Positions 1 through 56,104 of a DNA stretch of 56,104 nucleotides are shown here, piece after piece; within the stretch, counting starts at the first letter, position 1, and the number at the start of each line of letters is the position of its first letter. The translations under genes were made by a program, and so were the position numbers. Origin of the DNA: Cypionkella psychrotolerans (GTDB taxonomy: Bacteria > Pseudomonadota > Alphaproteobacteria > Rhodobacterales > Rhodobacteraceae); contig NZ_LGIC01000041.1 of assembly GCF_001294535.1 (NCBI RefSeq), forward strand, positions 1-56,104, in the 5' to 3' direction. A model generated the notes under the pieces. The model was given only the letters and a program-made list of their open reading frames with translations, was not told the origin of the DNA and searched no databases.

Positions 1-759
1 CGCCCGTGCCTGCCGACGGAGGCCGGGATACAGTATTGTCGCCATGTCGAACAAGTGACACTTCTTCAACAAGAACTCGATGAACGCATGCGCGCGCTGG
101 TGGGGGGCGACATTGCCGGGGCGGCAACGATCCGTCTTGGAGTGAACAACGACAGCTTGGCGACATGGTTCCCAAATTTGATCAAGCGAGCGTCACAGGA
201 ACTGGGGATTCGCTTAGACGTCCTTCCTGATGATCAGGACCATACCGAAGCGAGCCTGAAGTCAGGAGACGCACTTGCGGTGATAACGGCCCTCGAAACG
301 CCGATACACGGGTGCCGCAGACTCTCTCTGGGGTCGATGGATTACATCGCCGTAGCATCGCCCGAATTCTTTCTCGCGGAGTTTTCGGAGGGGGTGTCAC
401 TTGATACTCTGCGCGGATCGACCTGTCTTGCCTACAATCGTAAGGACAATATCCAAGACCAATGGATGACACTTTGCTTTGGCGAAACCGTGCCTTTGTC
501 TACCCATTTCGTGCCATCGTATGAGGGCTACATTGCTTGCTGCAGGAACGGGACGGCATGGGGACTTGTACCCAGCATAGCTGCAACGCCCTTGGTCGAG
601 CTTGGCGAGCTTGTAGAGTTAAGTCCCGGCAAGGCGGCGCGGGTGTCTTTGCATTGGCAGGCGAGTATGCAATCAAGCGAAATCCTAACGCGCCTTGGAG
701 ATCTCGTGCTTGAAGAGGCAACCAAGCATCTTATCCCCGATGCATTCAGGCTTGAATGA
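1..759 (+). CDS. LysR-family regulator, ArgP/IciA type, 5' partial
   Basis: The frame is open from base 1 and ends at a stop at 757-759, so the N-terminal winged helix-turn-helix lies outside the window. A GTG at 55 could be mistaken for a start, but the codons before it read RPCLPTEAG...HVEQV, the linker that follows the HTH in ArgP-type LysR proteins. The rest is a LysR effector domain (about 250 residues remain of a usual 295). Family members such as E. coli ArgP sense lysine or arginine and activate a divergent lysE/argO exporter gene. That gene would lie upstream, outside this window. The family is read from the linker and the domain pattern; the ligand is inference. Confidence 0.8.
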   Translation, partial: RPCLPTEAGIQYCRHVEQVTLLQQELDERMRALVGGDIAGAATIRLGVNNDSLATWFPNLIKRASQELGIRLDVLPDDQDHTEASLKSGDALAVITALETPIHGCRRLSLGSMDYIAVASPEFFLAEFSEGVSLDTLRGSTCLAYNRKDNIQDQWMTLCFGETVPLSTHFVPSYEGYIACCRNGTAWGLVPSIAATPLVELGELVELSPGKAARVSLHWQASMQSSEILTRLGDLVLEEATKHLIPDAFRLE

Positions 760-1850
760 AACCCCAAAATTTTTGGCCCTGTTGGCTTGGCACAAGCCTA
801 GGTGAAAAGAACACCATACGGTCGTTCGTAGAGTCTCAGTCCTAACAGCCCATGGTTAGCAGCTTGGCAGGTCGCAGTTACCCGACCCTTCGGCCAACAA
901 TGCCCAAACCTTGCCGCTCCGCGGGCATCATCGCGCCACATTGATCAACGCTAGTAACGTCAGCGTAGTGTCGAAGTTCTGCGAGAGATCTTTGGAAAGT
1001 GGAGTATCGCATTTTGTTCCCACGCATGTTGCAACTCCGCGCTTGGACATCCCCGCGCCATGCAAAATTTGCTCTGTATACTGCGGCAGTTCCCTATATT
1101 GCAGGCGCGAGACACAGCAAACCGGTCGTTACAGCAGATTTTGGCCTTCATGTTTTGGTTTTGCGCACGCTGATCGAAGAATTTGGCGGGGAAGCAACCA
1201 GCGCTGACCTGTGCCGGCGCATGGCTGCCGCAAACGTGTCATCTGTTGGACACAACCAAACTCAGTCGCAGGCCTCCATTCGCGCGACGCTTAATGAACT
1301 GGCCAACTGCGGCGCCTTAGTGATCGAGGACGTGAACGGGACCAATGTTATCGCTCGCATGACACTCGATGGAATCATGCTTGCATACGGGCAACCTACT
1401 TCCAAAAGCTGATTATGAGTGGTCAGAGCGTTGTTAGCACTGTGAGTGCTATGGTGATCGGTGCCTGTCGAAGTATATGTTGGGCGCCAGATGTTCAGCC
1501 ACAAAACGGCCTATGGCGCATCCGACGTGGGCTTCGTCTCACCTTGTGGCCCTGAAGTCTGACAGATCCATTCACCTTCATACAGCTATTCACAAATCAA
1601 GAAGACGCGTCCGCGATGTCTTGGCGCGCAGTGATCAGGTCAACGAGTGTCGAAGCCATCAACAAACTGTTTCGAAAATCCTTACTATTATAAAATCTTA
1701 TGATGCATTAGTTTTTACTAACTGGCCCATCGCAGATAACGAGTCGAGTCGTTTTGAAAGTGTAGTTAACGAGTACGGCCGCGCAGGTTGCCCCCCGCGC
1801 GGCCTTTCCAAGATCTAACTTTCTTGGGTGATGTAAGAAATGGAATAGTG
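760..1850. other. Mostly non-coding or decayed stretch
   Basis: About 1.1 kb with no convincing gene except the weak reading frame at 999-1412. Base composition is lower in GC than the flanking genes and several short frames overlap on both strands. I see no rRNA, tRNA or clear terminator. It probably represents decayed DNA between the LysR gene and the next insertions. Confidence 0.5.
999..1412 (+). CDS. Hypothetical protein, possible winged-helix C-terminal half
   Basis: A 137-residue frame. The first 40 residues look non-coding in composition, but the remainder has an even hydrophobic pattern (helix, helix, then a beta-like VIEDVNGTNVIARMTLDG segment) as in the recognition helix and wing of small DNA-binding proteins. 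No ribosome site supports a particular start and no family is recognised. It could be the 3' part of a broken regulator or a chance frame. Confidence 0.3.
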   Translation: MEYRILFPRMLQLRAWTSPRHAKFALYTAAVPYIAGARHSKPVVTADFGLHVLVLRTLIEEFGGEATSADLCRRMAAANVSSVGHNQTQSQASIRATLNELANCGALVIEDVNGTNVIARMTLDGIMLAYGQPTSKS

Positions 1851-2024
1851 ATGGACCACCAATACGAGGCGTGTGTTACCGAGTACCAAAGCCATCTGGA
1901 CGAAGAGTTCCTTAGTCAGATTCCAGACGTTTTTGCATCAGCGAGGGCGGCCAGACGACAACTGTATTTTGTCGGGATTTTCGTCGCGGCCTGCTTGTTT
2001 TTTCTATCGATAATGTCCACATAA
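1851..2024 (+). CDS. Small tail-anchored membrane protein, hypothetical
   Basis: A 57-residue frame from ATG 1851, preceded by GGAATAGTG as a weak ribosome site. Residues 1-34 are acidic and soluble. A basic stretch (ARAARRQ) then precedes one hydrophobic helix (LYFVGIFVAACLFFLSI) that ends four residues before the stop. This is the layout of a tail-anchored inner-membrane protein. No family is recognised and no neighbour suggests a function. A longer frame starting at 1788 exists, but its extra residues look unrelated. Confidence 0.4.
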   Translation: MDHQYEACVTEYQSHLDEEFLSQIPDVFASARAARRQLYFVGIFVAACLFFLSIMST

Positions 2025-2284
2025 ATGCCGCCTTTGCCCCGGCACAAACCCATGCTCGCATGGGACTGATGTACGAAAAAAGCAGTTGTGCGTTGTCGGA
2101 CTTATCGGCGAGGGGCATGCCGTCAGCAGTTACAAATTCTAAGAGCAATACATTGTAAGCGACGATCTTGCCGGGCTGACGATAGGTCTCCTACGTCGCA
2201 GGGTTTGGCTTGTCGCAAACATCCATAGGAACTCGGCCGCCATGCCTAGGTCACTGGCGTATAAACAAACTACCCATCGGCTTT

Positions 2285-2670
2285 CCGGAATGGATGTTCC
2301 CGCCAGCTTTCCGACGGTATGACCCAGCGCGTTGGCATCGCACGGGCATTGACGGTACAGCCCGACATTTGGCTCTGGATGAACCGCTTGGCGCGCTGGA
2401 AGTCATGACAAAACTGACAATGCAAGACGAAATCTCGCACATTTGGCGTGAGGAAAAGGTGACGCTGATCCTTGTGACGCACGATCTGGAAGAGGCAATT
2501 TTTCTGGCCGGCCGGGTGCTGGTGCTGCCAAGGAAATCGGCAGTCGCCCCCACCTGATTGAGATTGATCTTCCCCGCCCACGCGACCGGAGCGAGATGAC
2601 TTTAGTTGTCCTGCGCAGACGTTTGATGGCAGAGTTTGGTCTGCACTGAAGCAATCCAACAGAGTTGCAA
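2285..2670 (+). pseudogene. ABC transporter ATPase fragment, SsuB/TauB/NrtD type
   Basis: Fragments of a nitrate/sulfonate/taurine-type ABC ATPase in two or three frames. Near 2305-2375 one frame reads SDGMTQRVGIARAL, the signature motif and the helix after it. A shift near 2376 then gives LDEPLGALEVMTKLTMQDE (Walker B, D-loop), and the H-loop LVTHDLEEAIFLA follows. Another shift after about 2540 leads to the C-terminal IEIDLPRPRDRSEM. The N-terminal half with Walker A is absent. These ATPases energise uptake of sulfonates, taurine or nitrate; this copy cannot work. It is a relic with no intact permease nearby. Confidence 0.7.
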
Positions 2671-3117
2671 TCGCCTGAATACATCGGCAAAGTCGGCCAG
2701 TTGATCAAGCGGCAGAAGCCTACGCAAAAGCATGCGCTTACACCTCAGGCGGTCAAAATCCCGCCTGCATGCCGGATAACCACGGTTTCCGAAAACTGAC
2801 TTGCACTACTGCATTTGCACCAGTCAACTCCCCGCCATTTGCGTTGACCATAGGTTTTCGACATGGTCTGCCCTTTTCCGTCGATCGTCATGCAGTAGCG
2901 CTTCGCTTCGTTGTTCCGATTAGCAGCCATTCAGCCGGGTTGCGGCAAGCTTCATACCTAGTCTGCACAAGTTGTCTTAAAGCCGCCAAAGGCTGCCCGA
3001 AAAGGGCACCGCGCATCGGACACCAAAGGTGGCCCCACAGTGGGTGTTTGCGGCGGCGACACGCAACATAGCCGCGGCGGATCGAATGTTGAAACGGTGG
3101 ATCACCGCTCCCGGCGC
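2671..3117. other. Gene-less stretch
   Basis: I see no supported gene here. A 61-codon minus-strand frame (2745-2930) and a 100-codon plus-strand frame overlap, neither with a recognisable family or ribosome site. Confidence 0.4.
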
Positions 3118-3151
3118 AAAAAAAGCCCCCGCCTGTTATAGCGAGGGCTTA
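3118..3151 (-). terminator. Rho-independent terminator for minus-strand transcription
   Basis: A 10-bp stem with one mismatch: AAGCCCCCGC (3124-3133) pairs with GCGAGGGCTT (3142-3151) across an 8-nt loop. It is bordered by eight A residues (3118-3125) that become a T-tract on the minus strand. It would end transcripts arriving from the small minus-strand frame at 3268-3462. Confidence 0.6.
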
Positions 3152-3267
3152 CATGGTAAAGGGCATTGATCCACGATGCAGATTGATAGGTAAGTCTGGT
3201 CGAATTAGTCAAGATCTTCGGCAGCGCCTAACTTCCCTTAACGTTAGAAATCTGCCCGGCAACGTGC

Positions 3268-3462
3268 CTATTTCACAAGAAAATACACTAAAGACACCAC
3301 GCACACGGCCGACTCAAACACCGGCAAGCTGTACAGGAAATCTCGCACCGCATTTGGCGGCGCAAAGACGTTACGAGCCATGTTGTTTGACGAACGGTCC
3401 AAGTCAATAAAACGCAACATTTCACCCTCTACTCGCACGTTGGTCCCGAACCTGTCTTCCAT
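3268..3462 (-). CDS. Small membrane protein, hypothetical
   Basis: A 64-residue minus-strand frame starting ATG at 3462. The N-terminal 45 residues are soluble and charged. The C-terminus (FLYSLPVF then SAVCVVSLVYFLV) is a single hydrophobic segment ending at the stop. A good intrinsic terminator lies about 115 bp downstream, which favours a real transcription unit. No Shine-Dalgarno sequence precedes the ATG and no family is recognised. Confidence 0.35.
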   Translation of the reverse strand: MEDRFGTNVRVEGEMLRFIDLDRSSNNMARNVFAPPNAVRDFLYSLPVFESAVCVVSLVYFLVK

Positions 3463-3766
3463 AACAAATTCTTATGAAGCATTAGATATATTACTATTTG
3501 TGTTCGGCATAGCTGTCTTTTTAGACAGGTCTTCAGCGAATAAGTTAGCGTCGCCTTAAGTGAAGGATTGGAATAAATGCGGGGCGCTGCCCCACCTGGC
3601 ACCAGAAGAAACACTGAAATGCAGCCTTAAATTATTGGAGGGTGAGGCCGTGGCCAGGTGTGTCGCAAGTTTTGAGACGGGGCGGGGTTTGCCAGCGCTT
3701 GGAGTTGCGGAACACTTGAAATGAGCCTAGATCGTCTGATTGATCAGATTGAGAGAGACGCGTTGG
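3463..3766. other. Gene-less stretch
   Basis: Short overlapping frames only; no RNA gene, repeat or clear promoter could be read. It precedes the lipoprotein gene at 3767. Confidence 0.4.
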
Positions 3767-4237
3767 ATGATAGCATATGGCATTAAACACTACCTGTTCT
3801 TGGCCACCGCGATCGTGCTGTCATCTTGCAGCAGCAGCAGCGGCGAAACGCTGCACAAGCCAAACCCGATCCCGGCGACCAGTCCTTACATCGTGGACAT
3901 GGACCCCGGCGGATCCACGCAAGCCTATGCCAGGCGTTGGGACCAGCTTAAGGCACGCGGCACAAAGGTCATCATCCGCAGTCACGCAACATCGGCGGCC
4001 GCCATATTCGCTTATTTGCCGAATGCTTGCCTCGAACCGGGTGCGCTCTTGCGGTTCCATGGACCACGCAAAGGTGGCAAACTCGTGCAGAAGGACGCTC
4101 ACTTGATCGCTGATCGCCTCGCCCCCGGTGCGCGGGCGAAGTACATCGCGGAGTGGCAGTTCGTCCTAGATGGTCTGGTTGATCTAAAGCGTGAGGCTGC
4201 GATTAAGCTGGATCCGAAACTTAAACGTTGCGAGTGA
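3767..4237 (+). CDS. Putative lipoprotein with Clp/crotonase-like core
   Basis: 156 residues from ATG 3767. A TTG nine codons upstream is less likely because the ATG begins a canonical lipoprotein signal: a hydrophobic run, then lipobox LSSC near residue 18-21. The core (GTKVIIRSHATSAAAIF, then ACLEPGALLRFHGP) resembles secreted alphaproteobacterial proteins related to the ClpP/crotonase fold. There a strand, a Ser-containing turn and an HG(P/A) segment occur in this order. The likely location is periplasmic, anchored to a membrane. Its neighbours are pseudogenes, so context gives no role. The lipoprotein call is firm; the fold is inference. Confidence 0.6.
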   Translation: MIAYGIKHYLFLATAIVLSSCSSSSGETLHKPNPIPATSPYIVDMDPGGSTQAYARRWDQLKARGTKVIIRSHATSAAAIFAYLPNACLEPGALLRFHGPRKGGKLVQKDAHLIADRLAPGARAKYIAEWQFVLDGLVDLKREAAIKLDPKLKRCE

Positions 4238-4986
4238 ATATCTGGACGTAGTATTGGCAGGGGCGATCCACCAGCCGGCGATCATGCGTTGCTTTCCAGC
4301 ACCCGCACCCTCACCTCGGAAACGGTGTGAACTTGCCCCCGCGATAGACAGCTGCACCTGCACTCGGTAGACCTCCACTGCCAAAGCGCCTGCTGCCCAA
4401 TTTTCTGTGAATGTGTTGCCCAAAGCGCTGGTTGACGCGGACTTGCCGTACCTTTGATCAGTAGATCGGCCGAGACGGCTACGACCCCGCCAAGGGCCGT
4501 CAGTGGCCAGGTTGTTGGGAACGTCACCGGGAAGTCAATGATCAGGCTGTCGACCGCGTTGGTGGTGATTGTGGTCGTGCCGCTCTCGAGCGAGGCGCTA
4601 ATCGGTGCGGTAACGCGTTCCTGCTATTTGGAACCAGATTGACGCGGCGGAAGTTATGCATTTGCACTCCAAACTGTGCCCGGTTGTGAGTGGCGGGGTA
4701 TAGGGCGTGTCAATCGGCACGCAAACTGCCGGTATGAACTCTGTGCAGCCCGGATCTGGTCATGAAGCGACGAGGCCTTCGGGTCAGCGAAGCGCAACGG
4801 TGCCGGCGTCTTGATTTCCACTTAGAAGTGAGCCGGTGAGCCCACGAAGAGCGCGAGCGTGCGAGGCAGCTTGAGCCCGAAAGACAGCGCGAACTCGACA
4901 GGGATCAGGGGTGGGAGTTGTAAGAAAAACGTGCCCTTGGAACTTACTCCAAAAGCCCGCCCATCACATTGTCCGTATCGCCTCGA
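4238..4986. other. Decayed coding DNA, minus strand, family unknown
   Basis: On the minus strand a frame between about 4650 and 4440 reads without an initiator through ISASLESGTTTITTNAVDS to FPTTWPLTALGGVVAVSADL. Its composition is that of a real beta-rich protein. A second frame at 4423-4300 (NWAAGALAVEVYRVQVQLSI) may be its shifted continuation. It might come from a phage structural or surface protein, but I cannot name a family. Nothing intact is visible in this stretch. Confidence 0.35.
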
Positions 4987-5314
4987 TCAGAGGAACAATA
5001 AATCCGTCGCGGCAAGCTGCGATGCCGCTGTCGGACCCGTCAGTGTGATCGTGATGTCTGCCATCCTGTCCCCGTTCGCATCGAACAAAACCTGGTTTCC
5101 GACAACCCGCGCCTCTGAGTTGTCTGAACCCTGAAAACGCCGATGTGCCAATATAGACAAATGTTCCAACTTTCAGACCATCAAGCCGCAGCACGTCGCC
5201 TCCCTCACTGCCGCCGTTCATCGCCCTGAAGTTGACGACAAATGTAATGCCCTCCGCGTCTAGCCGCGCAGCGCCCGGTAGAGATCGTCGGAGCTGAGGA
5301 CGGCAAAAGGGCAA
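4987..5314 (-). pseudogene. C-terminal fragment of an RTX/hemolysin-type calcium-binding protein
   Basis: Two minus-strand frames join near 5130. The first reads GGDVLRLDGLKVGTFVYIGT; the second reads SDNSEARVVGNQVLFDANGD then ADITITLTGPTAASQLAATD and stops at 4987. This is the typical end of RTX-type secreted proteins exported by type I systems. One frameshift and loss of the whole N-terminal part make it a relic. No T1SS genes are nearby. Confidence 0.65.
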
Positions 5315-5347
5315 AGCGTGCGGACCTCAGTTCCGGGTGACGTAGTT

Positions 5348-6049
5348 TTATGCAATCTCACGCAGCCTTGTTTGGGTCAGAGGCATGTTGTGCCCTGTAA
5401 GTGCGAGGTCGATTCCGAGACCGGCCAGACGTTTCATTGTGCGGACATAGGTTGCAGGATCGCTTCCCGGCAAGTCGTCCACGATCTGTCCCTCATAAAT
5501 TGCGTCTCCGGCAATCAATAGGCCGTGGACCGGATCGAAAAGACCAATCGAATCCGGGGAATGGCCTGGCAAATCCAGCACGGTGAACGTGGTACCAATA
5601 TCGACCGTATCGCCCTCTGCAAGAGCACGCGTCAGCGGGGCAGGTTTCAGATGATAGGCTTCAGCTCTCCAGCCTGTTTCCGGTGCCTGGGTCAAGGGAT
5701 CGGGCAGTTCGCGGAAGATATGTGCCAGCGTCACCGCATCGGGCATATTGCCGAAGGCAGCAGCGCTGACGGCTGGGCCGAAACGCTGCGGGAACTCGTG
5801 AAAGCCGCCAACATGATCGACATGGGCATGCGTGGCGAGGGCGATAAGGGGCTTGGCCGGATCGCGTTGCAACATTGGGACCAGGGGCGACAGCCCCATC
5901 CCGAAATCGACCAACAGATCGGCGTCGCGGCCCTCGACCAGCCAGATGTTGGCGCTGAAATAGGGATGGACGTGCGGTTCGGTGATTTGCGTAATGCATG
6001 GCCTGATCGTTGTTTGCCGGAACCACGCGGTTGCCACGGGAATGGTCAT
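5348..6049 (-). CDS. MBL-fold metallo-hydrolase
   Basis: 233 residues from ATG 6049. The metallo-beta-lactamase signature HAHVDH is at 74-79, followed by GG. Later landmarks in order are LPGHSPDSIGLF (third metal-binding His), AGDAIYEG (bridging Asp) and TGHNMPL (last His). All expected ligands are present, so it should be an active hydrolase with two metal ions in the cytoplasm. The substrate is unknown; small MBL proteins of this length include glyoxalase II- and lactonase-like enzymes. It follows an ABC-ATPase fragment on the same strand, which may have been its former operon partner. Confidence 0.85.
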   Translation of the reverse strand: MTIPVATAWFRQTTIRPCITQITEPHVHPYFSANIWLVEGRDADLLVDFGMGLSPLVPMLQRDPAKPLIALATHAHVDHVGGFHEFPQRFGPAVSAAAFGNMPDAVTLAHIFRELPDPLTQAPETGWRAEAYHLKPAPLTRALAEGDTVDIGTTFTVLDLPGHSPDSIGLFDPVHGLLIAGDAIYEGQIVDDLPGSDPATYVRTMKRLAGLGIDLALTGHNMPLTQTRLREIA

Positions 6050-6056
6050 TGGGTCC

Positions 6057-6330
6057 TCAATGCTGGATCTGGTTAAAGTAGGCCCGTGTCCGCTCCTGCA
6101 CGGGGGCGGTGAACATCTGCTCGGGGCCGCCTTCCTCGACGATCTGGCCCGCCTCCATGAAGACCAGCCGATCTGCTACCCGTCGAGCAAAGCTCATCTC
6201 ATGCGTGACGCAGATCATCGTCATACCCTCCTCGGCCAGCAAGATCATGGTGTCCAGAACTTCCCGCACCATTTCCGGATCAAGTGCCGAAGTAGGGTTC
6301 ATCAAACAACATTACCTTAGGGTTGCGGCA
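6057..6330 (-). pseudogene. C-terminal fragment of polar amino acid ABC ATPase (GlnQ/HisP type)
   Basis: Minus-strand frames read NPKVMLFDEP and, after a one-base insertion near 6296, TSALDPEMVREVLDTM, THEMSFARRVADRLVFM and QERTRAYFNQIQH. These are Walker B, D-loop, H-loop and C-terminus of an amino-acid-uptake ATPase. Walker A and the signature motif are missing. Just upstream the reading runs directly into a truncated antitoxin gene, so a deletion has joined the two. Confidence 0.7.
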
Positions 6331-6422
6331 CTGATGTTTGGGTACTCACCACTTTCGACCAACTCGCGTGCGAAAGAGAAAGCCGCGTCAGTAAAGCTTA
6401 CGCTCTGTTTATGAACGCCCAC
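6312..6422 (-). pseudogene. N-terminal fragment of ParD/CC2985-like antitoxin
   Basis: After a GGAGG ribosome site (minus strand, about 6431-6427) a GTG-started frame reads VHKQSVSFTDAAFSFARELV then ESGEYPNISAA. This matches the ribbon-helix-helix start of ParD-type antitoxins. It then runs into unrelated codons and stops at 6312, beside the ABC-ATPase fragment. The rest of the antitoxin and its ParE toxin are missing. Confidence 0.55.
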
Positions 6423-6638
6423 CGCATGCCCTCCGTTGGTAGTCTGTTGGAGCACCATAAGCGTCGTCGGGGCTATTTTCAACGGCGATGCGGTTTGATG
6501 TGCAAGCGAGGCTTTCACGCCTGTCCGCTGCGATCTGGCAGGCGGCGTTAGATCAGCTTGCTTGGCCCCGTGGAATTGAGGGCGTAACCACCCGGCCCAC
6601 ACAGTTCGACTCCCGGTAATCGGCTCTACCAAGACGCT

Positions 6639-6869
6639 TCATTTGGCCAAGTACCCGCGTTTCAGCTTCGCGCATATCGTCTTCGCCGCTGCAATCTCAG
6701 CCGTCTCAGATGTCGGACAAGTTTCGAAAGCGGTCCTTCCCGCCGTGCCGATCCTTCCCCAGGATCGCACAACGCTGACCTCTCCGAAGAGTGTGGGTGC
6801 AACATCGACCCGGTAAAACCGCGCCATGTTTCGCTCTGGGTCATGCTTGCAAAAATGGCCGGGTGTCAT
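6639..6869 (-). CDS. WGR domain-containing protein
   Basis: 76 residues from ATG 6869, chosen because GGAGG lies six bases upstream; a longer frame to 6971 has no ribosome site. The sequence carries the WGR module: NMARFYRVDVAPTLFGE, then SWGRIGTAG and a closing helix with K-L-K-R-G-Y. WGR domains occur in PARPs and in small bacterial proteins and are thought to bind nucleic acid. Stand-alone copies are common on rhodobacterial plasmids. A perfect inverted repeat lies 47 bp upstream and could control it. Confidence 0.8.
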   Translation of the reverse strand: MTPGHFCKHDPERNMARFYRVDVAPTLFGEVSVVRSWGRIGTAGRTAFETCPTSETAEIAAAKTICAKLKRGYLAK

Positions 6870-6915
6870 GCTGAACCTCCATTGCCAGAATGACTTGTTG
6901 CTGGTCGTAAGTCCA

Positions 6916-6961
6916 ATCAGCATTCTGAATCGCTGCAGGCCTTTCGATTCAGAATGCTGAT
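6916..6961. repeat. Perfect 17-bp inverted repeat
   Basis: ATCAGCATTCTGAATCG (6916-6932) and its exact reverse complement (6945-6961) surround a 12-nt spacer. Each arm carries a GANTC site (GAATC, GATTC), the methylation target of alphaproteobacterial CcrM. No T-tract follows on either strand, so it is not a typical terminator. It sits between virB11 and the WGR gene. Confidence 0.75.
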
Positions 6962-7200
6962 GGCTCGCCATGCTCTTTCAAGAGATGCTCCAGCCACAAA
7001 AACTCTCGCAGTTACGCGACCTCGACATACCAGATCATCCTGCGCCGACCATCGGTGTCGCGAACCCGCTAAGCTAATGGGATGTGTCGGTTGCTTCCCC
7101 AGCGTTGGGCTATCCTGGCGAGGGATCAACCGTGCAACAAGGCGGTAGTTGCCACCAAGAGACATCTCTTTCGTCCGTCGCGGGAAGGCTGTTTCGAGGC

Positions 7201-8205
7201 CTAGGCGAGTCTGTTCCTATGCTCCAAGCAGCTGGCCGGAAAGACAATCTCGGTCACGCCCCTCCGCCCGTTCTCCCTGCCGAGTTGAATGATCACATCA
7301 ATCGTTTGCGCGATATATTCTTTGACCTCACCGAAATTTAGAACGGTTCCGGCTTGGAGGACCATCATTGCCAAACGATCTATCGCGGTTCCGGCCGTTT
7401 CTGCGTGAATGGTCGAAACCGAACCGCCGTGCCCCGTGTTGATAGCCTCGATATAGGTCAGGGCTTCGCTGCCGCGAATTTCCCCAAGAACGATGCGATC
7501 CGGGCGCAGGCGCAGCGCAGCTTCCAGCAACCGCGCAGGATTGCGGGGTGAATCCGATTTGCGATCTGCGAGCATAGCCACAACATTCTGCTGCCGGGGG
7601 AACAGCTCTAAAGCATCCTCGATTGTGACGATCCTTTCATCCTCGCCAATGAACGAGAGTAAATGTCGCGCCACAGTGGTTTTGCCAGATGAGGTGCCGC
7701 CGCTGACCAGAACATTCAGCTTGCGCCACACGATCATTTCCAGCGCCGCCGCAAGATCGGTTTTCAGAAGTGCGGTCACTGCCTTCATTTTTTCGCGCCG
7801 AATTTCAACGAGCGATACAGGCTTTCCGTAAAGATACTCTGGTGCCGCACTCTTGGCCAATGCTTGGCTAAAGATGCGGATTGCGATTGCAGCTCCTTTT
7901 GGCACAACAGGCTGCGCCAAAATCTGCAACCGCAGCTTTCGGCCACGAAAATCTACATTTCCCGAGACGAGGGGAGATTCCTCACCCAGCCTTGATCCAG
8001 CACCGCCCGCCAGGTTCGAGGCGAATTCGGCTAACTGATGCCCGGCCAAAGCGGGCAAACCCGCTCTTTCCATGCCTGCCGCCCCTGCCCGCTCGATCCA
8101 GATGTTGCCGTCCGCGTTGATCGCGACTTCTATCGTCGCGGGGTTTGTCAGAATCCCTGCGTATGTGTCGAGGGAACTTTCCAGATAGCTTGATGGTCCA
8201 CTCAT
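7201..8205 (-). CDS. virB11: T4SS ATPase VirB11
   Basis: 334 residues. This is the hexameric traffic ATPase on the inner face of the membrane that drives pilus assembly and DNA transfer. Walker A GGTSSGKTT is at 169-177, Walker B RIVLGEIRG at 237-245 and the His box GHGGSVSTIHA at 258-268; all are intact. The N-terminal domain (1-130) has the usual VirB11 layout. The start overlaps the virB10 stop by four bases, showing translational coupling. It is the last gene of the operon; nothing coding in the same direction follows for about 330 bp. Confidence 0.95.
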   Translation of the reverse strand: MSGPSSYLESSLDTYAGILTNPATIEVAINADGNIWIERAGAAGMERAGLPALAGHQLAEFASNLAGGAGSRLGEESPLVSGNVDFRGRKLRLQILAQPVVPKGAAIAIRIFSQALAKSAAPEYLYGKPVSLVEIRREKMKAVTALLKTDLAAALEMIVWRKLNVLVSGGTSSGKTTVARHLLSFIGEDERIVTIEDALELFPRQQNVVAMLADRKSDSPRNPARLLEAALRLRPDRIVLGEIRGSEALTYIEAINTGHGGSVSTIHAETAGTAIDRLAMMVLQAGTVLNFGEVKEYIAQTIDVIIQLGRENGRRGVTEIVFPASCLEHRNRLA

Positions 8206-9491
8206 CGCACCACCACGTCACGATCCACCATGACCGTAACAGCGCTGCCCTGATCGACGTAGATCGTCGGGCCAATGTTGATCTGATCCGATATGCCTTG
8301 GCCCACCGCATCGTTCAGATCTTCGCCAACTGAGGCGAATGTATCCCTCGCCACATCATCCCCGACGCTCCCACTGGCGATTGTCGGGGCCGATCCGATG
8401 ATAGAAATAAGCGCAGCACTGCCGAAGCGTTCGCGGAAATGCTTGTCGATCTCCCCCGTCAAGCCACTGACACCGAGAGCATCGCCGCCCATCGAGGCAA
8501 TCTCGATGGACTTGCCATCCGGTGTTAGAATCCGCGTCCACAAAATCAGCACTCGCGACTGTCCGACCTTCACATCAGACTTGTATTGGCCAAACAGCTT
8601 TGAGCCTTTCGGGATCAGTATGCTGTCACCCGAGAAGGCCGGAACCGGCTCGGAAACCGAAGCCAGAACATTACCGGGCAAATCAGAGTTGATAGCGGTG
8701 GCCAGTGAAGCCTGAATGAGTGTTCCTTGGGCAAGCGTTTGGTTGGGTTCCATCATCTCCGCCGATTCAGCAACGACCAGCGTCTGGGCACCCCTGCGCA
8801 GGTACGCCTCATTTTCCGAAAGGCGGATTCCGTCCTGGCCAACACCGCCGCTGCCCATCGGCACATCACTACCTAGTCCAGCCGCATCTGTACCGCCCTG
8901 CCCACCCGCTTTCCCATAAACAATCGCCGGAGCCTTTATCTTTGCAGCCTCCAGAGCATCGTCCGCCGACGCTGCCGCCTCCACTATTTGCCGGTCGCGC
9001 TCGCCTGATAATGCCGCCTCGGCCGCCTGCGCACGCTGTTCCGCTGCCGACAACCGCGCAGCCATATCAGTCATTCGACTTTCAAGCTCGCTGTTGTCCG
9101 CCGCCGGCGTTGCATCCAGCTTTGCTTGCAGATCGCGTATCTGCTGACGCATTGCCTCTAAGGCAGTATCATCGACGACAGGCTGCGCTGCTGGCGGGGC
9201 TTCCACGGCAATTTGCAGCGGTTCAGATTGCGGGACTGTGCCATCCTCGATCTTGAGGCGTTCGGGTGGTTTGCCTGACTGGAAGGTTTCTACGTCAGAC
9301 TCTCCGAGCTGGGCCAACCCGTTTTTCACACCAACCGAAATCACGCCCCCGGCCACAAGCAAACCCGCGCCGACCACCGCCATTTTCCACCTGGCGGTTT
9401 TTGGCTTTGCAGTATCCGGTTTTTGAAATGCTTTCAGCCTCTCGGCCAGAGCTTGATCCTGCACTTTTTGGTCCATGTTATTACCCTGCAT
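8202..9491 (-). CDS. virB10: T4SS core-complex protein VirB10
   Basis: Up to 429 residues. VirB10 spans the inner membrane, periplasm and outer membrane and transmits ATP energy to the outer pore. A short cytoplasmic N-terminus precedes a transmembrane helix (about 36-57). Then come a coiled-coil-prone region (EAMRQQIRDLQAKLD) and the C-terminal TrbI/VirB10 beta-barrel domain, with GTLIQASLATAINSDLPG near 255. The ATG at 9491 overlaps virB9 by 11 bp. A second ATG at 9476 would avoid this and is an equal candidate. The proline-rich region of classical VirB10 is largely replaced by the coiled coil. Confidence 0.93.
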   Translation of the reverse strand: MQGNNMDQKVQDQALAERLKAFQKPDTAKPKTARWKMAVVGAGLLVAGGVISVGVKNGLAQLGESDVETFQSGKPPERLKIEDGTVPQSEPLQIAVEAPPAAQPVVDDTALEAMRQQIRDLQAKLDATPAADNSELESRMTDMAARLSAAEQRAQAAEAALSGERDRQIVEAAASADDALEAAKIKAPAIVYGKAGGQGGTDAAGLGSDVPMGSGGVGQDGIRLSENEAYLRRGAQTLVVAESAEMMEPNQTLAQGTLIQASLATAINSDLPGNVLASVSEPVPAFSGDSILIPKGSKLFGQYKSDVKVGQSRVLILWTRILTPDGKSIEIASMGGDALGVSGLTGEIDKHFRERFGSAALISIIGSAPTIASGSVGDDVARDTFASVGEDLNDAVGQGISDQINIGPTIYVDQGSAVTVMVDRDVVVR

Positions 9492-10212
9492 TGCTCACCG
9501 CTGCTGTTGACCGTTTTATGCAAATCACCTGATCACCAAGGCGCAGCGACCAGGCTTGCTGCACGCCCAAAACCCGGATTGTCTGCTGCATTTGCGTCCA
9601 GTTGGCCGACCGCTCTTTGCCGGTGTTGCTGTCCACTTTGAACACGGACGGTTGCTGCTGATTTTCCCCGAAGGTGAAATATGTATATTTCCCGTCGTCA
9701 AAGATGCTGACTGGGATGAAGTCGGCTTTGCCCGCGACCATGTACCCATAATGTTTTGGCGCATCGAAACCCTTGGCTGCGAACCTTGACCCCGTGCGGC
9801 TGCCAGCTTCAGGATACTCAAACCGCACTTCGAAAAACTCGCCGCCGCCGCCCCTGATTGCCCCTTCGCGCAGTTGGAACGCATAGCTGTGACGGTTGGT
9901 GATCACCGTCATGTTGGTCACAGCGCCCGCAACATGCGGCTTGATGGCCAGCACATTGCCCAAGTCAGGCAGCGGATCTATCTGAAAGCTTTCTGTGTCG
10001 CCGACGATGACAGCTTTGAAGCGCTCGCCCTCGCCAAACCTGATTGTTGTCGCAACCTTCAGATCGGTTTCCACCATATAGACCTGCGCTGGATCATAAA
10101 TGGCCGTACGTAGGCGCGGATCATTTTTCATGCCCTTTGGCAGTACTTCCGCTTGGGCTGGTCCCGCCGCACAGAGGGCGGCGACCACACTAAGACTACA
10201 AAGCCATTTCAT
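9481..10212 (-). CDS. virB9: T4SS outer-membrane complex protein VirB9
   Basis: 243 residues from ATG 10212, which overlaps virB8 by four bases and begins a clear Sec signal ending AGPAQA. A longer frame to 10284 is rejected. N-terminal beta-sandwich motifs (DPRLRTAIYDPAQVYMVETD) and a C-terminal domain with YTYFTFGEN are typical of VirB9/CagX. It forms the outer-membrane ring with VirB7 and VirB10. Confidence 0.93.
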   Translation of the reverse strand: MKWLCSLSVVAALCAAGPAQAEVLPKGMKNDPRLRTAIYDPAQVYMVETDLKVATTIRFGEGERFKAVIVGDTESFQIDPLPDLGNVLAIKPHVAGAVTNMTVITNRHSYAFQLREGAIRGGGGEFFEVRFEYPEAGSRTGSRFAAKGFDAPKHYGYMVAGKADFIPVSIFDDGKYTYFTFGENQQQPSVFKVDSNTGKERSANWTQMQQTIRVLGVQQAWSLRLGDQVICIKRSTAAVSNAG

Positions 10213-10877
10213 TTTTTCGCATCCTCGACCACTTCCGCATCGACGCGGTAACTTTGCACGGAAAACCCGAGTGGATTCGCCCACACCATTTCCAGCCGGC
10301 GCTCGCGCTGCGGCTGGAAGGTGAAACCGACCGTCGCCACATAGCTTCGGGTCACGGTTTCTTTTGAGCGCGGCTGCCGCAGCGTTCTGGTGAAATTAAC
10401 CTGCGCTATGGCCTCGCTGATCAGATTGATCCGTTTTATCGTCACGTCGATCTTTGAGCCGTCACTGTAGATCTTCGGGGGATAGTCGGGGTTTGTAGAA
10501 GACCACAGCGCCCGCAAAGTGCGTTCTGCATCGCCTTTCGATCTGTCCAGCACCGCATTTACCCGATGCTCGCTGTCGGTCTGATCGAAGGTTTCGCGAT
10601 CATCGACATAGGCCACCAACTGCGCCTGGATCAAAGCATCCCGCTCGCCCATTTGCAGCGGAGCCATGGTCACAGCCCTGTCGATATCGCCTGTTGACTT
10701 ATCGACAACCACAATCACGGTTTCGGTGGTTTTGAGCGGGAACAGACTGGCTGCCGCCACCATCCCACAGACGCCAATAATTGCCCCGATGCCGCCTATA
10801 GCATATCCGAACCGCTCGCGACGCCTCGGGCCAAGCACCATGTCGGCCTGAAATTCGTCCATCATACTATCTGTCAT
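10209..10877 (-). CDS. virB8: T4SS inner-membrane assembly factor VirB8
   Basis: 222 residues. The cytoplasmic N-terminus carries a basic stretch (RRRERFGYAIGG), followed by one transmembrane helix (about 24-46) and a periplasmic NTF2-like domain. VNFTRTLRQP and the C-terminal NPLGFSVQSYRVD are characteristic of VirB8/TrbF. It nucleates assembly of the complex. Overlaps with both neighbours are four bases long. Confidence 0.93.
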   Translation of the reverse strand: MTDSMMDEFQADMVLGPRRRERFGYAIGGIGAIIGVCGMVAAASLFPLKTTETVIVVVDKSTGDIDRAVTMAPLQMGERDALIQAQLVAYVDDRETFDQTDSEHRVNAVLDRSKGDAERTLRALWSSTNPDYPPKIYSDGSKIDVTIKRINLISEAIAQVNFTRTLRQPRSKETVTRSYVATVGFTFQPQRERRLEMVWANPLGFSVQSYRVDAEVVEDAKK

Positions 10878-12013
10878 TTTTTACCGTCTAGTTTGCCCAT
10901 TCCGGGCAGTTGCATTGCCGCCCGCGACCTCGCCGCTTGCGTGTTGCTGGCGTTCAACGCTGCACTGACCACGCCCCGCTTTTCCCGCAAAGCGTCTGCG
11001 GCCGCAAAACCTGCGCCTGGTGATCTGGTTGCAAGGCCAACGCCCGCTGCGGTCACTGTGTCCTTCAGTGCTTGCCCAACGTTCTGTGCAGCGGCGATAG
11101 GGGATTTGGCCACGCCAAGGGCGACCTGTCCCCCGACCGCAGTGCCCTGTCCGGCTTTGCCGCCGAGCCACCTCGCACCTTGACCGGCCTTTGCCCCGAG
11201 TGCTGACCCAGCCAGCCCTCCCGTGCCTGCGAGTGACGAAGCAATGGATGGCACCATGGCCAGCATTGCCGATGCCAGCAAAAACACGACCACGAATGAA
11301 ACCATCGCGGCCATGTTTTCTACACTATCCGCAGCCGGCGCTTGATCAGCGATCCTGCCGCCCACAGCCAGGATCACGCCCAACATGCCCCCGGTGATCA
11401 GCGGAAACATCGCATAGCCGATAAGTTGCCTGGTCCAGTGTGTGAACAAACTGGTGGTTAATTTGAACATGGAGCACGCGATGGCCAGCGGTGCGAGAAC
11501 CACCATGAGGGTGAGCCCGATTGACCCCAGCGCCAGCATCCCCACAGCGACAGCCACGAATACGCAGCCGATCAGGAAGAAGAACGCACCCATAACCGCA
11601 CCAAACAAATAACCCGCGTTGTCACCAACCGCCTGCCCATAGGCCATAAATTTTACAATCATATCGTCCAGGACGACCAACAAACCGCCGCTGGTATTCA
11701 TGCCCGCGAGTTTTGCAACCGAGGCACCTATGCTTGATGGCACTTTGCTCAGAATGTCGAAGATGACTGCGAAATTCGCCCAAGATTGTGCGAAAAACGA
11801 GATCATCGCCATGCGAAAAAAGATCAGCATCGAGGCAGATGTTTGCAAGGGTGCTATCTGCAGCACGATGTTCAGGCCGACGGCTGCAATGACCACGATG
11901 CCGCCGATGGTCAGCACATTGCCCGCGGCACCGGCCATTTGCGTAAAGCCTGACTGTGCCACCGACCCGACGGCTGCATTGATCTGACCGAGAATGTCTT
12001 GAATGATTGCCAC
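10874..12013 (-). CDS. virB6: T4SS polytopic membrane protein VirB6/TrbL
   Basis: 379 residues with about six hydrophobic segments between 30 and 265, including IGGIVVIAAVGLNIVLQIA and FFLIGCVFVAVAVGMLALG. A Gly/Ala-rich soluble C-terminus follows. VirB6 is part of the inner-membrane channel and contacts the DNA substrate. A 118-bp gap separates it from virB5, the largest gap inside the operon besides the one before virB1's neighbours; no gene fits in it. Confidence 0.9.
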   Translation of the reverse strand: MAIIQDILGQINAAVGSVAQSGFTQMAGAAGNVLTIGGIVVIAAVGLNIVLQIAPLQTSASMLIFFRMAMISFFAQSWANFAVIFDILSKVPSSIGASVAKLAGMNTSGGLLVVLDDMIVKFMAYGQAVGDNAGYLFGAVMGAFFFLIGCVFVAVAVGMLALGSIGLTLMVVLAPLAIACSMFKLTTSLFTHWTRQLIGYAMFPLITGGMLGVILAVGGRIADQAPAADSVENMAAMVSFVVVFLLASAMLAMVPSIASSLAGTGGLAGSALGAKAGQGARWLGGKAGQGTAVGGQVALGVAKSPIAAAQNVGQALKDTVTAAGVGLATRSPGAGFAAADALREKRGVVSAALNASNTQAARSRAAMQLPGMGKLDGKK

Positions 12014-12131
12014 GGCTTATCCCTGCGACGGTTTGCGTTCCCGGCCGTTGCCCGCGATATGCGCAGGTCAACACCGCCCGAAGTGGAAAGCCCGAACATC
12101 AAGGACGGACTTTTCAGAAGTGCGAGGTGGC

Positions 12132-12899
12132 CTATTCAATCGCCATGGCGCGGAATTTGCGCTCTGCTGCGATGGTGGCCGCATCCGCAGCACCGATCTG
12201 TCCCATGCTGACACCCTGTGCTGCTTCGAGACGCCACATCTGGATAAGGACAATCCCCAGCTCCGCCGTAACCCGTGTGTTCAGATCAATCGCACTTTTC
12301 ACGCCGGCTTGGCCGTCGATCAAACCCACCATTTGCTGAATCCGGTCCAGGCTGGCAGCACTTGCCAAATTGCTTGATTGACCCGCAGCCGACAGCATGG
12401 CTGACGCCCCGGCGCTCTGTGCAAGGTTCCTGTCGGCGAGCGCTGGCGAGGAAGACATGGTCCCCAGCATATCCGGGGTGATGCCGACACTTTCCAAAGC
12501 TTGTTTTGCAAGCTCTGCGCCATTGCCGTTTGCGCTGAAGCCGGATGCGAAAGACCCTGATGAGATCCCCTGAAGCGCCGTCAACGGATCATCAATCAGG
12601 CCCTTCAATTTTTTGAAGTCCTCGGCCGATGCCAGCAGTTTGCCGAGCCCGGAGCCTTCGATGAGGCTGCGCAGTTGGGATTTGAGGTTTTCCAACTGTG
12701 ACAGCCCATTGGTAAGCTGCGCCTGTAACGTCCCAAGCTGATTGGTTTGCACATCATAATCGCGCAACATCTGGTTCATCTGTTCGATGAGTTTGCCCAA
12801 GGAAGATCCGTCGATCACCGGAATACCTTGGGCAGCCATGCTCCCCGGCAATCCCAAACAGCCGATCAAGGCCACCGACACTAGCAGTTTGCGCATCAC
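12132..12899 (-). CDS. virB5: T4SS minor pilin VirB5
   Basis: 255 residues from GTG 12899, or 254 from the adjacent ATG. A signal peptide ends near MAAQG, the mature protein starts GIPVIDG, and a long helical body contains Q/N-rich coiled-coil segments ([18 protein letters not shown]). VirB5/TrbF-type minor pilins sit at the pilus tip and contact the recipient. The last 72 residues align without gaps to the end of the upstream gene product, with 26 identities by hand, including IDG.AG.K.A.DLNT and AERKF. The two are paralogous at both ends. Confidence 0.88.
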
Positions 12900-14008
12900 T
12901 CCATCCCCATGTTATCAAACTTCCGCTCTGCCATCAGAACGCTCTGTGCATTCGCTTCGGCTATCGCCTCTGCGACCAATGAGGCTGCCTTTGTGCGCAT
13001 CCGCATTGTGACAATCCGGGCTAACTCTGCCCGCGCGTAAGTGTTCAGATCCCAGGCGGCTTTTTCGCCCGCCGTGCCGTCGATCTGATGGATGATCGAG
13101 GTCAGGCGCTGCGTCGCTTGCTCGCCGGATGCAAAACTTGCCGCAGCGTAGTATCCTGCGGCATCGGAGGTGTTTGACCATTCCGCCATGCCCGCATCGC
13201 TGGGCGAGAGGCTGCCAAGCGCATCCGGCCCACCGATCACACCAAGATATTCCGCCTGATAGCCTAAGATCCGCTGCACATATCCTTGTGTTTCCTTATA
13301 GGGCGGCACGCCGCCATATTTCAGAACCGCTCCGGGTCCGGCGTTATATGCAGCCAGCCCCAGCGGCACGCTGTTAAAGCGTGCCAACTGCGTTGTGATA
13401 TACCGCGCACCGCCCCGCAAATTCTGGACAGGATCGTTGCGATCCGTCACACCCATTTCAGCAGCGGTGCCAGGCATCAATTGCGTCAATCCGCACGCTC
13501 CAGCGGGCGAACAGATGCTGACGTGAAATCCACTCTCTTGCTTTACAAGGGCTTGGAACAGGCACCGCCATTGCGTTGCCGAAAGCCCCGCGGCCGCCAC
13601 CCCTGGTGCTGCGGCAAATTCACCTGCGACCTGCACCACCATAGCTTCAACGGTCAGGCGATCATTGCCGTTCGTACCAAACAACCGCGCATCCATTGGG
13701 CCGGAAGGCCCCTGCGGATAGACAGTTTCGGCCCCCAACTCCCCGCCGCCTTCCATACCCTGCCAGCCGGTCGCATTGACAGTCAGCGCGGCCTGAATAT
13801 CGACAAGCGTTTGCAACTGATCTTTTTGGATTTGCAGCAACGTGGCGCGCGCCTTGCTTTTTTCGACCTGCGCGCCCGCATCTATGGCAGATTGCGCAAT
13901 TTCAGCCGCCGTTTGTCCATTGGCGGTTCCGTCAACTGTCGCAATCCCCTGCCCCCAACTGACCGACGACCACAGCGCCAAAGCCAGCGTAATGCCGCGC
14001 CGCATCAT
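12896..14008 (-). CDS. VirB5-like protein with an inserted lytic transglycosylase domain
   Basis: 370 residues from ATG 14008, which overlaps the preceding stop in the form ATGA. A signal peptide (1-19) is followed by QGIATVDG and a helical segment as in VirB5. Residues about 145-250 form an SLT lytic transglycosylase: catalytic Glu158 in KQESGF, then [26 protein letters not shown] and [10 protein letters not shown]. Residues 299-370 again match VirB5. Peptidoglycan cleavage by the SLT part would open the wall for the secretion channel. A separate VirB1 is also encoded (17129-17809), so the operon has two transglycosylases. It looks like a VirB5 paralogue that captured an SLT module. Confidence 0.85.
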
Positions 14009-14187
14009 TGCACCACTTGCAGGGGGCGAAATTCGCACTCTGCCCTCACGCTGCCCTTGGTCGAAACGACCAATCCGGGCGTCAGCGTTCGAAACTTGCC
14101 TGCCTTAAAGCAGGGCGATCCTTCTTGCGTTATCTTACTGCCGCAGCCGGCAAGTAAGCAAAGAACCAGCACAAAACTGCACTTCAT
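14005..14187 (-). CDS. Small T4SS-operon lipoprotein, VirB7 candidate
   Basis: 60 residues from ATG 14187, overlapping the virB4 stop by four bases. The signal ends in lipobox LLAGC (Cys near residue 15), and the mature part is only about 45 residues with two further Cys. Size and lipidation fit VirB7, which anchors VirB9 in the outer membrane. VirB7 is normally encoded next to virB8, and here the gene lies between virB4 and the VirB5-like genes. No other VirB7 is visible in the operon. It could also be an entry-exclusion lipoprotein. Confidence 0.7.
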
Positions 14188-16562
14188 TTTACCTCCCTCC
14201 AAAAATCGTGCCGTTCGCGCCAACCCGCGCCAGCAGCAGCCTCACCCGATACGCCACCGCCCAAAACCTTGAGCAAGGGACCGAGCGGCGACAGATCGAC
14301 GTTGACGAGCAGGCTATCCCCAGCCGACCTCACCAGCGCCAGGCGCATGCCAAGTGTCAGAGAAGTCAGCATTTCTGCTTCCTTCTCGTTCACGCCGAGA
14401 TAAAGAAAATCATCTGAGCGCGCGCGATCATTGGGGAATAAAATTTGTGTGGGCACGGTTTCTACGATCACCTTGCCCACGCGGCTCTTCTGCAGTTGCG
14501 ACGGGTATTGCGTCATCATCACAACGACCCCGTTCATCTTGCGCAATGTCACCAGCCAGTTTTCCAGCCGCGTTTCAAAATAGGAATCATCAAGCAGTTT
14601 CCATGCTTCATCGAGGACGAGTATCGTCGGCTTTCGATCTGCCATCAGGCGCTCGATCAGCCGGAACACGTAGCTCAGAACCGCCATGCGCTCGGTTTGC
14701 ATGTCCAGAATTTCTGTCATGTCAAAGCCGAGAATATTGCCGTCCAGGGCCAACCCTTCGCCGTCTTCACGTGCCCGGAAAACCCACCCATAACGGCCTG
14801 CCGTGGACCATTGCCCGATCTGACTTTGCAACGCGCCCGCATCATCGAGGCTGCCAAACAGTTCTTCAAAGCCTACAAAGCTCTGCAGGCTCTCAGCCGC
14901 CGTCGCATTTTGGTTGACGGCACGTTGCAGATGGCGGGCCTGGCTGCCGGACAACGCGGTGCCATTCCCGATCAGGGTGCCGATCCAGTCCGTCAGCCAG
15001 GCTTTGCCTTTGGCATCTGTTTCGGTGCGAAACGGATTAAGCCCTGTCGGCATCCCGGCATTGATGGCGCGATAAGTGCCGCCAAGCGCGCGCACCGCCA
15101 TTTCCAGACCCCGGTCTTTGTCAAAGAAAATCAGCCGCGCGCCTGTGCGGCGGGCCTGCGCCGCTAGGAATGCGGTTGTCACTGTCTTGCCCGACCCCGT
15201 ACGGCCTACGACCAAAGTATGTCCAAGGGTTGGCTCTTTGTCGGGACTTCCCGCCTCATGGAAGTTGAAGCGGTAGGCGCTGTCCATCTTCGCGGGAAGC
15301 ACCGTGATAGTCTCGCCCCAGGGGCATTGATCTTTCGCACGCCCACCTGCGTTTGCGTGAAGTGCGGCAAAATCCGCGAAATTCACCGAAGATATGGCGG
15401 TAGCCCTTGGGCGGTACCTGAAATTGCCGGGATGCTGTGCGAAGAACGTGGCTTTTGCGGCAAGATTCTCGCGCACCATCACCGCGCCCATCTCCTGGGC
15501 AGCCCGCTTCACTTCGGCCGCAGCGGCCTCCAGCGCTTCGGGGGTCACATCATAGATCGCCACGCTCAAATGATGGCTGCCGAAGGCTATACGCCCGGAT
15601 TCCTGATCATCCGCTGCCTGAATAAGTTGGTCCCGCAGGGAAAAGGCTGCGTCTTCCGATGCATCCATTTGCCGGATAATCCGCCCTATCCGCTCACCCA
15701 TGACGTTGTTCGGGATTGGGGCGAAAGAGTTGGTGACGACCATATCGCAACTCAAATCCATTTCATCCAGCAGACTCACACTGGTAAAGCTGGGGTATGA
15801 TTTCACGGCGAAAATTGCCCCCCAACGCACTTCACCCGTGATCGGATCTCGCTGGATGATCGAGTCACCGGCAAAGGTCACATCAGCATTGGCAAGCTGC
15901 GACCGGATGGGGCCGGATGTGGCACTCTTTTGCAATGAAGAGAACCGTCCCGAACTGAGGCTATTGAGAAAGCCGAACCACTCACCCGAACCCGCAGTCA
16001 GCCGTTCCGGCATCGCGCGGGCAAGAGCGGTTTCCAAAAAACCCGTGACTTCGTTCAGCTCGCGCATCCGCGTGTCCCGATCCTTCACCCACCCGGTGTT
16101 CGCGAGCTTGCGCATGAAGGGCATCGTTGCCGCCATTTCCGGGCGACGCACGACGCTGATATAGAGCTGGCGTTTTTTCGGGGCGAGCAGAGCGATATGA
16201 TGACGCCACCGCGCATCAATCTGTGCCGCGAACCCATCCCCATCGATCGGCTTCAGGACCACGTCTTGCGGCCTTTGGACCCGGTGAACATAGAAGCCGA
16301 ACGACGCGCCGCATTGTGCGACGATTGCTGCCACTGCACCGCGCAGCGCATCCAAGTCCTGATCTTCGGTTGTGGTGGGATTGACCCCCTCCAACCGCAA
16401 TGTCGCCATCAGATCGCCTTCGCGCTGCACAATGATGTTGTCATTGAGCAGGCCGATGTAAGGCAGATTCTCCTCAAGAAGGGCCTCGCGGCTGAACGCA
16501 GCACCCCCCGCTGCACGCAGGGCTTCGGACAGACCGCCCAACCTCGCAAAATTAAATGCCAA
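14184..16562 (-). CDS. virB4: T4SS ATPase VirB4
   Basis: 792 residues from TTG 16562, chosen because AAGGAG lies six bases upstream; the longer frame to 16634 has no such site. The N-terminal CagE/TrbE domain (about 1-400) is followed by the ATPase domain with Walker A GRTGSGKT at 453-460. Walker B ILVLDEAWKLLDD and TLRKMNGVVVMMTQYPSQ lie further on. VirB4 powers pilus biogenesis and substrate transfer at the inner membrane. The start overlaps virB3 by 11 bp. Confidence 0.95.
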   Translation of the reverse strand: MAFNFARLGGLSEALRAAGGAAFSREALLEENLPYIGLLNDNIIVQREGDLMATLRLEGVNPTTTEDQDLDALRGAVAAIVAQCGASFGFYVHRVQRPQDVVLKPIDGDGFAAQIDARWRHHIALLAPKKRQLYISVVRRPEMAATMPFMRKLANTGWVKDRDTRMRELNEVTGFLETALARAMPERLTAGSGEWFGFLNSLSSGRFSSLQKSATSGPIRSQLANADVTFAGDSIIQRDPITGEVRWGAIFAVKSYPSFTSVSLLDEMDLSCDMVVTNSFAPIPNNVMGERIGRIIRQMDASEDAAFSLRDQLIQAADDQESGRIAFGSHHLSVAIYDVTPEALEAAAAEVKRAAQEMGAVMVRENLAAKATFFAQHPGNFRYRPRATAISSVNFADFAALHANAGGRAKDQCPWGETITVLPAKMDSAYRFNFHEAGSPDKEPTLGHTLVVGRTGSGKTVTTAFLAAQARRTGARLIFFDKDRGLEMAVRALGGTYRAINAGMPTGLNPFRTETDAKGKAWLTDWIGTLIGNGTALSGSQARHLQRAVNQNATAAESLQSFVGFEELFGSLDDAGALQSQIGQWSTAGRYGWVFRAREDGEGLALDGNILGFDMTEILDMQTERMAVLSYVFRLIERLMADRKPTILVLDEAWKLLDDSYFETRLENWLVTLRKMNGVVVMMTQYPSQLQKSRVGKVIVETVPTQILFPNDRARSDDFLYLGVNEKEAEMLTSLTLGMRLALVRSAGDSLLVNVDLSPLGPLLKVLGGGVSGEAAAGAGWRERHDFWREVK

Positions 16563-16827
16563 AACGATCTCCTTTCCACAGCTTGCGGTTTTTCGTGCCG
16601 CGCACTGTCCCAAACGACACCCGCACAACTTCAAAAAAGCTGGGTTCCTTGTCTGCGACGAACCACAGAGCTGGATAAGCTATGGCCCCAAGCAGCGGGA
16701 AAATGATCCACTTGGTCCATAGGAAGGGCAGGGCGACGCCGAGGCTGAGGGCCACCAGATATCCCACTGGCAGCCCGAGGAATTTCGGCGGACGCGCAAG
16801 GCCGAGGAACAGCACCGATCTTTGCAT
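16552..16827 (-). CDS. virB3: T4SS membrane protein VirB3
   Basis: 91 residues from ATG 16827; the longer frame to 16968 reads through virB2 in the wrong frame. Two adjacent hydrophobic segments (LPVGYLVALSLGVALPFLW and FPLLGAIAYPALWFVA) are typical of VirB3/TrbD. It acts in pilus assembly together with VirB4. Confidence 0.9.
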   Translation of the reverse strand: MQRSVLFLGLARPPKFLGLPVGYLVALSLGVALPFLWTKWIIFPLLGAIAYPALWFVADKEPSFFEVVRVSFGTVRGTKNRKLWKGDRFGI

Positions 16828-16829
16828 GA

Positions 16830-17117
16830 TCAAGCCGTGAAGAACCCGCCAACGATGGTCGGGGCCGAAGCGACAAGCACAATGCCGACGAGGACGGCAA
16901 TGAACCAGGACCAATTCAACCGGCCCATGAGACACATGAACCCAGTGCCCACCAAAGCGATGGTGCAAACGGCAATACCGATGGGACCTGTCATTGCGGT
17001 TTCGATTTTGGTCAACATGCCCGTGATTGGCGCCAAGTCCTGTGCGGCGGCAGGCAATGCCACCGATGCCGTAGCAATCGCCCCACCGATCCTGGCGGTG
17101 ATTGATTTGGTAATCAT
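16830..17117 (-). CDS. virB2: T4SS major pilin VirB2
   Basis: 95 residues. A long signal peptide ending LPAAAQ is followed by a short hydrophilic piece and two hydrophobic helices (IGIAVCTIALVGTGFMCLMG and FIAVLVGIVLVASAPTIVGG). These are separated by the basic loop RLNWSW. This is the standard VirB2/TrbC pilin. Its stop lies two bases before the virB3 start. Confidence 0.93.
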   Translation of the reverse strand: MITKSITARIGGAIATASVALPAAAQDLAPITGMLTKIETAMTGPIGIAVCTIALVGTGFMCLMGRLNWSWFIAVLVGIVLVASAPTIVGGFFTA

Positions 17118-17128
17118 GTTTTGATCCT

Positions 17129-17809
17129 TCAGTTGAACGTCATGACGAAGGGCTGGCGCTTTGCGGTCGCCAGTCCGATTTCTGCTTCTTTGATTTTGAG
17201 AACCGGCTCGTTTTGCAGCGGCTTGTTGCCGATCGCCGCTATATAAGCCCGCGTCTCTGCGAAGGGCGGGACACCACCATACTTAGCCACGGCTTCAGGG
17301 CCGGCGTTATAGGCGGCCAGCGCCAACTCCATGGATCCGAAACGATCCAGCTGCGCTAAAAGATAGCGTGCAGAACCGTCCAGATTTTCTGCCACGACGT
17401 AGGGGTCGACGCCCAGTTCCTCGGCCGTTCCGGGCATCAACTGCCCCAAGCCGATCGCGCCCTTGGGGCTTACGGCATTCTGCCGAAACCCACTTTCTTG
17501 CCGGATCAACCTTGTGAACCAGCTTTCCCACGCCAAATGATCAATGCCAGCCCGCTTCAGGGCAGTATTGCCCGCGTGGCGCGCAACTGTCAGATCGATC
17601 TGACTTTGAATTTCGGTGTTTGTGCTACGTTTTACCGGCTGCACATCCTGTGACGGCAGTTGCGTGCGCGCCTGTCCTTGATCGTCATAGACCGTCCACG
17701 ATGCCGACTGCACGACCGCGCCGTTGGGCCCGAAAACCAGCACATCAGCGCCCCCGGCTTGGGCGCACAGACAGAATCCAAGCGCAGCAGTTGAGGCATT
17801 CAGGCGCAT
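17129..17809 (-). CDS. virB1: T4SS lytic transglycosylase VirB1
   Basis: 226 residues from ATG 17809. A signal peptide (1-20, ending AQAGGA) is followed by an SLT domain at about 92-190. It shows Glu105 in [32 protein letters not shown] and YGGVPPFAET. It cleaves periplasmic peptidoglycan locally for assembly of the channel. A longer frame up to 18259 runs through the preceding gene and is not used. Residues 17800-17809 overlap the upstream gene. Confidence 0.9.
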   Translation of the reverse strand: MRLNASTAALGFCLCAQAGGADVLVFGPNGAVVQSASWTVYDDQGQARTQLPSQDVQPVKRSTNTEIQSQIDLTVARHAGNTALKRAGIDHLAWESWFTRLIRQESGFRQNAVSPKGAIGLGQLMPGTAEELGVDPYVVAENLDGSARYLLAQLDRFGSMELALAAYNAGPEAVAKYGGVPPFAETRAYIAAIGNKPLQNEPVLKIKEAEIGLATAKRQPFVMTFN

Positions 17810-18120
17810 TTGCTGTCTTCGCTTTTGGCTTTGCTCACATCGAGACGGGGGTTTTGATCGCCGCCACCAAACTTTTGGTGATGACCGACAAGACCCGGCC
17901 ACAAGAGAAACGTGCGGGCGTGAGGCCGGATTTCGTTGGTGACCAGCAGCGCCTCGCGTCCACCGAAGGCATAGACCGCATGGAACACTGGCTTTCCGTC
18001 GCGGCTGGTGCTGCAGCGGTGATAGGTGACCGTGAACGTTACACCTTCTGCAATCATCGATTTCACATCGCTGATCCTGATGCCGTCGCGCAAATCCAGA
18101 TTGGTGGCAGGGTCTCTCAC
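17800..18120 (-). CDS. Conserved small T4SS-operon protein, function unknown
   Basis: 106 residues from GTG 18120, preferred because GGAG lies six bases before it; an ATG at 18153 falls inside a palindrome and has no ribosome site. It is rich in beta-like segments (GVTFTVTYHRCSTSRDG, VFHAVYAFGGREALLVTNE). There is no signal peptide or membrane segment. As the first gene of the virB operon it may be regulatory or a cytoplasmic accessory protein. I do not recognise the family. Confidence 0.65.
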   Translation of the reverse strand: MRDPATNLDLRDGIRISDVKSMIAEGVTFTVTYHRCSTSRDGKPVFHAVYAFGGREALLVTNEIRPHARTFLLWPGLVGHHQKFGGGDQNPRLDVSKAKSEDSKCA

Positions 18121-18139
18121 AGCAAGCTCCGTTGCAGGC

Positions 18140-18156
18140 GTTATGCAATGCATAAC
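18140..18156. promoter_or_regulatory. Palindromic operator candidate before the virB operon
   Basis: GTTATGCA-A-TGCATAAC is a perfect palindrome around one central base. It lies 20 bp upstream of the first gene of the virB operon, in the 157-bp gap to a divergent gene at 18278. The position fits an operator for a repressor of conjugation genes. No adjacent regulator gene is present. Confidence 0.5.
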
Positions 18157-18277
18157 ATATGTAACGAGAGAGAAAACTATAAAGTGGCGTCAAAACACAA
18201 ATAATCTTGCGCGCCTGTGGCGAGTGTGTGAAAGGTTCAAAAACCTCTCGAGCACTCAACCAGCGCAGGAGTAACGT

Positions 18278-18805
18278 GTGAAGCTCACCACCATCTCAAC
18301 CCTGATCCTTTTTCCGGCGCTCGCGCCCGAGATGGCCGCCGCATACGATATGGATTGTGCCGTAATCTTGTGTCTTGCGGGCGGGTTTCCCGGCGCGGAA
18401 TGTCAGCCGCCCTTTCACTATATGATGAGCCGCCTCACGCGCCTTCCGCCGCTGCCGCCCTTCGGCCCTTGCACCTTTGCAGGACCCACGGGCGCGATCG
18501 ACACTTTGTCTCTGGATGGTCCCGAATATGCCTGGCTTTCCCAAATGCGTGTCCTGTGGTGGCGCTCCGAGCGCCGGACCCAACACGATGAGGGTTTGGT
18601 TTACACTTGGACGCTGCGGTCTTGTACGGCGGACAATGATTGCAACAGCTTGACCCGTGCCACGATGAGCCACCGGTCCCCACCAGAGACAGCGCAGAGC
18701 GAGAACGAGCAATCGCTGACTCTGCCAAGCGTGGGACGGTTCATCGGGGTAGAATATTCCACGTGGCAACGGGATATGATGTTCAGCGGGTGGAGCCGCT
18801 ACTGA
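18278..18805 (+). CDS. Conserved exported protein near T4SS genes
   Basis: 175 residues from GTG 18278, with GGAG nearby upstream. A signal peptide (1-22, ending MAAA) is followed by YDMDCAVILCLAGGFP, a Cys-containing segment recalling small proteins encoded next to VirB clusters in rhodobacters. Six or so further Cys are spread over the sequence. Its role is unknown; divergence from the virB operon suggests a periplasmic accessory of conjugation. Confidence 0.6.
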   Translation: MKLTTISTLILFPALAPEMAAAYDMDCAVILCLAGGFPGAECQPPFHYMMSRLTRLPPLPPFGPCTFAGPTGAIDTLSLDGPEYAWLSQMRVLWWRSERRTQHDEGLVYTWTLRSCTADNDCNSLTRATMSHRSPPETAQSENEQSLTLPSVGRFIGVEYSTWQRDMMFSGWSRY

Positions 18806-18911
18806 TGGACCAGCTTCCAGAGCTAGTTATCTGCATTAGCGAAACAGACACCGCATAGGTTCGCAAAGGATCCCGACCCGCTTCATCAATCCGTAAGGAA
18901 CACGACAGACC

Positions 18912-18994
18912 ACAAACAGAAACCCCCGCGCGGCGCAAACCGGCGGGGGGGATCACAAATCAGGTCGCCAAACCTGACAAGGGGCTCAAACTCT
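18912..18994 (-). ncRNA. Candidate antisense (counter-transcribed) RNA upstream of repC
   Basis: On the minus strand a promoter-like pair TTGATC (19029-19024) and TACAAA (19006-19001), 17 bases apart, would start RNA near 18994. The transcript would contain hairpin TCAGGT/ACCTGA (18960-18977). It would end at the stem of GCGGGGG with CCCCCGC (18923-18949), followed on the minus strand by a T-rich tail (TTTCTGTTT). In repABC plasmids a similar short RNA just upstream of repC limits copy number. The sequence pattern is seen directly; the function is inference. Confidence 0.45.
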
Positions 18995-19093
18995 GCCCTC
19001 TTTGTATCCCCTCCCGCACATCCGATCAAGGCAAAACCGCAGTTTCTGCGAACAGCTTTCTATTGCCCGCGGCCATACCAGAAACGATACAAA

Positions 19094-20335
19094 TTGACGG
19101 CACTTCGAGCAACGCGATCCACCGACCAGACGATATTTCACCCGATCCTCCCAACCGGCGTTTCACTGGGGCAGGTCAAAGAGTTGTTGCATAAATCCAT
19201 GCGCCAACTCGGCCTCACCCACAGCCTGCACAACACCTTGCTGACGATGATCGAGGCCACGGCCGCCGCCGCCTGGCATGATCCCAGCCAAGATGTGGTA
19301 TGCTATCGCCAGCAGCAGGATCTGGCTCGAACACTCGGCAAATCAGATCGGGCGCTACGCAATGACGAGACGACACTTGCGCGTGCTGGCGTCATTGTCC
19401 TTCGCACAGGCAATGACGGCCGCAGATCAGGCAGGTTGCTGCCAGACGGCACTCGCCTTGGCATCAGCTTTGCCCCGCTCATAGGCCTGATACCGCGCTT
19501 AGTCGAGCTGCAGGCTCGCCAGCAAGACGAAAGCAACCGTTTCGTCAGTTTGAGGCTCCAGGCCTCTGCCGCGCGCCGGGATTTGCGCCGTGCGATTGAT
19601 CGACTGATCAACATTGCCCCGGATCACCCGATCACCAGTGACGCCGTGGACTTCTACGCGAATTTACCTCGCCGATACCTCGACTACCGCACCGCAGAGG
19701 CACTGGCGGAGCATGTCGAAGCTGTGGACGAAATCACCGATAAGGCCTTGGATTTGCTTCAATTGCTTGATGATACTTCCGGCGCAGTGGAATCTGCGGT
19801 TCCGGCGATTACTATAAATACAAATCCAAATATATCTGTATCTTGTAACGGCTCCTCCGTCCTGGAAATGCCTGCCCGCAAGCGGGCAGAACCAATTTCC
19901 ATCGAAGTGCCTTACGGCGCGGAAAAAGGCTTAGAACAACAGGATGCTGCCGATCTGGCAGGATGCAAGACCTATGATCTGGATTGGCTGCCACCGACCC
20001 TGCTCTATGCCATGGCCAGCTCAGAGATGCGCTTTTATGTCGAAGGGCTGACGGATCGCGGACCCAGCACAATGCGGGAATTCGTGAAGGCGGCGATAAT
20101 GCGTGTGCCCGAGCTGGGCATCAGCACTGCTGCTTGGGAAGCTGCCGCGGATGCTATGGGCAATGATCGCGCGGCGCTCTGCGTTCTGGTGATCGACGCC
20201 AACCGCAACCACCCAACCCATCCCATAAAATCCCCAGGTGGCGTGCTGCGCGCTATGTCCCAGCGACATGCGGCGGGCAGCCTCAATCTTTCGCATAGCC
20301 TGATTGGATTGGCCAAGCGAACACGTCTGCAATGA
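19094..20335 (+). CDS. repC: RepC-type plasmid replication initiator
   Basis: 413 residues from TTG 19094, the only initiator codon upstream of a conserved N-terminus. The N-terminal helical/winged domain matches RepC: YRQQQDLARTLGKSDRALRN, then ETTLARAGVIVLRTGNDGRRSGR and LGISFAPLIGLIPRLVELQA. After an Asn/Thr-rich linker (about 240-270) a C-terminal helical domain with SPGGVLRAMSQRHAAGSL follows. RepC binds the origin, which usually lies within its own coding sequence. No repA or repB precedes it, so it belongs to the stand-alone RepC group common in Rhodobacteraceae. A partition pair is not in the window. Confidence 0.85.
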   Translation: MTALRATRSTDQTIFHPILPTGVSLGQVKELLHKSMRQLGLTHSLHNTLLTMIEATAAAAWHDPSQDVVCYRQQQDLARTLGKSDRALRNDETTLARAGVIVLRTGNDGRRSGRLLPDGTRLGISFAPLIGLIPRLVELQARQQDESNRFVSLRLQASAARRDLRRAIDRLINIAPDHPITSDAVDFYANLPRRYLDYRTAEALAEHVEAVDEITDKALDLLQLLDDTSGAVESAVPAITINTNPNISVSCNGSSVLEMPARKRAEPISIEVPYGAEKGLEQQDAADLAGCKTYDLDWLPPTLLYAMASSEMRFYVEGLTDRGPSTMREFVKAAIMRVPELGISTAAWEAAADAMGNDRAALCVLVIDANRNHPTHPIKSPGGVLRAMSQRHAAGSLNLSHSLIGLAKRTRLQ

Positions 20336-20362
20336 TCCTGGGCGAGACTATTGCCGCGCCAG

Positions 20363-20689
20363 TCACCACGGGCCGGTGGGCAGCGAAAGCTTGTGCGGGC
20401 CGAGGTGCGAAATCAGGTTCATCGCACCAATTATCGTCTTCACCGTCTTCGGTCTGTCGGCTCTTGTTGTTTGAAGCACAAAGCGGACATCTCGTTCTGG
20501 ATCGACGACATAGAACCGCCATGCCCCGCACCACATTGTTCCGGCCAGATAGGCAGGGATCAGCGCTTCGATTTCGACGACTGCACCCGGCTTGTTGCAG
20601 CTTTCGATGAATGCTCCCTCGCGCATCCCCGGTAGCGTGCCAAAGCGTGGGCTGATCATGGCATCTAGCTGTTCGCGTGACTCGGGCAT
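20363..20689 (-). CDS. Small plasmid protein, function unknown
   Basis: 108 residues on the minus strand from ATG 20689, convergent with repC and ending 27 bp from its stop. Composition and codon use look genuine (VLQTTRADRPKTVKTIIGAM near the C-terminus). There is no signal peptide or membrane segment. A GGATG lies upstream of the start. I do not recognise a family. Confidence 0.5.
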   Translation of the reverse strand: MPESREQLDAMISPRFGTLPGMREGAFIESCNKPGAVVEIEALIPAYLAGTMWCGAWRFYVVDPERDVRFVLQTTRADRPKTVKTIIGAMNLISHLGPHKLSLPTGPW

Positions 20690-20836
20690 AAATCATCCGC
20701 TGAATTGTATATTTCCCAATTTCCTACGCGGAAATCTGTGGCATTTTCAAGCCGTAGAATACTATTGACGCACGAACAACAAAAACAGCCCCAGAAACTC
20801 TTTTCCGAAGCCGAAAATTTGTTTGATTGTGTTCAA

Positions 20837-20985
20837 TTACCGCCGGTTCTCATCCTCAATGACTTTCGTCTGGGCGATCATCGACGCATGTCCACCATAC
20901 TTCGCCCGCCACTTGTAGGAATACGCGTTGCTCATGCCATGTGTACGACCTCGCTCGGCCAAAGGCATGCCGCCGTTAGCCCGAC
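20837..20985 (-). pseudogene. IS3-family OrfA transposase fragment
   Basis: On the minus strand a frame reads GMSNAYSYKWRAKYGG, ASMIAQTKVIEDENRR, then stop at 20837. This is the helix-turn-helix end and leucine-zipper start of IS3-family OrfA (usual form GMSNATFYKWRAKYGG...ELEDENRRLK). The rest of orfA and all of orfB are missing. Confidence 0.7.
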
Positions 20986-21369
20986 GCAGGATCCGGGATC
21001 AGTCTATCTGATTGTTTTCATTTGCAATCTTCTCATGCCTCTTGCGAGAAAATTCTACTTATGCAGGCCCTCACTTTCGGGGGGATTAACCCTGCGGATC
21101 GCAAGGCGCGAAAAAATGGGGTAAGAGCATAGATCCATTTATCCGATCGGCAAGCGTCGAGCCATGATGGACGAGTCACATGTGGCAAAAGTAAACCAAC
21201 AGCCATCGCATACTGACATTTTCAGCCCATAGTCTTAGTGATCATCGCTCTTCGTCGAGGACGATCCGCCAACGCCGCTTGCAACACCAAAAACAAGCAG
21301 CATAATCAATCACACAAACGAACCTGAGCCTCCAATGCTCAAACCAGTCTGAAGCCCCATTTTATTTGA
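20986..21369. other. Gene-less stretch
   Basis: Lower-GC DNA between two transposase fragments. No intact gene, RNA gene or terminator could be read. It is probably debris left by IS activity at the edge of the catabolic island. Confidence 0.45.
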
Positions 21370-21465
21370 CGACGGACACTTGGCTCTCCGACGCCCTCGC
21401 GCGCATACATGTCTACAAGATCATCAAGGTTGACGACCTGCTGCCGTGGCGCGAGAACTGGTAAC
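21370..21465 (+). pseudogene. C-terminal fragment of IS66-family transposase
   Basis: The frame reads TDTWLSDALARIHVYKIIKV then DDLLPWRENW and stops at 21463-21465. This closely matches the end of IS66 TnpC (pattern TWLADVLARI..HK...LDELLPWNW). Only about 30 codons remain. It abuts the amidase gene and marks the left border of the catabolic island. Confidence 0.7.
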
Positions 21466-21486
21466 GGCCAGACCGGAGCTTACGTC

Positions 21487-22827
21487 TTATTTGGGCATTG
21501 GCGCCAAGAAGCGGCTATCGGTGCGCTGCAGGGCACTGCACACTGATAACAAAAAATCATCACGCCCAAGAGCCGCAGTAAGTTGCAAACCAACAGGCAT
21601 GCCTGCCCCAAGGCCACAGGGCATGCTGACAGTCGGATGCCCCGTGACATTAGAGAAACCGCTGGCCAGTATCTCGGGGTCCCCACCATCGGCAATCTCT
21701 GGGTCTTCATGCGGGGCCGTGAAGGGGACCGAGGGTGAGGCCAGCAGATCAACCTTGGCAAAGGCCTCTTCGACCGCGTCGCGCAGGGTATCGCGATACC
21801 GCATGGCTTTGACATAGGCGGTTGCAGGAACGGTGAAACCTTGCTTGATGTTTTCCAGCGTGCGCGGCGCGTAGCCGGCCGGATTCTGCAGCATCAGATC
21901 TTGATGGATCACCGAGGCTTCTGGTTTCAAAATCTGCACAAGGGCTTCATTGGCGTGGCCAAGCTCGGGAATGTCGATCTCGACCACCTCGACCCCCAAG
22001 GCTTGCATGGCGCGGAGTGCTGCGTTGAACTGGCCAAGAACCGCAGCGCCACCGGGTTCACGGGGGAAATGGGCTTGCAAAACGGCGATCCGCAAGGTGC
22101 ACAAGTCTGCTTCAGGTTGCTTATTGGGATCATCGGTCAAGATCGCCAGCACGGTTGCAGCGCAGTCGGCGGTGCGGGTCAGGGGGCCGGCGTGATCAAG
22201 CGACCAAGACAGAGGAAAGACGCCCTCTAAGGGCACCAAGCCATAGCTGGGTTTCAGGCCGACAATGCCACAGTAAGACGCGGGAATACGGATCGAGCCG
22301 CCCGTATCGGTGCCAATCGCGCAGGGAACAATGCCTGCCGCAACTGCCGCTGCCGAGCCGCCGCTTGATCCGCCAGCGGTGCGAGTGGGATCATGCGGAT
22401 TGTTGGTTTGCCCGATGGCGGGATGTGCGATGCCATAGGCGAATTCCAAAAGATTGGTCTTGCCCAAAATGACGGCTCCAGCCCGTCTCAAGCGGGCGAC
22501 CAACGCTGCATCCTTGTCTGCAATCCGACGCGGCAAAACCATGGAGCCATAGCCGGTGGGGATGCCCTGCACGTCGATCAAGTCCTTGATCGCTATAGGA
22601 ACACCCTGCAGGGGGCCAAGGTCACGACCTGCTGCAAAGGCAGCGGTCGCCTGTGCAGCCTGCTGCAGTGCGGCCTTCGCCATCGGATCGGCAAAGGCGT
22701 TCAAGAGTGGTTCCATGCGCGCGATGCGGGCAAGCGCCGCCGTCACGACATGCGAGGGGGTAAAGCGGCCATTGCGGTAGGCTTGACCCAATTCCGCAAT
22801 ACTGAGAAACCCAGTTTCGTCCTGCAT
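21487..22827 (-). CDS. Amidase-signature-family amidohydrolase
   Basis: 446 residues from ATG 22827, directly after the M20 peptidase stop; a longer frame to 22866 overlaps that gene needlessly. The catalytic triad of the amidase signature family is present: Lys81 (AIKDLIDV), cis-Ser154 in GGSSGGS and nucleophile Ser178 in [12 protein letters not shown]. It hydrolyses a carboxamide or related C-N bond in the cytoplasm; the substrate cannot be told from sequence. As last gene of the GntR-controlled operon it may release ammonia from an imported amide. Confidence 0.92.
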
Positions 22828-22829
22828 TG

Positions 22830-24203
22830 TCAGAGCCTTGCCAGTCGCTCGATCAATCGTGCCCAAGCGACCATCCCAAGGCGAAAGTTCGACAGGCGCA
22901 GAAACTCGTTGGGAGCGTGATAGTCTTCGTCCGAGGTTGAGAACGAGAAGAACACCATCTCGGCACCCAAATGGGTTTTGAACACCTCGCCAATCGGGAT
23001 CGTTGCCCCCATCGCCACCCGCAGCGGCGGCGCACCCAGAAGCTCGGCCAGAACGGTTTCGGCAATCGCCAATGCGGGCAGGTTCGGGTTAAGCGCAAAG
23101 GCAGCAGAGCCCGGGCCGCGGCCGATGGTTTCCATCATGTAACCTGTCGGCAAAACGCTTTCCAAGTGCCGCAAAATTGCGGACTTGATCGCCTCGGGGT
23201 CTTGGCCTGCCACCAGCCGACAGGTGATTTTTGCCGAAGCCGTTGCGGGGATCACCGTCTTGGTGCCCGCCCCAGCATAGCCGCCCGAGATGCCGTTGAA
23301 CTCTAGTGTGGGAACGAGCCATTGCCGCGTGAGCAGATCTTCGCCAGAAGGCATAGGATCGGGATGCGGCGCGCCGATGCTGTCGAAATAAACGGCGGGG
23401 TCGAAATTGGCGCGGTGGATGGCTGCAAGGATCAGAGGGTCAGGTTGCGTGGCCGCATCAAGGAACCCCGGCACGATAACCCTGCCTTGATCGTCGTGCA
23501 GTCCGGCAAGGATGTGCGTCAATGCACGGATCGGATTGGGGGCAGAGCCGCCATGCCGCCCGGAATGAAGGTCTTTCGCGGCCCCCGTCAAAATGACTTC
23601 AAACGCGACCAAACCTCTGCTTGCGACAGTGAGCGAGGGCAGATCGGCCCGCCACATCGCCCCATCAGCAGACACCACCAGATCGCAGGCCAAGCGGTCT
23701 TTCAGGCGGGCCACGGTCGGGGAAAGATGCGGGCTGCCGGATTCCTCTTCGCCTTCAATGATGATTTTGAGGTTCAGGGGAAGTTTGCCATGCAGGGTGT
23801 GAAAAGCTTTGGCCACAACGATGGGAATAAGCAGCGGGCCTTTGTCATCAGACACGCCACGGGCAAAAAGCCTGTCATTCCGAATGGTCGGCTCGAAGGC
23901 GGGAGACGTCCACTTGTCTAACGGATCAGGTGGTTGCACATCATAGTGGCCATAGATCAACACCGTGGGCGCCCCCACTGCATCGCACCATTCGGCCACA
24001 ACAGCCGGATGCCCGCCGGTTTCCACGATCTCTACCACTGGAAAACCCGCATCGTGCAATTGCGCGGCCACAAAGCGCGAGGCTTCTTCGATCCCGGCCT
24101 TGTAGGCCGGATCGGTCGAAACACTTTCGATTCGGCAAAAGGCTTTTAGCGTGTCGAGCGCCTTCGGGGTGTAGGCTGCAAGCCAATCCTCAATGGCGCT
24201 CAT
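22830..24203 (-). CDS. M20-family dipeptidase
   Basis: 457 residues. Metal ligands and catalytic residues of M20 peptidases are in order: His86/Asp88 in YGHYDVQPPDP, Asp119/120 in GVSDDKGP, Glu152-154 in EGEEESGS, and a later His in DLHSGRHGG. The lid domain occupies about 190-330. The length and YGHYDVQP motif match the carnosinase/DapE-like dipeptidases of the M20 family. It cleaves dipeptides or N-acyl amino acids with two zinc ions. The start overlaps the SDR stop by four bases. Confidence 0.92.
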   Translation of the reverse strand: MSAIEDWLAAYTPKALDTLKAFCRIESVSTDPAYKAGIEEASRFVAAQLHDAGFPVVEIVETGGHPAVVAEWCDAVGAPTVLIYGHYDVQPPDPLDKWTSPAFEPTIRNDRLFARGVSDDKGPLLIPIVVAKAFHTLHGKLPLNLKIIIEGEEESGSPHLSPTVARLKDRLACDLVVSADGAMWRADLPSLTVASRGLVAFEVILTGAAKDLHSGRHGGSAPNPIRALTHILAGLHDDQGRVIVPGFLDAATQPDPLILAAIHRANFDPAVYFDSIGAPHPDPMPSGEDLLTRQWLVPTLEFNGISGGYAGAGTKTVIPATASAKITCRLVAGQDPEAIKSAILRHLESVLPTGYMMETIGRGPGSAAFALNPNLPALAIAETVLAELLGAPPLRVAMGATIPIGEVFKTHLGAEMVFFSFSTSDEDYHAPNEFLRLSNFRLGMVAWARLIERLARL

Positions 24204-24958
24204 TTGCCGCCATCCACGCCAAGGGTTTCGCCGCTGATCCAGCCAGCATGATCAGAGCAAAAGAATATCACCGCATTGGCAATATCGTCGGGCGATCCAA
24301 GTCGGTGCAGCGCGATGCCAGCCAACAGCTTGGCCTTACCATCCTCGCCCATCGCCTCATATTGTCGCTCGGTCGTTGGGTTGGACAGTATAAACCCCGG
24401 TGCTACGCAGTTCACCGTGATATTCCAAGCCCCCAATTCATGTGCTAATTGCCGAGTCAGACCGATCTGGCCCGCTTTGGCGCTCGCATAGGCCTGAATA
24501 CCGGTCAGGCTGATTGAACGCCCCGCCCCCGAAGAGATATTGACGATCCGCCCGCGCTTGGCCCGCTTCATGGCCGGAGCCACGGCTTGCGACATCATAA
24601 AGCTGCCTGTCAGGTTGACGTTGAAGATCGCATGCCAATCGGCTGCGGAAATCTCTTCAATCGGGCGACCGGTCTGACCGCAAACTCCGCCCGCGTTGTT
24701 CACCAGAATGTCGATCCGGCCTGACGTGGCCTCGATCCCTGCCACCACCTTTTGCACCGCCTCGCGGTCGCCGACATCGACCACGGCGCTATGGCAGTTG
24801 GGGCCGCACAGCCGCACAGTCTCGGCGAGCCCCTCGGCGTTGATATCCAACACATAAACCTGTGCTCCACGGGCGACGAAGCCTTGGGCTATCGTGCGGC
24901 CAAAGCCGTGTCCCGCGCCGGTGACAATGGCCGTTTGACCTTCAAATCCGATGATCAT
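24200..24958 (-). CDS. Short-chain dehydrogenase/reductase
   Basis: 252 residues. Nucleotide-binding motif TGAGHGFG is at 13-20, NNAG at 87-90, catalytic Ser143 and YASAK at 157-161; the C-terminal DGGK ends the protein. It is a classical cytoplasmic SDR. Asp38 after strand two (VYVLDIN) suggests NAD(H) preference. The substrate is unknown; operon context suggests oxidation or reduction of a product from amide or peptide breakdown. It overlaps the neighbouring reductase gene by four bases. Confidence 0.92.
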   Translation of the reverse strand: MIIGFEGQTAIVTGAGHGFGRTIAQGFVARGAQVYVLDINAEGLAETVRLCGPNCHSAVVDVGDREAVQKVVAGIEATSGRIDILVNNAGGVCGQTGRPIEEISAADWHAIFNVNLTGSFMMSQAVAPAMKRAKRGRIVNISSGAGRSISLTGIQAYASAKAGQIGLTRQLAHELGAWNITVNCVAPGFILSNPTTERQYEAMGEDGKAKLLAGIALHRLGSPDDIANAVIFFCSDHAGWISGETLGVDGGK

Positions 24959-25974
24959 GCGCTCACCTTTGCCAGTTCGGCCAGATTTTCCATTGAAAGC
25001 GGGCGGGTGCCGCCTTCAATCTCTTCGATCATCGAAATCAGCCTGCCGGTTAGCGGCGTGTCTATACCATGTTCCGCGCCTCTGGCTGCAATGGGGCCAA
25101 GCTGCGCCACCACTTCGGTCTTACGCTTGCGAATGGCAAGATCGCGCCAGATGCCGGAATGGCTTTTTGCCGAGCGGCGGTTGTGAGCGACCATATCAGC
25201 GAAGGATTTATCCAAGGCAGCCTGCCCCGCATTGGGGGCAAAAGCAGCTGGATCAAAGCCGTCAAACGCCTCGGTCTTCACGCCTTCGGCGGCGGCCACC
25301 GCGCCCACTTCCTGGGCCAGTTTGGATAGAATCGGCCGAGGCGCGGGATTATCAAGCACATCGGCAATCGAGTCGTTGGTCAGCGCAGTGCCAAACAGCA
25401 GCGCGCCATAGATCATCTTGCCCCAAAGGTAACCCCAGATATTCGGAGTCAAAACCGCCTTGGGGTCAAACTTTTGCAACAAGTGATGCAGGTCTTTGAT
25501 GCGGCCGGATGTAGAACCATCCAACTCACCAATAACCGCCGCACCATGACCGGAATAATGCACCACGCCCGGCTCAAGGTAATCTGCGCCAAAATTTACA
25601 AAGCAGCCGATGGTGCGCCGAGCCCCCACTGCGCGGGCGATGGCGATTTCGTTCAGACCGTTTTGGGCCGACACCACCACGCCATCTGAGGCGAGGTGCG
25701 GAGCGAGTTCGGCCATCGCCGCCTCGGTATGCAGCGCTTTGACACACAGAAATGTCTGGCGGAATTGACCCTTAAGATCAGCTGGCAAAAACGCGGGCGC
25801 ATGGACAACATCCTGAAAAATCGGTCCATCGATCCGCAACCCATTGGTGTTGATAGCGGCGACATGCTCGGCCACATTATCGACAAAAACCACCTTATGG
25901 CCCGCGCGCAAGAACGCCGCACCCACAGTGCCGCCGATGGCACCCGCGCCCCAGATCAGGATCGGGTCGCTCAC
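24955..25974 (-). CDS. Ketopantoate reductase-like (PanE/ApbA family) oxidoreductase
   Basis: 339 residues from GTG 25974, which overlaps the creatininase stop by four bases and has GGAGG seven bases upstream. The longer frame to 26025 is rejected. The N-terminal Rossmann motif is IWGAGAIGGTVGAAFLRAG, followed by the FLCVKALHT and VVSAQNGLNE segments of PanE. A C-terminal helical domain contains WGYLWGKMIYGALLFGTAL. Many plasmid-borne members are not true PanE and reduce other 2-oxo acids. Pantothenate synthesis is unlikely in this operon. Confidence 0.88.
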   Translation of the reverse strand: MSDPILIWGAGAIGGTVGAAFLRAGHKVVFVDNVAEHVAAINTNGLRIDGPIFQDVVHAPAFLPADLKGQFRQTFLCVKALHTEAAMAELAPHLASDGVVVSAQNGLNEIAIARAVGARRTIGCFVNFGADYLEPGVVHYSGHGAAVIGELDGSTSGRIKDLHHLLQKFDPKAVLTPNIWGYLWGKMIYGALLFGTALTNDSIADVLDNPAPRPILSKLAQEVGAVAAAEGVKTEAFDGFDPAAFAPNAGQAALDKSFADMVAHNRRSAKSHSGIWRDLAIRKRKTEVVAQLGPIAARGAEHGIDTPLTGRLISMIEEIEGGTRPLSMENLAELAKVSA

Positions 25975-26672
25975 GTCCAACCTCCCGACATTAAAGCGCG
26001 GGTTTCGGCCACTGCGATATCCCAAAGCGCCTGCATCTCGACGTCATCGCGCTGGTAGTAACCGCCGAAATTGCCGTCACCCAGCATGGTACGCACCCCA
26101 TCGGGGTCTTGCACGCGCATCTTGTCAAAATCGACCATCGGCTTGCGCTGTTCGGGCTGCACCACACCGGGCAAGCGCGTCCAGGCAAAGTTCTCCATCC
26201 AGGATGCATGCGAGGCGACAGGGTCTATCTCTTGCACCTTGGCGAAGGTTTTGGGCGCGTTCCACCAGTTGTGAAACTTTACGGCATGACCGGGGTGATC
26301 TGCCATCCATTCAATCGCGAGGCTGGCCGCGGGCGAATTGCCGCCATGGCCATTGACGAACATGATGCGTTTGAAGCCCTGCCTGCGCAGCGAGTCTAGA
26401 ATATCGCGCACGATGGCTACGTAGGTTTCTACCCGCATTGATATCGAACCGGGGTAGGCGAGAAAATAAGGCGTAACCCCGTAAGCCAGCACAGGAAATA
26501 CCGGAATCCCCAAAGGTTCGGCAGCATCTAGGGCCACTTTTTCTGCAAGGATGGAATCCACTGAAAGCGACAGGCCTGCATGCTGTTCCGTGCTGCCCAA
26601 AGGCACAACGGCAAGATCGTCACCCTCCAGATAGGCATCGACCTGATGCCAGTTCATCTCAGACACTTTCAT
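25971..26672 (-). CDS. Creatininase-family amidohydrolase
   Basis: 233 residues. Metal-site motifs: GSTEQHAGLSLSVDS (Glu29, His31, Asp39), FVNGHGGN (His109) and Glu121. The family opens cyclic amides (creatinine to creatine) or deformylates related compounds, with Zn or Mn in the cytoplasm. Typical creatininases show GSTEQHGPHLPL; the change to HAGLSLS alters the substrate pocket, so creatinine itself is uncertain. It is the first enzyme gene after the GntR regulator. Confidence 0.88.
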   Translation of the reverse strand: MKVSEMNWHQVDAYLEGDDLAVVPLGSTEQHAGLSLSVDSILAEKVALDAAEPLGIPVFPVLAYGVTPYFLAYPGSISMRVETYVAIVRDILDSLRRQGFKRIMFVNGHGGNSPAASLAIEWMADHPGHAVKFHNWWNAPKTFAKVQEIDPVASHASWMENFAWTRLPGVVQPEQRKPMVDFDKMRVQDPDGVRTMLGDGNFGGYYQRDDVEMQALWDIAVAETRALMSGGWT

Positions 26673-27658
26673 TATGCTTCCTTTGTGTTCCGCTCGGCAT
26701 GCGGTTGGGCAGGGGTAAGTAGCGGCATAACCAGACGGTCGATGTCGCCGGGATCGGGGATGTGGCGGTATTCAATTTTCAACATGTCGGCGCGTGCAAG
26801 ACGGCCCGCATCTTCAGCGCCGGTTGCCAGCACAATCACATCGCAGCCTGCCAATACTGATTGCAGATCAGGATCGTCCATGTTGATCACGGAAAAGGTT
26901 TGAACATGCGCAGCAAAGCGGCGCACGCCCAGTGTGAGGATGGGCAAAAACTCTACAAAGCGCGAGACCACGGCAACTCGTGCCATCGGATCAAGTCCGG
27001 CCAGCGCCATCCGGGTGGTTTCGGAGGGTATGAAACGCAATGAGATAATGTCACTGCGCGACGTGAGGGTTTCAAGCTCGGGGTGAAGATTGGAAAACGT
27101 CAACACCAGATCGGCGCAGCGCACTTGGCTTAGCAGTTCCGCATCAGCGCGGATGGCGCCAATCGTAACAGATTCAACGATAGCTTTGTCGCCGACCTGA
27201 TTGGCCAATCGGTCGGCATAGCTGGCAGTGGCGTCGTCAAACAAACCCACAACAACGATTCGCATCCGCGCAGTGGCGTTCAAGCGGTGAATAACGCGCG
27301 CGTTCACCAACGCCACCAAATCGGCACCCTGAAGCCCAAGTTCCGTTGATTGATCAATCAAACGGTCGATTTGGTTGCGAATCCCAACTGCCTCACCCAT
27401 CCGCCCGGCAGCCGAGAGGCGGCTGTCGGCGACAAAAGTGCCGGAACCGCCACGGCCCTCGATCAAGCCGTCAGCTTTCAGTTCAGCATAAATAGTGCTG
27501 ATCGTCATAGGTGCTACTCCGACCTGATCAGCCAGCGCGCGCACCGACGGCAACGCCGCGCCAACCGGCAATCGGCCAAAGGAAATTTCGTGTTCAATGG
27601 CACCACGAATCTGCTGGCGCATCGGGATGGGATTGTTTCGGTCGACAAGGATTTTCAT
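26672..27658 (-). CDS. GntR-family regulator with an unusual effector domain
   Basis: 328 residues from ATG 27658. The N-terminal GntR winged helix is clear: IPMRQQIRGAIEHEISFGRL, LPSVRALADQVGVAPMTIST, YAELKADGLIEGRGGSGTFV (about 10-80). After a helical linker, residues 125-320 form an alternating alpha/beta domain (MRIVVVGLFDD, ADLVLTF, CDVIVLATG). This is neither FCD, UTRA nor aminotransferase. It resembles a two-lobed ligand-binding fold, but I cannot name it. It sits at the start of the minus-strand enzyme operon, divergent from the peptide transporter. A palindrome overlaps its ribosome-binding position, suggesting autorepression. Confidence 0.85.
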   Translation of the reverse strand: MKILVDRNNPIPMRQQIRGAIEHEISFGRLPVGAALPSVRALADQVGVAPMTISTIYAELKADGLIEGRGGSGTFVADSRLSAAGRMGEAVGIRNQIDRLIDQSTELGLQGADLVALVNARVIHRLNATARMRIVVVGLFDDATASYADRLANQVGDKAIVESVTIGAIRADAELLSQVRCADLVLTFSNLHPELETLTSRSDIISLRFIPSETTRMALAGLDPMARVAVVSRFVEFLPILTLGVRRFAAHVQTFSVINMDDPDLQSVLAGCDVIVLATGAEDAGRLARADMLKIEYRHIPDPGDIDRLVMPLLTPAQPHAERNTKEA

Positions 27659-27663
27659 GTGAG

Positions 27664-27677
27664 CGATACCGGTATCG
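27664..27677. promoter_or_regulatory. Palindromic operator candidate, GntR/transporter divergent promoter
   Basis: CGATACCGGTATCG is a perfect 14-bp palindrome six bases upstream of the GntR start codon. A partial copy (ATCGATACGATAT) lies near 27725-27737. AT-rich TATAATATATTA next to it could hold a -10 element. A regulator bound here would control its own gene and perhaps the divergent transporter operon starting at 27837. Confidence 0.6.
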
Positions 27678-27836
27678 TTATAATATATTAGAACGTTTTT
27701 TTGCCATATTGACACTTCATAAGCATCGATACGATATTTTCTGGGCATAATCTACAAAACTGTTCTGTTGACATACCAAATTCGGCGCGTAACGTAGTGA
27801 AGAATTATAACAGATGAAACCTCGGGGGTATCCAGA

Positions 27837-29414
27837 ATGAAGCTATTTTCCATCACAGCCTTGACCGCTGCTGTGTTGCTTGGCAGCAGCGTGTCTGCCC
27901 TTGCGCTGGAACGCGGCGGGGTGATGACTTATGGCCGTTACACGGACAGTCTGTTCCTTGATCCGGTGCTAAATGACGCAAACGTCGATATCTGGATACT
28001 AACCAATATCTACGACACCCTGATCGCCCCATCGAAGGATGGGCTGACCCTTGAGCCTAGCCTTGCAACCGAATGGAAGCTGAACGACGCCGGCGACGAG
28101 GTCACACTTAAGCTGCGCGAGGGGGTGAAATTCTCTGACGGCACGCCGATGACCACAGATGATGTCGTGTGGTCTCTGACCCGTGCTGCCAATCCCGAGA
28201 ACGGCATCTGGAATTCGCTTGATGCTTCGATCAACAAGGTGACGGCACCCGATAGCTCCACCATCTTGATCAGTCTGAAGTATCCCGATCCGACCATTCT
28301 TTCTGCGCTTTCGGTGTTCAACACTGCGATCATGCCCAAGGCGGCGTTTGAGGCGATGCCGGGTACCACCGACAAAGAAAAGGCTGAGGCTTTCGCACAG
28401 AAGCCCATCGGGACCGGGGCATTCATGCTGGAAAGCTGGGAACGTGGCGCGACCATGAAACTGGTCAAGAACCCGAATTACTGGGCGATGGGCGAGGATG
28501 GCAAGCCCCTGCCCTATCTTGATGGTCTAACGTTTGAAATCATTCCCGATGACGCGACCCGCATTCTCAAGCTGCAATCGGGCGATATTCAGGGGGCAGA
28601 GTTCATTCCATTCGCCCGCGTCGCCGAGTTGAAGGCGGATGACAAGTTGAATATGGAGTTGTTTCCGTCAACAAAGGTGAACGACATCATCATCAACGTG
28701 CGCCCGATGATAGGTGATCGCGAGAACCCGCTTTCCGACGAAAAAGTCCGTCAGGCGATGAACTACGCGGTCAATAAGGATGCGATCGTTCAAGTAGTGA
28801 CTTATGGCGTTGGCACGCCGCTTACTTCGTTCATGGCCACGACTACTCCTATGCATTCAGGCACTACGCCGCTGTTTGCCTATGATCTGGAAAAGGCCAA
28901 GGCGCTGATGGCGGAATCGAAATATCCAGATGGGTTCTCGACCAGCATCCTGACACTCGCGGGCAATCAGGATGAATTGGCAACCGCCACGGCGCTGCAA
29001 CAGATGTGGGCTGCGATTGGCATCAAGTTGGAGATCAAGCAGGTCGACAACGCCTCGCGCACTGACCAATACCGTGCGGGAACTTTCGATATGCGCGCCG
29101 GTGCTTGGACCAACGACATTTCGGACGCTAGCCAGATCACCTCTTACTTCGCCTATAGCCCGACCATTGACGCGCTCCATTCGGGTTGGAAAAGTGATGA
29201 GGTCGACGGGTTGTTTGTCGCCTCGCAAAAGGAAATGGACCCCACCAAACGCGCCGAGCAATTTGCGCGGATCCAAGACATCTTCAACGCAAGCGGCCCG
29301 ACCATTCCGCTCTATGAAACACCCTATCCGGTGGCGCTTTCCAAATCAGTGAACGGCTTCTACCAAATCCCGCTGGGCAATAACGTGTTCCGCGAAGCCT
29401 GGATGGCAAAGTAA
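27837..29414 (+). CDS. Peptide ABC transporter substrate-binding protein (family 5)
   Basis: 525 residues. A Sec signal (1-22, ending ALA) precedes the family 5 fold: YDTLIAPSKDGLTLEPSLAT, WSLTRAANPENG, IGTGAFMLESW, VRQAMNYAVNKDAIV. Periplasmic binding proteins of this family capture di- and oligopeptides, and in other cases nickel, opines or glutathione. The gene leads an operon with two permeases and two ATPases. An 11-bp stem-loop right after its stop probably allows higher expression than the permeases. Confidence 0.93.
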   Translation: MKLFSITALTAAVLLGSSVSALALERGGVMTYGRYTDSLFLDPVLNDANVDIWILTNIYDTLIAPSKDGLTLEPSLATEWKLNDAGDEVTLKLREGVKFSDGTPMTTDDVVWSLTRAANPENGIWNSLDASINKVTAPDSSTILISLKYPDPTILSALSVFNTAIMPKAAFEAMPGTTDKEKAEAFAQKPIGTGAFMLESWERGATMKLVKNPNYWAMGEDGKPLPYLDGLTFEIIPDDATRILKLQSGDIQGAEFIPFARVAELKADDKLNMELFPSTKVNDIIINVRPMIGDRENPLSDEKVRQAMNYAVNKDAIVQVVTYGVGTPLTSFMATTTPMHSGTTPLFAYDLEKAKALMAESKYPDGFSTSILTLAGNQDELATATALQQMWAAIGIKLEIKQVDNASRTDQYRAGTFDMRAGAWTNDISDASQITSYFAYSPTIDALHSGWKSDEVDGLFVASQKEMDPTKRAEQFARIQDIFNASGPTIPLYETPYPVALSKSVNGFYQIPLGNNVFREAWMAK

Positions 29415-29422
29415 CCTGTCCC

Positions 29423-29447
29423 AAAGGGGCGGCTGGGCCGCCCCTTT
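29423..29447 (+). terminator. Intercistronic stem-loop after the binding-protein gene
   Basis: AAAGGGGCGGC and GCCGCCCCTTT form a perfect 11-bp stem with a 3-nt loop, nine bases after the stop. No long T-tract follows. It likely acts as a partial terminator or 3' stabiliser that raises binding-protein mRNA over downstream genes. Confidence 0.7.
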
Positions 29448-29480
29448 CCCGCAATTGAAATTCCTATTGAGGTGCGACTA

Positions 29481-30419
29481 GTGCCATTGGCCTCATTTAT
29501 CCTGCGCCGATTGTTGCAACTGATCCCGACGCTGATCTTTATCCTAATTGTCGTGTTTGTGCTGGTTCGCCTCCTTCCCGGTGATCCGACCAGCGCAATT
29601 TTGGGGGATCGGGCGTTGGATGCCGATGTGGAGCGTATCAACCGTGAACTTGGGCTGGATCGCTCGCTGCTTGTCCAATTTGGGGTCTTTGTGGAATCGG
29701 TGTTTACTGGCGATTTAGGACGTTCGATCTCGCTAAAGGTGCCTGTAACCGAACTGATAGCGCAACGGCTTCCGATAACCATGTTGCTGACAGCAATGGC
29801 CGCGCTGATTGCATTGGTAATGGCGGTGCCACTGGCGTTTTGGGCGGCACTGCAGCGCGGGCGTGCTGCCGATGCTGTAATCCGAGGCGCATTTCAGATC
29901 GGCCTCTCAATGCCGGTCTTCTACATTGGTTTGATTTTGCTGACGGTGTTTGGTGCGAAACTTGGCTGGTTTCCTGTGGGTGGCTATGGCGATGGGTTCA
30001 TTGAGCATGTGCATCATCTGTTCCTGCCTGCTCTGACGTTGGCGTTCAGTCTGTCTGCGATCATCATGCGCAATCTGCGGTCTGCGATCATCGGCGTGGT
30101 CGATGCCGAGTATGTGCAATTCGCCCGCGCCAAGGGGATTTCGTCGCGGCTGATCCTGCTGCGCCATGTGCTGCGCAATGCGCTGATATCGACCGTTGCG
30201 CTTTTTGGCTTGTCGATTGGAACGCTTCTCGGCGGAGCCGTCATCACTGAGACGGTTTTTGCGGTGCCGGGGGCTGGACGGTTGATGGTGGACAGCATTT
30301 ACGGGCGCGACTATCCGGTGGTGCAAGGATTGACGATTGCACTGGCGGTTCTGGTTTCGGTGACCTTCCTTCTCACGGATCTGTTTCAAGCCTGGCTTGA
30401 TCCGCGCGTGGCAAGATGA
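29481..30419 (+). CDS. Peptide ABC transporter permease, DppB type
   Basis: 312 residues from GTG 29481, with GAGG eight bases upstream; an in-frame GTG at 29472 overlaps that site and is less likely. Six transmembrane helices are predicted. The N-terminal signature is FILRRLLQLIPTL and VRLLPGDPTS. The cytoplasmic EAA-like loop reads AKGISSRLILLRHVLRNAL. It forms the translocation channel with the next gene product. Confidence 0.92.
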   Translation: MPLASFILRRLLQLIPTLIFILIVVFVLVRLLPGDPTSAILGDRALDADVERINRELGLDRSLLVQFGVFVESVFTGDLGRSISLKVPVTELIAQRLPITMLLTAMAALIALVMAVPLAFWAALQRGRAADAVIRGAFQIGLSMPVFYIGLILLTVFGAKLGWFPVGGYGDGFIEHVHHLFLPALTLAFSLSAIIMRNLRSAIIGVVDAEYVQFARAKGISSRLILLRHVLRNALISTVALFGLSIGTLLGGAVITETVFAVPGAGRLMVDSIYGRDYPVVQGLTIALAVLVSVTFLLTDLFQAWLDPRVAR

Positions 30420-31243
30420 GCATCGCCTTGTACCGCACCGCATCGCTGCCGCGCCCGCTGATCTTTGGTGGAGCAATCCTTGCCGCCAGTCTTCTGTTGG
30501 CGATCTTCCCTTCGGTCTTTGCGCCCTACGACCCGAATGCGTTCGACTACGCCGCGCTACTGCAAGGGCCGAGTACTGCGCATTTGATGGGCACAGACAA
30601 TTTTGGCCGCGACGTTCTTAGCCGCGTGATCCACGCCTATACCATCGACATGCAGATCGCGGTGTTTGCCACGGTTTTCCCGTTTCTGATCGGCACGGTG
30701 ATCGGCGCGCTCGTGGGCTATGTTGGCGGTATCTCCGAGACCATCTTCGGACGGATCGTAGACGCTGTGATCACCTTTCCTTTTCTGGTCCTTGTCATCG
30801 CGATCGTGTCGATCCTCGGGCCGGGTTTGCTCAACATGTATATCGCTGTAGGTGTGGTGGGCTGGGTGTTTTATGCGCGCATCATCGCAGCCGAAGTGAA
30901 GGTGCAAAAGCGGCTTGACTATGCCGATGCCGGCCGCGCGATGGGATATACCCACATGCGCATCATTTTTCGCCACTTGTTGCCAAACGCGATCACGCCT
31001 GCGGTGGTGTATTGGATGACGGATATGGCCTTGGCGATCCTGCTGGGTTCCAGCTTGGGCTATCTTGGCCTTGGCGCGCAACCGCCAGCCGCTGAATGGG
31101 GTGTGCAGATCGCAGACGGCAAGAATTTCATGGCAACCGCATGGTGGATCTCGGTATTTCCGGGGCTGGCCATCGTGCTGACCGGGCTTGGCTTCAGCCT
31201 GACGGGTGACGGATTGGCCGAAGTATTGAGGACGAAGAAGTGA
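30416..31243 (+). CDS. Peptide ABC transporter permease, DppC type
   Basis: 275 residues, overlapping the DppB-type gene by four bases. An N-terminal helix is followed by HLMGTDNFGRDVLSRVIHA, the periplasmic signature of DppC. The EAA loop GRAMGYTHMRIIFRHLLPNA and the C-terminal GLGAQPPAAEWGVQIADG are also present. It is the inner-membrane partner of the preceding permease. Confidence 0.93.
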   Translation: MSIALYRTASLPRPLIFGGAILAASLLLAIFPSVFAPYDPNAFDYAALLQGPSTAHLMGTDNFGRDVLSRVIHAYTIDMQIAVFATVFPFLIGTVIGALVGYVGGISETIFGRIVDAVITFPFLVLVIAIVSILGPGLLNMYIAVGVVGWVFYARIIAAEVKVQKRLDYADAGRAMGYTHMRIIFRHLLPNAITPAVVYWMTDMALAILLGSSLGYLGLGAQPPAAEWGVQIADGKNFMATAWWISVFPGLAIVLTGLGFSLTGDGLAEVLRTKK

Positions 31244-32229
31244 GAGCAGTTCTCGACGTGCGCAATCTGACCACCCGCTTTTCCACGCCAACGGGGGCGT
31301 TGGTGGCGGTGAATGATGTATCCTTTTCCCTACGTGAGCGCGAGATTTTGGGCCTTGTCGGTGAATCCGGGTCGGGCAAAAGCGTCACTTTGCGCTCGTT
31401 GATCCGGCTTTTGCCGTCGATAGCAAGCCAAAGCGGCGAGGTGATCTGGCAAGGGCATGACATCTTGAAAATGTCTCCCAAGGAAGTGCGGGCGGTGCGC
31501 GGCGGCCAAATCTCGATGATTTTTCAAGAACCAACGACGGCACTAAATCCAGTGTTGCCCATCGGTCTTCAAATCGACGAAAACTTGCGCGCGCACACCA
31601 CGCTGTCGCATCGTGAACGGCTGAACCGCGCGCGCGAATTGATGGATCTGGTGGGCATCCCCGAGGCCGCCCGCCGGTTAGCCGAATATCCGCATCAATT
31701 CTCGGGTGGCATGAAACAGCGCGCGATGATCGCCATCGCGCTGGCTTCAAACCCACGGCTGTTGCTCGCGGACGAGCCGACAACAGCACTGGATGTCACC
31801 ATTCAGGACCAGATTCTGAAACTCATCCTTGATCTGCGAGATGAACTGGCGATGAGCGTGATTTTCGTGACGCATGATCTGGGCGTGGTGGCAGCTACCT
31901 GTGATCGAATGGCCGTGATGTATGCAGGGCGGATCGTGGAAACAGGGACGATCGCGGACGTGTTTGCGCGACCGATGCACGCCTACACGCGGGGGCTACT
32001 CGGTTCTGTGCCGCGTGTAGGAACCGAGCGCTCGCCGCTGATGTCAATTGAGGGCACTCCGCCCGGCCTGTCGTCGATCCCCCGAGGCTGTGCCTTCCAT
32101 CCGCGCTGTGATTTCGCGACCAATGTGTGTCGCGTCTCCCAACCGGTCACCGAAACTGTGGAGCCCGAACACGACGTCGCCTGTCACAACAGCCTGGCAG
32201 TTCTGGAAGCGGGGTCGCCAGTTCAATGA
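31240..32229 (+). CDS. Peptide ABC transporter ATPase, DppD type
   Basis: 329 residues from GTG 31240, overlapping by four bases. Walker A GESGSGKS is at 41-48, Q-loop IFQEP, signature FSGGMKQR, Walker B LLLADEPTTALD and H-loop FVTHD. The C-terminal oligopeptide/dipeptide extension contains RGCAFHPRCDFATNVC. It supplies ATP energy on the cytoplasmic side with the next gene product. Confidence 0.94.
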   Translation: MRAVLDVRNLTTRFSTPTGALVAVNDVSFSLREREILGLVGESGSGKSVTLRSLIRLLPSIASQSGEVIWQGHDILKMSPKEVRAVRGGQISMIFQEPTTALNPVLPIGLQIDENLRAHTTLSHRERLNRARELMDLVGIPEAARRLAEYPHQFSGGMKQRAMIAIALASNPRLLLADEPTTALDVTIQDQILKLILDLRDELAMSVIFVTHDLGVVAATCDRMAVMYAGRIVETGTIADVFARPMHAYTRGLLGSVPRVGTERSPLMSIEGTPPGLSSIPRGCAFHPRCDFATNVCRVSQPVTETVEPEHDVACHNSLAVLEAGSPVQ

Positions 32230-33230
32230 GTGATGTCGTAATCTCGGCCGCTGGCCTTCGTAAATCCTTCCCGCTGCCGCATGGCCTGATCGACCGGATC
32301 AGCGGCAAGGTACCGCTTGCTGTGCATGCGCTGAATGACGTGAGCTTTACGCTTCATCGCGGCGAAACCCTTGGCATCGTTGGAGAAAGTGGCTGCGGAA
32401 AGTCCACGCTGGCCCGCTGCTTAGTACGTTTGCACGAGCTGGATCAGGGTGAAATCCACTTTGAAGGCACGGATGTCGCGTCACTTTCCGGGCCTGCACG
32501 CCGCGCCTTCAATCGCCGCGTTCAGATGATTTTTCAAGACCCTTACAGTTCACTGAACCCGCGCATGACGGTGCGTGTGATCCTGACCGAAGCACTTTCG
32601 GTTCATGCCATGCGCCCGGCGGTAGAAATCCCTGCGCGGATCGCCGAACTTTTGGATCTGGTTCGCCTGCCGCAGGACTCTGCGGACCGCTACCCGCACG
32701 AGTTTTCTGGTGGCCAGCGCCAGCGGATCGGCATCGCCCGCGCCTTGGCGGTCGAACCAGAGATTTTGGTAGCCGATGAATTGGTGTCGGCCTTGGATGT
32801 GTCCGTGCAGGCCCAAGTAGTCAATCTGCTGCTCGATTTGCAACAGCGACTTGATTTGACAGTTCTCTTTGTCGCGCATGATCTGCGCCTTGTGCGCCAT
32901 ATCTCGCATCGGGTGGCGGTGATGTATCTGGGAAAGATCGTCGAGATCGGGCCGACCGAAGCGTTGTTCGCCGCATCGCAGCACCCGTACACCCGCGCCT
33001 TGCTTGCAGCAGCGCCCGAGTTGGACCCCAGCAAACGCAGCCGTAAGATCGCGGCAAAAGGTGAGCTTCCCAGTCCGATCCATCCTCCGAAAGGCTGTCT
33101 TTTCAACACCCGCTGCCCACATGCGTTTGATCGCTGCTATGCCGAACGTCCGCAACTGACCGACCGTTCTGTTGGCCATCAAGCCGCGTGCCATCTGACA
33201 AATTTCGACCCTAAGGATTCGTTAAAATGA
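32226..33230 (+). CDS. Peptide ABC transporter ATPase, DppF type
   Basis: 334 residues from ATG 32226 (ATGA overlap); the longer frame from 32127 lies inside the previous gene. Walker A GESGCGKS is at 53-60, with FSGGQRQRIGIARAL, LVADELVSALDVS and the C-terminal PKGCLFNTRCPHAFDRC. Walker B has ELVSALD where DEPVSALD is usual: the Pro is missing but the catalytic acidic pair (ADE) remains. It completes the five-gene transporter. Confidence 0.94.
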   Translation: MSDVVISAAGLRKSFPLPHGLIDRISGKVPLAVHALNDVSFTLHRGETLGIVGESGCGKSTLARCLVRLHELDQGEIHFEGTDVASLSGPARRAFNRRVQMIFQDPYSSLNPRMTVRVILTEALSVHAMRPAVEIPARIAELLDLVRLPQDSADRYPHEFSGGQRQRIGIARALAVEPEILVADELVSALDVSVQAQVVNLLLDLQQRLDLTVLFVAHDLRLVRHISHRVAVMYLGKIVEIGPTEALFAASQHPYTRALLAAAPELDPSKRSRKIAAKGELPSPIHPPKGCLFNTRCPHAFDRCYAERPQLTDRSVGHQAACHLTNFDPKDSLK

Positions 33231-34741
33231 GCTATTCCGCCTTCCAAACCCAGATCGCCCGCATCAATGACGTTCTTTGTGCAGTCAATCTGATGGGGTG
33301 GGATGCCCGCACGATGATGCCCTCTGGCGGGGTCGATGCGCGTGGTCGGCAGGTGGCGACGTTGACCACAATGGCGCGGGAAATGGCTACAGGCGATGCT
33401 TTGGGCCGGGCAATTGAAGCGGCGAAGGCCGAACTTTCTGGCACCCCGTCCACCGATCTGCGCTTGCGGGCCTTGGTGCAGGCCGAAACCGAAATCGCCA
33501 CGCTGAGCCGGATTCCAGCGGCGGTGATCACCGAACTGGCCGGGTTGGCCACGCGGGCGCATTCCGCTTGGGCCGAAGCACGCGCCGCCAACGATTTCAG
33601 AGCCTACGCGCCCTTGCTGAAACGCATCATGGGTCTGCAGCGCGAAGTGTCGCAGGCGATTGGTGGCGCGCATCCCTATGACCCGATGGTTGCGAAATTT
33701 GAGCCGGGCATGACCTACGGCCAACTCAAGGCGGTTTATGCGGAGCTTAAGTCTGCATTGGTTCCGCTTATTGAACGTGCCGCAGCCGCCACGCCGCCGC
33801 GCATGGATTTTCTGGCGCGTGGCTACCCGGTGCCCGAGCAAAAAGCTTATGGCATGAAGATTGCAGAGCGGATGGGCTACGACATTTCGCGCGGGCGTCT
33901 GGATGACACGGTGCATCCGTTTGAGATTTCCTTCACCCGCGACGATGTGCGCATCACCAGCCGCTTTCGCGAAAGCTGGCTACCCGGCGGCGTGTTCGCG
34001 CTCTGGCACGAGGCGGGGCATGCGATGTATGAACAAGGGGGGGTGCCCGAATTTATGCGCAGCATCTTCACCACCGACCTTGTGAACCTATATGCCGTAA
34101 ACGGCGCCAGTTTTGGCATCCATGAGAGTCAATCACGGCTGTGGGAAAACCGTGTTGGTCGTTCTCGCGCGTTCTGGAACCTGCATTTCGGTGAGTTGCA
34201 CGATCACTTCCCCGATCAGTTGCGAGATGTGTCCGCAGATGAATTCTGGCGCTCTGTCAATGCCGTGCGTCCCGGCTGCATACGGGTCGAAGCAGATGAA
34301 TTGACTTATGACATGCACATCATCCTGCGCTCGGAAATTGAGGCCGACCTGATGGACGGCGGCTTGCAGGTGGATGATCTGCCAGGTGTTTGGGCAGAAA
34401 AGATGAAAGAGTATCTTGGGGTCGATGTTCCAGATGACACCCAAGGTGTCTTGCAGGATGTGCATTGGTCACATGGCTATCTCGGATCGTTCCCCACCTA
34501 TACAATCGGCAATATCATGGCCTCTCAATTCTTCCGCAAGGCGCAGACCGAGCCTGCCGTTTCAGCCGGGCTTCAGGCGGGCAATTATGCCCCGTTGCGC
34601 AATTGGCTGGGTGAGAAGATTTATCGCCACGGCCGTTCGCAGCTGCCACAAGAGACGTTGCGCCTCGCCACGGGCGAGGCTTTGGACGCCTCTGCCTATA
34701 TCGCTGACCTTACCGACAAGGTTAACGCTTTGATCAATTGA
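33227..34741 (+). CDS. Carboxypeptidase Taq-family (M32) metallopeptidase
   Basis: 504 residues, overlapping the ATPase gene by four bases. The zinc motif HEAGH is at 261-265 and the third ligand Glu299 is in IHESQSRLWEN. Other family signatures are DDTVHPFEISF and GYDI. M32 enzymes remove C-terminal amino acids from peptides in the cytoplasm. Co-transcription with a peptide importer indicates that imported peptides are degraded here. Confidence 0.93.
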   Translation: MSYSAFQTQIARINDVLCAVNLMGWDARTMMPSGGVDARGRQVATLTTMAREMATGDALGRAIEAAKAELSGTPSTDLRLRALVQAETEIATLSRIPAAVITELAGLATRAHSAWAEARAANDFRAYAPLLKRIMGLQREVSQAIGGAHPYDPMVAKFEPGMTYGQLKAVYAELKSALVPLIERAAAATPPRMDFLARGYPVPEQKAYGMKIAERMGYDISRGRLDDTVHPFEISFTRDDVRITSRFRESWLPGGVFALWHEAGHAMYEQGGVPEFMRSIFTTDLVNLYAVNGASFGIHESQSRLWENRVGRSRAFWNLHFGELHDHFPDQLRDVSADEFWRSVNAVRPGCIRVEADELTYDMHIILRSEIEADLMDGGLQVDDLPGVWAEKMKEYLGVDVPDDTQGVLQDVHWSHGYLGSFPTYTIGNIMASQFFRKAQTEPAVSAGLQAGNYAPLRNWLGEKIYRHGRSQLPQETLRLATGEALDASAYIADLTDKVNALIN

Positions 34742-34750
34742 GAGGCCAAA

Positions 34751-35233
34751 ATGCTGCCTACCGCCGATCTCTTTGACGCCCATCCCGATCTCTTAGCCGT
34801 CTGCGATACCCAGTTTCGAAGCTTCGGAGGGCAATTGGAGTTTGACGGCCCCTGTTCAACGCTGGCCACGTTTGAAGATCACACACCTGTGCTGGAGGTA
34901 TTGAAAACCCCGGGTTTGGGGCGGGTGTTGGTGGTGGACGGGCGGGGCTCGCTGCGGGTTGGACTCATGGGCGATCGTCTTGCGGGAATCGCGGTCGAAA
35001 ACGGCTGGGCGGGGGTGATCATCAACGGCGCGATCCGGGATTCAGCTGGGATTGATGCTCTACCCCTTGGGGTCAGGGCACTAGGAACGACGGCGCGCCG
35101 CGGATTTCAGGCCACACAAGGACATCCCGATGTGAAGATCAGCTTTGGGGGGGTAACATTCGCACCCGGCAATTGGGTGTACGCCGACCGCGACTGTGTA
35201 GTGCTCGCCGAGTTGCGATTGCCGGAGAGATAG
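34751..35233 (+). CDS. RraA-family protein
   Basis: 160 residues from ATG 34751 with GAGG before it. It shows the RraA core: LVVDGRGSLRVGLMGDRLAG, then GWAGVIINGAIRDS (Arg and Asp of the active site). Members are either regulators of RNase E or HMG/CHA aldolases acting on 4-hydroxy-2-oxoglutarate-like compounds. Position at the end of a catabolic operon makes an enzymatic role at least as likely as RNase control. Confidence 0.85.
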   Translation: MLPTADLFDAHPDLLAVCDTQFRSFGGQLEFDGPCSTLATFEDHTPVLEVLKTPGLGRVLVVDGRGSLRVGLMGDRLAGIAVENGWAGVIINGAIRDSAGIDALPLGVRALGTTARRGFQATQGHPDVKISFGGVTFAPGNWVYADRDCVVLAELRLPER

Positions 35234-35350
35234 CATTGCCCCAAATCGATTCCGCGCGCTCGGGAACAAAGTGTCGATCATGCTGGCTAAATAACGGTGC
35301 CACCGGCCAGTCACCCTAATCTAAGCGCTCTGGCCCCTGAAAATCGAGCA

Positions 35351-36510
35351 CTGTGGGACTGAACTTAGACAACGAGGGTCAGTACGGATCGCGTTGGCAG
35401 GCGACTATGTCGATTTCGGCAAGGATCGGCTGCACACCGCAGAACCTCAACGACTGGGTCAAGAGGGCCGACGTCAATATCGGCAAGCGCTCGGGGTATC
35501 ACGAATGAGATGGCCGACCGCGTAAAGGCGTTGTAGCGCGAGTACCGCGACCTCCGCCAAGCGAACGAGATCCTTTGCAAGGGCAGTGCATATTTTGCGA
35601 TGGCGGAGTCCGACTGCCGATCAAAGCGATGGTCAAGTTCATCGATGTCAATCGGGATACGCACGGGGTCGAACCGATCTGCTAGATGCTGCCGATCACC
35701 CCTGCCATCTTCTATGACCACTTGGCCAAGACGTGCCTATCCGGGGCGGCTGCCGGATCGCGCCAAGAGAGATGAAGCGCCTCGTCCCGAGATTCAGGGA
35801 GGGTTTCGATGCCAACTGGCAGGTTTAGGGCGCGCGCAAAGTTCTGGCGAAAGTTGCGCCGCGATGGCTTCGATGTTGCTCGCCGCACCTTGGCTAGACC
35901 GATGGAAGCCATGGATATTCAGGCGATTATCTGGGAAAGCCATAGAAGACGACCGGCCCGGACAAGAAGTTACCGTGCCGTCTGAACAAGATGAACCGCC
36001 AGTTCCGGATGTCGGCGCCGAACATGCTGTGGATTTCTGACGTCACCTATGTAGCCTTCGTCATTGATGCCTACGCCTGAAGGAACTTCGGTTGGCGCGT
36101 CGGCACCTTCCCTCATGCCGGGTTCGTTCAGGATGCCCTCGAGCAGGCTGTTCACAAATGCCGCCCGGTCACAGACATGAGGTTCGTTGATCACAATGCC
36201 CGCGGCAGGCCGATTCATGTCGATCAAATACGCCGAACAGTTGGCCAAGGCAGGCATCGAACCGTCGGTCGGCAGCGTCGATGACAGTTCTGACGACGCG
36301 CTCGCCGAGCCGATCAAGGGACGGTTCAAAGCCGAACTCATCCACCGTCGCGGCCCACGGCGCAGCTTCGAGGCCGTCGAATACGCCACGCTGGAATGGG
36401 CCGATTGGTTCAACAACCGTCGCCTCCATGAGCCCATCCGAAACATCTCGCCTGCCGAAGCCGAAGCAAACTTCTACCCAGCTCTGAAAACTGAAGCCAT
36501 GGCGGAGTAA
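35351..36510 (+). pseudogene. Degenerate IS3-family element (orfA and orfB)
   Basis: Transposase reads in several frames. OrfA end: VGLNLDNEGQYGSRWQA, SARIGCTPQNLNDWVKRADV. OrfB start: REYRDLRQANEILCKGSAYF. Catalytic-domain pieces around 36035-36240 include FVIDAYA, FVQDALEQA and MSIKYAEQLAKAGIEPSVGS. The last uninterrupted part at 36211-36510 reads EAVEYATLEWADWFNNRRLH, PAEAEANFYPAL. Frameshifts, stop codons and a missing orfA start make it inactive. It separates the two transporter systems. The sequence around 36525-36553 may be the right terminal repeat. Confidence 0.8.
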
Positions 36511-36726
36511 GTAACTTCAATCAGCCTCCAGCGGACCCCTAGCGGTTCATTACGCGCTAAGTTCACGCTGTAAGTTATGTTCGCAGTCCAATCTATGACG
36601 ACGGTTTGTGACGTCCATAGTATCGACAGAGCCGTTGCCCCTTCTAAGTCACAAAGTACGTTGACCTGTCGTGATTGGTGCGCCATCCTGTACGAAATAC
36701 TGGCCGCTTGGCCGGAGGGCATTTGC

Positions 36727-36777
36727 GCCTCGCTGTTCGTCCCCTGTTTACTGGGTCCGGGCGGCGGGGCTTTTTTT
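36727..36777 (+). terminator. Leader terminator before amiC-like gene, likely ANTAR-controlled
   Basis: GCCTCGC (36727-36733) pairs with GCGGGGC (36764-36770), one G-U pair, and seven T residues follow (36771-36777). It lies 17 bp before the amiC-like start and not after any gene, as expected for an attenuator. Another hairpin, CTGGCC-GCTT-GGCCGG, lies about 20 bases upstream. The operon encodes an ANTAR protein of the AmiR type, which relieves such terminators by binding leader RNA. Direct evidence is only the hairpin and T-tract. Confidence 0.55.
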
Positions 36778-36793
36778 ATGTGGGGCTGATCTG

Positions 36794-37876
36794 GTGAAAC
36801 GCCGCGTTGAACTTGGGTTATTGCATTCGCGCTCGGGCAGTTATGCGCTGATGTCAAAGGCCAGCCTGACCGGAGCGCTGGCTGCGATTGATGCAGTGAA
36901 TGCCGATGCAGGTCTGCCTGTGTATTTTACCTCGGTGCAGCGCGATCCGTGCGGCAATGCCGATGCATACGGCCCGTTGTGCGAAGAGATTTTGCGCGAT
37001 AGTAGCGCGCGGCATGTGGTTGGCTGTGTGACCTCGCTCAGTCGTAAAGAAGTGATCCCCAGCCTTGAAAAGCTGGACGGCACCCTGTGGTATCCGCTGC
37101 CCTACGAGGGGTTTGAGGCGTCTGATCGCGTGATTTACACCCATGCTTGCCCCAATCAGCACCTGTTGCCGCTGTTGGATTGGGCGATGCCCGCGCATGG
37201 CCGCAGGGTCTATCTGACCGGGTCGAATTACATCTGGGGCTGGGAGATCAACCGACTGGCCCGCATGACTATTGTGGAAGCGGGCGGCGTGGTGTTGGGC
37301 GAGCGGTATTTGCCGATTGGGGCTACGGATGTCGAACGGATGATTGATGAGATCCGCGTCAGTTGCCCGGATTTCGTGCTGAATTCGCTGGTAGGCGCTT
37401 CGTCTTATGCGTTTTTGCGCGCCTATCATGCGCTAAGCTTGACCGATCCGCGCTTTACGCCCGAGCGTTGCCCGATGCTGTCGTGCAATCTGACCGAATG
37501 TGAGTTTCCGCCTTTGGGGGCTGCGGCAGAGGGGTTGATTTCGGCTGGTCCATATTTTCGGGGGATTTCGGGCTGGCAAGGTCAGATCGATTTTGGATCG
37601 TCACACGAGGCTGCGAGTTATGGCGCGGTGACCGAGTTGGCGCGGTTGCTGGCGCATCACGGGCCGGGGTCTGAACATTTGCCGCTGGCGCAACTGCTCG
37701 CCGGGGCGGGCGGGATGGTAGATGCGGGCACGCATCATACGCGATTGCCGGTGATTATCGCTCAGGTGCGCAACGGCGCGTTTGAGGTGATCCAGAATCG
37801 CGGTATTGTGGTGGGCGATCCGTTTTTGTCGCGCGATGTGGGCACGGCTGCGACCCCGTTGCGGGTAGTGTCATGA
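36794..37876 (+). CDS. AmiC-like amide sensor (periplasmic-binding-protein fold)
   Basis: 360 residues from GTG 36794; the longer frame from 36671 runs through the leader terminator. VELGLLHSRSGSYALMSKAS starts the type I binding fold. ALAAIDAVNADAG, VVGCVTSLSRKEVIPSLEK and ACPNQHLLPLLDW follow as in AmiC and UrtA. There is no signal peptide, so it is cytoplasmic. In Pseudomonas aeruginosa AmiC sequesters AmiR until an amide binds. The gene overlaps the ANTAR gene by four bases, matching that partnership. Confidence 0.88.
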   Translation: MKRRVELGLLHSRSGSYALMSKASLTGALAAIDAVNADAGLPVYFTSVQRDPCGNADAYGPLCEEILRDSSARHVVGCVTSLSRKEVIPSLEKLDGTLWYPLPYEGFEASDRVIYTHACPNQHLLPLLDWAMPAHGRRVYLTGSNYIWGWEINRLARMTIVEAGGVVLGERYLPIGATDVERMIDEIRVSCPDFVLNSLVGASSYAFLRAYHALSLTDPRFTPERCPMLSCNLTECEFPPLGAAAEGLISAGPYFRGISGWQGQIDFGSSHEAASYGAVTELARLLAHHGPGSEHLPLAQLLAGAGGMVDAGTHHTRLPVIIAQVRNGAFEVIQNRGIVVGDPFLSRDVGTAATPLRVVS

Positions 37877-38478
37877 AACGGCAGGTGCGCAGCAAGTATT
37901 TGGGTGGGGCACGGGCGTTGATTTTGCACCGCCCACACCTGAACGTGCTGGCGCTGGCCCGGCAGTTGCGCGCGATTGGGTTGGTGGTGGATGAGGCTTG
38001 GCCCGAATTGGGCGCGCAGGCACTGGCTACTGATTTCATCTTTTTCGACGCCGATATGGGCTATGATGGCCAGTTTCCTTGGCCTGCGGGCGAGGCCCCG
38101 ATGCCGATGATTGCGATGATCGGGTCGGAAGCACCGGGGCGGATTGAGTGGTCGTTGCAGATCGGCGCACATGCGCAGCTGTTAAAGCCGATCACCGGCA
38201 GCGGCGTCTATTCTGCGGTGCTGATCGCGCGGGATGCGTTTGACCGCCAGCGCGCGCAGGCCGCTGAAATCGCCGATCTGCGGCGCAGGCTGGACGGGCG
38301 GCGAGCCGTAGTCCGCGCTGTTATGCTGTTGATGCAGATGGGGAAATCAGAGGCGGATGCCTACGGTCAGCTGCGTCAGATGGCGATGTCTTGGCAAATC
38401 AGTTTCGAGGATGCGGCGCTGCGCGTTGTGGCGCGCTATGCAGCGGAGGGCGGCGATGACCAGCGTAACCGGGGTTAA
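37873..38478 (+). CDS. AmiR-like ANTAR-domain antiterminator
   Basis: 201 residues. The N-terminal part (about 10-115) is a receiver-like domain without a clear phosphorylation Asp. A coiled coil (AQAAEIADLRRRLDGRRAVV) then leads into the ANTAR RNA-binding domain (about 137-190: AVMLLMQMGKSEADAYGQLR, then FEDAALRVVA). ANTAR proteins bind paired hairpins in leader RNA and prevent termination. The likely target is the leader upstream of the amiC-like gene. Its stop overlaps the following permease by 23 bp. Confidence 0.88.
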   Translation: MKRQVRSKYLGGARALILHRPHLNVLALARQLRAIGLVVDEAWPELGAQALATDFIFFDADMGYDGQFPWPAGEAPMPMIAMIGSEAPGRIEWSLQIGAHAQLLKPITGSGVYSAVLIARDAFDRQRAQAAEIADLRRRLDGRRAVVRAVMLLMQMGKSEADAYGQLRQMAMSWQISFEDAALRVVARYAAEGGDDQRNRG

Positions 38479-39337
38479 CTTCGCGCCCAAAGGGGCTCTG
38501 CGGCGGCTGATGGACCGCAAGCTCGCCGTGTTCGGCATGATGTTGATTGCCATTGTGGTGGCGGGGGCCATATTCGCGCCGTGGATCGCACCCTTTGCGC
38601 CGGATCAGCAGAATTTTGATGGCTTGACGATAGAGGGCGCGCCGATGGCGCCCGGTGGGGCTTATCTGATGGGCACCGACTTGCTGGGCCGCGATTTGTT
38701 CAGCCGGATCTTGTATGGTGCGCGGACGTCGCTGTTGATCGGGGTGGTGGCGAATGGACTTGCGTTGCTGATTGGCACCTTGGTCGGGCTGACGGCGGGG
38801 TATTTTCGCGGTTGGGTCGGATCGGTGTTGATGCGGTTTACCGATCTGATGATGGCGTTTCCGGCATTGTTGCTGGCGATTTGTCTGGCGGCAATCTTTC
38901 AGCCATCGTTGTGGATAGTGGCTTTGGTGATTGCTTTGGTGAACTGGGTGCAGACGGCGCGGGTGATTTACACCGAGACCACATCGCTTGCGACCCGCGA
39001 TTTTATCGCGGCGGAACGCACCTTGGGCGCAAGCACCGGGCGAATTTTGTTCAAACATATCCTGCCGCATCTGGTGCCGACCATCATCGTCTGGGGCACA
39101 TTGGGGATTTCCACTACCGTTTTGCTTGAGGCTACACTGTCGTTTCTGGGTGTGGGCGTGCAGCCGCCGACTGCGTCTTGGGGCAATATTATCTTTGAAA
39201 ATCAGACCTATTTCCAATCAGCACCGTGGCTGGTGTTCATTCCCGGCGCGGCGATTATCTTGCTGGCTTTGGCGTTCAATCTGGTGGGCGACGCGTTGCG
39301 TGACGTACTGGACCCGACGCAGAGGGGGCGCGCCTGA
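38456..39337 (+). CDS. Peptide/nickel-type ABC permease, DppC type
   Basis: 293 residues from ATG 38456, with GGAGGG upstream; a longer frame from 38357 lies within the ANTAR gene. An N-terminal helix is followed by YLMGTDLLGRDLFSRILYGA, the EAA loop RTLGASTGRILFKHILPHL and the C-terminal FLGVGVQPPTASWGNII. It is one channel subunit of the second transporter. In this operon the DppC-type gene precedes the DppB-type gene, opposite to the first transporter. Confidence 0.92.
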   Translation: MTSVTGVNFAPKGALRRLMDRKLAVFGMMLIAIVVAGAIFAPWIAPFAPDQQNFDGLTIEGAPMAPGGAYLMGTDLLGRDLFSRILYGARTSLLIGVVANGLALLIGTLVGLTAGYFRGWVGSVLMRFTDLMMAFPALLLAICLAAIFQPSLWIVALVIALVNWVQTARVIYTETTSLATRDFIAAERTLGASTGRILFKHILPHLVPTIIVWGTLGISTTVLLEATLSFLGVGVQPPTASWGNIIFENQTYFQSAPWLVFIPGAAIILLALAFNLVGDALRDVLDPTQRGRA

Positions 39338-40257
39338 TGCCTGCCTACATCCTTCGTCGCCTGTTGCAATCGGGGCTTATCCTGCTGGGCGTCAGCTTTA
39401 TCACCTTCTTTTTGCTGTTCGTGCTGCCCGCAGACCCCGTGCGCCAGATCGCCGGACGCTCGGCTTCGGCGGCGACGGTGGAAAGCATCCGGCATGAACT
39501 GGGTCTGGATCAGCCATTTTTGGTGCAGTTTGGCCATTATATTGGCGGGCTGGTGCAGGGCGATCTGGGCCGCAGTTATTTGCAAAAATCCGAGGTCTCG
39601 GTGCTGATCGCCTCGCGCCTGCCTGCGACCCTGCTGCTGATGGTAGCGGCGATTTTTTGCGAGCTGGTGATCGGCCTTGCGATGGGGATTGTAGCTGCTC
39701 TGCGGCGCGATAGTTTTACCGATCAGGCGTTGATGATGACCTCGTTTGTGACCGTATCAGCCCCGCAATTCGTGGTCAGCCTGCTGATGCTCTATGTGTT
39801 TGCAGTGAAACTCGGCTGGTTCCCGATTGGCGGCTACGGCACCTTCCGGCATCTGGTGCTACCTGCGGTGACCCTGGGGATCCTGGGCTCGGGCTGGTAT
39901 TCCCGCATGATGCGCTCGTCGATGATCGACGTGATGCGCACCGATTACATCCGCACCGCGCGCTCCAAAGGGCTGACCCGCGCCCGCGTCGTGCTGGGCC
40001 ATGCTTTGCCCAACGCCATCCTGCCGATTATCGCCATGATCGGTATCGACATAGGCGTATTCATGGGCGGTATCGTGGTGGTGGAGAGCGTTTTCGGCTG
40101 GCCCGGTATTGGCCAGTTGGCGTGGCAAGCGATCCAGCGCATCGACATTCCGATCATCATGGGCGTGACACTGGTATCCGCCGTTGCCATCGTGCTGGGC
40201 AACCTGCTGGCTGACCTGATCGCCCCGTTCATCGATCCTCGAATTAAGCTGAAATGA
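39337..40257 (+). CDS. Peptide/nickel-type ABC permease, DppB type
   Basis: 306 residues; the start ATG shares its A with the preceding stop. MPAYILRRLLQSGLILLGVS, FVLPADPVRQIAG and the EAA loop ARSKGLTRARVVLGHALPNA identify the DppB subunit. Six helices are predicted. It pairs with the DppC-type subunit before it. Confidence 0.92.
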   Translation: MPAYILRRLLQSGLILLGVSFITFFLLFVLPADPVRQIAGRSASAATVESIRHELGLDQPFLVQFGHYIGGLVQGDLGRSYLQKSEVSVLIASRLPATLLLMVAAIFCELVIGLAMGIVAALRRDSFTDQALMMTSFVTVSAPQFVVSLLMLYVFAVKLGWFPIGGYGTFRHLVLPAVTLGILGSGWYSRMMRSSMIDVMRTDYIRTARSKGLTRARVVLGHALPNAILPIIAMIGIDIGVFMGGIVVVESVFGWPGIGQLAWQAIQRIDIPIIMGVTLVSAVAIVLGNLLADLIAPFIDPRIKLK

Positions 40258-40288
40258 CCAAAACCAACACGACCAACAGGAGACAAAA

Positions 40289-41905
40289 ATGAAAAAACTG
40301 CTCGCCTCCACGGCTTTGATGCTGGCCCTTTGCGGCCCAACGCTGGCGCAAGACTATGTTCCCGATCCAGCCGCCAAGCAGGGCGGGTCAATCGTGATGA
40401 CCTACAAGGATGACGTAGCCACGCTGGACCCGGCGATTGGCTATGATTGGCAAAACTGGTCGATGATCCGGTCTTTGTTCGATGGTCTGATGGATTATGT
40501 GCCCGGCACCACCGATTTGCGCCCCGGTCTGGCCGAAAAGTATGAGATTTCTGAGGATGGCCTGACCTACACCTTCCACCTGCGCGCAGGCGTCAAGTTC
40601 CACAATGGCCGCGAGATGACGGCGGATGATGTGAAATACTCTCTAGACCGGGTAACTTTGCCAGCGACGCAATCGCCGGGCTCGGGTTTTTTCGGCTCGA
40701 TCAAGGGCTATGATGCGATGGTCGGCGGCACCGCCACCAGCCTTGAAGGCGTCACAGTGGTCGATCCGCTGACGGTGAAGATCGAACTGTCGCGCCCCGA
40801 CGCCACCTTCCTGCATGTCATGGCGATCAACTTCTCTTCCGTGGTGCCGAAAGAAGCGGTCGAGGCCGCGAATGGCGACTTTGGCAAAATGCCGGTCGGC
40901 ACCGGTGCGTTCAAAATGAAGGAATGGACGCTGGGCCAAAGCCTAGTGTTCGAGCGTAACACCGACTACTGGCGCAAGGGCGAGCCCTATCTGGACCAGA
41001 TCACCTATGAGTTCGGCCAAGAGCCTATCGTCGCCCTGCTGCGCTTGCAGAATGGCGAGATCGACATTCCCGGCGACGGCATTCCGCCTGCGAAATTCAC
41101 CGAAGTGATGGGTGATCCGGCGCAAAAGGCCCGCGTTGTGACGGGCGATGTGCTGCACACCGGCTATATCACGATGAACGTCACCGCCGCCCCGTTCGAC
41201 AAGGTCGAGGTGCGGCGTGCGGTGAACATGGCGATCAACAAGACCCGCATCGTGCAGGTGGTCAACAACCGCGCCGTGCCTGCCACGCAACCGCTGCCGC
41301 CTGCAATGCCTGGCTACACCAAGGACTATGCGGGTTATCCGTTTGACGCGGAAGGTGCCAAGAAACTGCTGGCCGATGCGGGTTATCCGGACGGGTTCGA
41401 GACCGATCTTTACGCGATGAACACCGACCCGAATCCACGGATTGCGCAAGCCATCCAGCAGGATCTGGCCGCCATCGGCATCAAGGCCAACATCCAATCG
41501 CTGGCGCAGGCCAATGTGATTGAAGCGGGCGGCGCGGGCACAGCGCCGATGATCTGGTCGGGCGGCATGGCATGGGTTGCCGACTTCCCCGATCCGTCGA
41601 ACTTCTATGGGCCGATCTTAGGCTGTGCGGGTGCCGAAGCCGGGGGCTGGAACTGGTCGAAATACTGCAACCCCGAACTCGACAAGGCTGCCGTTGCCGC
41701 TGACAGCATGTCCGATCCTGCAAAAACCGCAGATCGTCTGAAGGCATGGTCGGATATTTACATGAAGGTGATGGAGGATGCGCCATGGGCTCCGGTCTAT
41801 AACGACCAGCGTTTCACCATGAAATCAGACCGTATGGGCGGAGCGGATGCGTTGTTTGTCGATCCGATTGCCACCGTCAACTTTGACTATGTGTATGTGA
41901 AGTAA
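40289..41905 (+). CDS. ABC transporter substrate-binding protein (family 5)
   Basis: 538 residues with AGGAGA seven bases upstream, the strongest ribosome site in this operon. The signal peptide is 1-20 (ending TLAQ). Family motifs are YEISEDGLTYTFHLRAGVKF, VKYSLDRV, MPVGTGAFKMKEW and VEVRRAVNMAINKTRIV. This periplasmic receptor captures the substrate for the second system. Given the amide sensor and formamidase neighbours, an amide or amino-acid derivative is possible, but its fold is the general peptide type. Confidence 0.92.
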   Translation: MKKLLASTALMLALCGPTLAQDYVPDPAAKQGGSIVMTYKDDVATLDPAIGYDWQNWSMIRSLFDGLMDYVPGTTDLRPGLAEKYEISEDGLTYTFHLRAGVKFHNGREMTADDVKYSLDRVTLPATQSPGSGFFGSIKGYDAMVGGTATSLEGVTVVDPLTVKIELSRPDATFLHVMAINFSSVVPKEAVEAANGDFGKMPVGTGAFKMKEWTLGQSLVFERNTDYWRKGEPYLDQITYEFGQEPIVALLRLQNGEIDIPGDGIPPAKFTEVMGDPAQKARVVTGDVLHTGYITMNVTAAPFDKVEVRRAVNMAINKTRIVQVVNNRAVPATQPLPPAMPGYTKDYAGYPFDAEGAKKLLADAGYPDGFETDLYAMNTDPNPRIAQAIQQDLAAIGIKANIQSLAQANVIEAGGAGTAPMIWSGGMAWVADFPDPSNFYGPILGCAGAEAGGWNWSKYCNPELDKAAVAADSMSDPAKTADRLKAWSDIYMKVMEDAPWAPVYNDQRFTMKSDRMGGADALFVDPIATVNFDYVYVK

Positions 41906-41906
41906 C

Positions 41907-42866
41907 ATGTGCAAAGCCTGCAATTACACGATCCACGGCGCGCAATACCACTTCGGCTGGGACAATTCCAATCCCCCTGCCGCACGGGTGGAGCCGGGCT
42001 CGACGATCTTGTTCCATTGTCAGGATTCCTCGGCGGGCCAGCTTGGCCCGTCGTCGACTCTGGCAGATGTGACAGCGCTTGATTTCGGCAAGATCAACCC
42101 GGTCTCGGGTCCGATCTATGTCGAAGGCGCCGAACCGGGTGACGCGATCAAGGTCACCATCGAAAGCTTTGCCCCGCGCGTCTTTGACGGGCGTGGCTTT
42201 GGCTGGACGGCGAATATTCCGGGCTTTGGCCTTCTTGCCGATCAATTCCTCGACCCCGCCCTGCACGTATGGGCCTATGATCCTGGGCAAATGGGGCCAG
42301 CTCTGTTCGGGCGTGAAGCCCGCGTGCCGCTGAAGCCCTTCGCGGGCACCATCGGCAATGCTTTGGCCGCACCCGGCCTACACTCGGTTGTCCCACCGCG
42401 CCGGGTCGGCGGCAATCTGGATATCCGCGATCTGAATGCGGGGGTGACGCTTTACCTGCCAGTCGAAGTCGCGGGCGCGTTGTTCAGCGTCGGCGACACG
42501 CATGCCGCACAGGGTGATGGCGAGGTGTGCGGCACGGCGATCGAATCTCCGATGGATGTGGTGTTGACGCTGGATCTGGTCAAAGGCGCAAATCTGAAAA
42601 ACCCGCGCTTTACCACCCCCGGCCCGGTGACACGACACCTTGACGCCAAGGGTTATGAGGTGACCACGGGCATCGGGCCTGATCTGATGGCAGCTTCACG
42701 CGATGCGGTGGCGGGGATGATTGACCATTTGTGCGCGCAGCGCGGCATGGCGGCAGTTGATGCCTATATGCTTGTATCGACCTGCGGCGATCTGCGGATA
42801 TCTGAAATTGTCGATATGCCGAACTGGGTGGTTAGCTTTTACTTCCCACGTTGTGTGTTTGAATGA
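41907..42866 (+). CDS. Acetamidase/formamidase-family hydrolase
   Basis: 319 residues starting directly after the binding-protein stop. FmdA/AmdA family features: NPPAARVEPGSTILFHCQDS, GPIYVEGAEPGDAIKVTIES, FAGTIGNALA, GDTHAAQGDGEVCGTAIES (metal-site His and Glu), then VSTCGDLRISEIVD. It hydrolyses formamide, acetamide or similar amides to ammonia and the acid in the cytoplasm. With the AmiC/AmiR pair it forms an amide-inducible use system. Confidence 0.92.
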   Translation: MCKACNYTIHGAQYHFGWDNSNPPAARVEPGSTILFHCQDSSAGQLGPSSTLADVTALDFGKINPVSGPIYVEGAEPGDAIKVTIESFAPRVFDGRGFGWTANIPGFGLLADQFLDPALHVWAYDPGQMGPALFGREARVPLKPFAGTIGNALAAPGLHSVVPPRRVGGNLDIRDLNAGVTLYLPVEVAGALFSVGDTHAAQGDGEVCGTAIESPMDVVLTLDLVKGANLKNPRFTTPGPVTRHLDAKGYEVTTGIGPDLMAASRDAVAGMIDHLCAQRGMAAVDAYMLVSTCGDLRISEIVDMPNWVVSFYFPRCVFE

Positions 42867-44695
42867 GCGCAGCTTTACCAAATGCCGGGGCCGCATTGGC
42901 CCCGGAAGTGTTGTCAGTGCAAGGGCTTACGGTATCGGTGCGCACGGGCAACGGGGACCGTGCTTTGGTTGAAAACCTGTCGTTCACGTTGCACCGGGGT
43001 GAAACCTTGGCGATTGCAGGCGAAAGCGGCTCTGGCAAGTCGATCACTTCGCTGGCAATCATGGGTCTGTTGCCGCCGCCTGCGGTGCGGATCACGGCGG
43101 GCAGCGTCCGTCTGGGCGACACCGATCTGACCAAGCTGCCCGAGGCGCAGATGCGATCGTTGCGCGGTGCCCGCATTGCGATGATCTTTCAGGAACCGAT
43201 GACCTCGCTGAACCCGGTACTGACGATTGGCGCGCAACTGACAGAGGCGATCCGGGCGCATAGCGATGCAACCCGCAGCGAAGCCCGCGCGCAAGCATTG
43301 GCCGCACTGCAAGCCGTGCGGCTGTCGCAGCCCGAACAACGGCTTAAGCAATATCCACACGAGTTGTCGGGCGGTATGCGTCAGCGTGTGATGATCGCGA
43401 TGGCGCTTGCCCTGCGCCCCGAAGTGCTGATCGCAGACGAGCCGACCACCGCCCTGGATGTGACGGTGCAGCGTGAGGTTTTGGATTTGTTGCGCGATTT
43501 GCAGCGCGAATTTGGCACGGCGATCATTCTGATCACGCATGATATGGGCGTGGTCGCTGAAATGGCAGACCGCGTGATCGTGATGAAAGCCGGGCAGGTG
43601 GTAGAGGCGGCAACGACCCGTGATATCTTTGTGGCACCGCAAATGCCCTATACTCAAAATTTGTTGGCGGCGGTGCCACGGATGGGCAATGGCTCGCGCG
43701 TTTCCAGCGATGTACCCCGCGACAGGTCCGGCGAAACCATTGCGCGACTTCGCGATGTGGTGGTGCGATTTCCGCTGAAAGGCGGCATTCTGGGCCGGAC
43801 CACAGCGCATGTGCATGCTGTCGAACATGTCAGCTTTGATATTCGCCGGGGCGAAACATTTGCACTGGTGGGGGAATCCGGTTGTGGAAAATCGACGATT
43901 GCCAAGGCGATAGTTGGCCTTGCCCCGCATCAGGGCCGGATTGAAATTGCAGGCCAAAGCTTTTCCGATCTGGATGCTGCTGGCCAAAAGGCGCTACGCC
44001 GCCGCGTGCAGATCGTGTTTCAAGACCCGATGGCAGCGCTAGATCCACGCATGACCGTGGGCGCTCTGATTGCCGAACCTTTGGTGATCCACCGCCTTGG
44101 CAGCGCAGCCGAGCAACGCGCCCGCGCATCGGAATTGATGCAGCGCGTCGGGCTGACCGATGATCAGCTTAATCGCTATCCGCACGAATTTTCGGGCGGG
44201 CAGCGCCAGCGCATCTGCATCGCACGTGCCTTGGCGTTGCAGCCCGATCTGATCATCGCTGACGAATCCGTGTCGGCCTTGGATGTCTCGGTGCAGGCGC
44301 GGGTGCTAGAGTTGTTGCAAACCTTGCAGCGCGAATATGGCGTGGCGTTCTTGTTCATCAGTCACGATATGGCAGTGGTTGAGAATATTTCGGACCGTGT
44401 GGCGGTGATGTATTTGGGCCAGATCGTGGAGACCGGCAGCCGCGCGCAGGTGTTCGGCAACCCGCAACATGCCTACACCCAGCGCTTGATCGAGGCGGTT
44501 CCGGTGCCAGACCCCAGCCACATCCGCGCGGCATCACCTCGGTTGGCAGGCGACGTACCCAGTCCGGTGCATACTTTGGGCCAAGGTCCAGCGCGGTTGG
44601 TGATGGTCGATGTTGGCGACGGCCATTTGGTAGCGCGGCTATACGACGGCGCTGAAAAACACTGTCTATCCTCCGCTAATTTCCGTCGAGAGTAA
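42863..44695 (+). CDS. Fused double ATPase of peptide-type ABC transporter (DppD-DppF)
   Basis: 610 residues with two complete ATPase domains in one chain. The first has Walker A GESGSGKS at 53-60, LSGGMRQRVMIAMAL and LIADEPTTALD. The second has GESGCGKS at about 335-342, FSGGQRQRICIARAL and IIADESVSALD. Such fused forms (like GsiA) power DppBC-type permeases. The usual Cys-rich C-terminal extension is replaced by a short tail. It overlaps the formamidase gene by four bases and closes the operon. Confidence 0.93.
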   Translation: MSAALPNAGAALAPEVLSVQGLTVSVRTGNGDRALVENLSFTLHRGETLAIAGESGSGKSITSLAIMGLLPPPAVRITAGSVRLGDTDLTKLPEAQMRSLRGARIAMIFQEPMTSLNPVLTIGAQLTEAIRAHSDATRSEARAQALAALQAVRLSQPEQRLKQYPHELSGGMRQRVMIAMALALRPEVLIADEPTTALDVTVQREVLDLLRDLQREFGTAIILITHDMGVVAEMADRVIVMKAGQVVEAATTRDIFVAPQMPYTQNLLAAVPRMGNGSRVSSDVPRDRSGETIARLRDVVVRFPLKGGILGRTTAHVHAVEHVSFDIRRGETFALVGESGCGKSTIAKAIVGLAPHQGRIEIAGQSFSDLDAAGQKALRRRVQIVFQDPMAALDPRMTVGALIAEPLVIHRLGSAAEQRARASELMQRVGLTDDQLNRYPHEFSGGQRQRICIARALALQPDLIIADESVSALDVSVQARVLELLQTLQREYGVAFLFISHDMAVVENISDRVAVMYLGQIVETGSRAQVFGNPQHAYTQRLIEAVPVPDPSHIRAASPRLAGDVPSPVHTLGQGPARLVMVDVGDGHLVARLYDGAEKHCLSSANFRRE

Positions 44696-44883
44696 CCCGA
44701 GTAGGAAGTGAACCCTCTGCAAATCTCCGACGAAGAGAAAATCGCATTATTCGATGACATTTAGGAAGGACTATGGTCCAGATAACGTCAATTTTTCGCA
44801 GACAAACACTCCTAGCGGCCGAGTTTGGCGCGGTCTTCCCGCAGGCCACTATCGCCTCTTACACAGGAAATAGAACGCATTGT

Positions 44884-45225
44884 TCAACGCGGCGTTCGGC
44901 ACGGGTATCGCGACCACGCGGTCAGCATTGAGCATATCAGGCATGGGGGCGACCATAGAGGACCAACTCGTCGCAATTTCCCCACCTCGAATGTATAGAT
45001 AGTCCCGGCACAATAGGCGACAATATTGATATAGGTCGTAAGAACCCCCTGCGCAGTCTGCCCAGATGTCCTGATCCAAGCCGAAGGTGGTCCGTTATTG
45101 TCGACAGAGTCGAGATCGAGTTCGCTGTTTCCAGTGCCACCCAGCGGAGGCCAGCGCTCCGCAAATGCGAATGACGGCTGGCAGGCAACTATCGCGGTAG
45201 CAAAAGCAATCGCCCGGCTGTTCAT
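44884..45225 (-). pseudogene. Small secreted protein, probably frameshifted
   Basis: From ATG 45225 a signal peptide ends FAFA, and the mature part reads ERWPPLGGTGNSELDLDSVD, SAWIRTSGQTAQGVLTTYIN, typical of small periplasmic proteins. After about codon 85 the frame becomes Arg/Cys/Pro-rich. A neighbouring frame instead gives MVAPMPDMLNADRVVAIPVP then NNAFYFLCKRR and stop at 44849, a much more natural end. A single frameshift near 44950-44990 is therefore likely. Function is unknown. Confidence 0.4.
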
Positions 45226-45345
45226 TCCAGCCACCCAGCAGGAAGGTGGTGCATCGGATGATCGAAAGACAAGCCGTCTCGCCGCTCGACGACATGCCCC
45301 TTATTGAAGGTTGATCTGGCCGTGGTCGAATAATTCCGAACAGCC

Positions 45346-45788
45346 TTGAAAAGAAAGAACATAGTAGCCCGCGCGGGGCGCGCGCGGTCCGGCCGGGGGA
45401 TTTGGCAAAGCCAAACGCCCCAGCCCTGATCTCAAATGCCGTCACCGGGGATCGACCGGGCAAAGCCCAGCTCACCCCAGCACCGACGGTTTATTCTGGT
45501 CTCATGATCCGCCTGACATCCCTGTCCGCGCCAGTCAATCGGCAAGCGCCGCGCGAAGCGCGTCGTCTCCAGCGGGGAGCCGTGTTGTCGCTTGCGCGCC
45601 TGCCCGCGCCACCTCTCCGCCTCCGACCGATGACAGTCGCCGCCAGCGCCGCAGGCAGGGCGTAGCCCTCCCTGCTCTGTCCTCCGGGAAATGTGCATTT
45701 CCCGAAAGACAGAACAGGAAGTGCCGCCCAAGGCGGATGAAGGGCAAAAGATCCCGACCCGCGCCACCACAAAGACGGAGCGCCCTAA
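45346..45788 (+). repeat. Structured intergenic element, copy A
   Basis: About 440 bp, roughly 85-90% identical by eye to copy B at 47316-47754. Core hairpin: GGGGATTTGGC-AAA-GCCAAACGCCCC (45397-45421). A second hairpin is CGGGC-AAA-GCCC (about 45456-45468). A long interrupted stem at 45671-45718 has CCTG, CTGTC and CGGGAAATG on the left and CATTTCCCG, GACAG and CAGG on the right, separated by small internal loops. CCGCC-CAA-GGCGG follows. It ends with GGAG upstream of the ATG at 45789, so it includes that gene's ribosome site. Confidence 0.75.
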
Positions 45789-46175
45789 ATGGCAAAGCAC
45801 TTTGAAACCCACCTCTACACCTTCGCAGTCGCACTGACCCAAGGTCACGCAATTCTGCCGGCCAATCTTGCCGGGATGCGGGCCAAAGCTTTGATGCATG
45901 GCCACACCGAGGCAGAGTGCAGCGGGATTGAGGCCAACCCGCAAGCCTATATCACCGATGGCCGGATTGTGCGGAGCAGCCGCGTTACCTTCCATCATTT
46001 CGACAATGATCAAGAGGCGCGGGACTATCGCCGCATCCACAGCACAGGTGGCTGGATTTTTGTATGTTCCGACAACGGTGAGGCGACGTTGTTTCCGCCG
46101 CATATGTCACCGAGCCATATCCGGCATCACCCCCTTGTCGCAGGCCAAATTGGCCGCCTTTTGGCAAGCGCGTGA
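45789..46175 (+). CDS. Plasmid protein of unknown function
   Basis: 128 residues from ATG 45789. It is a soluble protein with several His residues and a regular mixed alpha/beta pattern (FAVALTQGHAILPANLAGM, AYITDGRIVRSSRVTFHHFD, GGWIFVCSDNGEATLFPPHM). No signal or membrane segment. It is the first gene after element A and is followed 10 bp later by another small gene. Family not recognised. Confidence 0.65.
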   Translation: MAKHFETHLYTFAVALTQGHAILPANLAGMRAKALMHGHTEAECSGIEANPQAYITDGRIVRSSRVTFHHFDNDQEARDYRRIHSTGGWIFVCSDNGEATLFPPHMSPSHIRHHPLVAGQIGRLLASA

Positions 46176-46185
46176 GGTTGAAGCC

Positions 46186-46458
46186 ATGACCAGCTTTCCC
46201 TACGGCTTTCCGACGAAATACAGTCGGTATTTGTCCGGCACCGATCAGAAATGGCCGTCATGCACAAATTCCGAACCCGGCAGCATGGGGCATGAGTGCG
46301 GCGAACCCGCCCGCTACAGTGCCGAAACCGCATCAGGTTTTGCAGTTTGCTATTGCGCGGCTTGCAAAGCCACCGGAACCGAAGCCGCCCGTGCCGTCAA
46401 CTGGACAGCACTACCGCCCGCCCCACGCAGCGGCGATGGCGCACCTGCTAACCTTTGA
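46186..46458 (+). CDS. Small Cys-rich plasmid protein
   Basis: 90 residues from ATG 46186, with GAGG eight bases before. Cys residues at GHECGEP and CYCAACKATG, with one more in WPSCTNS, suggest a small zinc-binding module. Length and position between two unknown genes suggest an accessory of the same transcript. No family is recognised. Confidence 0.55.
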   Translation: MTSFPYGFPTKYSRYLSGTDQKWPSCTNSEPGSMGHECGEPARYSAETASGFAVCYCAACKATGTEAARAVNWTALPPAPRSGDGAPANL

Positions 46459-46480
46459 AGCCGCGCGGAGGGCTTGACCA

Positions 46481-47065
46481 ATGATCACCACCGCAAAAGC
46501 AACCGAAGTTTTGAATGCTGTGGTGCGCGATGAATATGCGCGCCTCGCCGTTCTTGCGGGCCGGGAGTGCAAAATACTGATGATCCGCACCGCGCGCAAA
46601 CATCGAGAGGCCACAGCGCCGTTTCCGCTCTATAATGCCCAGTCGGGCAGCGAAGATCATCTTGCCGAATTTGAGGCTTTCGCCCTTTGCCCCGTGCGTA
46701 CCGAACATGATTTTTACGGTGAACACATGGAAAAGACCACGATCTGCGGCGCTGAAATCTGGTCGATCTATGGCCGCTCAGGTTTGGAATGGAGGTTGAT
46801 CCACGATAGCACCGACGAACATTCTGCTGGCACGGCGTTAGTTCAGATCATCGCCATGACCGGCAAAAGTGTGTCGTTCCAAGCCTCGGATTATTGCACC
46901 GCCGAAACCAGCCTGCCCGCCTTGGCCGATATTCTGACAAGCAAGATCCACGATGAAATCCCCGGCTATGACGAGCCGGACGAGTTTAAAAGCGACGATT
47001 TTGACAATCACCCACTTGCCGCAATCCGCGAAGATTTGGTTGCGGCGCTAGATCGGGGCGTTTGA
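46481..47065 (+). CDS. Plasmid protein of unknown function
   Basis: 194 residues. A helical N-terminus (VLNAVVRDEYARLAVLAGRE) is followed by beta-rich central segments (TTICGAEIWSIYGRSGLEWR) and an acidic C-terminus (YDEPDEFKSDDFDN). No membrane segment or known motif is seen. It is the last of three co-directional genes after element A and is followed by a strong GC-rich cruciform. Confidence 0.6.
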   Translation: MITTAKATEVLNAVVRDEYARLAVLAGRECKILMIRTARKHREATAPFPLYNAQSGSEDHLAEFEAFALCPVRTEHDFYGEHMEKTTICGAEIWSIYGRSGLEWRLIHDSTDEHSAGTALVQIIAMTGKSVSFQASDYCTAETSLPALADILTSKIHDEIPGYDEPDEFKSDDFDNHPLAAIREDLVAALDRGV

Positions 47066-47118
47066 CGGAAAGCGTGGCGAGGCAACCGGCCCCTTCGCCA
47101 CGCCTCTCAGCAAAGGTT

Positions 47119-47159
47119 CGCCCCGCGGCCTCGGCCCGCGAGGCCGCAGCAGCGGGGCG
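47119..47159. repeat. GC-rich nested cruciform
   Basis: Outer stem CGCCCCGC/GCGGGGCG (47119-47126, 47152-47159) encloses a 9-bp stem GCGGCCTCG/CGAGGCCGC (47125-47133, 47139-47147); the two share a GC and cannot both form fully. No T-tract follows. It lies 53 bp after a stop codon. Confidence 0.6.
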
Positions 47160-47195
47160 CGGCGCTACCCGCGCCGGGGGCCGCAAAGCGGCTTA

Positions 47196-47307
47196 CCCCA
47201 GAGTTTACCACGAAGCATTTCACTTACCTTCGCAATGTGAATCAGCGCGTTCAGCTCTAAGCCCTCAGGCCCTTCAAGCAAAACCTTCAGGCTGAAAAAC
47301 TCTGGGG
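47196..47307. repeat. 11-bp inverted repeat closing a 112-nt segment
   Basis: CCCCAGAGTTT (47196-47206) and AAACTCTGGGG (47297-47307) are perfect complements 90 nt apart, just before element B. The enclosed sequence has no reading frame of note. The layout is that of a structured RNA domain or a protein-binding site pair. Confidence 0.5.
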
Positions 47308-47315
47308 CAGACAAG

Positions 47316-47754
47316 AAGGAACATCGCAGCCCACGCGAGGGCGCGCGGTCCGGCCGGGGGATTTGGCAGAGCCAAACGCCCCAGCCCTGATCTCAAAGGC
47401 CAGCGCTGGGGATCGACCGTGCAAAGCACGGCTCACCCCAACGCCGACGGTTTTTTTCTGCTCTCACGATCCGCCTGACATCCCTGCCCGCGCCGGTCAA
47501 TCGGCAAGCGCCGCGCAAAGCGCGTCGTCTCCAGTGGGGAGCCGTGTCCTCGCCCATGTGGGCTGCGGGCCGCACCACCTCCCCGCCTCCGACCGTTGAC
47601 AGTCGCGGCCAGGGCCGCAGGCAGGGCGTTGCCCTCCCTGCTCTGTCCTCCGGGAAATGTGCAGTTCCCGAAAGACAGAACAGGAAGTGCCGCCCAAGGC
47701 GGATGAAGGGCAACAGACCCCGAACCGCTTCATCACGAAGACGGAGTGTAAACT
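47316..47754 (+). repeat. Structured intergenic element, copy B
   Basis: Second long copy. Core hairpin GGGGATTTGGC-AGA-GCCAAACGCCCC is at about 47357-47382. The second hairpin reads CCGTGC-AAA-GCACGG where copy A has GGGC/GCCC, a compensatory change that keeps the stem. The long interrupted stem lies at 47637-47684 with one internal mismatch (CATTTCCCG in A, CAGTTCCCG here). It ends with GGAG nine bases before the ATG at 47755. Confidence 0.75.
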
Positions 47755-48228
47755 ATGCTTGATGACCAACCCCTTGCCTACATCTGCAAGGCTTGTGGCA
47801 AGCCGCAGGAGGCTTTGTGCCAACCGAGCATTTGCCCGGATTGCGGCGCAAAAGGTGGCGCGCGGGATTTCCCGAGCCAAGAAACCGTGACGATTGCCGA
47901 ACAGAATGATCGGTTCCGTGCGGTTTGGAACGCTGATTTCACAATCCCCGGTCGCATCCTTGGCACCCCCGGCGTTGCAGCTTTGGGTTTCGAATTTATG
48001 CAAAGCCTCATGGTTGCGGTGATGCAGTTTTCCGATTTCACCGCTGACAACGACCCATATGGTTGCCGCAATTTTGGAATTGTCACCATCCCCCACGAAG
48101 GCAAGCCAACCCGCGTTTACTGGAAGATCGACCTCTATGATCGGAACCTTGAATTTGGGTCCGAAGCCCCGAGCGATCTGACCAAAACCACCCGCGTAAT
48201 GACGCTCTTGCTGCCCTCTGAATACTGA
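47755..48228 (+). CDS. DUF3768 protein with N-terminal zinc ribbon
   Basis: 157 residues. Residues 11-35 carry CKAC...CPDC, a zinc-ribbon pattern. Residues about 45-157 match DUF3768: IAEQNDRFRAVW, FSDFTADNDPYGCRNFG, YWKIDLYDRNLEFGSEAPSD and the terminal LLPSEY. DUF3768 proteins are frequent on alphaproteobacterial plasmids and their function is unknown. The gene lies directly after element B and before the ParB-like gene. Confidence 0.8.
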   Translation: MLDDQPLAYICKACGKPQEALCQPSICPDCGAKGGARDFPSQETVTIAEQNDRFRAVWNADFTIPGRILGTPGVAALGFEFMQSLMVAVMQFSDFTADNDPYGCRNFGIVTIPHEGKPTRVYWKIDLYDRNLEFGSEAPSDLTKTTRVMTLLLPSEY

Positions 48229-48315
48229 CAACCACCCCGGCCCCCGCTGAAGGGGCCGCCCCCCACATATCGCCGTGAAACAGCGGCGTCCCATATCACC
48301 ACACTGGAGACGATT

Positions 48316-50172
48316 ATGAACATGATGAACACCACCGCCGCCGTTGCAGCAGATCCGATCGAATATTATCCGCTGGAAAGCCTCTATCTGTCGCCGCTGA
48401 ACCCGCGTCAGAGCCATTCCGACGACGAAATCCTTGAACTTGCTGGCAGCCTTATTGCCTGCGGAATGCTGCAAAACCTTTCAGGCTTGCGCGATGCAGA
48501 AGGCCGCGTTGGTATTGTGGCAGGCGGTCGGCGCTTCATGGCACTGCAACTGGCCGTGCAGACCCACGCGCTCTTGGGGATCGTGCCTGTCAAAGTGACC
48601 GACGATGAAGCCACGGCCCGCGAATGGGCTTTGGTCGAGAACACCGCCCGCAAAGACCTGCACCCTGCCGATGAAATCCGCGCCTATGGCCGGATGGAGG
48701 CCACCGGGGCCAGCATCACCGCCATCGCATCTGCCTTTGCTGTCACCGAGGCGCATGTTCGCCGCCGCTTGAAACTCGCGGCCCTTCCCGCCGCCGTGCT
48801 GGACGCCTTGAGGGCGGGCCAGATCACCTTGGGCCATGCCGCGATCTTCACGACCTGCAACGATGAAGACCTTGCGCTTGAGGTGCTGGAAACGGCGAAG
48901 GGCCGCGATATGGCCGAGCATGAACTCCGCCGCTTGCTGCAAGGAGCCTCAATCCGCCACACCGACCGCCGCGCACAATTCGTCGGGATCGAAGCTTATG
49001 AGACCGAGGGCGGGCGCATCACCCGCGACCTGTTTAGCAACGATGTGCTGTTTGACGATGCAGGGCTGTTAACCGACATTTTTGCGCGCAAGCTGGCAGA
49101 AGTGGCACGGGGCTTGATGGGCCAAGGCTGGAAATGGGCGGAGTCGCGTCTCGAGAATTATGTGGACTGGTCCGAGAAAGACAAACTCACCCGGCTTTAT
49201 CCGCAAGAGCCGGATTTGTCGGAGGATGAAGCCGAGGAATACGATGCCTTGTGCGAACTTGCCAACGCCGACGCGCTAGACGAAGAAGGCCACGCCAAGC
49301 TGGACGCCTTTGACGCGAAGCGCGCGCCAGTGTTCAGCCCGGAGCAACGCGGAGCGGCAGGTGGGTTTGCATTTGTCGGGCGCGATGGCGAGCTGCAATT
49401 TGAAATGGGCTTTGTTCGCCCAGAAGATCGCGCCGAGGCTGTTGAAGCGGGCGTGATTGCAGCCGACCGCCACAGCAGCGCGGGCGCTATTTCCGGTGAA
49501 GCCACTCCGAAATCCCCCTACTCTGCGGCTTTGGTAGCAGATATTCACGCCATGCGCCTTGCCGCTTTGCAGAAAGCTTTGCTGGCTAAGCCCGAACTGG
49601 TGTTGGATCTGATGGCTTTCGCGCTCTCATCGGCCAGCGGTGCCTATGCTGCAATCTTCGATATGCGCCTTGGCAACCCGACCAACACGCCGAGCGTTGA
49701 GGAGGGCTTTGCGGTGGATGCCCGCCTGACCGACCCGAAGCCGCACAATATGGTGCAGGATCAGGCGGAGGCGTTTGTCGGGTTTCAGGGTCAGGGCAAG
49801 AAGGCGCGGAATGCGGCAATCACCGAAGCTTTGGCGCGCGGTCTGAACTATGGTTTCAGCACCTGTTCCAGACAGTCAAACCTCTTTGATCACGTCGAGG
49901 AAGAGGCAGGCGCATCAATTCGCACCGTCTGGACCCCGACCGCCGCGAACTTCTTTGGCCGCGTGTCTGGTGGCTATCTGGACGCATTGCTTGCCGATCT
50001 TCTTTCTTCCGAGGCGAGCGACGCCCGTGTAAAAGCCTTTGCCAAGATGAAGAAATCCGAGAAGGCGGCGACGATGGAGCGGCTGTTCAGCGACAGCACT
50101 ACCCAAACGCTTTACGCCCTTACCCCGGAGCAGATCGCGCGCATCGGCCAATGGGTGCCGGATTGCCTCTAA
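48316..50172 (+). CDS. Large ParB/Spo0J-family protein
   Basis: 618 residues with GGAG before ATG 48316. The N-terminal ParB domain (about 15-120) includes PLNPRQSHSDDEILELAGSL, VAGGRRFMAL and ENTARKDLHPADEIRAYGRM. A helix-turn-helix follows (ASITAIASAFAVTEAHVRRR). The rest (200-618) is a long extension with acidic segments and no motif I recognise. It is about twice the size of segregation ParB and no ParA gene is adjacent. Similar large ParB-like proteins sit in conjugative leading regions (for example F-type YubM). A role during plasmid establishment is inference. Confidence 0.8.
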   Translation: MNMMNTTAAVAADPIEYYPLESLYLSPLNPRQSHSDDEILELAGSLIACGMLQNLSGLRDAEGRVGIVAGGRRFMALQLAVQTHALLGIVPVKVTDDEATAREWALVENTARKDLHPADEIRAYGRMEATGASITAIASAFAVTEAHVRRRLKLAALPAAVLDALRAGQITLGHAAIFTTCNDEDLALEVLETAKGRDMAEHELRRLLQGASIRHTDRRAQFVGIEAYETEGGRITRDLFSNDVLFDDAGLLTDIFARKLAEVARGLMGQGWKWAESRLENYVDWSEKDKLTRLYPQEPDLSEDEAEEYDALCELANADALDEEGHAKLDAFDAKRAPVFSPEQRGAAGGFAFVGRDGELQFEMGFVRPEDRAEAVEAGVIAADRHSSAGAISGEATPKSPYSAALVADIHAMRLAALQKALLAKPELVLDLMAFALSSASGAYAAIFDMRLGNPTNTPSVEEGFAVDARLTDPKPHNMVQDQAEAFVGFQGQGKKARNAAITEALARGLNYGFSTCSRQSNLFDHVEEEAGASIRTVWTPTAANFFGRVSGGYLDALLADLLSSEASDARVKAFAKMKKSEKAATMERLFSDSTTQTLYALTPEQIARIGQWVPDCL

Positions 50173-50230
50173 CGCAAAGCAGAGGGGTGGCGCTTGTCGC
50201 CCTTCACCCCCTGCCCCGAGGTGATATGCT

Positions 50231-50422
50231 ATGACACAATATCCCCCGGTCACTGCCGAACAGCTTGAGGCGCTTGCGCATTTAGCAAAGCAGAATGGCC
50301 GGAATTGGAAGGCCTGGCTTTCCGATCTCTGGACGCGCGCCGCCGATCCTACCATGCATGGCCTGCGCAACAGCCACGGCCCGAGTTGGCTCAGTCAATT
50401 CTCTTTGTCGCTCAAACTCTAA
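50231..50422 (+). CDS. Small plasmid protein, YubL-like candidate
   Basis: 63 residues from ATG 50231, preceded by GAGG. The sequence LTAEQLE-like helix, GRNWKAWLSDLWTRA and LRNSHGPSWLSQF resembles small proteins found after ParB-like genes on plasmids. Function is unknown. Co-direction and the 58-bp gap suggest one transcript with the ParB-like gene. Confidence 0.6.
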   Translation: MTQYPPVTAEQLEALAHLAKQNGRNWKAWLSDLWTRAADPTMHGLRNSHGPSWLSQFSLSLKL

Positions 50423-50506
50423 CCGGCCCCGTGTTTACTCCTCGTGGTGAGGTCAAACTGCCTTCCCTTTGGGGGCGGCTTCTTTCTTGTCGCGTCACCT
50501 ATCTGT

Positions 50507-50537
50507 TTACATATGTAATCTGTTCAGTTACAGTAAC
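50507..50537. promoter_or_regulatory. Two palindromes before higB (operator candidates)
   Basis: TTACATATGTAA (50507-50518) and GTTAC-A-GTAAC (50527-50537) are perfect palindromes with related half-sites, immediately upstream of the toxin start at 50540. This is the expected place for HigA autorepression. Confidence 0.6.
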
Positions 50538-50539
50538 CT

Positions 50540-50815
50540 ATGATAAAGACATTCGCCAACAAACAACTCAAAGCATTGTGGGAAACGGGAAGGTCAAAGA
50601 TCGACGCCCGCCTTCATCAGCGAATATTGCTGCGGCTGGATCGTCTTGATGCCGCAGAAACCGCCGAGGATATGAACCTGCCGGGATTTAACTTTCACGC
50701 CCTTAAGGGCTTCAACCCAACCCGCTTCACCGTTCACGTCAACGGTCCTTGGTGCATCACCTTCGAGTTTATTGATGAAGATGCCTATGTGATCGACTTT
50801 GAGCAATATCATTAA
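50540..50815 (+). CDS. higB: HigB-type toxin (RelE superfamily)
   Basis: 91 residues. IKTFANKQLKALWETG, a basic central helix pair (LHQRILLRLDRLDAAET), then LPGFNFHALKG and the C-terminal strand segment YVIDFEQYH match plasmid-maintenance HigB proteins. These cut mRNA on the ribosome. The toxin gene comes first, as usual for higBA. No ribosome site is visible before the ATG, which would keep toxin levels low. Confidence 0.88.
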   Translation: MIKTFANKQLKALWETGRSKIDARLHQRILLRLDRLDAAETAEDMNLPGFNFHALKGFNPTRFTVHVNGPWCITFEFIDEDAYVIDFEQYH

Positions 50816-50825
50816 GGAGACGAAT

Positions 50826-51125
50826 ATGACCCGCAATCCAGATCGTTGCCCCTCACACCCCGGAGCTTTGTTGCGTGAGGATATCATCCCGGCCACGAAA
50901 AAGCCGAAGGCCGAGATTGCCCGAATGTTGGGCATCTCGCGCCAGCATCTTTATGAAATCATGGCAGAGCGCAAGCCCGTCAGCCCCGACGTAGCGGTTC
51001 GACTTGCCAAGATGTTCGGCGGCGGCTCGCTGGCGTGGGTTCGGATGCAAGGGGCTTTCGACGCATGGCAGGCAGAGCGCGCTGTTGATGTGTCAGCTAT
51101 TCCCACGCTTCACGCAGCGGAATAG
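50826..51125 (+). CDS. higA: HigA-type antitoxin
   Basis: 99 residues from ATG 50826, with AAGGAG seven bases upstream; the frame from 50799 would overlap the toxin. HPGALLREDIIPATKKPKAE, then ARMLGISRQHLYEIMAERKP form the XRE-type helix-turn-helix of HigA. It neutralises HigB and represses the operon. A terminator follows at 51195. Confidence 0.9.
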   Translation: MTRNPDRCPSHPGALLREDIIPATKKPKAEIARMLGISRQHLYEIMAERKPVSPDVAVRLAKMFGGGSLAWVRMQGAFDAWQAERAVDVSAIPTLHAAE

Positions 51126-51194
51126 AGCCACCCAGAGCTAGAGTCCGATCCAGCATAGGGATCAGGCCAAACCCACGATTGGCGCCAGATAATG

Positions 51195-51217
51195 CCCCGC
51201 ACTGTGCGGGGTTTTTT
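51195..51217 (+). terminator. Rho-independent terminator after higBA
   Basis: CCCCGC-ACTGT-GCGGGG followed by six T residues, 70 bp after the higA stop. It is the clearest intrinsic terminator in the window. Confidence 0.85.
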
Positions 51218-51987
51218 CTTTCCCAAAGGCAGCCGAGCTGTTCAGGGTGTCCCGCCAGACTTGGGGCAAAAGGGCCCCAAATCAGGCACGACCGGCGCTG
51301 CCCGCGCCGGGGCCGCTTACACGGTTTTAAAGTTGCAAAGATATAAAGAATCCTCAATACATATGTTTTGATACAAACTTAGGCGCTGTATGAACCGTTC
51401 ACTCACCGCGCTATTTGAAGCGCTCTGGCCATGGCGGAAGTCCTGCGTGGTAACCGGCAGCTTTCCCCCAGCGCCTCTGTTTTGGGTCTGTCACTCTGCA
51501 ATTCAGGCTTCTTGGTCAGATCGAAATGTTCGGCTCTGTGACGCCCCGGATACTTTCGCAAATTCTCTTTATCGTAGGGTTTCCTCCGCACCGTCGCACA
51601 AGAACCAGATCGCCATAGCCCGACAATCTTTGATCCCCAATGGTCGCCTTCCGCAGGTCGTAGTTCCATTCCACCGGCCGCCTCGAACCTGCCCCGGTCC
51701 ATACGCAAGGTGCCGTGACAGCACAATTGACTATCTCGAATACCGTAGCATGAAGCCAATACGGACGATTTGGGACAAAGCTGTGGGCGCGCGCGAGGCG
51801 TTTCCTTTGCGTGTTTCAATAACGGAACCTGGCTCAGTCGGTTCTTCAGCGACCAGCGGCCAAGAGCCGCCTTCAAGCAGAAAAACGGCTTTCACGCGAG
51901 CGCGAACCTTCCGTTTTTCAGCTTGATCGCATCACCAACTGGCCCTGCCCGTTTTCATCGAAACACTCAAACAAAGGAAACTACCAA
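51218..51987. other. Gene-less stretch before ssb with GC hairpins
   Basis: About 770 bp. TTGGGGC/GCCCCAA pairs at about 51261-51280. CCGGCGC-TGCCC-GCGCCGG at 51292-51310 is followed by GGCCGCTTAC, and nearly the same motif occurs at 47159-47195 (GGCGCTACCCGCGCCGGGGG then CCGC and CTTAC). Frames at 51390-51926 (plus) and 51403-51876 (minus) overlap fully and match nothing. I cannot support a gene. The long leader before ssb resembles the other structured gaps of this region. Confidence 0.45.
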
Positions 51988-52326
51988 ATGCGCACCCACT
52001 TCGAGTTCAATGCAATCGCTCGCGTCGGCAAAATCACTGCAATCGGTTCGATCTTGAAAGTCAGCCTTGCCGCCGAGTACGGCAAGCGCAACGACCGCGG
52101 CGATTTCGAGTCCAACCCCTTCTGGAACACCGTCACGATCTTCAACGAAGCCACCATCAAGTGGGTCAAAGAAAATGTCGGCCCCGGGGATCTGGTTCAT
52201 GCGCGCGGCACCGCACGGGAAACCAGCTACGACAAGAACGGCGAAACCATCTACGGCGTCACTTTCGCTTGCGACCAGTTCGACCGTCTGGCCAAGAAGG
52301 CCGAACGCCAGGACGACCAGCAGTAA
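51988..52326 (+). CDS. ssb: Single-stranded DNA-binding protein, short plasmid form
   Basis: 112 residues forming one OB fold: FNAIARVGKITAIGSILKVS, NPFWNTVTIFNEATIKWVKE, LVHARGTARETSYDKNG and YGVTFACDQFDRLAKK. The acidic C-terminal tip of chromosomal SSB (DDDIPF) is absent; it ends RQDDQQ. Plasmid SSBs protect incoming single strands during conjugation. The ribosome site is AAAGGAAAC upstream. Confidence 0.88.
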   Translation: MRTHFEFNAIARVGKITAIGSILKVSLAAEYGKRNDRGDFESNPFWNTVTIFNEATIKWVKENVGPGDLVHARGTARETSYDKNGETIYGVTFACDQFDRLAKKAERQDDQQ

Positions 52327-52331
52327 GACAG

Positions 52332-52354
52332 AGGGGCGGCACAAAGCCGCCCCT
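52332..52354 (+). terminator. Stem-loop after ssb
   Basis: AGGGGCGGC-ACAAA-GCCGCCCCT is a perfect 9-bp stem six bases after the stop, with only a weak pyrimidine tail. It also separates ssb from the convergent nuclease gene. Confidence 0.7.
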
Positions 52355-52383
52355 ACTCCCTTCCCAACGATGCGCAAACCGTC

Positions 52384-52869
52384 TCACTTTGAGACTCTTT
52401 GCGCCTTCCGCCACTGCCAGGGCGCTTCAAACTGCGCGGCCCAAATGCCGAGGCCCGCGCGGCTTGCTTCGGCTTCCGCCGCGACATAATCGGTCGAGTA
52501 CGCCCGATATGCCATCGCCCAGCCATTGCGCACCAGCCAGTCGTTCACGTCGCCCTCCGCTGTCCGACAGACCGCAACGGACCTCTTATATCGGTCCGTT
52601 CCACGCACTGCGCAGCTCGTCGGCTTCTGTGCCAGATGCACCGCCAGCGCCTCAGCCGCATCGCCGCCGCAGCGCCACTTGGCACCCGTGGGCAAGGTGC
52701 AGGTCTGATGTGCTTCAATCGCATCAATGCCAAACAGCCTGATCCTCTCGCCGTGAATCTCTATCGTGTCCCCGTCTATAACCGAGGCACGGCCGACAAG
52801 TTCGGGCGCTTGCGCCAGTGCTGACCCCGAGGCCAGCACCAGTGCTACGATCATCGCTCCGGTCTTCAT
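52384..52869 (-). CDS. Secreted thermonuclease (SNase-like)
   Basis: 161 residues with a signal peptide (1-20, ending ALAQ). The staphylococcal nuclease core is present: VIDGDTIEIHGERIRLFGID (Asp32, Asp34, Arg44, Asp49), Glu52, then DRYKRSVAVC with the second catalytic Arg region. The canonical IDAPE is IDAIE here. Such enzymes degrade DNA/RNA with calcium in the periplasm or outside. The start overlaps vapC by four bases, so it is translated with the toxin-antitoxin pair. Confidence 0.9.
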   Translation of the reverse strand: MKTGAMIVALVLASGSALAQAPELVGRASVIDGDTIEIHGERIRLFGIDAIEAHQTCTLPTGAKWRCGGDAAEALAVHLAQKPTSCAVRGTDRYKRSVAVCRTAEGDVNDWLVRNGWAMAYRAYSTDYVAAEAEASRAGLGIWAAQFEAPWQWRKAQRVSK

Positions 52870-53297
52870 CCCAGATCTGTCGCGGCAAAATCATCACCCT
52901 TGTAGAGCAAGGGCGTGTGATAGCCTTTCGCACAGGCATAGGCGAAGCAGTCGCCCATGTTGAGCCGCGCCGGATGCCCGGTCAGCTTGCCATAGGCCAT
53001 CGACGCCATACGCGCGCCAGTCCCAATGCTTTCCGAAATCATAATGTCCTTGCCGCCTATCGCTTCAATCAGTTCTCGCACCCAATCTTCGGACAATTTC
53101 TTGTCCTCATCATTCAGAACCGTGCGGCCTGCGTCCCGCGCGCGTTGAGCCGCAAGCGACACCACAGCTTCAAAGCGCACGACGGGCGAAACCCAAACTT
53201 TTCCTTCAGCCTTCGCACGTTCTATTTGTCCCAGAAAGCCCAAGGCTTCAGGTTCACCCTTAATGATCGCCACTAATGCAGAAGCATCCACAAACAT
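52866..53297 (-). CDS. vapC: VapC-type PIN-domain toxin
   Basis: 143 residues. MFVDASALVAIIKGE gives Asp4 of the PIN site, VRFEAVVSL the conserved Glu, and LNMGDCFAYACAKGYHTPLL with GDDFAATD the C-terminal Asp residues. PIN toxins cut tRNA or rRNA with Mg. Its start overlaps the vapB stop by one base. Confidence 0.92.
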   Translation of the reverse strand: MFVDASALVAIIKGEPEALGFLGQIERAKAEGKVWVSPVVRFEAVVSLAAQRARDAGRTVLNDEDKKLSEDWVRELIEAIGGKDIMISESIGTGARMASMAYGKLTGHPARLNMGDCFAYACAKGYHTPLLYKGDDFAATDLG

Positions 53298-53539
53298 CAG
53301 ATACCCCCGCTCAGATCATCCATAAGTTCCTTATCGTCAAAGGGCCGTCCAGACAGTCCTTCGCTACGGGCGCGGGTTTGCAACAGCGCAACTTGTTCTG
53401 CCAGGCTCACAACTACTGCGGATTGTGTGTCGAGTAAATTTAGAGCCCGTCGCACGACATCCGTCTTGTTTAAGCCCAGTCTTTTCTCCAGTCTCAGCAT
53501 CAGCAGGTCAATCTTCTCGTCTCTCACAAACAGCGGCAT
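53297..53539 (-). CDS. vapB: VapB-type antitoxin
   Basis: 80 residues from ATG 53539; a longer frame to 53632 crosses the operator region. MPLFVRDEKIDLLMLRLEKR and LGLNKTDVVRRALNLL form a ribbon-helix-helix of the PSK/Rv0623-like antitoxin type. A flexible C-terminus binds the toxin. It probably represses the three-gene operon through the GTATATAC sites upstream. Confidence 0.88.
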   Translation of the reverse strand: MPLFVRDEKIDLLMLRLEKRLGLNKTDVVRRALNLLDTQSAVVVSLAEQVALLQTRARSEGLSGRPFDDKELMDDLSGGI

Positions 53540-53548
53540 TGCACACCC

Positions 53549-53579
53549 GTATATAAACCTCCGTATATACAGTATATAC
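53549..53579. promoter_or_regulatory. Operator of the vapBC-nuclease operon
   Basis: Three copies of an 8-bp self-complementary site: GTATATAA (53549-53556), GTATATAC (53563-53570) and GTATATAC (53572-53579). The last two form a perfect palindrome around one base. They lie 10-40 bp upstream of the vapB start. The AT-rich core could also contain the -10 element. Confidence 0.7.
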
Positions 53580-53632
53580 TCAATCAGCGCCGATTGTCTA
53601 TATTGATCCTTCCCTTCGTCCCGTATCCGCAA

Positions 53633-54083
53633 AGCAACAAGCTTTAGGGCGCGTCCTTCGGAGCTGGCTCAATGCCGCATGCGGCACCGAGCCAGCCAAA
53701 GGCTGTCTCGGCCCATTCGGGTTACGATCCTTCGCGCGGTCATGTTGAACTTGAGCCACATCATCAGGGGGATTTGGACAAGCCAAACGCCCCCGATCAG
53801 AGCGGCGTTGTGCAGGCTGAAACGTTGCAAAGTAAGATCGGGAACCGCCGGTTCCCCCGCGCAACCACAAACTCTGGCGACCGAAGGGGTGTCCCCGCCT
53901 TCCTCTGCCTTCGGCTTTGTGCAGGTGGGTGATCCCCCTCCCCTTCGATCTGGAGTTTGAAGTTGCGCAGGCCCCCCTCCAGCCCCTCGCCGGGGGGGCA
54001 GGTTTTCACATGAGAGGCGCGCAAGAGCGCCGCTCAAGTCAAAAACCCGCCCGAGTTTAGGGCAAAGCGATGGAGCGCCACAA
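53633..54083 (+). repeat. Structured intergenic element, copy C (short relative)
   Basis: A 450-bp leader before ardC. The core hairpin GGGGGATTTGG-ACAAG-CCAAACGCCCC lies at 53766-53794. GGGAACC-GCC-GGTTCCC follows at 53840-53856, preceded by GATC as in copy D. A further stem GCTGGCTC/GAGCCAGC is at about 53662-53694. The 3' end GGAGCGCCACAAATG nearly repeats the end of copy A (GGAGCGCCCTAAATG). Confidence 0.65.
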
Positions 54084-54971
54084 ATGGCCGACGACAAATT
54101 CAATGTATATTCCCACGTCACCGCAGCAATCGTTTCTGCGATGCAGTCGGGCACCGCACCGTGGCGCAAGCCTTGGACGGGCGGCACAGGCGGCGTCAGC
54201 ATTCCCCTGCGATCCAACGGCGAAGCCTACCGCGGGATCAATGTTTTGATGTTGTGGATTGAGGCCAGCGAAAAAGGCTATGTTTCCCCCCAATGGTTTA
54301 CCTACAAACAGGCCCAGGAATTGGGTGGCCAAGTCCGCAAGGGCGAGAAATCCGCCACCATTGTGAAATACGGCACCGTCGAGCGCGAAGACCGCGAGAG
54401 CGGTGAAGAAAAGCGCTTTGCCTATGCCAGGGCTTACCGGGTGTTCAATGCCGATCAGATCGACGGCTTGCCCGCAGAGTTTTACGGCAAACCGCCTGAA
54501 GCCCCCTGCGACCTGGGCACCGAGGGAGACGCCGCGCTTGATGCGTTTTTTGCGGCAACAGGTGCGACGATCACCAGCACCGATACCCCGCGCGCCTACT
54601 ACAACAGCAAGGACGATTTCATTCATATGCCGCCCATCGCAACCTTCCACAGCGCCAGCGGATATTATGCCACCCTTGCCCATGAAGTCACCCATTGGAC
54701 AGGACACGCAAGCCGCCTTGACCGTTTCAACAAACCCGACCGCCGCGCCTATGCCTTTGAGGAATTGGTGGCAGAAATCGGCAACTGTATGCTTTGCGTA
54801 ACCCTTGGCCCTGCCCCCGATTTTGACCAATCAGCATCCTATCTGGCAGGATGGCTGGAAGCCTTGCAGAACGACGAGCGGCTGATTTTCAAGGCCGCAT
54901 CCGATGCACAGAAAGCGGTGGACTACATCACCGCCGTCGCGGGCCAAACAAAAAAGAAGGTGGCCGCGTAA
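54084..54971 (+). CDS. ardC: ArdC-type anti-restriction protein
   Basis: 295 residues. The N-terminal ssDNA-binding domain of ArdC (about 5-130) shows APWRKPWTGG, YRGINVLMLW, FTYKQAQELGGQVRKGEKS and FAYARAYRVFNADQIDGLP. The C-terminal zincin-like peptidase has HEVTHWTGH at 200-208 and EELVAEIGNCML with the third ligand. ArdC protects incoming plasmid DNA against restriction in the recipient. It sits after element C with ssb and the ParB-like gene nearby. Confidence 0.93.
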   Translation: MADDKFNVYSHVTAAIVSAMQSGTAPWRKPWTGGTGGVSIPLRSNGEAYRGINVLMLWIEASEKGYVSPQWFTYKQAQELGGQVRKGEKSATIVKYGTVEREDRESGEEKRFAYARAYRVFNADQIDGLPAEFYGKPPEAPCDLGTEGDAALDAFFAATGATITSTDTPRAYYNSKDDFIHMPPIATFHSASGYYATLAHEVTHWTGHASRLDRFNKPDRRAYAFEELVAEIGNCMLCVTLGPAPDFDQSASYLAGWLEALQNDERLIFKAASDAQKAVDYITAVAGQTKKKVAA

Positions 54972-55003
54972 GCGGCCCCCAAAATTTGGCAACTGCTATT
55001 CCC

Positions 55004-55291
55004 ATGCAGCTTGAAATCAGAAAAGCCCCGATCGGGCATAAATCAGGCTGGGTCATTTGGGATTCCGCCGCAGACTGCGCAGAGGTTAGCTGGCTTTGGA
55101 AAACCAAGAAAGCCGCTCTCGCAGAAGCACAGGAGATTCTTGAGAGACATCGGGAATCGGAGCGTCGGGAGATCGAATATCGCGCAAAACTTACAGCAGA
55201 ACGTGCGCAAAAAGATGCTCTGCAGGCCGCAAAAATCGCGCGCCGCGAAGCCATCAAGCTGGAGAAACTTCGCCAGCTTGACCTCTTTTGA
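55004..55291 (+). CDS. Small coiled-coil plasmid protein
   Basis: 95 residues from ATG 55004. The N-terminal half is compact (IGHKSGWVIWDSAADCAEVS). Residues 35-95 form a charged coiled coil (LAEAQEILERHRESERREIE) and end LRQLDLF. It follows ardC by 32 bp and is likely co-transcribed. Function is unknown. The earlier in-frame initiator at 54851 lies inside ardC and is rejected. Confidence 0.6.
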   Translation: MQLEIRKAPIGHKSGWVIWDSAADCAEVSWLWKTKKAALAEAQEILERHRESERREIEYRAKLTAERAQKDALQAAKIARREAIKLEKLRQLDLF

Positions 55292-55315
55292 GGCGGGGCT
55301 GATCGGCCAAATGGT

Positions 55316-55359
55316 GTCGGCTATACGCGGACACATAAATGCGCCCGCGTATAGCCGAC
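55316..55359. repeat. Perfect 15-bp inverted repeat
   Basis: GTCGGCTATACGCGG (55316-55330) and its exact reverse complement (55345-55359) enclose 14 nt, 24 bp after the coiled-coil gene. A short T run occurs further on (TGGCGCTTTT). It could be a terminator of unusual form or a recognition site; the size recalls the repeat at 6916-6961, but the sequences are unrelated. Confidence 0.7.
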
Positions 55360-55384
55360 TGGCGCTTTTGCAGCGCCCGCAGCC

Positions 55385-55439
55385 GGGGGATTTGCGCAAA
55401 TCCAGACGCCCCAGCACAGATCGGGAACCGCCGGTTCCC
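55385..55439 (+). repeat. Structured intergenic element, copy D (core only)
   Basis: Core GGGGGATTTGC-GCAAATCCAGACGCCCC (55385-55412), where the stem is kept by paired changes against copies A-C, is followed by GGGAACC-GCC-GGTTCCC (55423-55439) as in copy C. The next sequence is the IS21 end, so the gene once controlled by this copy probably lies beyond the insertion. Confidence 0.65.
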
Positions 55440-55539
55440 GTTGCAAGACCTCGAACACCTGATGCGTCCTGGTGCCAAGTGGCACTCTGCAATCCCTGTC
55501 ACGTGCAAGAAAGCTGTCGGGAATGCCCTGTCTAACTGA

Positions 55540-56104
55540 TCACAATTTATCTGAGAACGGCAGTGCAAAAGTTTGCCACGGAAGTGGCGGGATAGTCTTG
55601 CTGCGGGCAGAGTAAAACTTTGCCACTTTGGCTCTTTCTGGTGACGGGGAGGGCGGGGGATTTTCAGCGTGGAACTTTATAGAAAGGTGCGCCTTGCGCG
55701 CCGCGAAGGCCTGAGCGAACGCGCCGCCGCTCTTCATTTTGGTGTTTCGCGTGCAAGCGTGAAGAAGATGATGAGTTTTTCGGTTCCGCCAGGGTATCAG
55801 CGGACAACGGCGATAAAGCGGCCCAGGCTGGATGCATTCACGGGCTTCATCGACCAGTGGTTGCAGGAGGACCTTAGTCGGAACCGCAAGCAACGGCATA
55901 CGGCCAAGCGTATTTTTGAGCGGCTGCGTGACGAGCACGGGTTCAAGGGCGGCTACACGACGGTGAAGAATTATGTCCGCGAACATGGCCGACGCAGCCG
56001 AGAGATGTTTGTGCCGCTGGCTCATGCCCCGGGCCACGCCCAAGCGGATTTTGGCGAGGCGATGGTTGTGATCGGCGGTGTTGAGCAAAAGGCGTATTTC
56101 TTCG
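55540..56104 (+). mobile_element. IS21-family element, left end (continues beyond window)
   Basis: Two related 15-bp direct repeats, GCAAAAGTTTGCCAC (55565-55579) and GTAAAACTTTGCCAC (55612-55626), precede istA. Repeated terminal motifs of this kind are characteristic of IS21 ends, where IstA binds. The exact outer boundary could not be fixed; it lies near 55530-55565. Confidence 0.7.
55669..56104 (+). CDS. istA: IS21-family transposase IstA, 3' partial
   Basis: The reading starts at GTG 55669 and is open to the window end (145 codons of a usual 500). The N-terminal helix-turn-helix LARREGLSERAAALHFGVSR, then SVKKMMSF, QWLQEDLSRNRKQRHTAKRI, then LRDEHGFKGGYTTVKNYV and the start of the catalytic domain HAQADFGEA (first Asp of DDE) are IstA hallmarks. 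The helper ATPase gene istB should follow outside the window. Confidence 0.92.
   Translation, partial: MELYRKVRLARREGLSERAAALHFGVSRASVKKMMSFSVPPGYQRTTAIKRPRLDAFTGFIDQWLQEDLSRNRKQRHTAKRIFERLRDEHGFKGGYTTVKNYVREHGRRSREMFVPLAHAPGHAQADFGEAMVVIGGVEQKAYFF

Follow-up and report, generated by a model that had tools for sequence, protein, structure and literature searches.

A 56,104-nt stretch of Cypionkella psychrotolerans DNA (the window) carries two long and nearly identical intergenic segments in front of genes unrelated to each other, raising the question of what this repeated sequence does there. A direct-repeat search resolved the two copies, A and B, into three ungapped blocks of 188, 116 and 102 nt with 90-91% identity, lying 1961-1966 nt apart. 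BLAST with copy A against its own genome returned a match over nearly the whole element (47310-47746, 88%, E 2.4e-156). Alignment of the copies, with gaps of 1, 3 and 4 nt, showed identity rising at about 45346 and 47316 and stopping at the following gene's ribosome-binding region, with an overall identity of 88-90%. An earlier note, made by eye, had proposed a duplicated intergenic element, each copy reaching up to the ribosome site of a gene unrelated to the other, and the alignment and BLAST bear this out: a start codon directly follows each copy (Table 1).

Table 1. Coordinates of the elements and genes discussed, given as positions in the window.
Feature	Position	Strand	Context or evidence
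Copy A, gene-sense strand	45346..45788	+	directly before ATG 45789; repeat search, alignment, BLAST
GGGGATTTGG..CCAAACGCCCC module upstream of the class-I core of A, common to the class-II element	45396..45421	+
Family core in A, ~340 nt	45440..45774	+	nhmmer
Main hairpin of A, template strand, covered by model R1	45661..45728	-	70.7 bits
128-aa protein, first gene after A	45789..46175	+	no Pfam family
194-aa protein, further gene after A	46481..47065	+
Copy B	47316..47754 (BLAST start about 47310)	+	directly before ATG 47755
GGGGATTTGG..CCAAACGCCCC module upstream of the core of B	47357..47382	+
Family core in B	47399..47740	+	nhmmer
Main hairpin of B, template strand	47627..47694	-	R1, 70.5 bits
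DUF3768 protein, after B	47755..48228	+	Pfam, 6.1e-28
ParB-like 618-aa protein, after B and DUF3768	48316..50172	+
SSB-like protein	51988..52326	+	21.2 bits, below the Pfam cut-off of 26
Class-II structured intergenic element	53767..54063	+	upstream of ardC
ArdC-type antirestriction protein (ArdcN and zincin metallopeptidase)	54084..54971	+	Pfam
Inverted repeat (55316-55359), then shared GGGGATTTG module at 55386	55316..55412

The same note took the segments for a non-coding stretch kept by selection and named a reading frame conserved through both copies as evidence to the contrary. No conserved frame was found. While 16 of 18 diverged cores contain an open frame on the + strand, these frames fall in all three phases and their peptides are unrelated, and 25-96% of dinucleotide shuffles per element are open as well; a protein-coding reading was therefore rejected. 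The proposal of non-coding sequence under selection is supported, and the element recurs before unrelated genes. In PLSDB, whose gene table is incomplete, no annotated feature lay under the match in the best 60 of 105 places.

Those 105 places (BLAST, E<=1e-5) are distributed over 75 plasmid records from 20 alphaproteobacterial genera, almost all of which belong, partly by general taxonomic placement, to Rhodobacterales; the sole genus outside that order is Jiella (Aurantimonadaceae). Iterated nhmmer searches on the fetched loci defined a core of ~340 nt and yielded 108 places, duplicate fetches included, corresponding to 76 distinct sequences, some of them a 3' half only. Non-redundant sets of 34, 27 and 18 elements were drawn at identity cut-offs of 95%, 90% and 88%, respectively. 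A 68-position model of the main hairpin built on the template strand, R1, matched 40 of 394 genomes of the bacterial family, that of the window included, and across 385 genomes of the class it matched the window's own genome alone.

The association with plasmids that the earlier note assumed holds for the 75 records, though some copies are located on contigs of 0.4 to 4.3 Mb, the size of chromosomes. Among these, the neighbours were scanned in full for L082, where the copy lies before ardC and is accompanied by genes for a helix-turn-helix protein (weak MobC match), a PF03432 relaxase and a T4CP; this copy probably sits in an integrated mobile element. In the window no relaxase was found among the proteins scanned. 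Across the whole of its genome, queries with PF03432, MobF and MobQ relaxases gave no match, a relaxase query of the L038 type matched partial regions only (contigs C26 and C59), and T4CP genes were located on C59, C72 and C12, all contigs other than that of the window. Comparison of the ends of C26 with the window showed no overlap.

The position of the element relative to genes is regular. Downstream of 72 of the 76 distinct copies lies an open frame of 50 codons or more with its start codon and a Shine-Dalgarno (SD) sequence; in 68 of them the distance from core to start codon is 6-16 nt, with the SD at the end of the element and the same orientation to the next gene. The proteins downstream form 20 BLAST clusters over 107 of the 108 places; counted as places rather than distinct copies, the clusters comprise 64 ArdC-like, 11 DUF3768 and 4 DUF932 proteins, the remainder being small clusters and ten singles, some of them apparently misread frames. 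Pfam families among them are ArdC, DUF3768, DUF932, DUF3560, DUF4942, DUF1419 and ParB-like. Several copies occur per plasmid, before different operons. The 194-aa protein encoded downstream of copy A is 36% identical over 132 positions to a p1PARARS4 (L040) protein that directly follows a copy of its own, and this relative, together with the variety of downstream genes, indicates that the element is found before different operons. The proposed module is thus supported in so far as it is found before unrelated genes, those of ArdC, DUF3768, ParB-like and other proteins; this does not extend to SSB, none of which was identified among the downstream clusters.

Several copies per plasmid would also be expected of a selfish mobile or REP-like repeat whose place between genes is a matter of chance. 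We regard this as scarcely credible, given the single orientation and 6-16 nt spacing of 68 of the 76 copies, and given that R1, searched against 0.63 Mb of loci (F control included), matched element hairpins and their complements and nothing else at E<=0.1.

Folding predictions distinguish the two strands. As single-stranded DNA (ssDNA), the template strand of copy A gave a z-score of -5.27 and the gene-sense strand -1.80. Of 34 non-redundant copies, all 34 had the better fold on the template strand (mean z -5.5 versus -2.9 on the + strand), whereas 30 control windows from the same loci gave mean z-scores of -0.65 and -0.63, with the template strand lower in 18. The main hairpin has a short cap, often CATG, on a stem of ~25 pairs, and the non-template arm of the stem is conserved as CAGAG..GG..AGGGC. 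When 50 distinct hairpins were aligned by fitting them to R1, a procedure that leans toward the structure, 11 of 12 consensus pairs changed on both sides, 94.6% of cells were paired (73.6% after shuffling) and the covariation score was 0.672, compared with 0.262 for shuffled and at most 0.185 for slid alignments.

Wobble pairs point to the same strand. Read on the template strand, 27 non-redundant hairpins contain 68 G.T and 7 A.C pairs, the two kinds being scored alike (binomial p about 1e-13, for sequences that are not fully independent). G.T outnumbered A.C in 24 hairpins, with the reverse in two and one tie; A.C exceeded G.T in L087 and L090, diverged copies with no fitting gene. A cruciform in duplex DNA would give no such bias, and a gene-sense RNA would give the opposite one. 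The fold conserved on the template strand, in 34 of 34 copies and with this wobble preference, implies that the mRNA is not under structural selection. Full-length alignments were not used to tell the strands apart because their pair counts are nearly equal: RNAalifold with DNA parameters found small helices only, on either strand, in 34 MAFFT-aligned elements, and with 18 elements the double-changed pairs numbered 58 of 113 on the folded strand and 57 of 105 on the + strand.

These strand tests bear on the alternative that the earlier note had named beside a promoter, namely a new leader-RNA family. The element does lie in the 5' region of genes, and its + strand folds better than shuffled sequence, as expected of a leader of the riboswitch or attenuator type. 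The + strand is nevertheless the weaker in every one of the 34 copies, R1 scores 47-82 bits on the template strand versus 22-43 on the complement where E 0.1 was reached, and the wobble bias runs the wrong way. A + strand leader RNA is thus highly improbable and was rejected, while a promoter-type element, the other half of that suggestion, is probable.

The strand that folds can be related to the strand that is transferred in conjugation through nick motifs at relatives' loci. Upstream of mobQ, all four MOBQ plasmids carry the classic motif on the minus strand (TAAGTGCG followed directly by CCCT, with the nick placed between the two), which makes the folded strand the T-strand in four of four. 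In class-I MOBP loci a nick-like motif near mobC was found on the minus strand at all nine loci counted: as the classic YATCCTGY in two (L007 and L041) and as YATTTCYYGYC in the other seven. The latter pattern was widened after inspecting L008, L037, L038, L039 and L043, and the motifs of L080 and L082 were spotted by eye (a plain TCCTG scan gave the + strand only in L080 and no hit in L082); seven of the nine calls were not blind. Two class-II loci that were new to the pattern, L109 and L111, both carry a nick-like motif on the minus strand. With the three nick motifs taken together, these loci hold 0.13 matches per kb on each strand. A further + strand motif occurs in L037, about 455 nt more distant, and CATATCCTGA, which the widened pattern does not take, lies on the + strand of L038 about 110 nt before mobC; the scan intervals of L037, L038 and L039 ran beyond the annotated mobC start. 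Excluded from the count were L079, L081 and L083, covered by the TCCTG scan only, and L006, L040, L042 and L046, which lacked a mobC interval that could be used. As judged from these motifs, the folded strand appears to be both the T-strand and the template of the downstream gene at 13 of 13 counted loci of relatives, six of them assigned by classic motifs and seven by the widened one.

In the counted MOBP loci the elements are on the leading side, at a distance of about 1.7-17 kb from the nick-like motif (22 kb for one truncated fragment), and their genes are directed toward oriT, as they are in F. The order differs in the four MOBQ plasmids (17-29 kb), where the element comes after the relaxase gene and is transferred late, in L004 ~14 kb behind the nick; this counts against a strict leading-region role, though the strand is the right one.

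An antisense or regulatory RNA that is transcribed from the opposite strand, overlaps the 5' UTR and is selected for its fold as RNA would leave covariation and a wobble preference identical to those observed. Such an RNA gives no reason to expect the fold on the T-strand, as seen at four of four MOBQ and nine of nine counted class-I MOBP loci. Furthermore, no Rfam family reached its gathering score in the window between 43000 and 56104, the best match scoring 31.6 bits against a cut-off of 100; eight of ten weak matches (E 0.03-0.7) fall on element hairpins and are taken to reflect the near-perfect stem. We consider such an RNA very unlikely.

A fold on the entering strand, directly before genes, recalls the ssDNA promoters of the F plasmid. 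In the F control region we recovered a 548-nt alignment at 90% identity, one repeat stopping 21 nt short of ssb and the other 20 nt short of the gene at 19033; by position these are Frpo2 and Frpo1 (PMC9849209). Early expression of the genes tested downstream is lost when Frpo1 or Frpo2 is deleted (PMC9849209). Like A and B, the two Frpo are structured, ~90% identical copies of a non-coding block placed just before unrelated genes. In the leading region of F, as at the element loci, genes point to oriT, the position of which we take as commonly given, so that the T-strand is the template. F also shares genes for SSB, a large ParB-like protein and DUF932 with the element loci; the 618-aa ParB-like protein of the window aligns with the ParB-like protein encoded downstream of ssb in F (29%, 621 positions, E 3e-41).

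There are also differences. The family profile detected no homology to Frpo (nhmmer, F 45000-69000, no match at E<=10). Both strands of the Frpo regions fold well (z -5.7/-4.9 and -5.3/-5.6), whereas the family shows strong asymmetry; strand asymmetry is thus not a hallmark of known ssDNA promoters. The spacing to the start codon, 6-16 nt from the core in most copies, is also unlike that of Frpo. In 18 diverged elements the best + strand match to -35/-10 boxes reached 6-8 of 12 positions, with shuffled means of 6.6-7.5; a conventional sigma-70 promoter on the + strand was rejected on this basis. The comparison supports the statement that the element works like Frpo; it does not support the statement that it is an Frpo.

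The ssi elements of ColIb-P9, an IncI1 plasmid, are described as Frpo-like ssDNA promoters in the leading region, homologous to Frpo (PMC9849209), and the family is likened to them by this description. Samuel et al. (2024) detected Frpo' and Frpo* either through BLAST with five known sequences or through -35/-10/UP boxes (PMC11541004), and a second catalogue used BLAST with five known and 13 putative sequences (PMC12826799). Like the family, Frpo' and Frpo* lie upstream of leading-region or anti-defence genes and have a predicted ssDNA fold (PMC11541004, main text); their boxes are absent from the family's + strand, and it is by this main-text description that the family is set apart from those candidates. 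Neither Alphaproteobacteria nor Rhodobacter occurs in the main text of the two papers as available (PMC11541004, PMC12826799). The literature collection searched yielded nothing on Frpo-type ssDNA promoters in Alphaproteobacteria, on leading regions of Rhodobacteraceae conjugative plasmids or on DUF3768 on plasmids. ArdC expression is reported to be needed in the recipient rather than the donor (PMC7213743), a need that early expression on entry would serve.

Taken together, the results suggest that A and B are probably ssDNA promoter-like elements of conjugative or mobilizable DNA, of the Frpo/ssi type by function, not by homology. At the level of sequence, this reading is supported by the duplication, conservation, covariation, strand preference, apparent T-strand identity from nick motifs, fusion to the start codon and F-like layout. 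From this anatomy and the example of F, we infer that polymerase may start at the element, that expression would be early and that synthesis of the second strand would shut it off. The template strand of the downstream gene would be the strand sent to the recipient, and on entry it would fold into the ~340-nt structured core with its ~25-pair main hairpin, often capped near CATG. The stem would imitate double-stranded DNA, allowing the recipient's RNA polymerase to start near the base of the hairpin and to transcribe toward oriT through a short 5' UTR. ArdC, DUF3768, ParB-like and similar proteins could then be made before a second strand exists.

The same strand and the same fold are predicted if the T-strand hairpin is a single-strand initiation site at which primase or RNA polymerase lays down the primer for synthesis of the second strand in the recipient, with its position before genes being secondary. 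Frpo reportedly serves primer RNA synthesis too, as the title of a 1997 paper by Masai and Arai has it, which fits. Priming leaves unexplained why 68 of 76 copies, with an SD at the element's end, stop 6-16 nt short of a start codon, and why several copies per plasmid stand before different operons, and we consider it unlikely.

A second structured class is also present in the window. The class-II element was found at 86 places, distributed over 36 plasmid records, with Sphingobium, Agrobacterium and Caulobacter among the genera represented. One Thioclava plasmid holds five copies and two Paracoccus plasmids hold three each, and on these plasmids the copies have a single orientation; a short class-II fragment in L038 is inverted. 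Both classes are structured, occur on the same kinds of plasmid and lie upstream of ArdC, DUF3768 and other genes, and the class-II element of the window occupies a position similar to those of class I. Its sequence is different, and its strand bias is weaker: class-II folds are strong on both strands, and in 9 of 12 the lower value belongs to the template strand. We suggest tentatively that alphaproteobacterial conjugative elements may have evolved box-less ssDNA promoters of their own, in at least two unrelated classes at the same gene positions, possibly recognised by hairpin shape and the conserved stem arm and perhaps by another sigma or a plasmid-borne factor.

The demonstrated ssDNA promoters are those of F-type plasmids, and catalogues of such promoters rely on similarity to known sequences or on sigma-70 boxes. 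A family that shows covariation, and whose strand is assigned from nick sites, would extend the principle to another bacterial class, and raises the question of what polymerase requires where -35/-10 boxes are absent. Its search model also leads to operons of unknown proteins (DUF3768, DUF932, DUF3560, DUF4942 and DUF1419), which thereby become anti-defence candidates.

We note that, upstream of the class-I core, A and B both contain the module that comes first in class II. The BLAST of copy A against its own genome returned an additional short match at 55382-55422, and the inverted repeat followed by the GGGGATTTG module in this part of the window is possibly the remnant of a further element.

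The record PP438431.1 (fetched locus L112), deposited as 'Synechococcus phage Ssp-JY41', has, taken as a whole, genes for a MobA/MobL relaxase, a T4CP and a RepA-like initiator, together with an element copy and an ArdC gene. This gene content suggests a Rhodobacterales MOBQ plasmid rather than a phage. Annotated relaxase genes were found within the fetched stretches of L007, L008, L038, L041, L043 and L111, all of which are typed as 'non-mobilizable' in PLSDB, and most of these stretches contain T4SS genes as well.

In L007, L008, L039 and L043 the interval from the ParA/VirC1-like gene to mobC holds long arrays of short, degenerate direct repeats (∼10–11 nt, recognised by eye); relative to the presumed nick, these arrays are on the leading side. 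The array sequence varies from plasmid to plasmid. The region upstream of the SSB-like gene in the window, which includes an inverted repeat, resembles the region preceding ssb in L043.

In two loci the 3′ (hairpin) half of the class-I element is duplicated in tandem ahead of a single gene. A second family of structured intergenic elements (class II) is unrelated to class I, and five of its copies occur on a single Thioclava plasmid. Separately, ardC appears to be split around tyrosine-recombinase genes; the same arrangement in two different plasmids suggests a shared insertion target.

Coordinates and settings of the features described
Feature	Locus	Position	Setting
Tandem 3′ half, class I	L008	13903-14389	ahead of one gene
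Tandem 3′ half, class I	L042	15157-15689	ahead of one gene
Inverted repeat, 16-nt arms	window	51873-51926	∼60 nt upstream of SSB-like gene
Class-II elements	window	53767-54063	before ArdC, DUF3768 and other genes (family as a whole)
Class-II elements	L109, L110, L111		as above
Three tandem tyrosine-recombinase genes	L041	20330-24314	between apparent ardC halves
Three tandem tyrosine-recombinase genes	L045	6614-10978	apparently flanked by ardC halves
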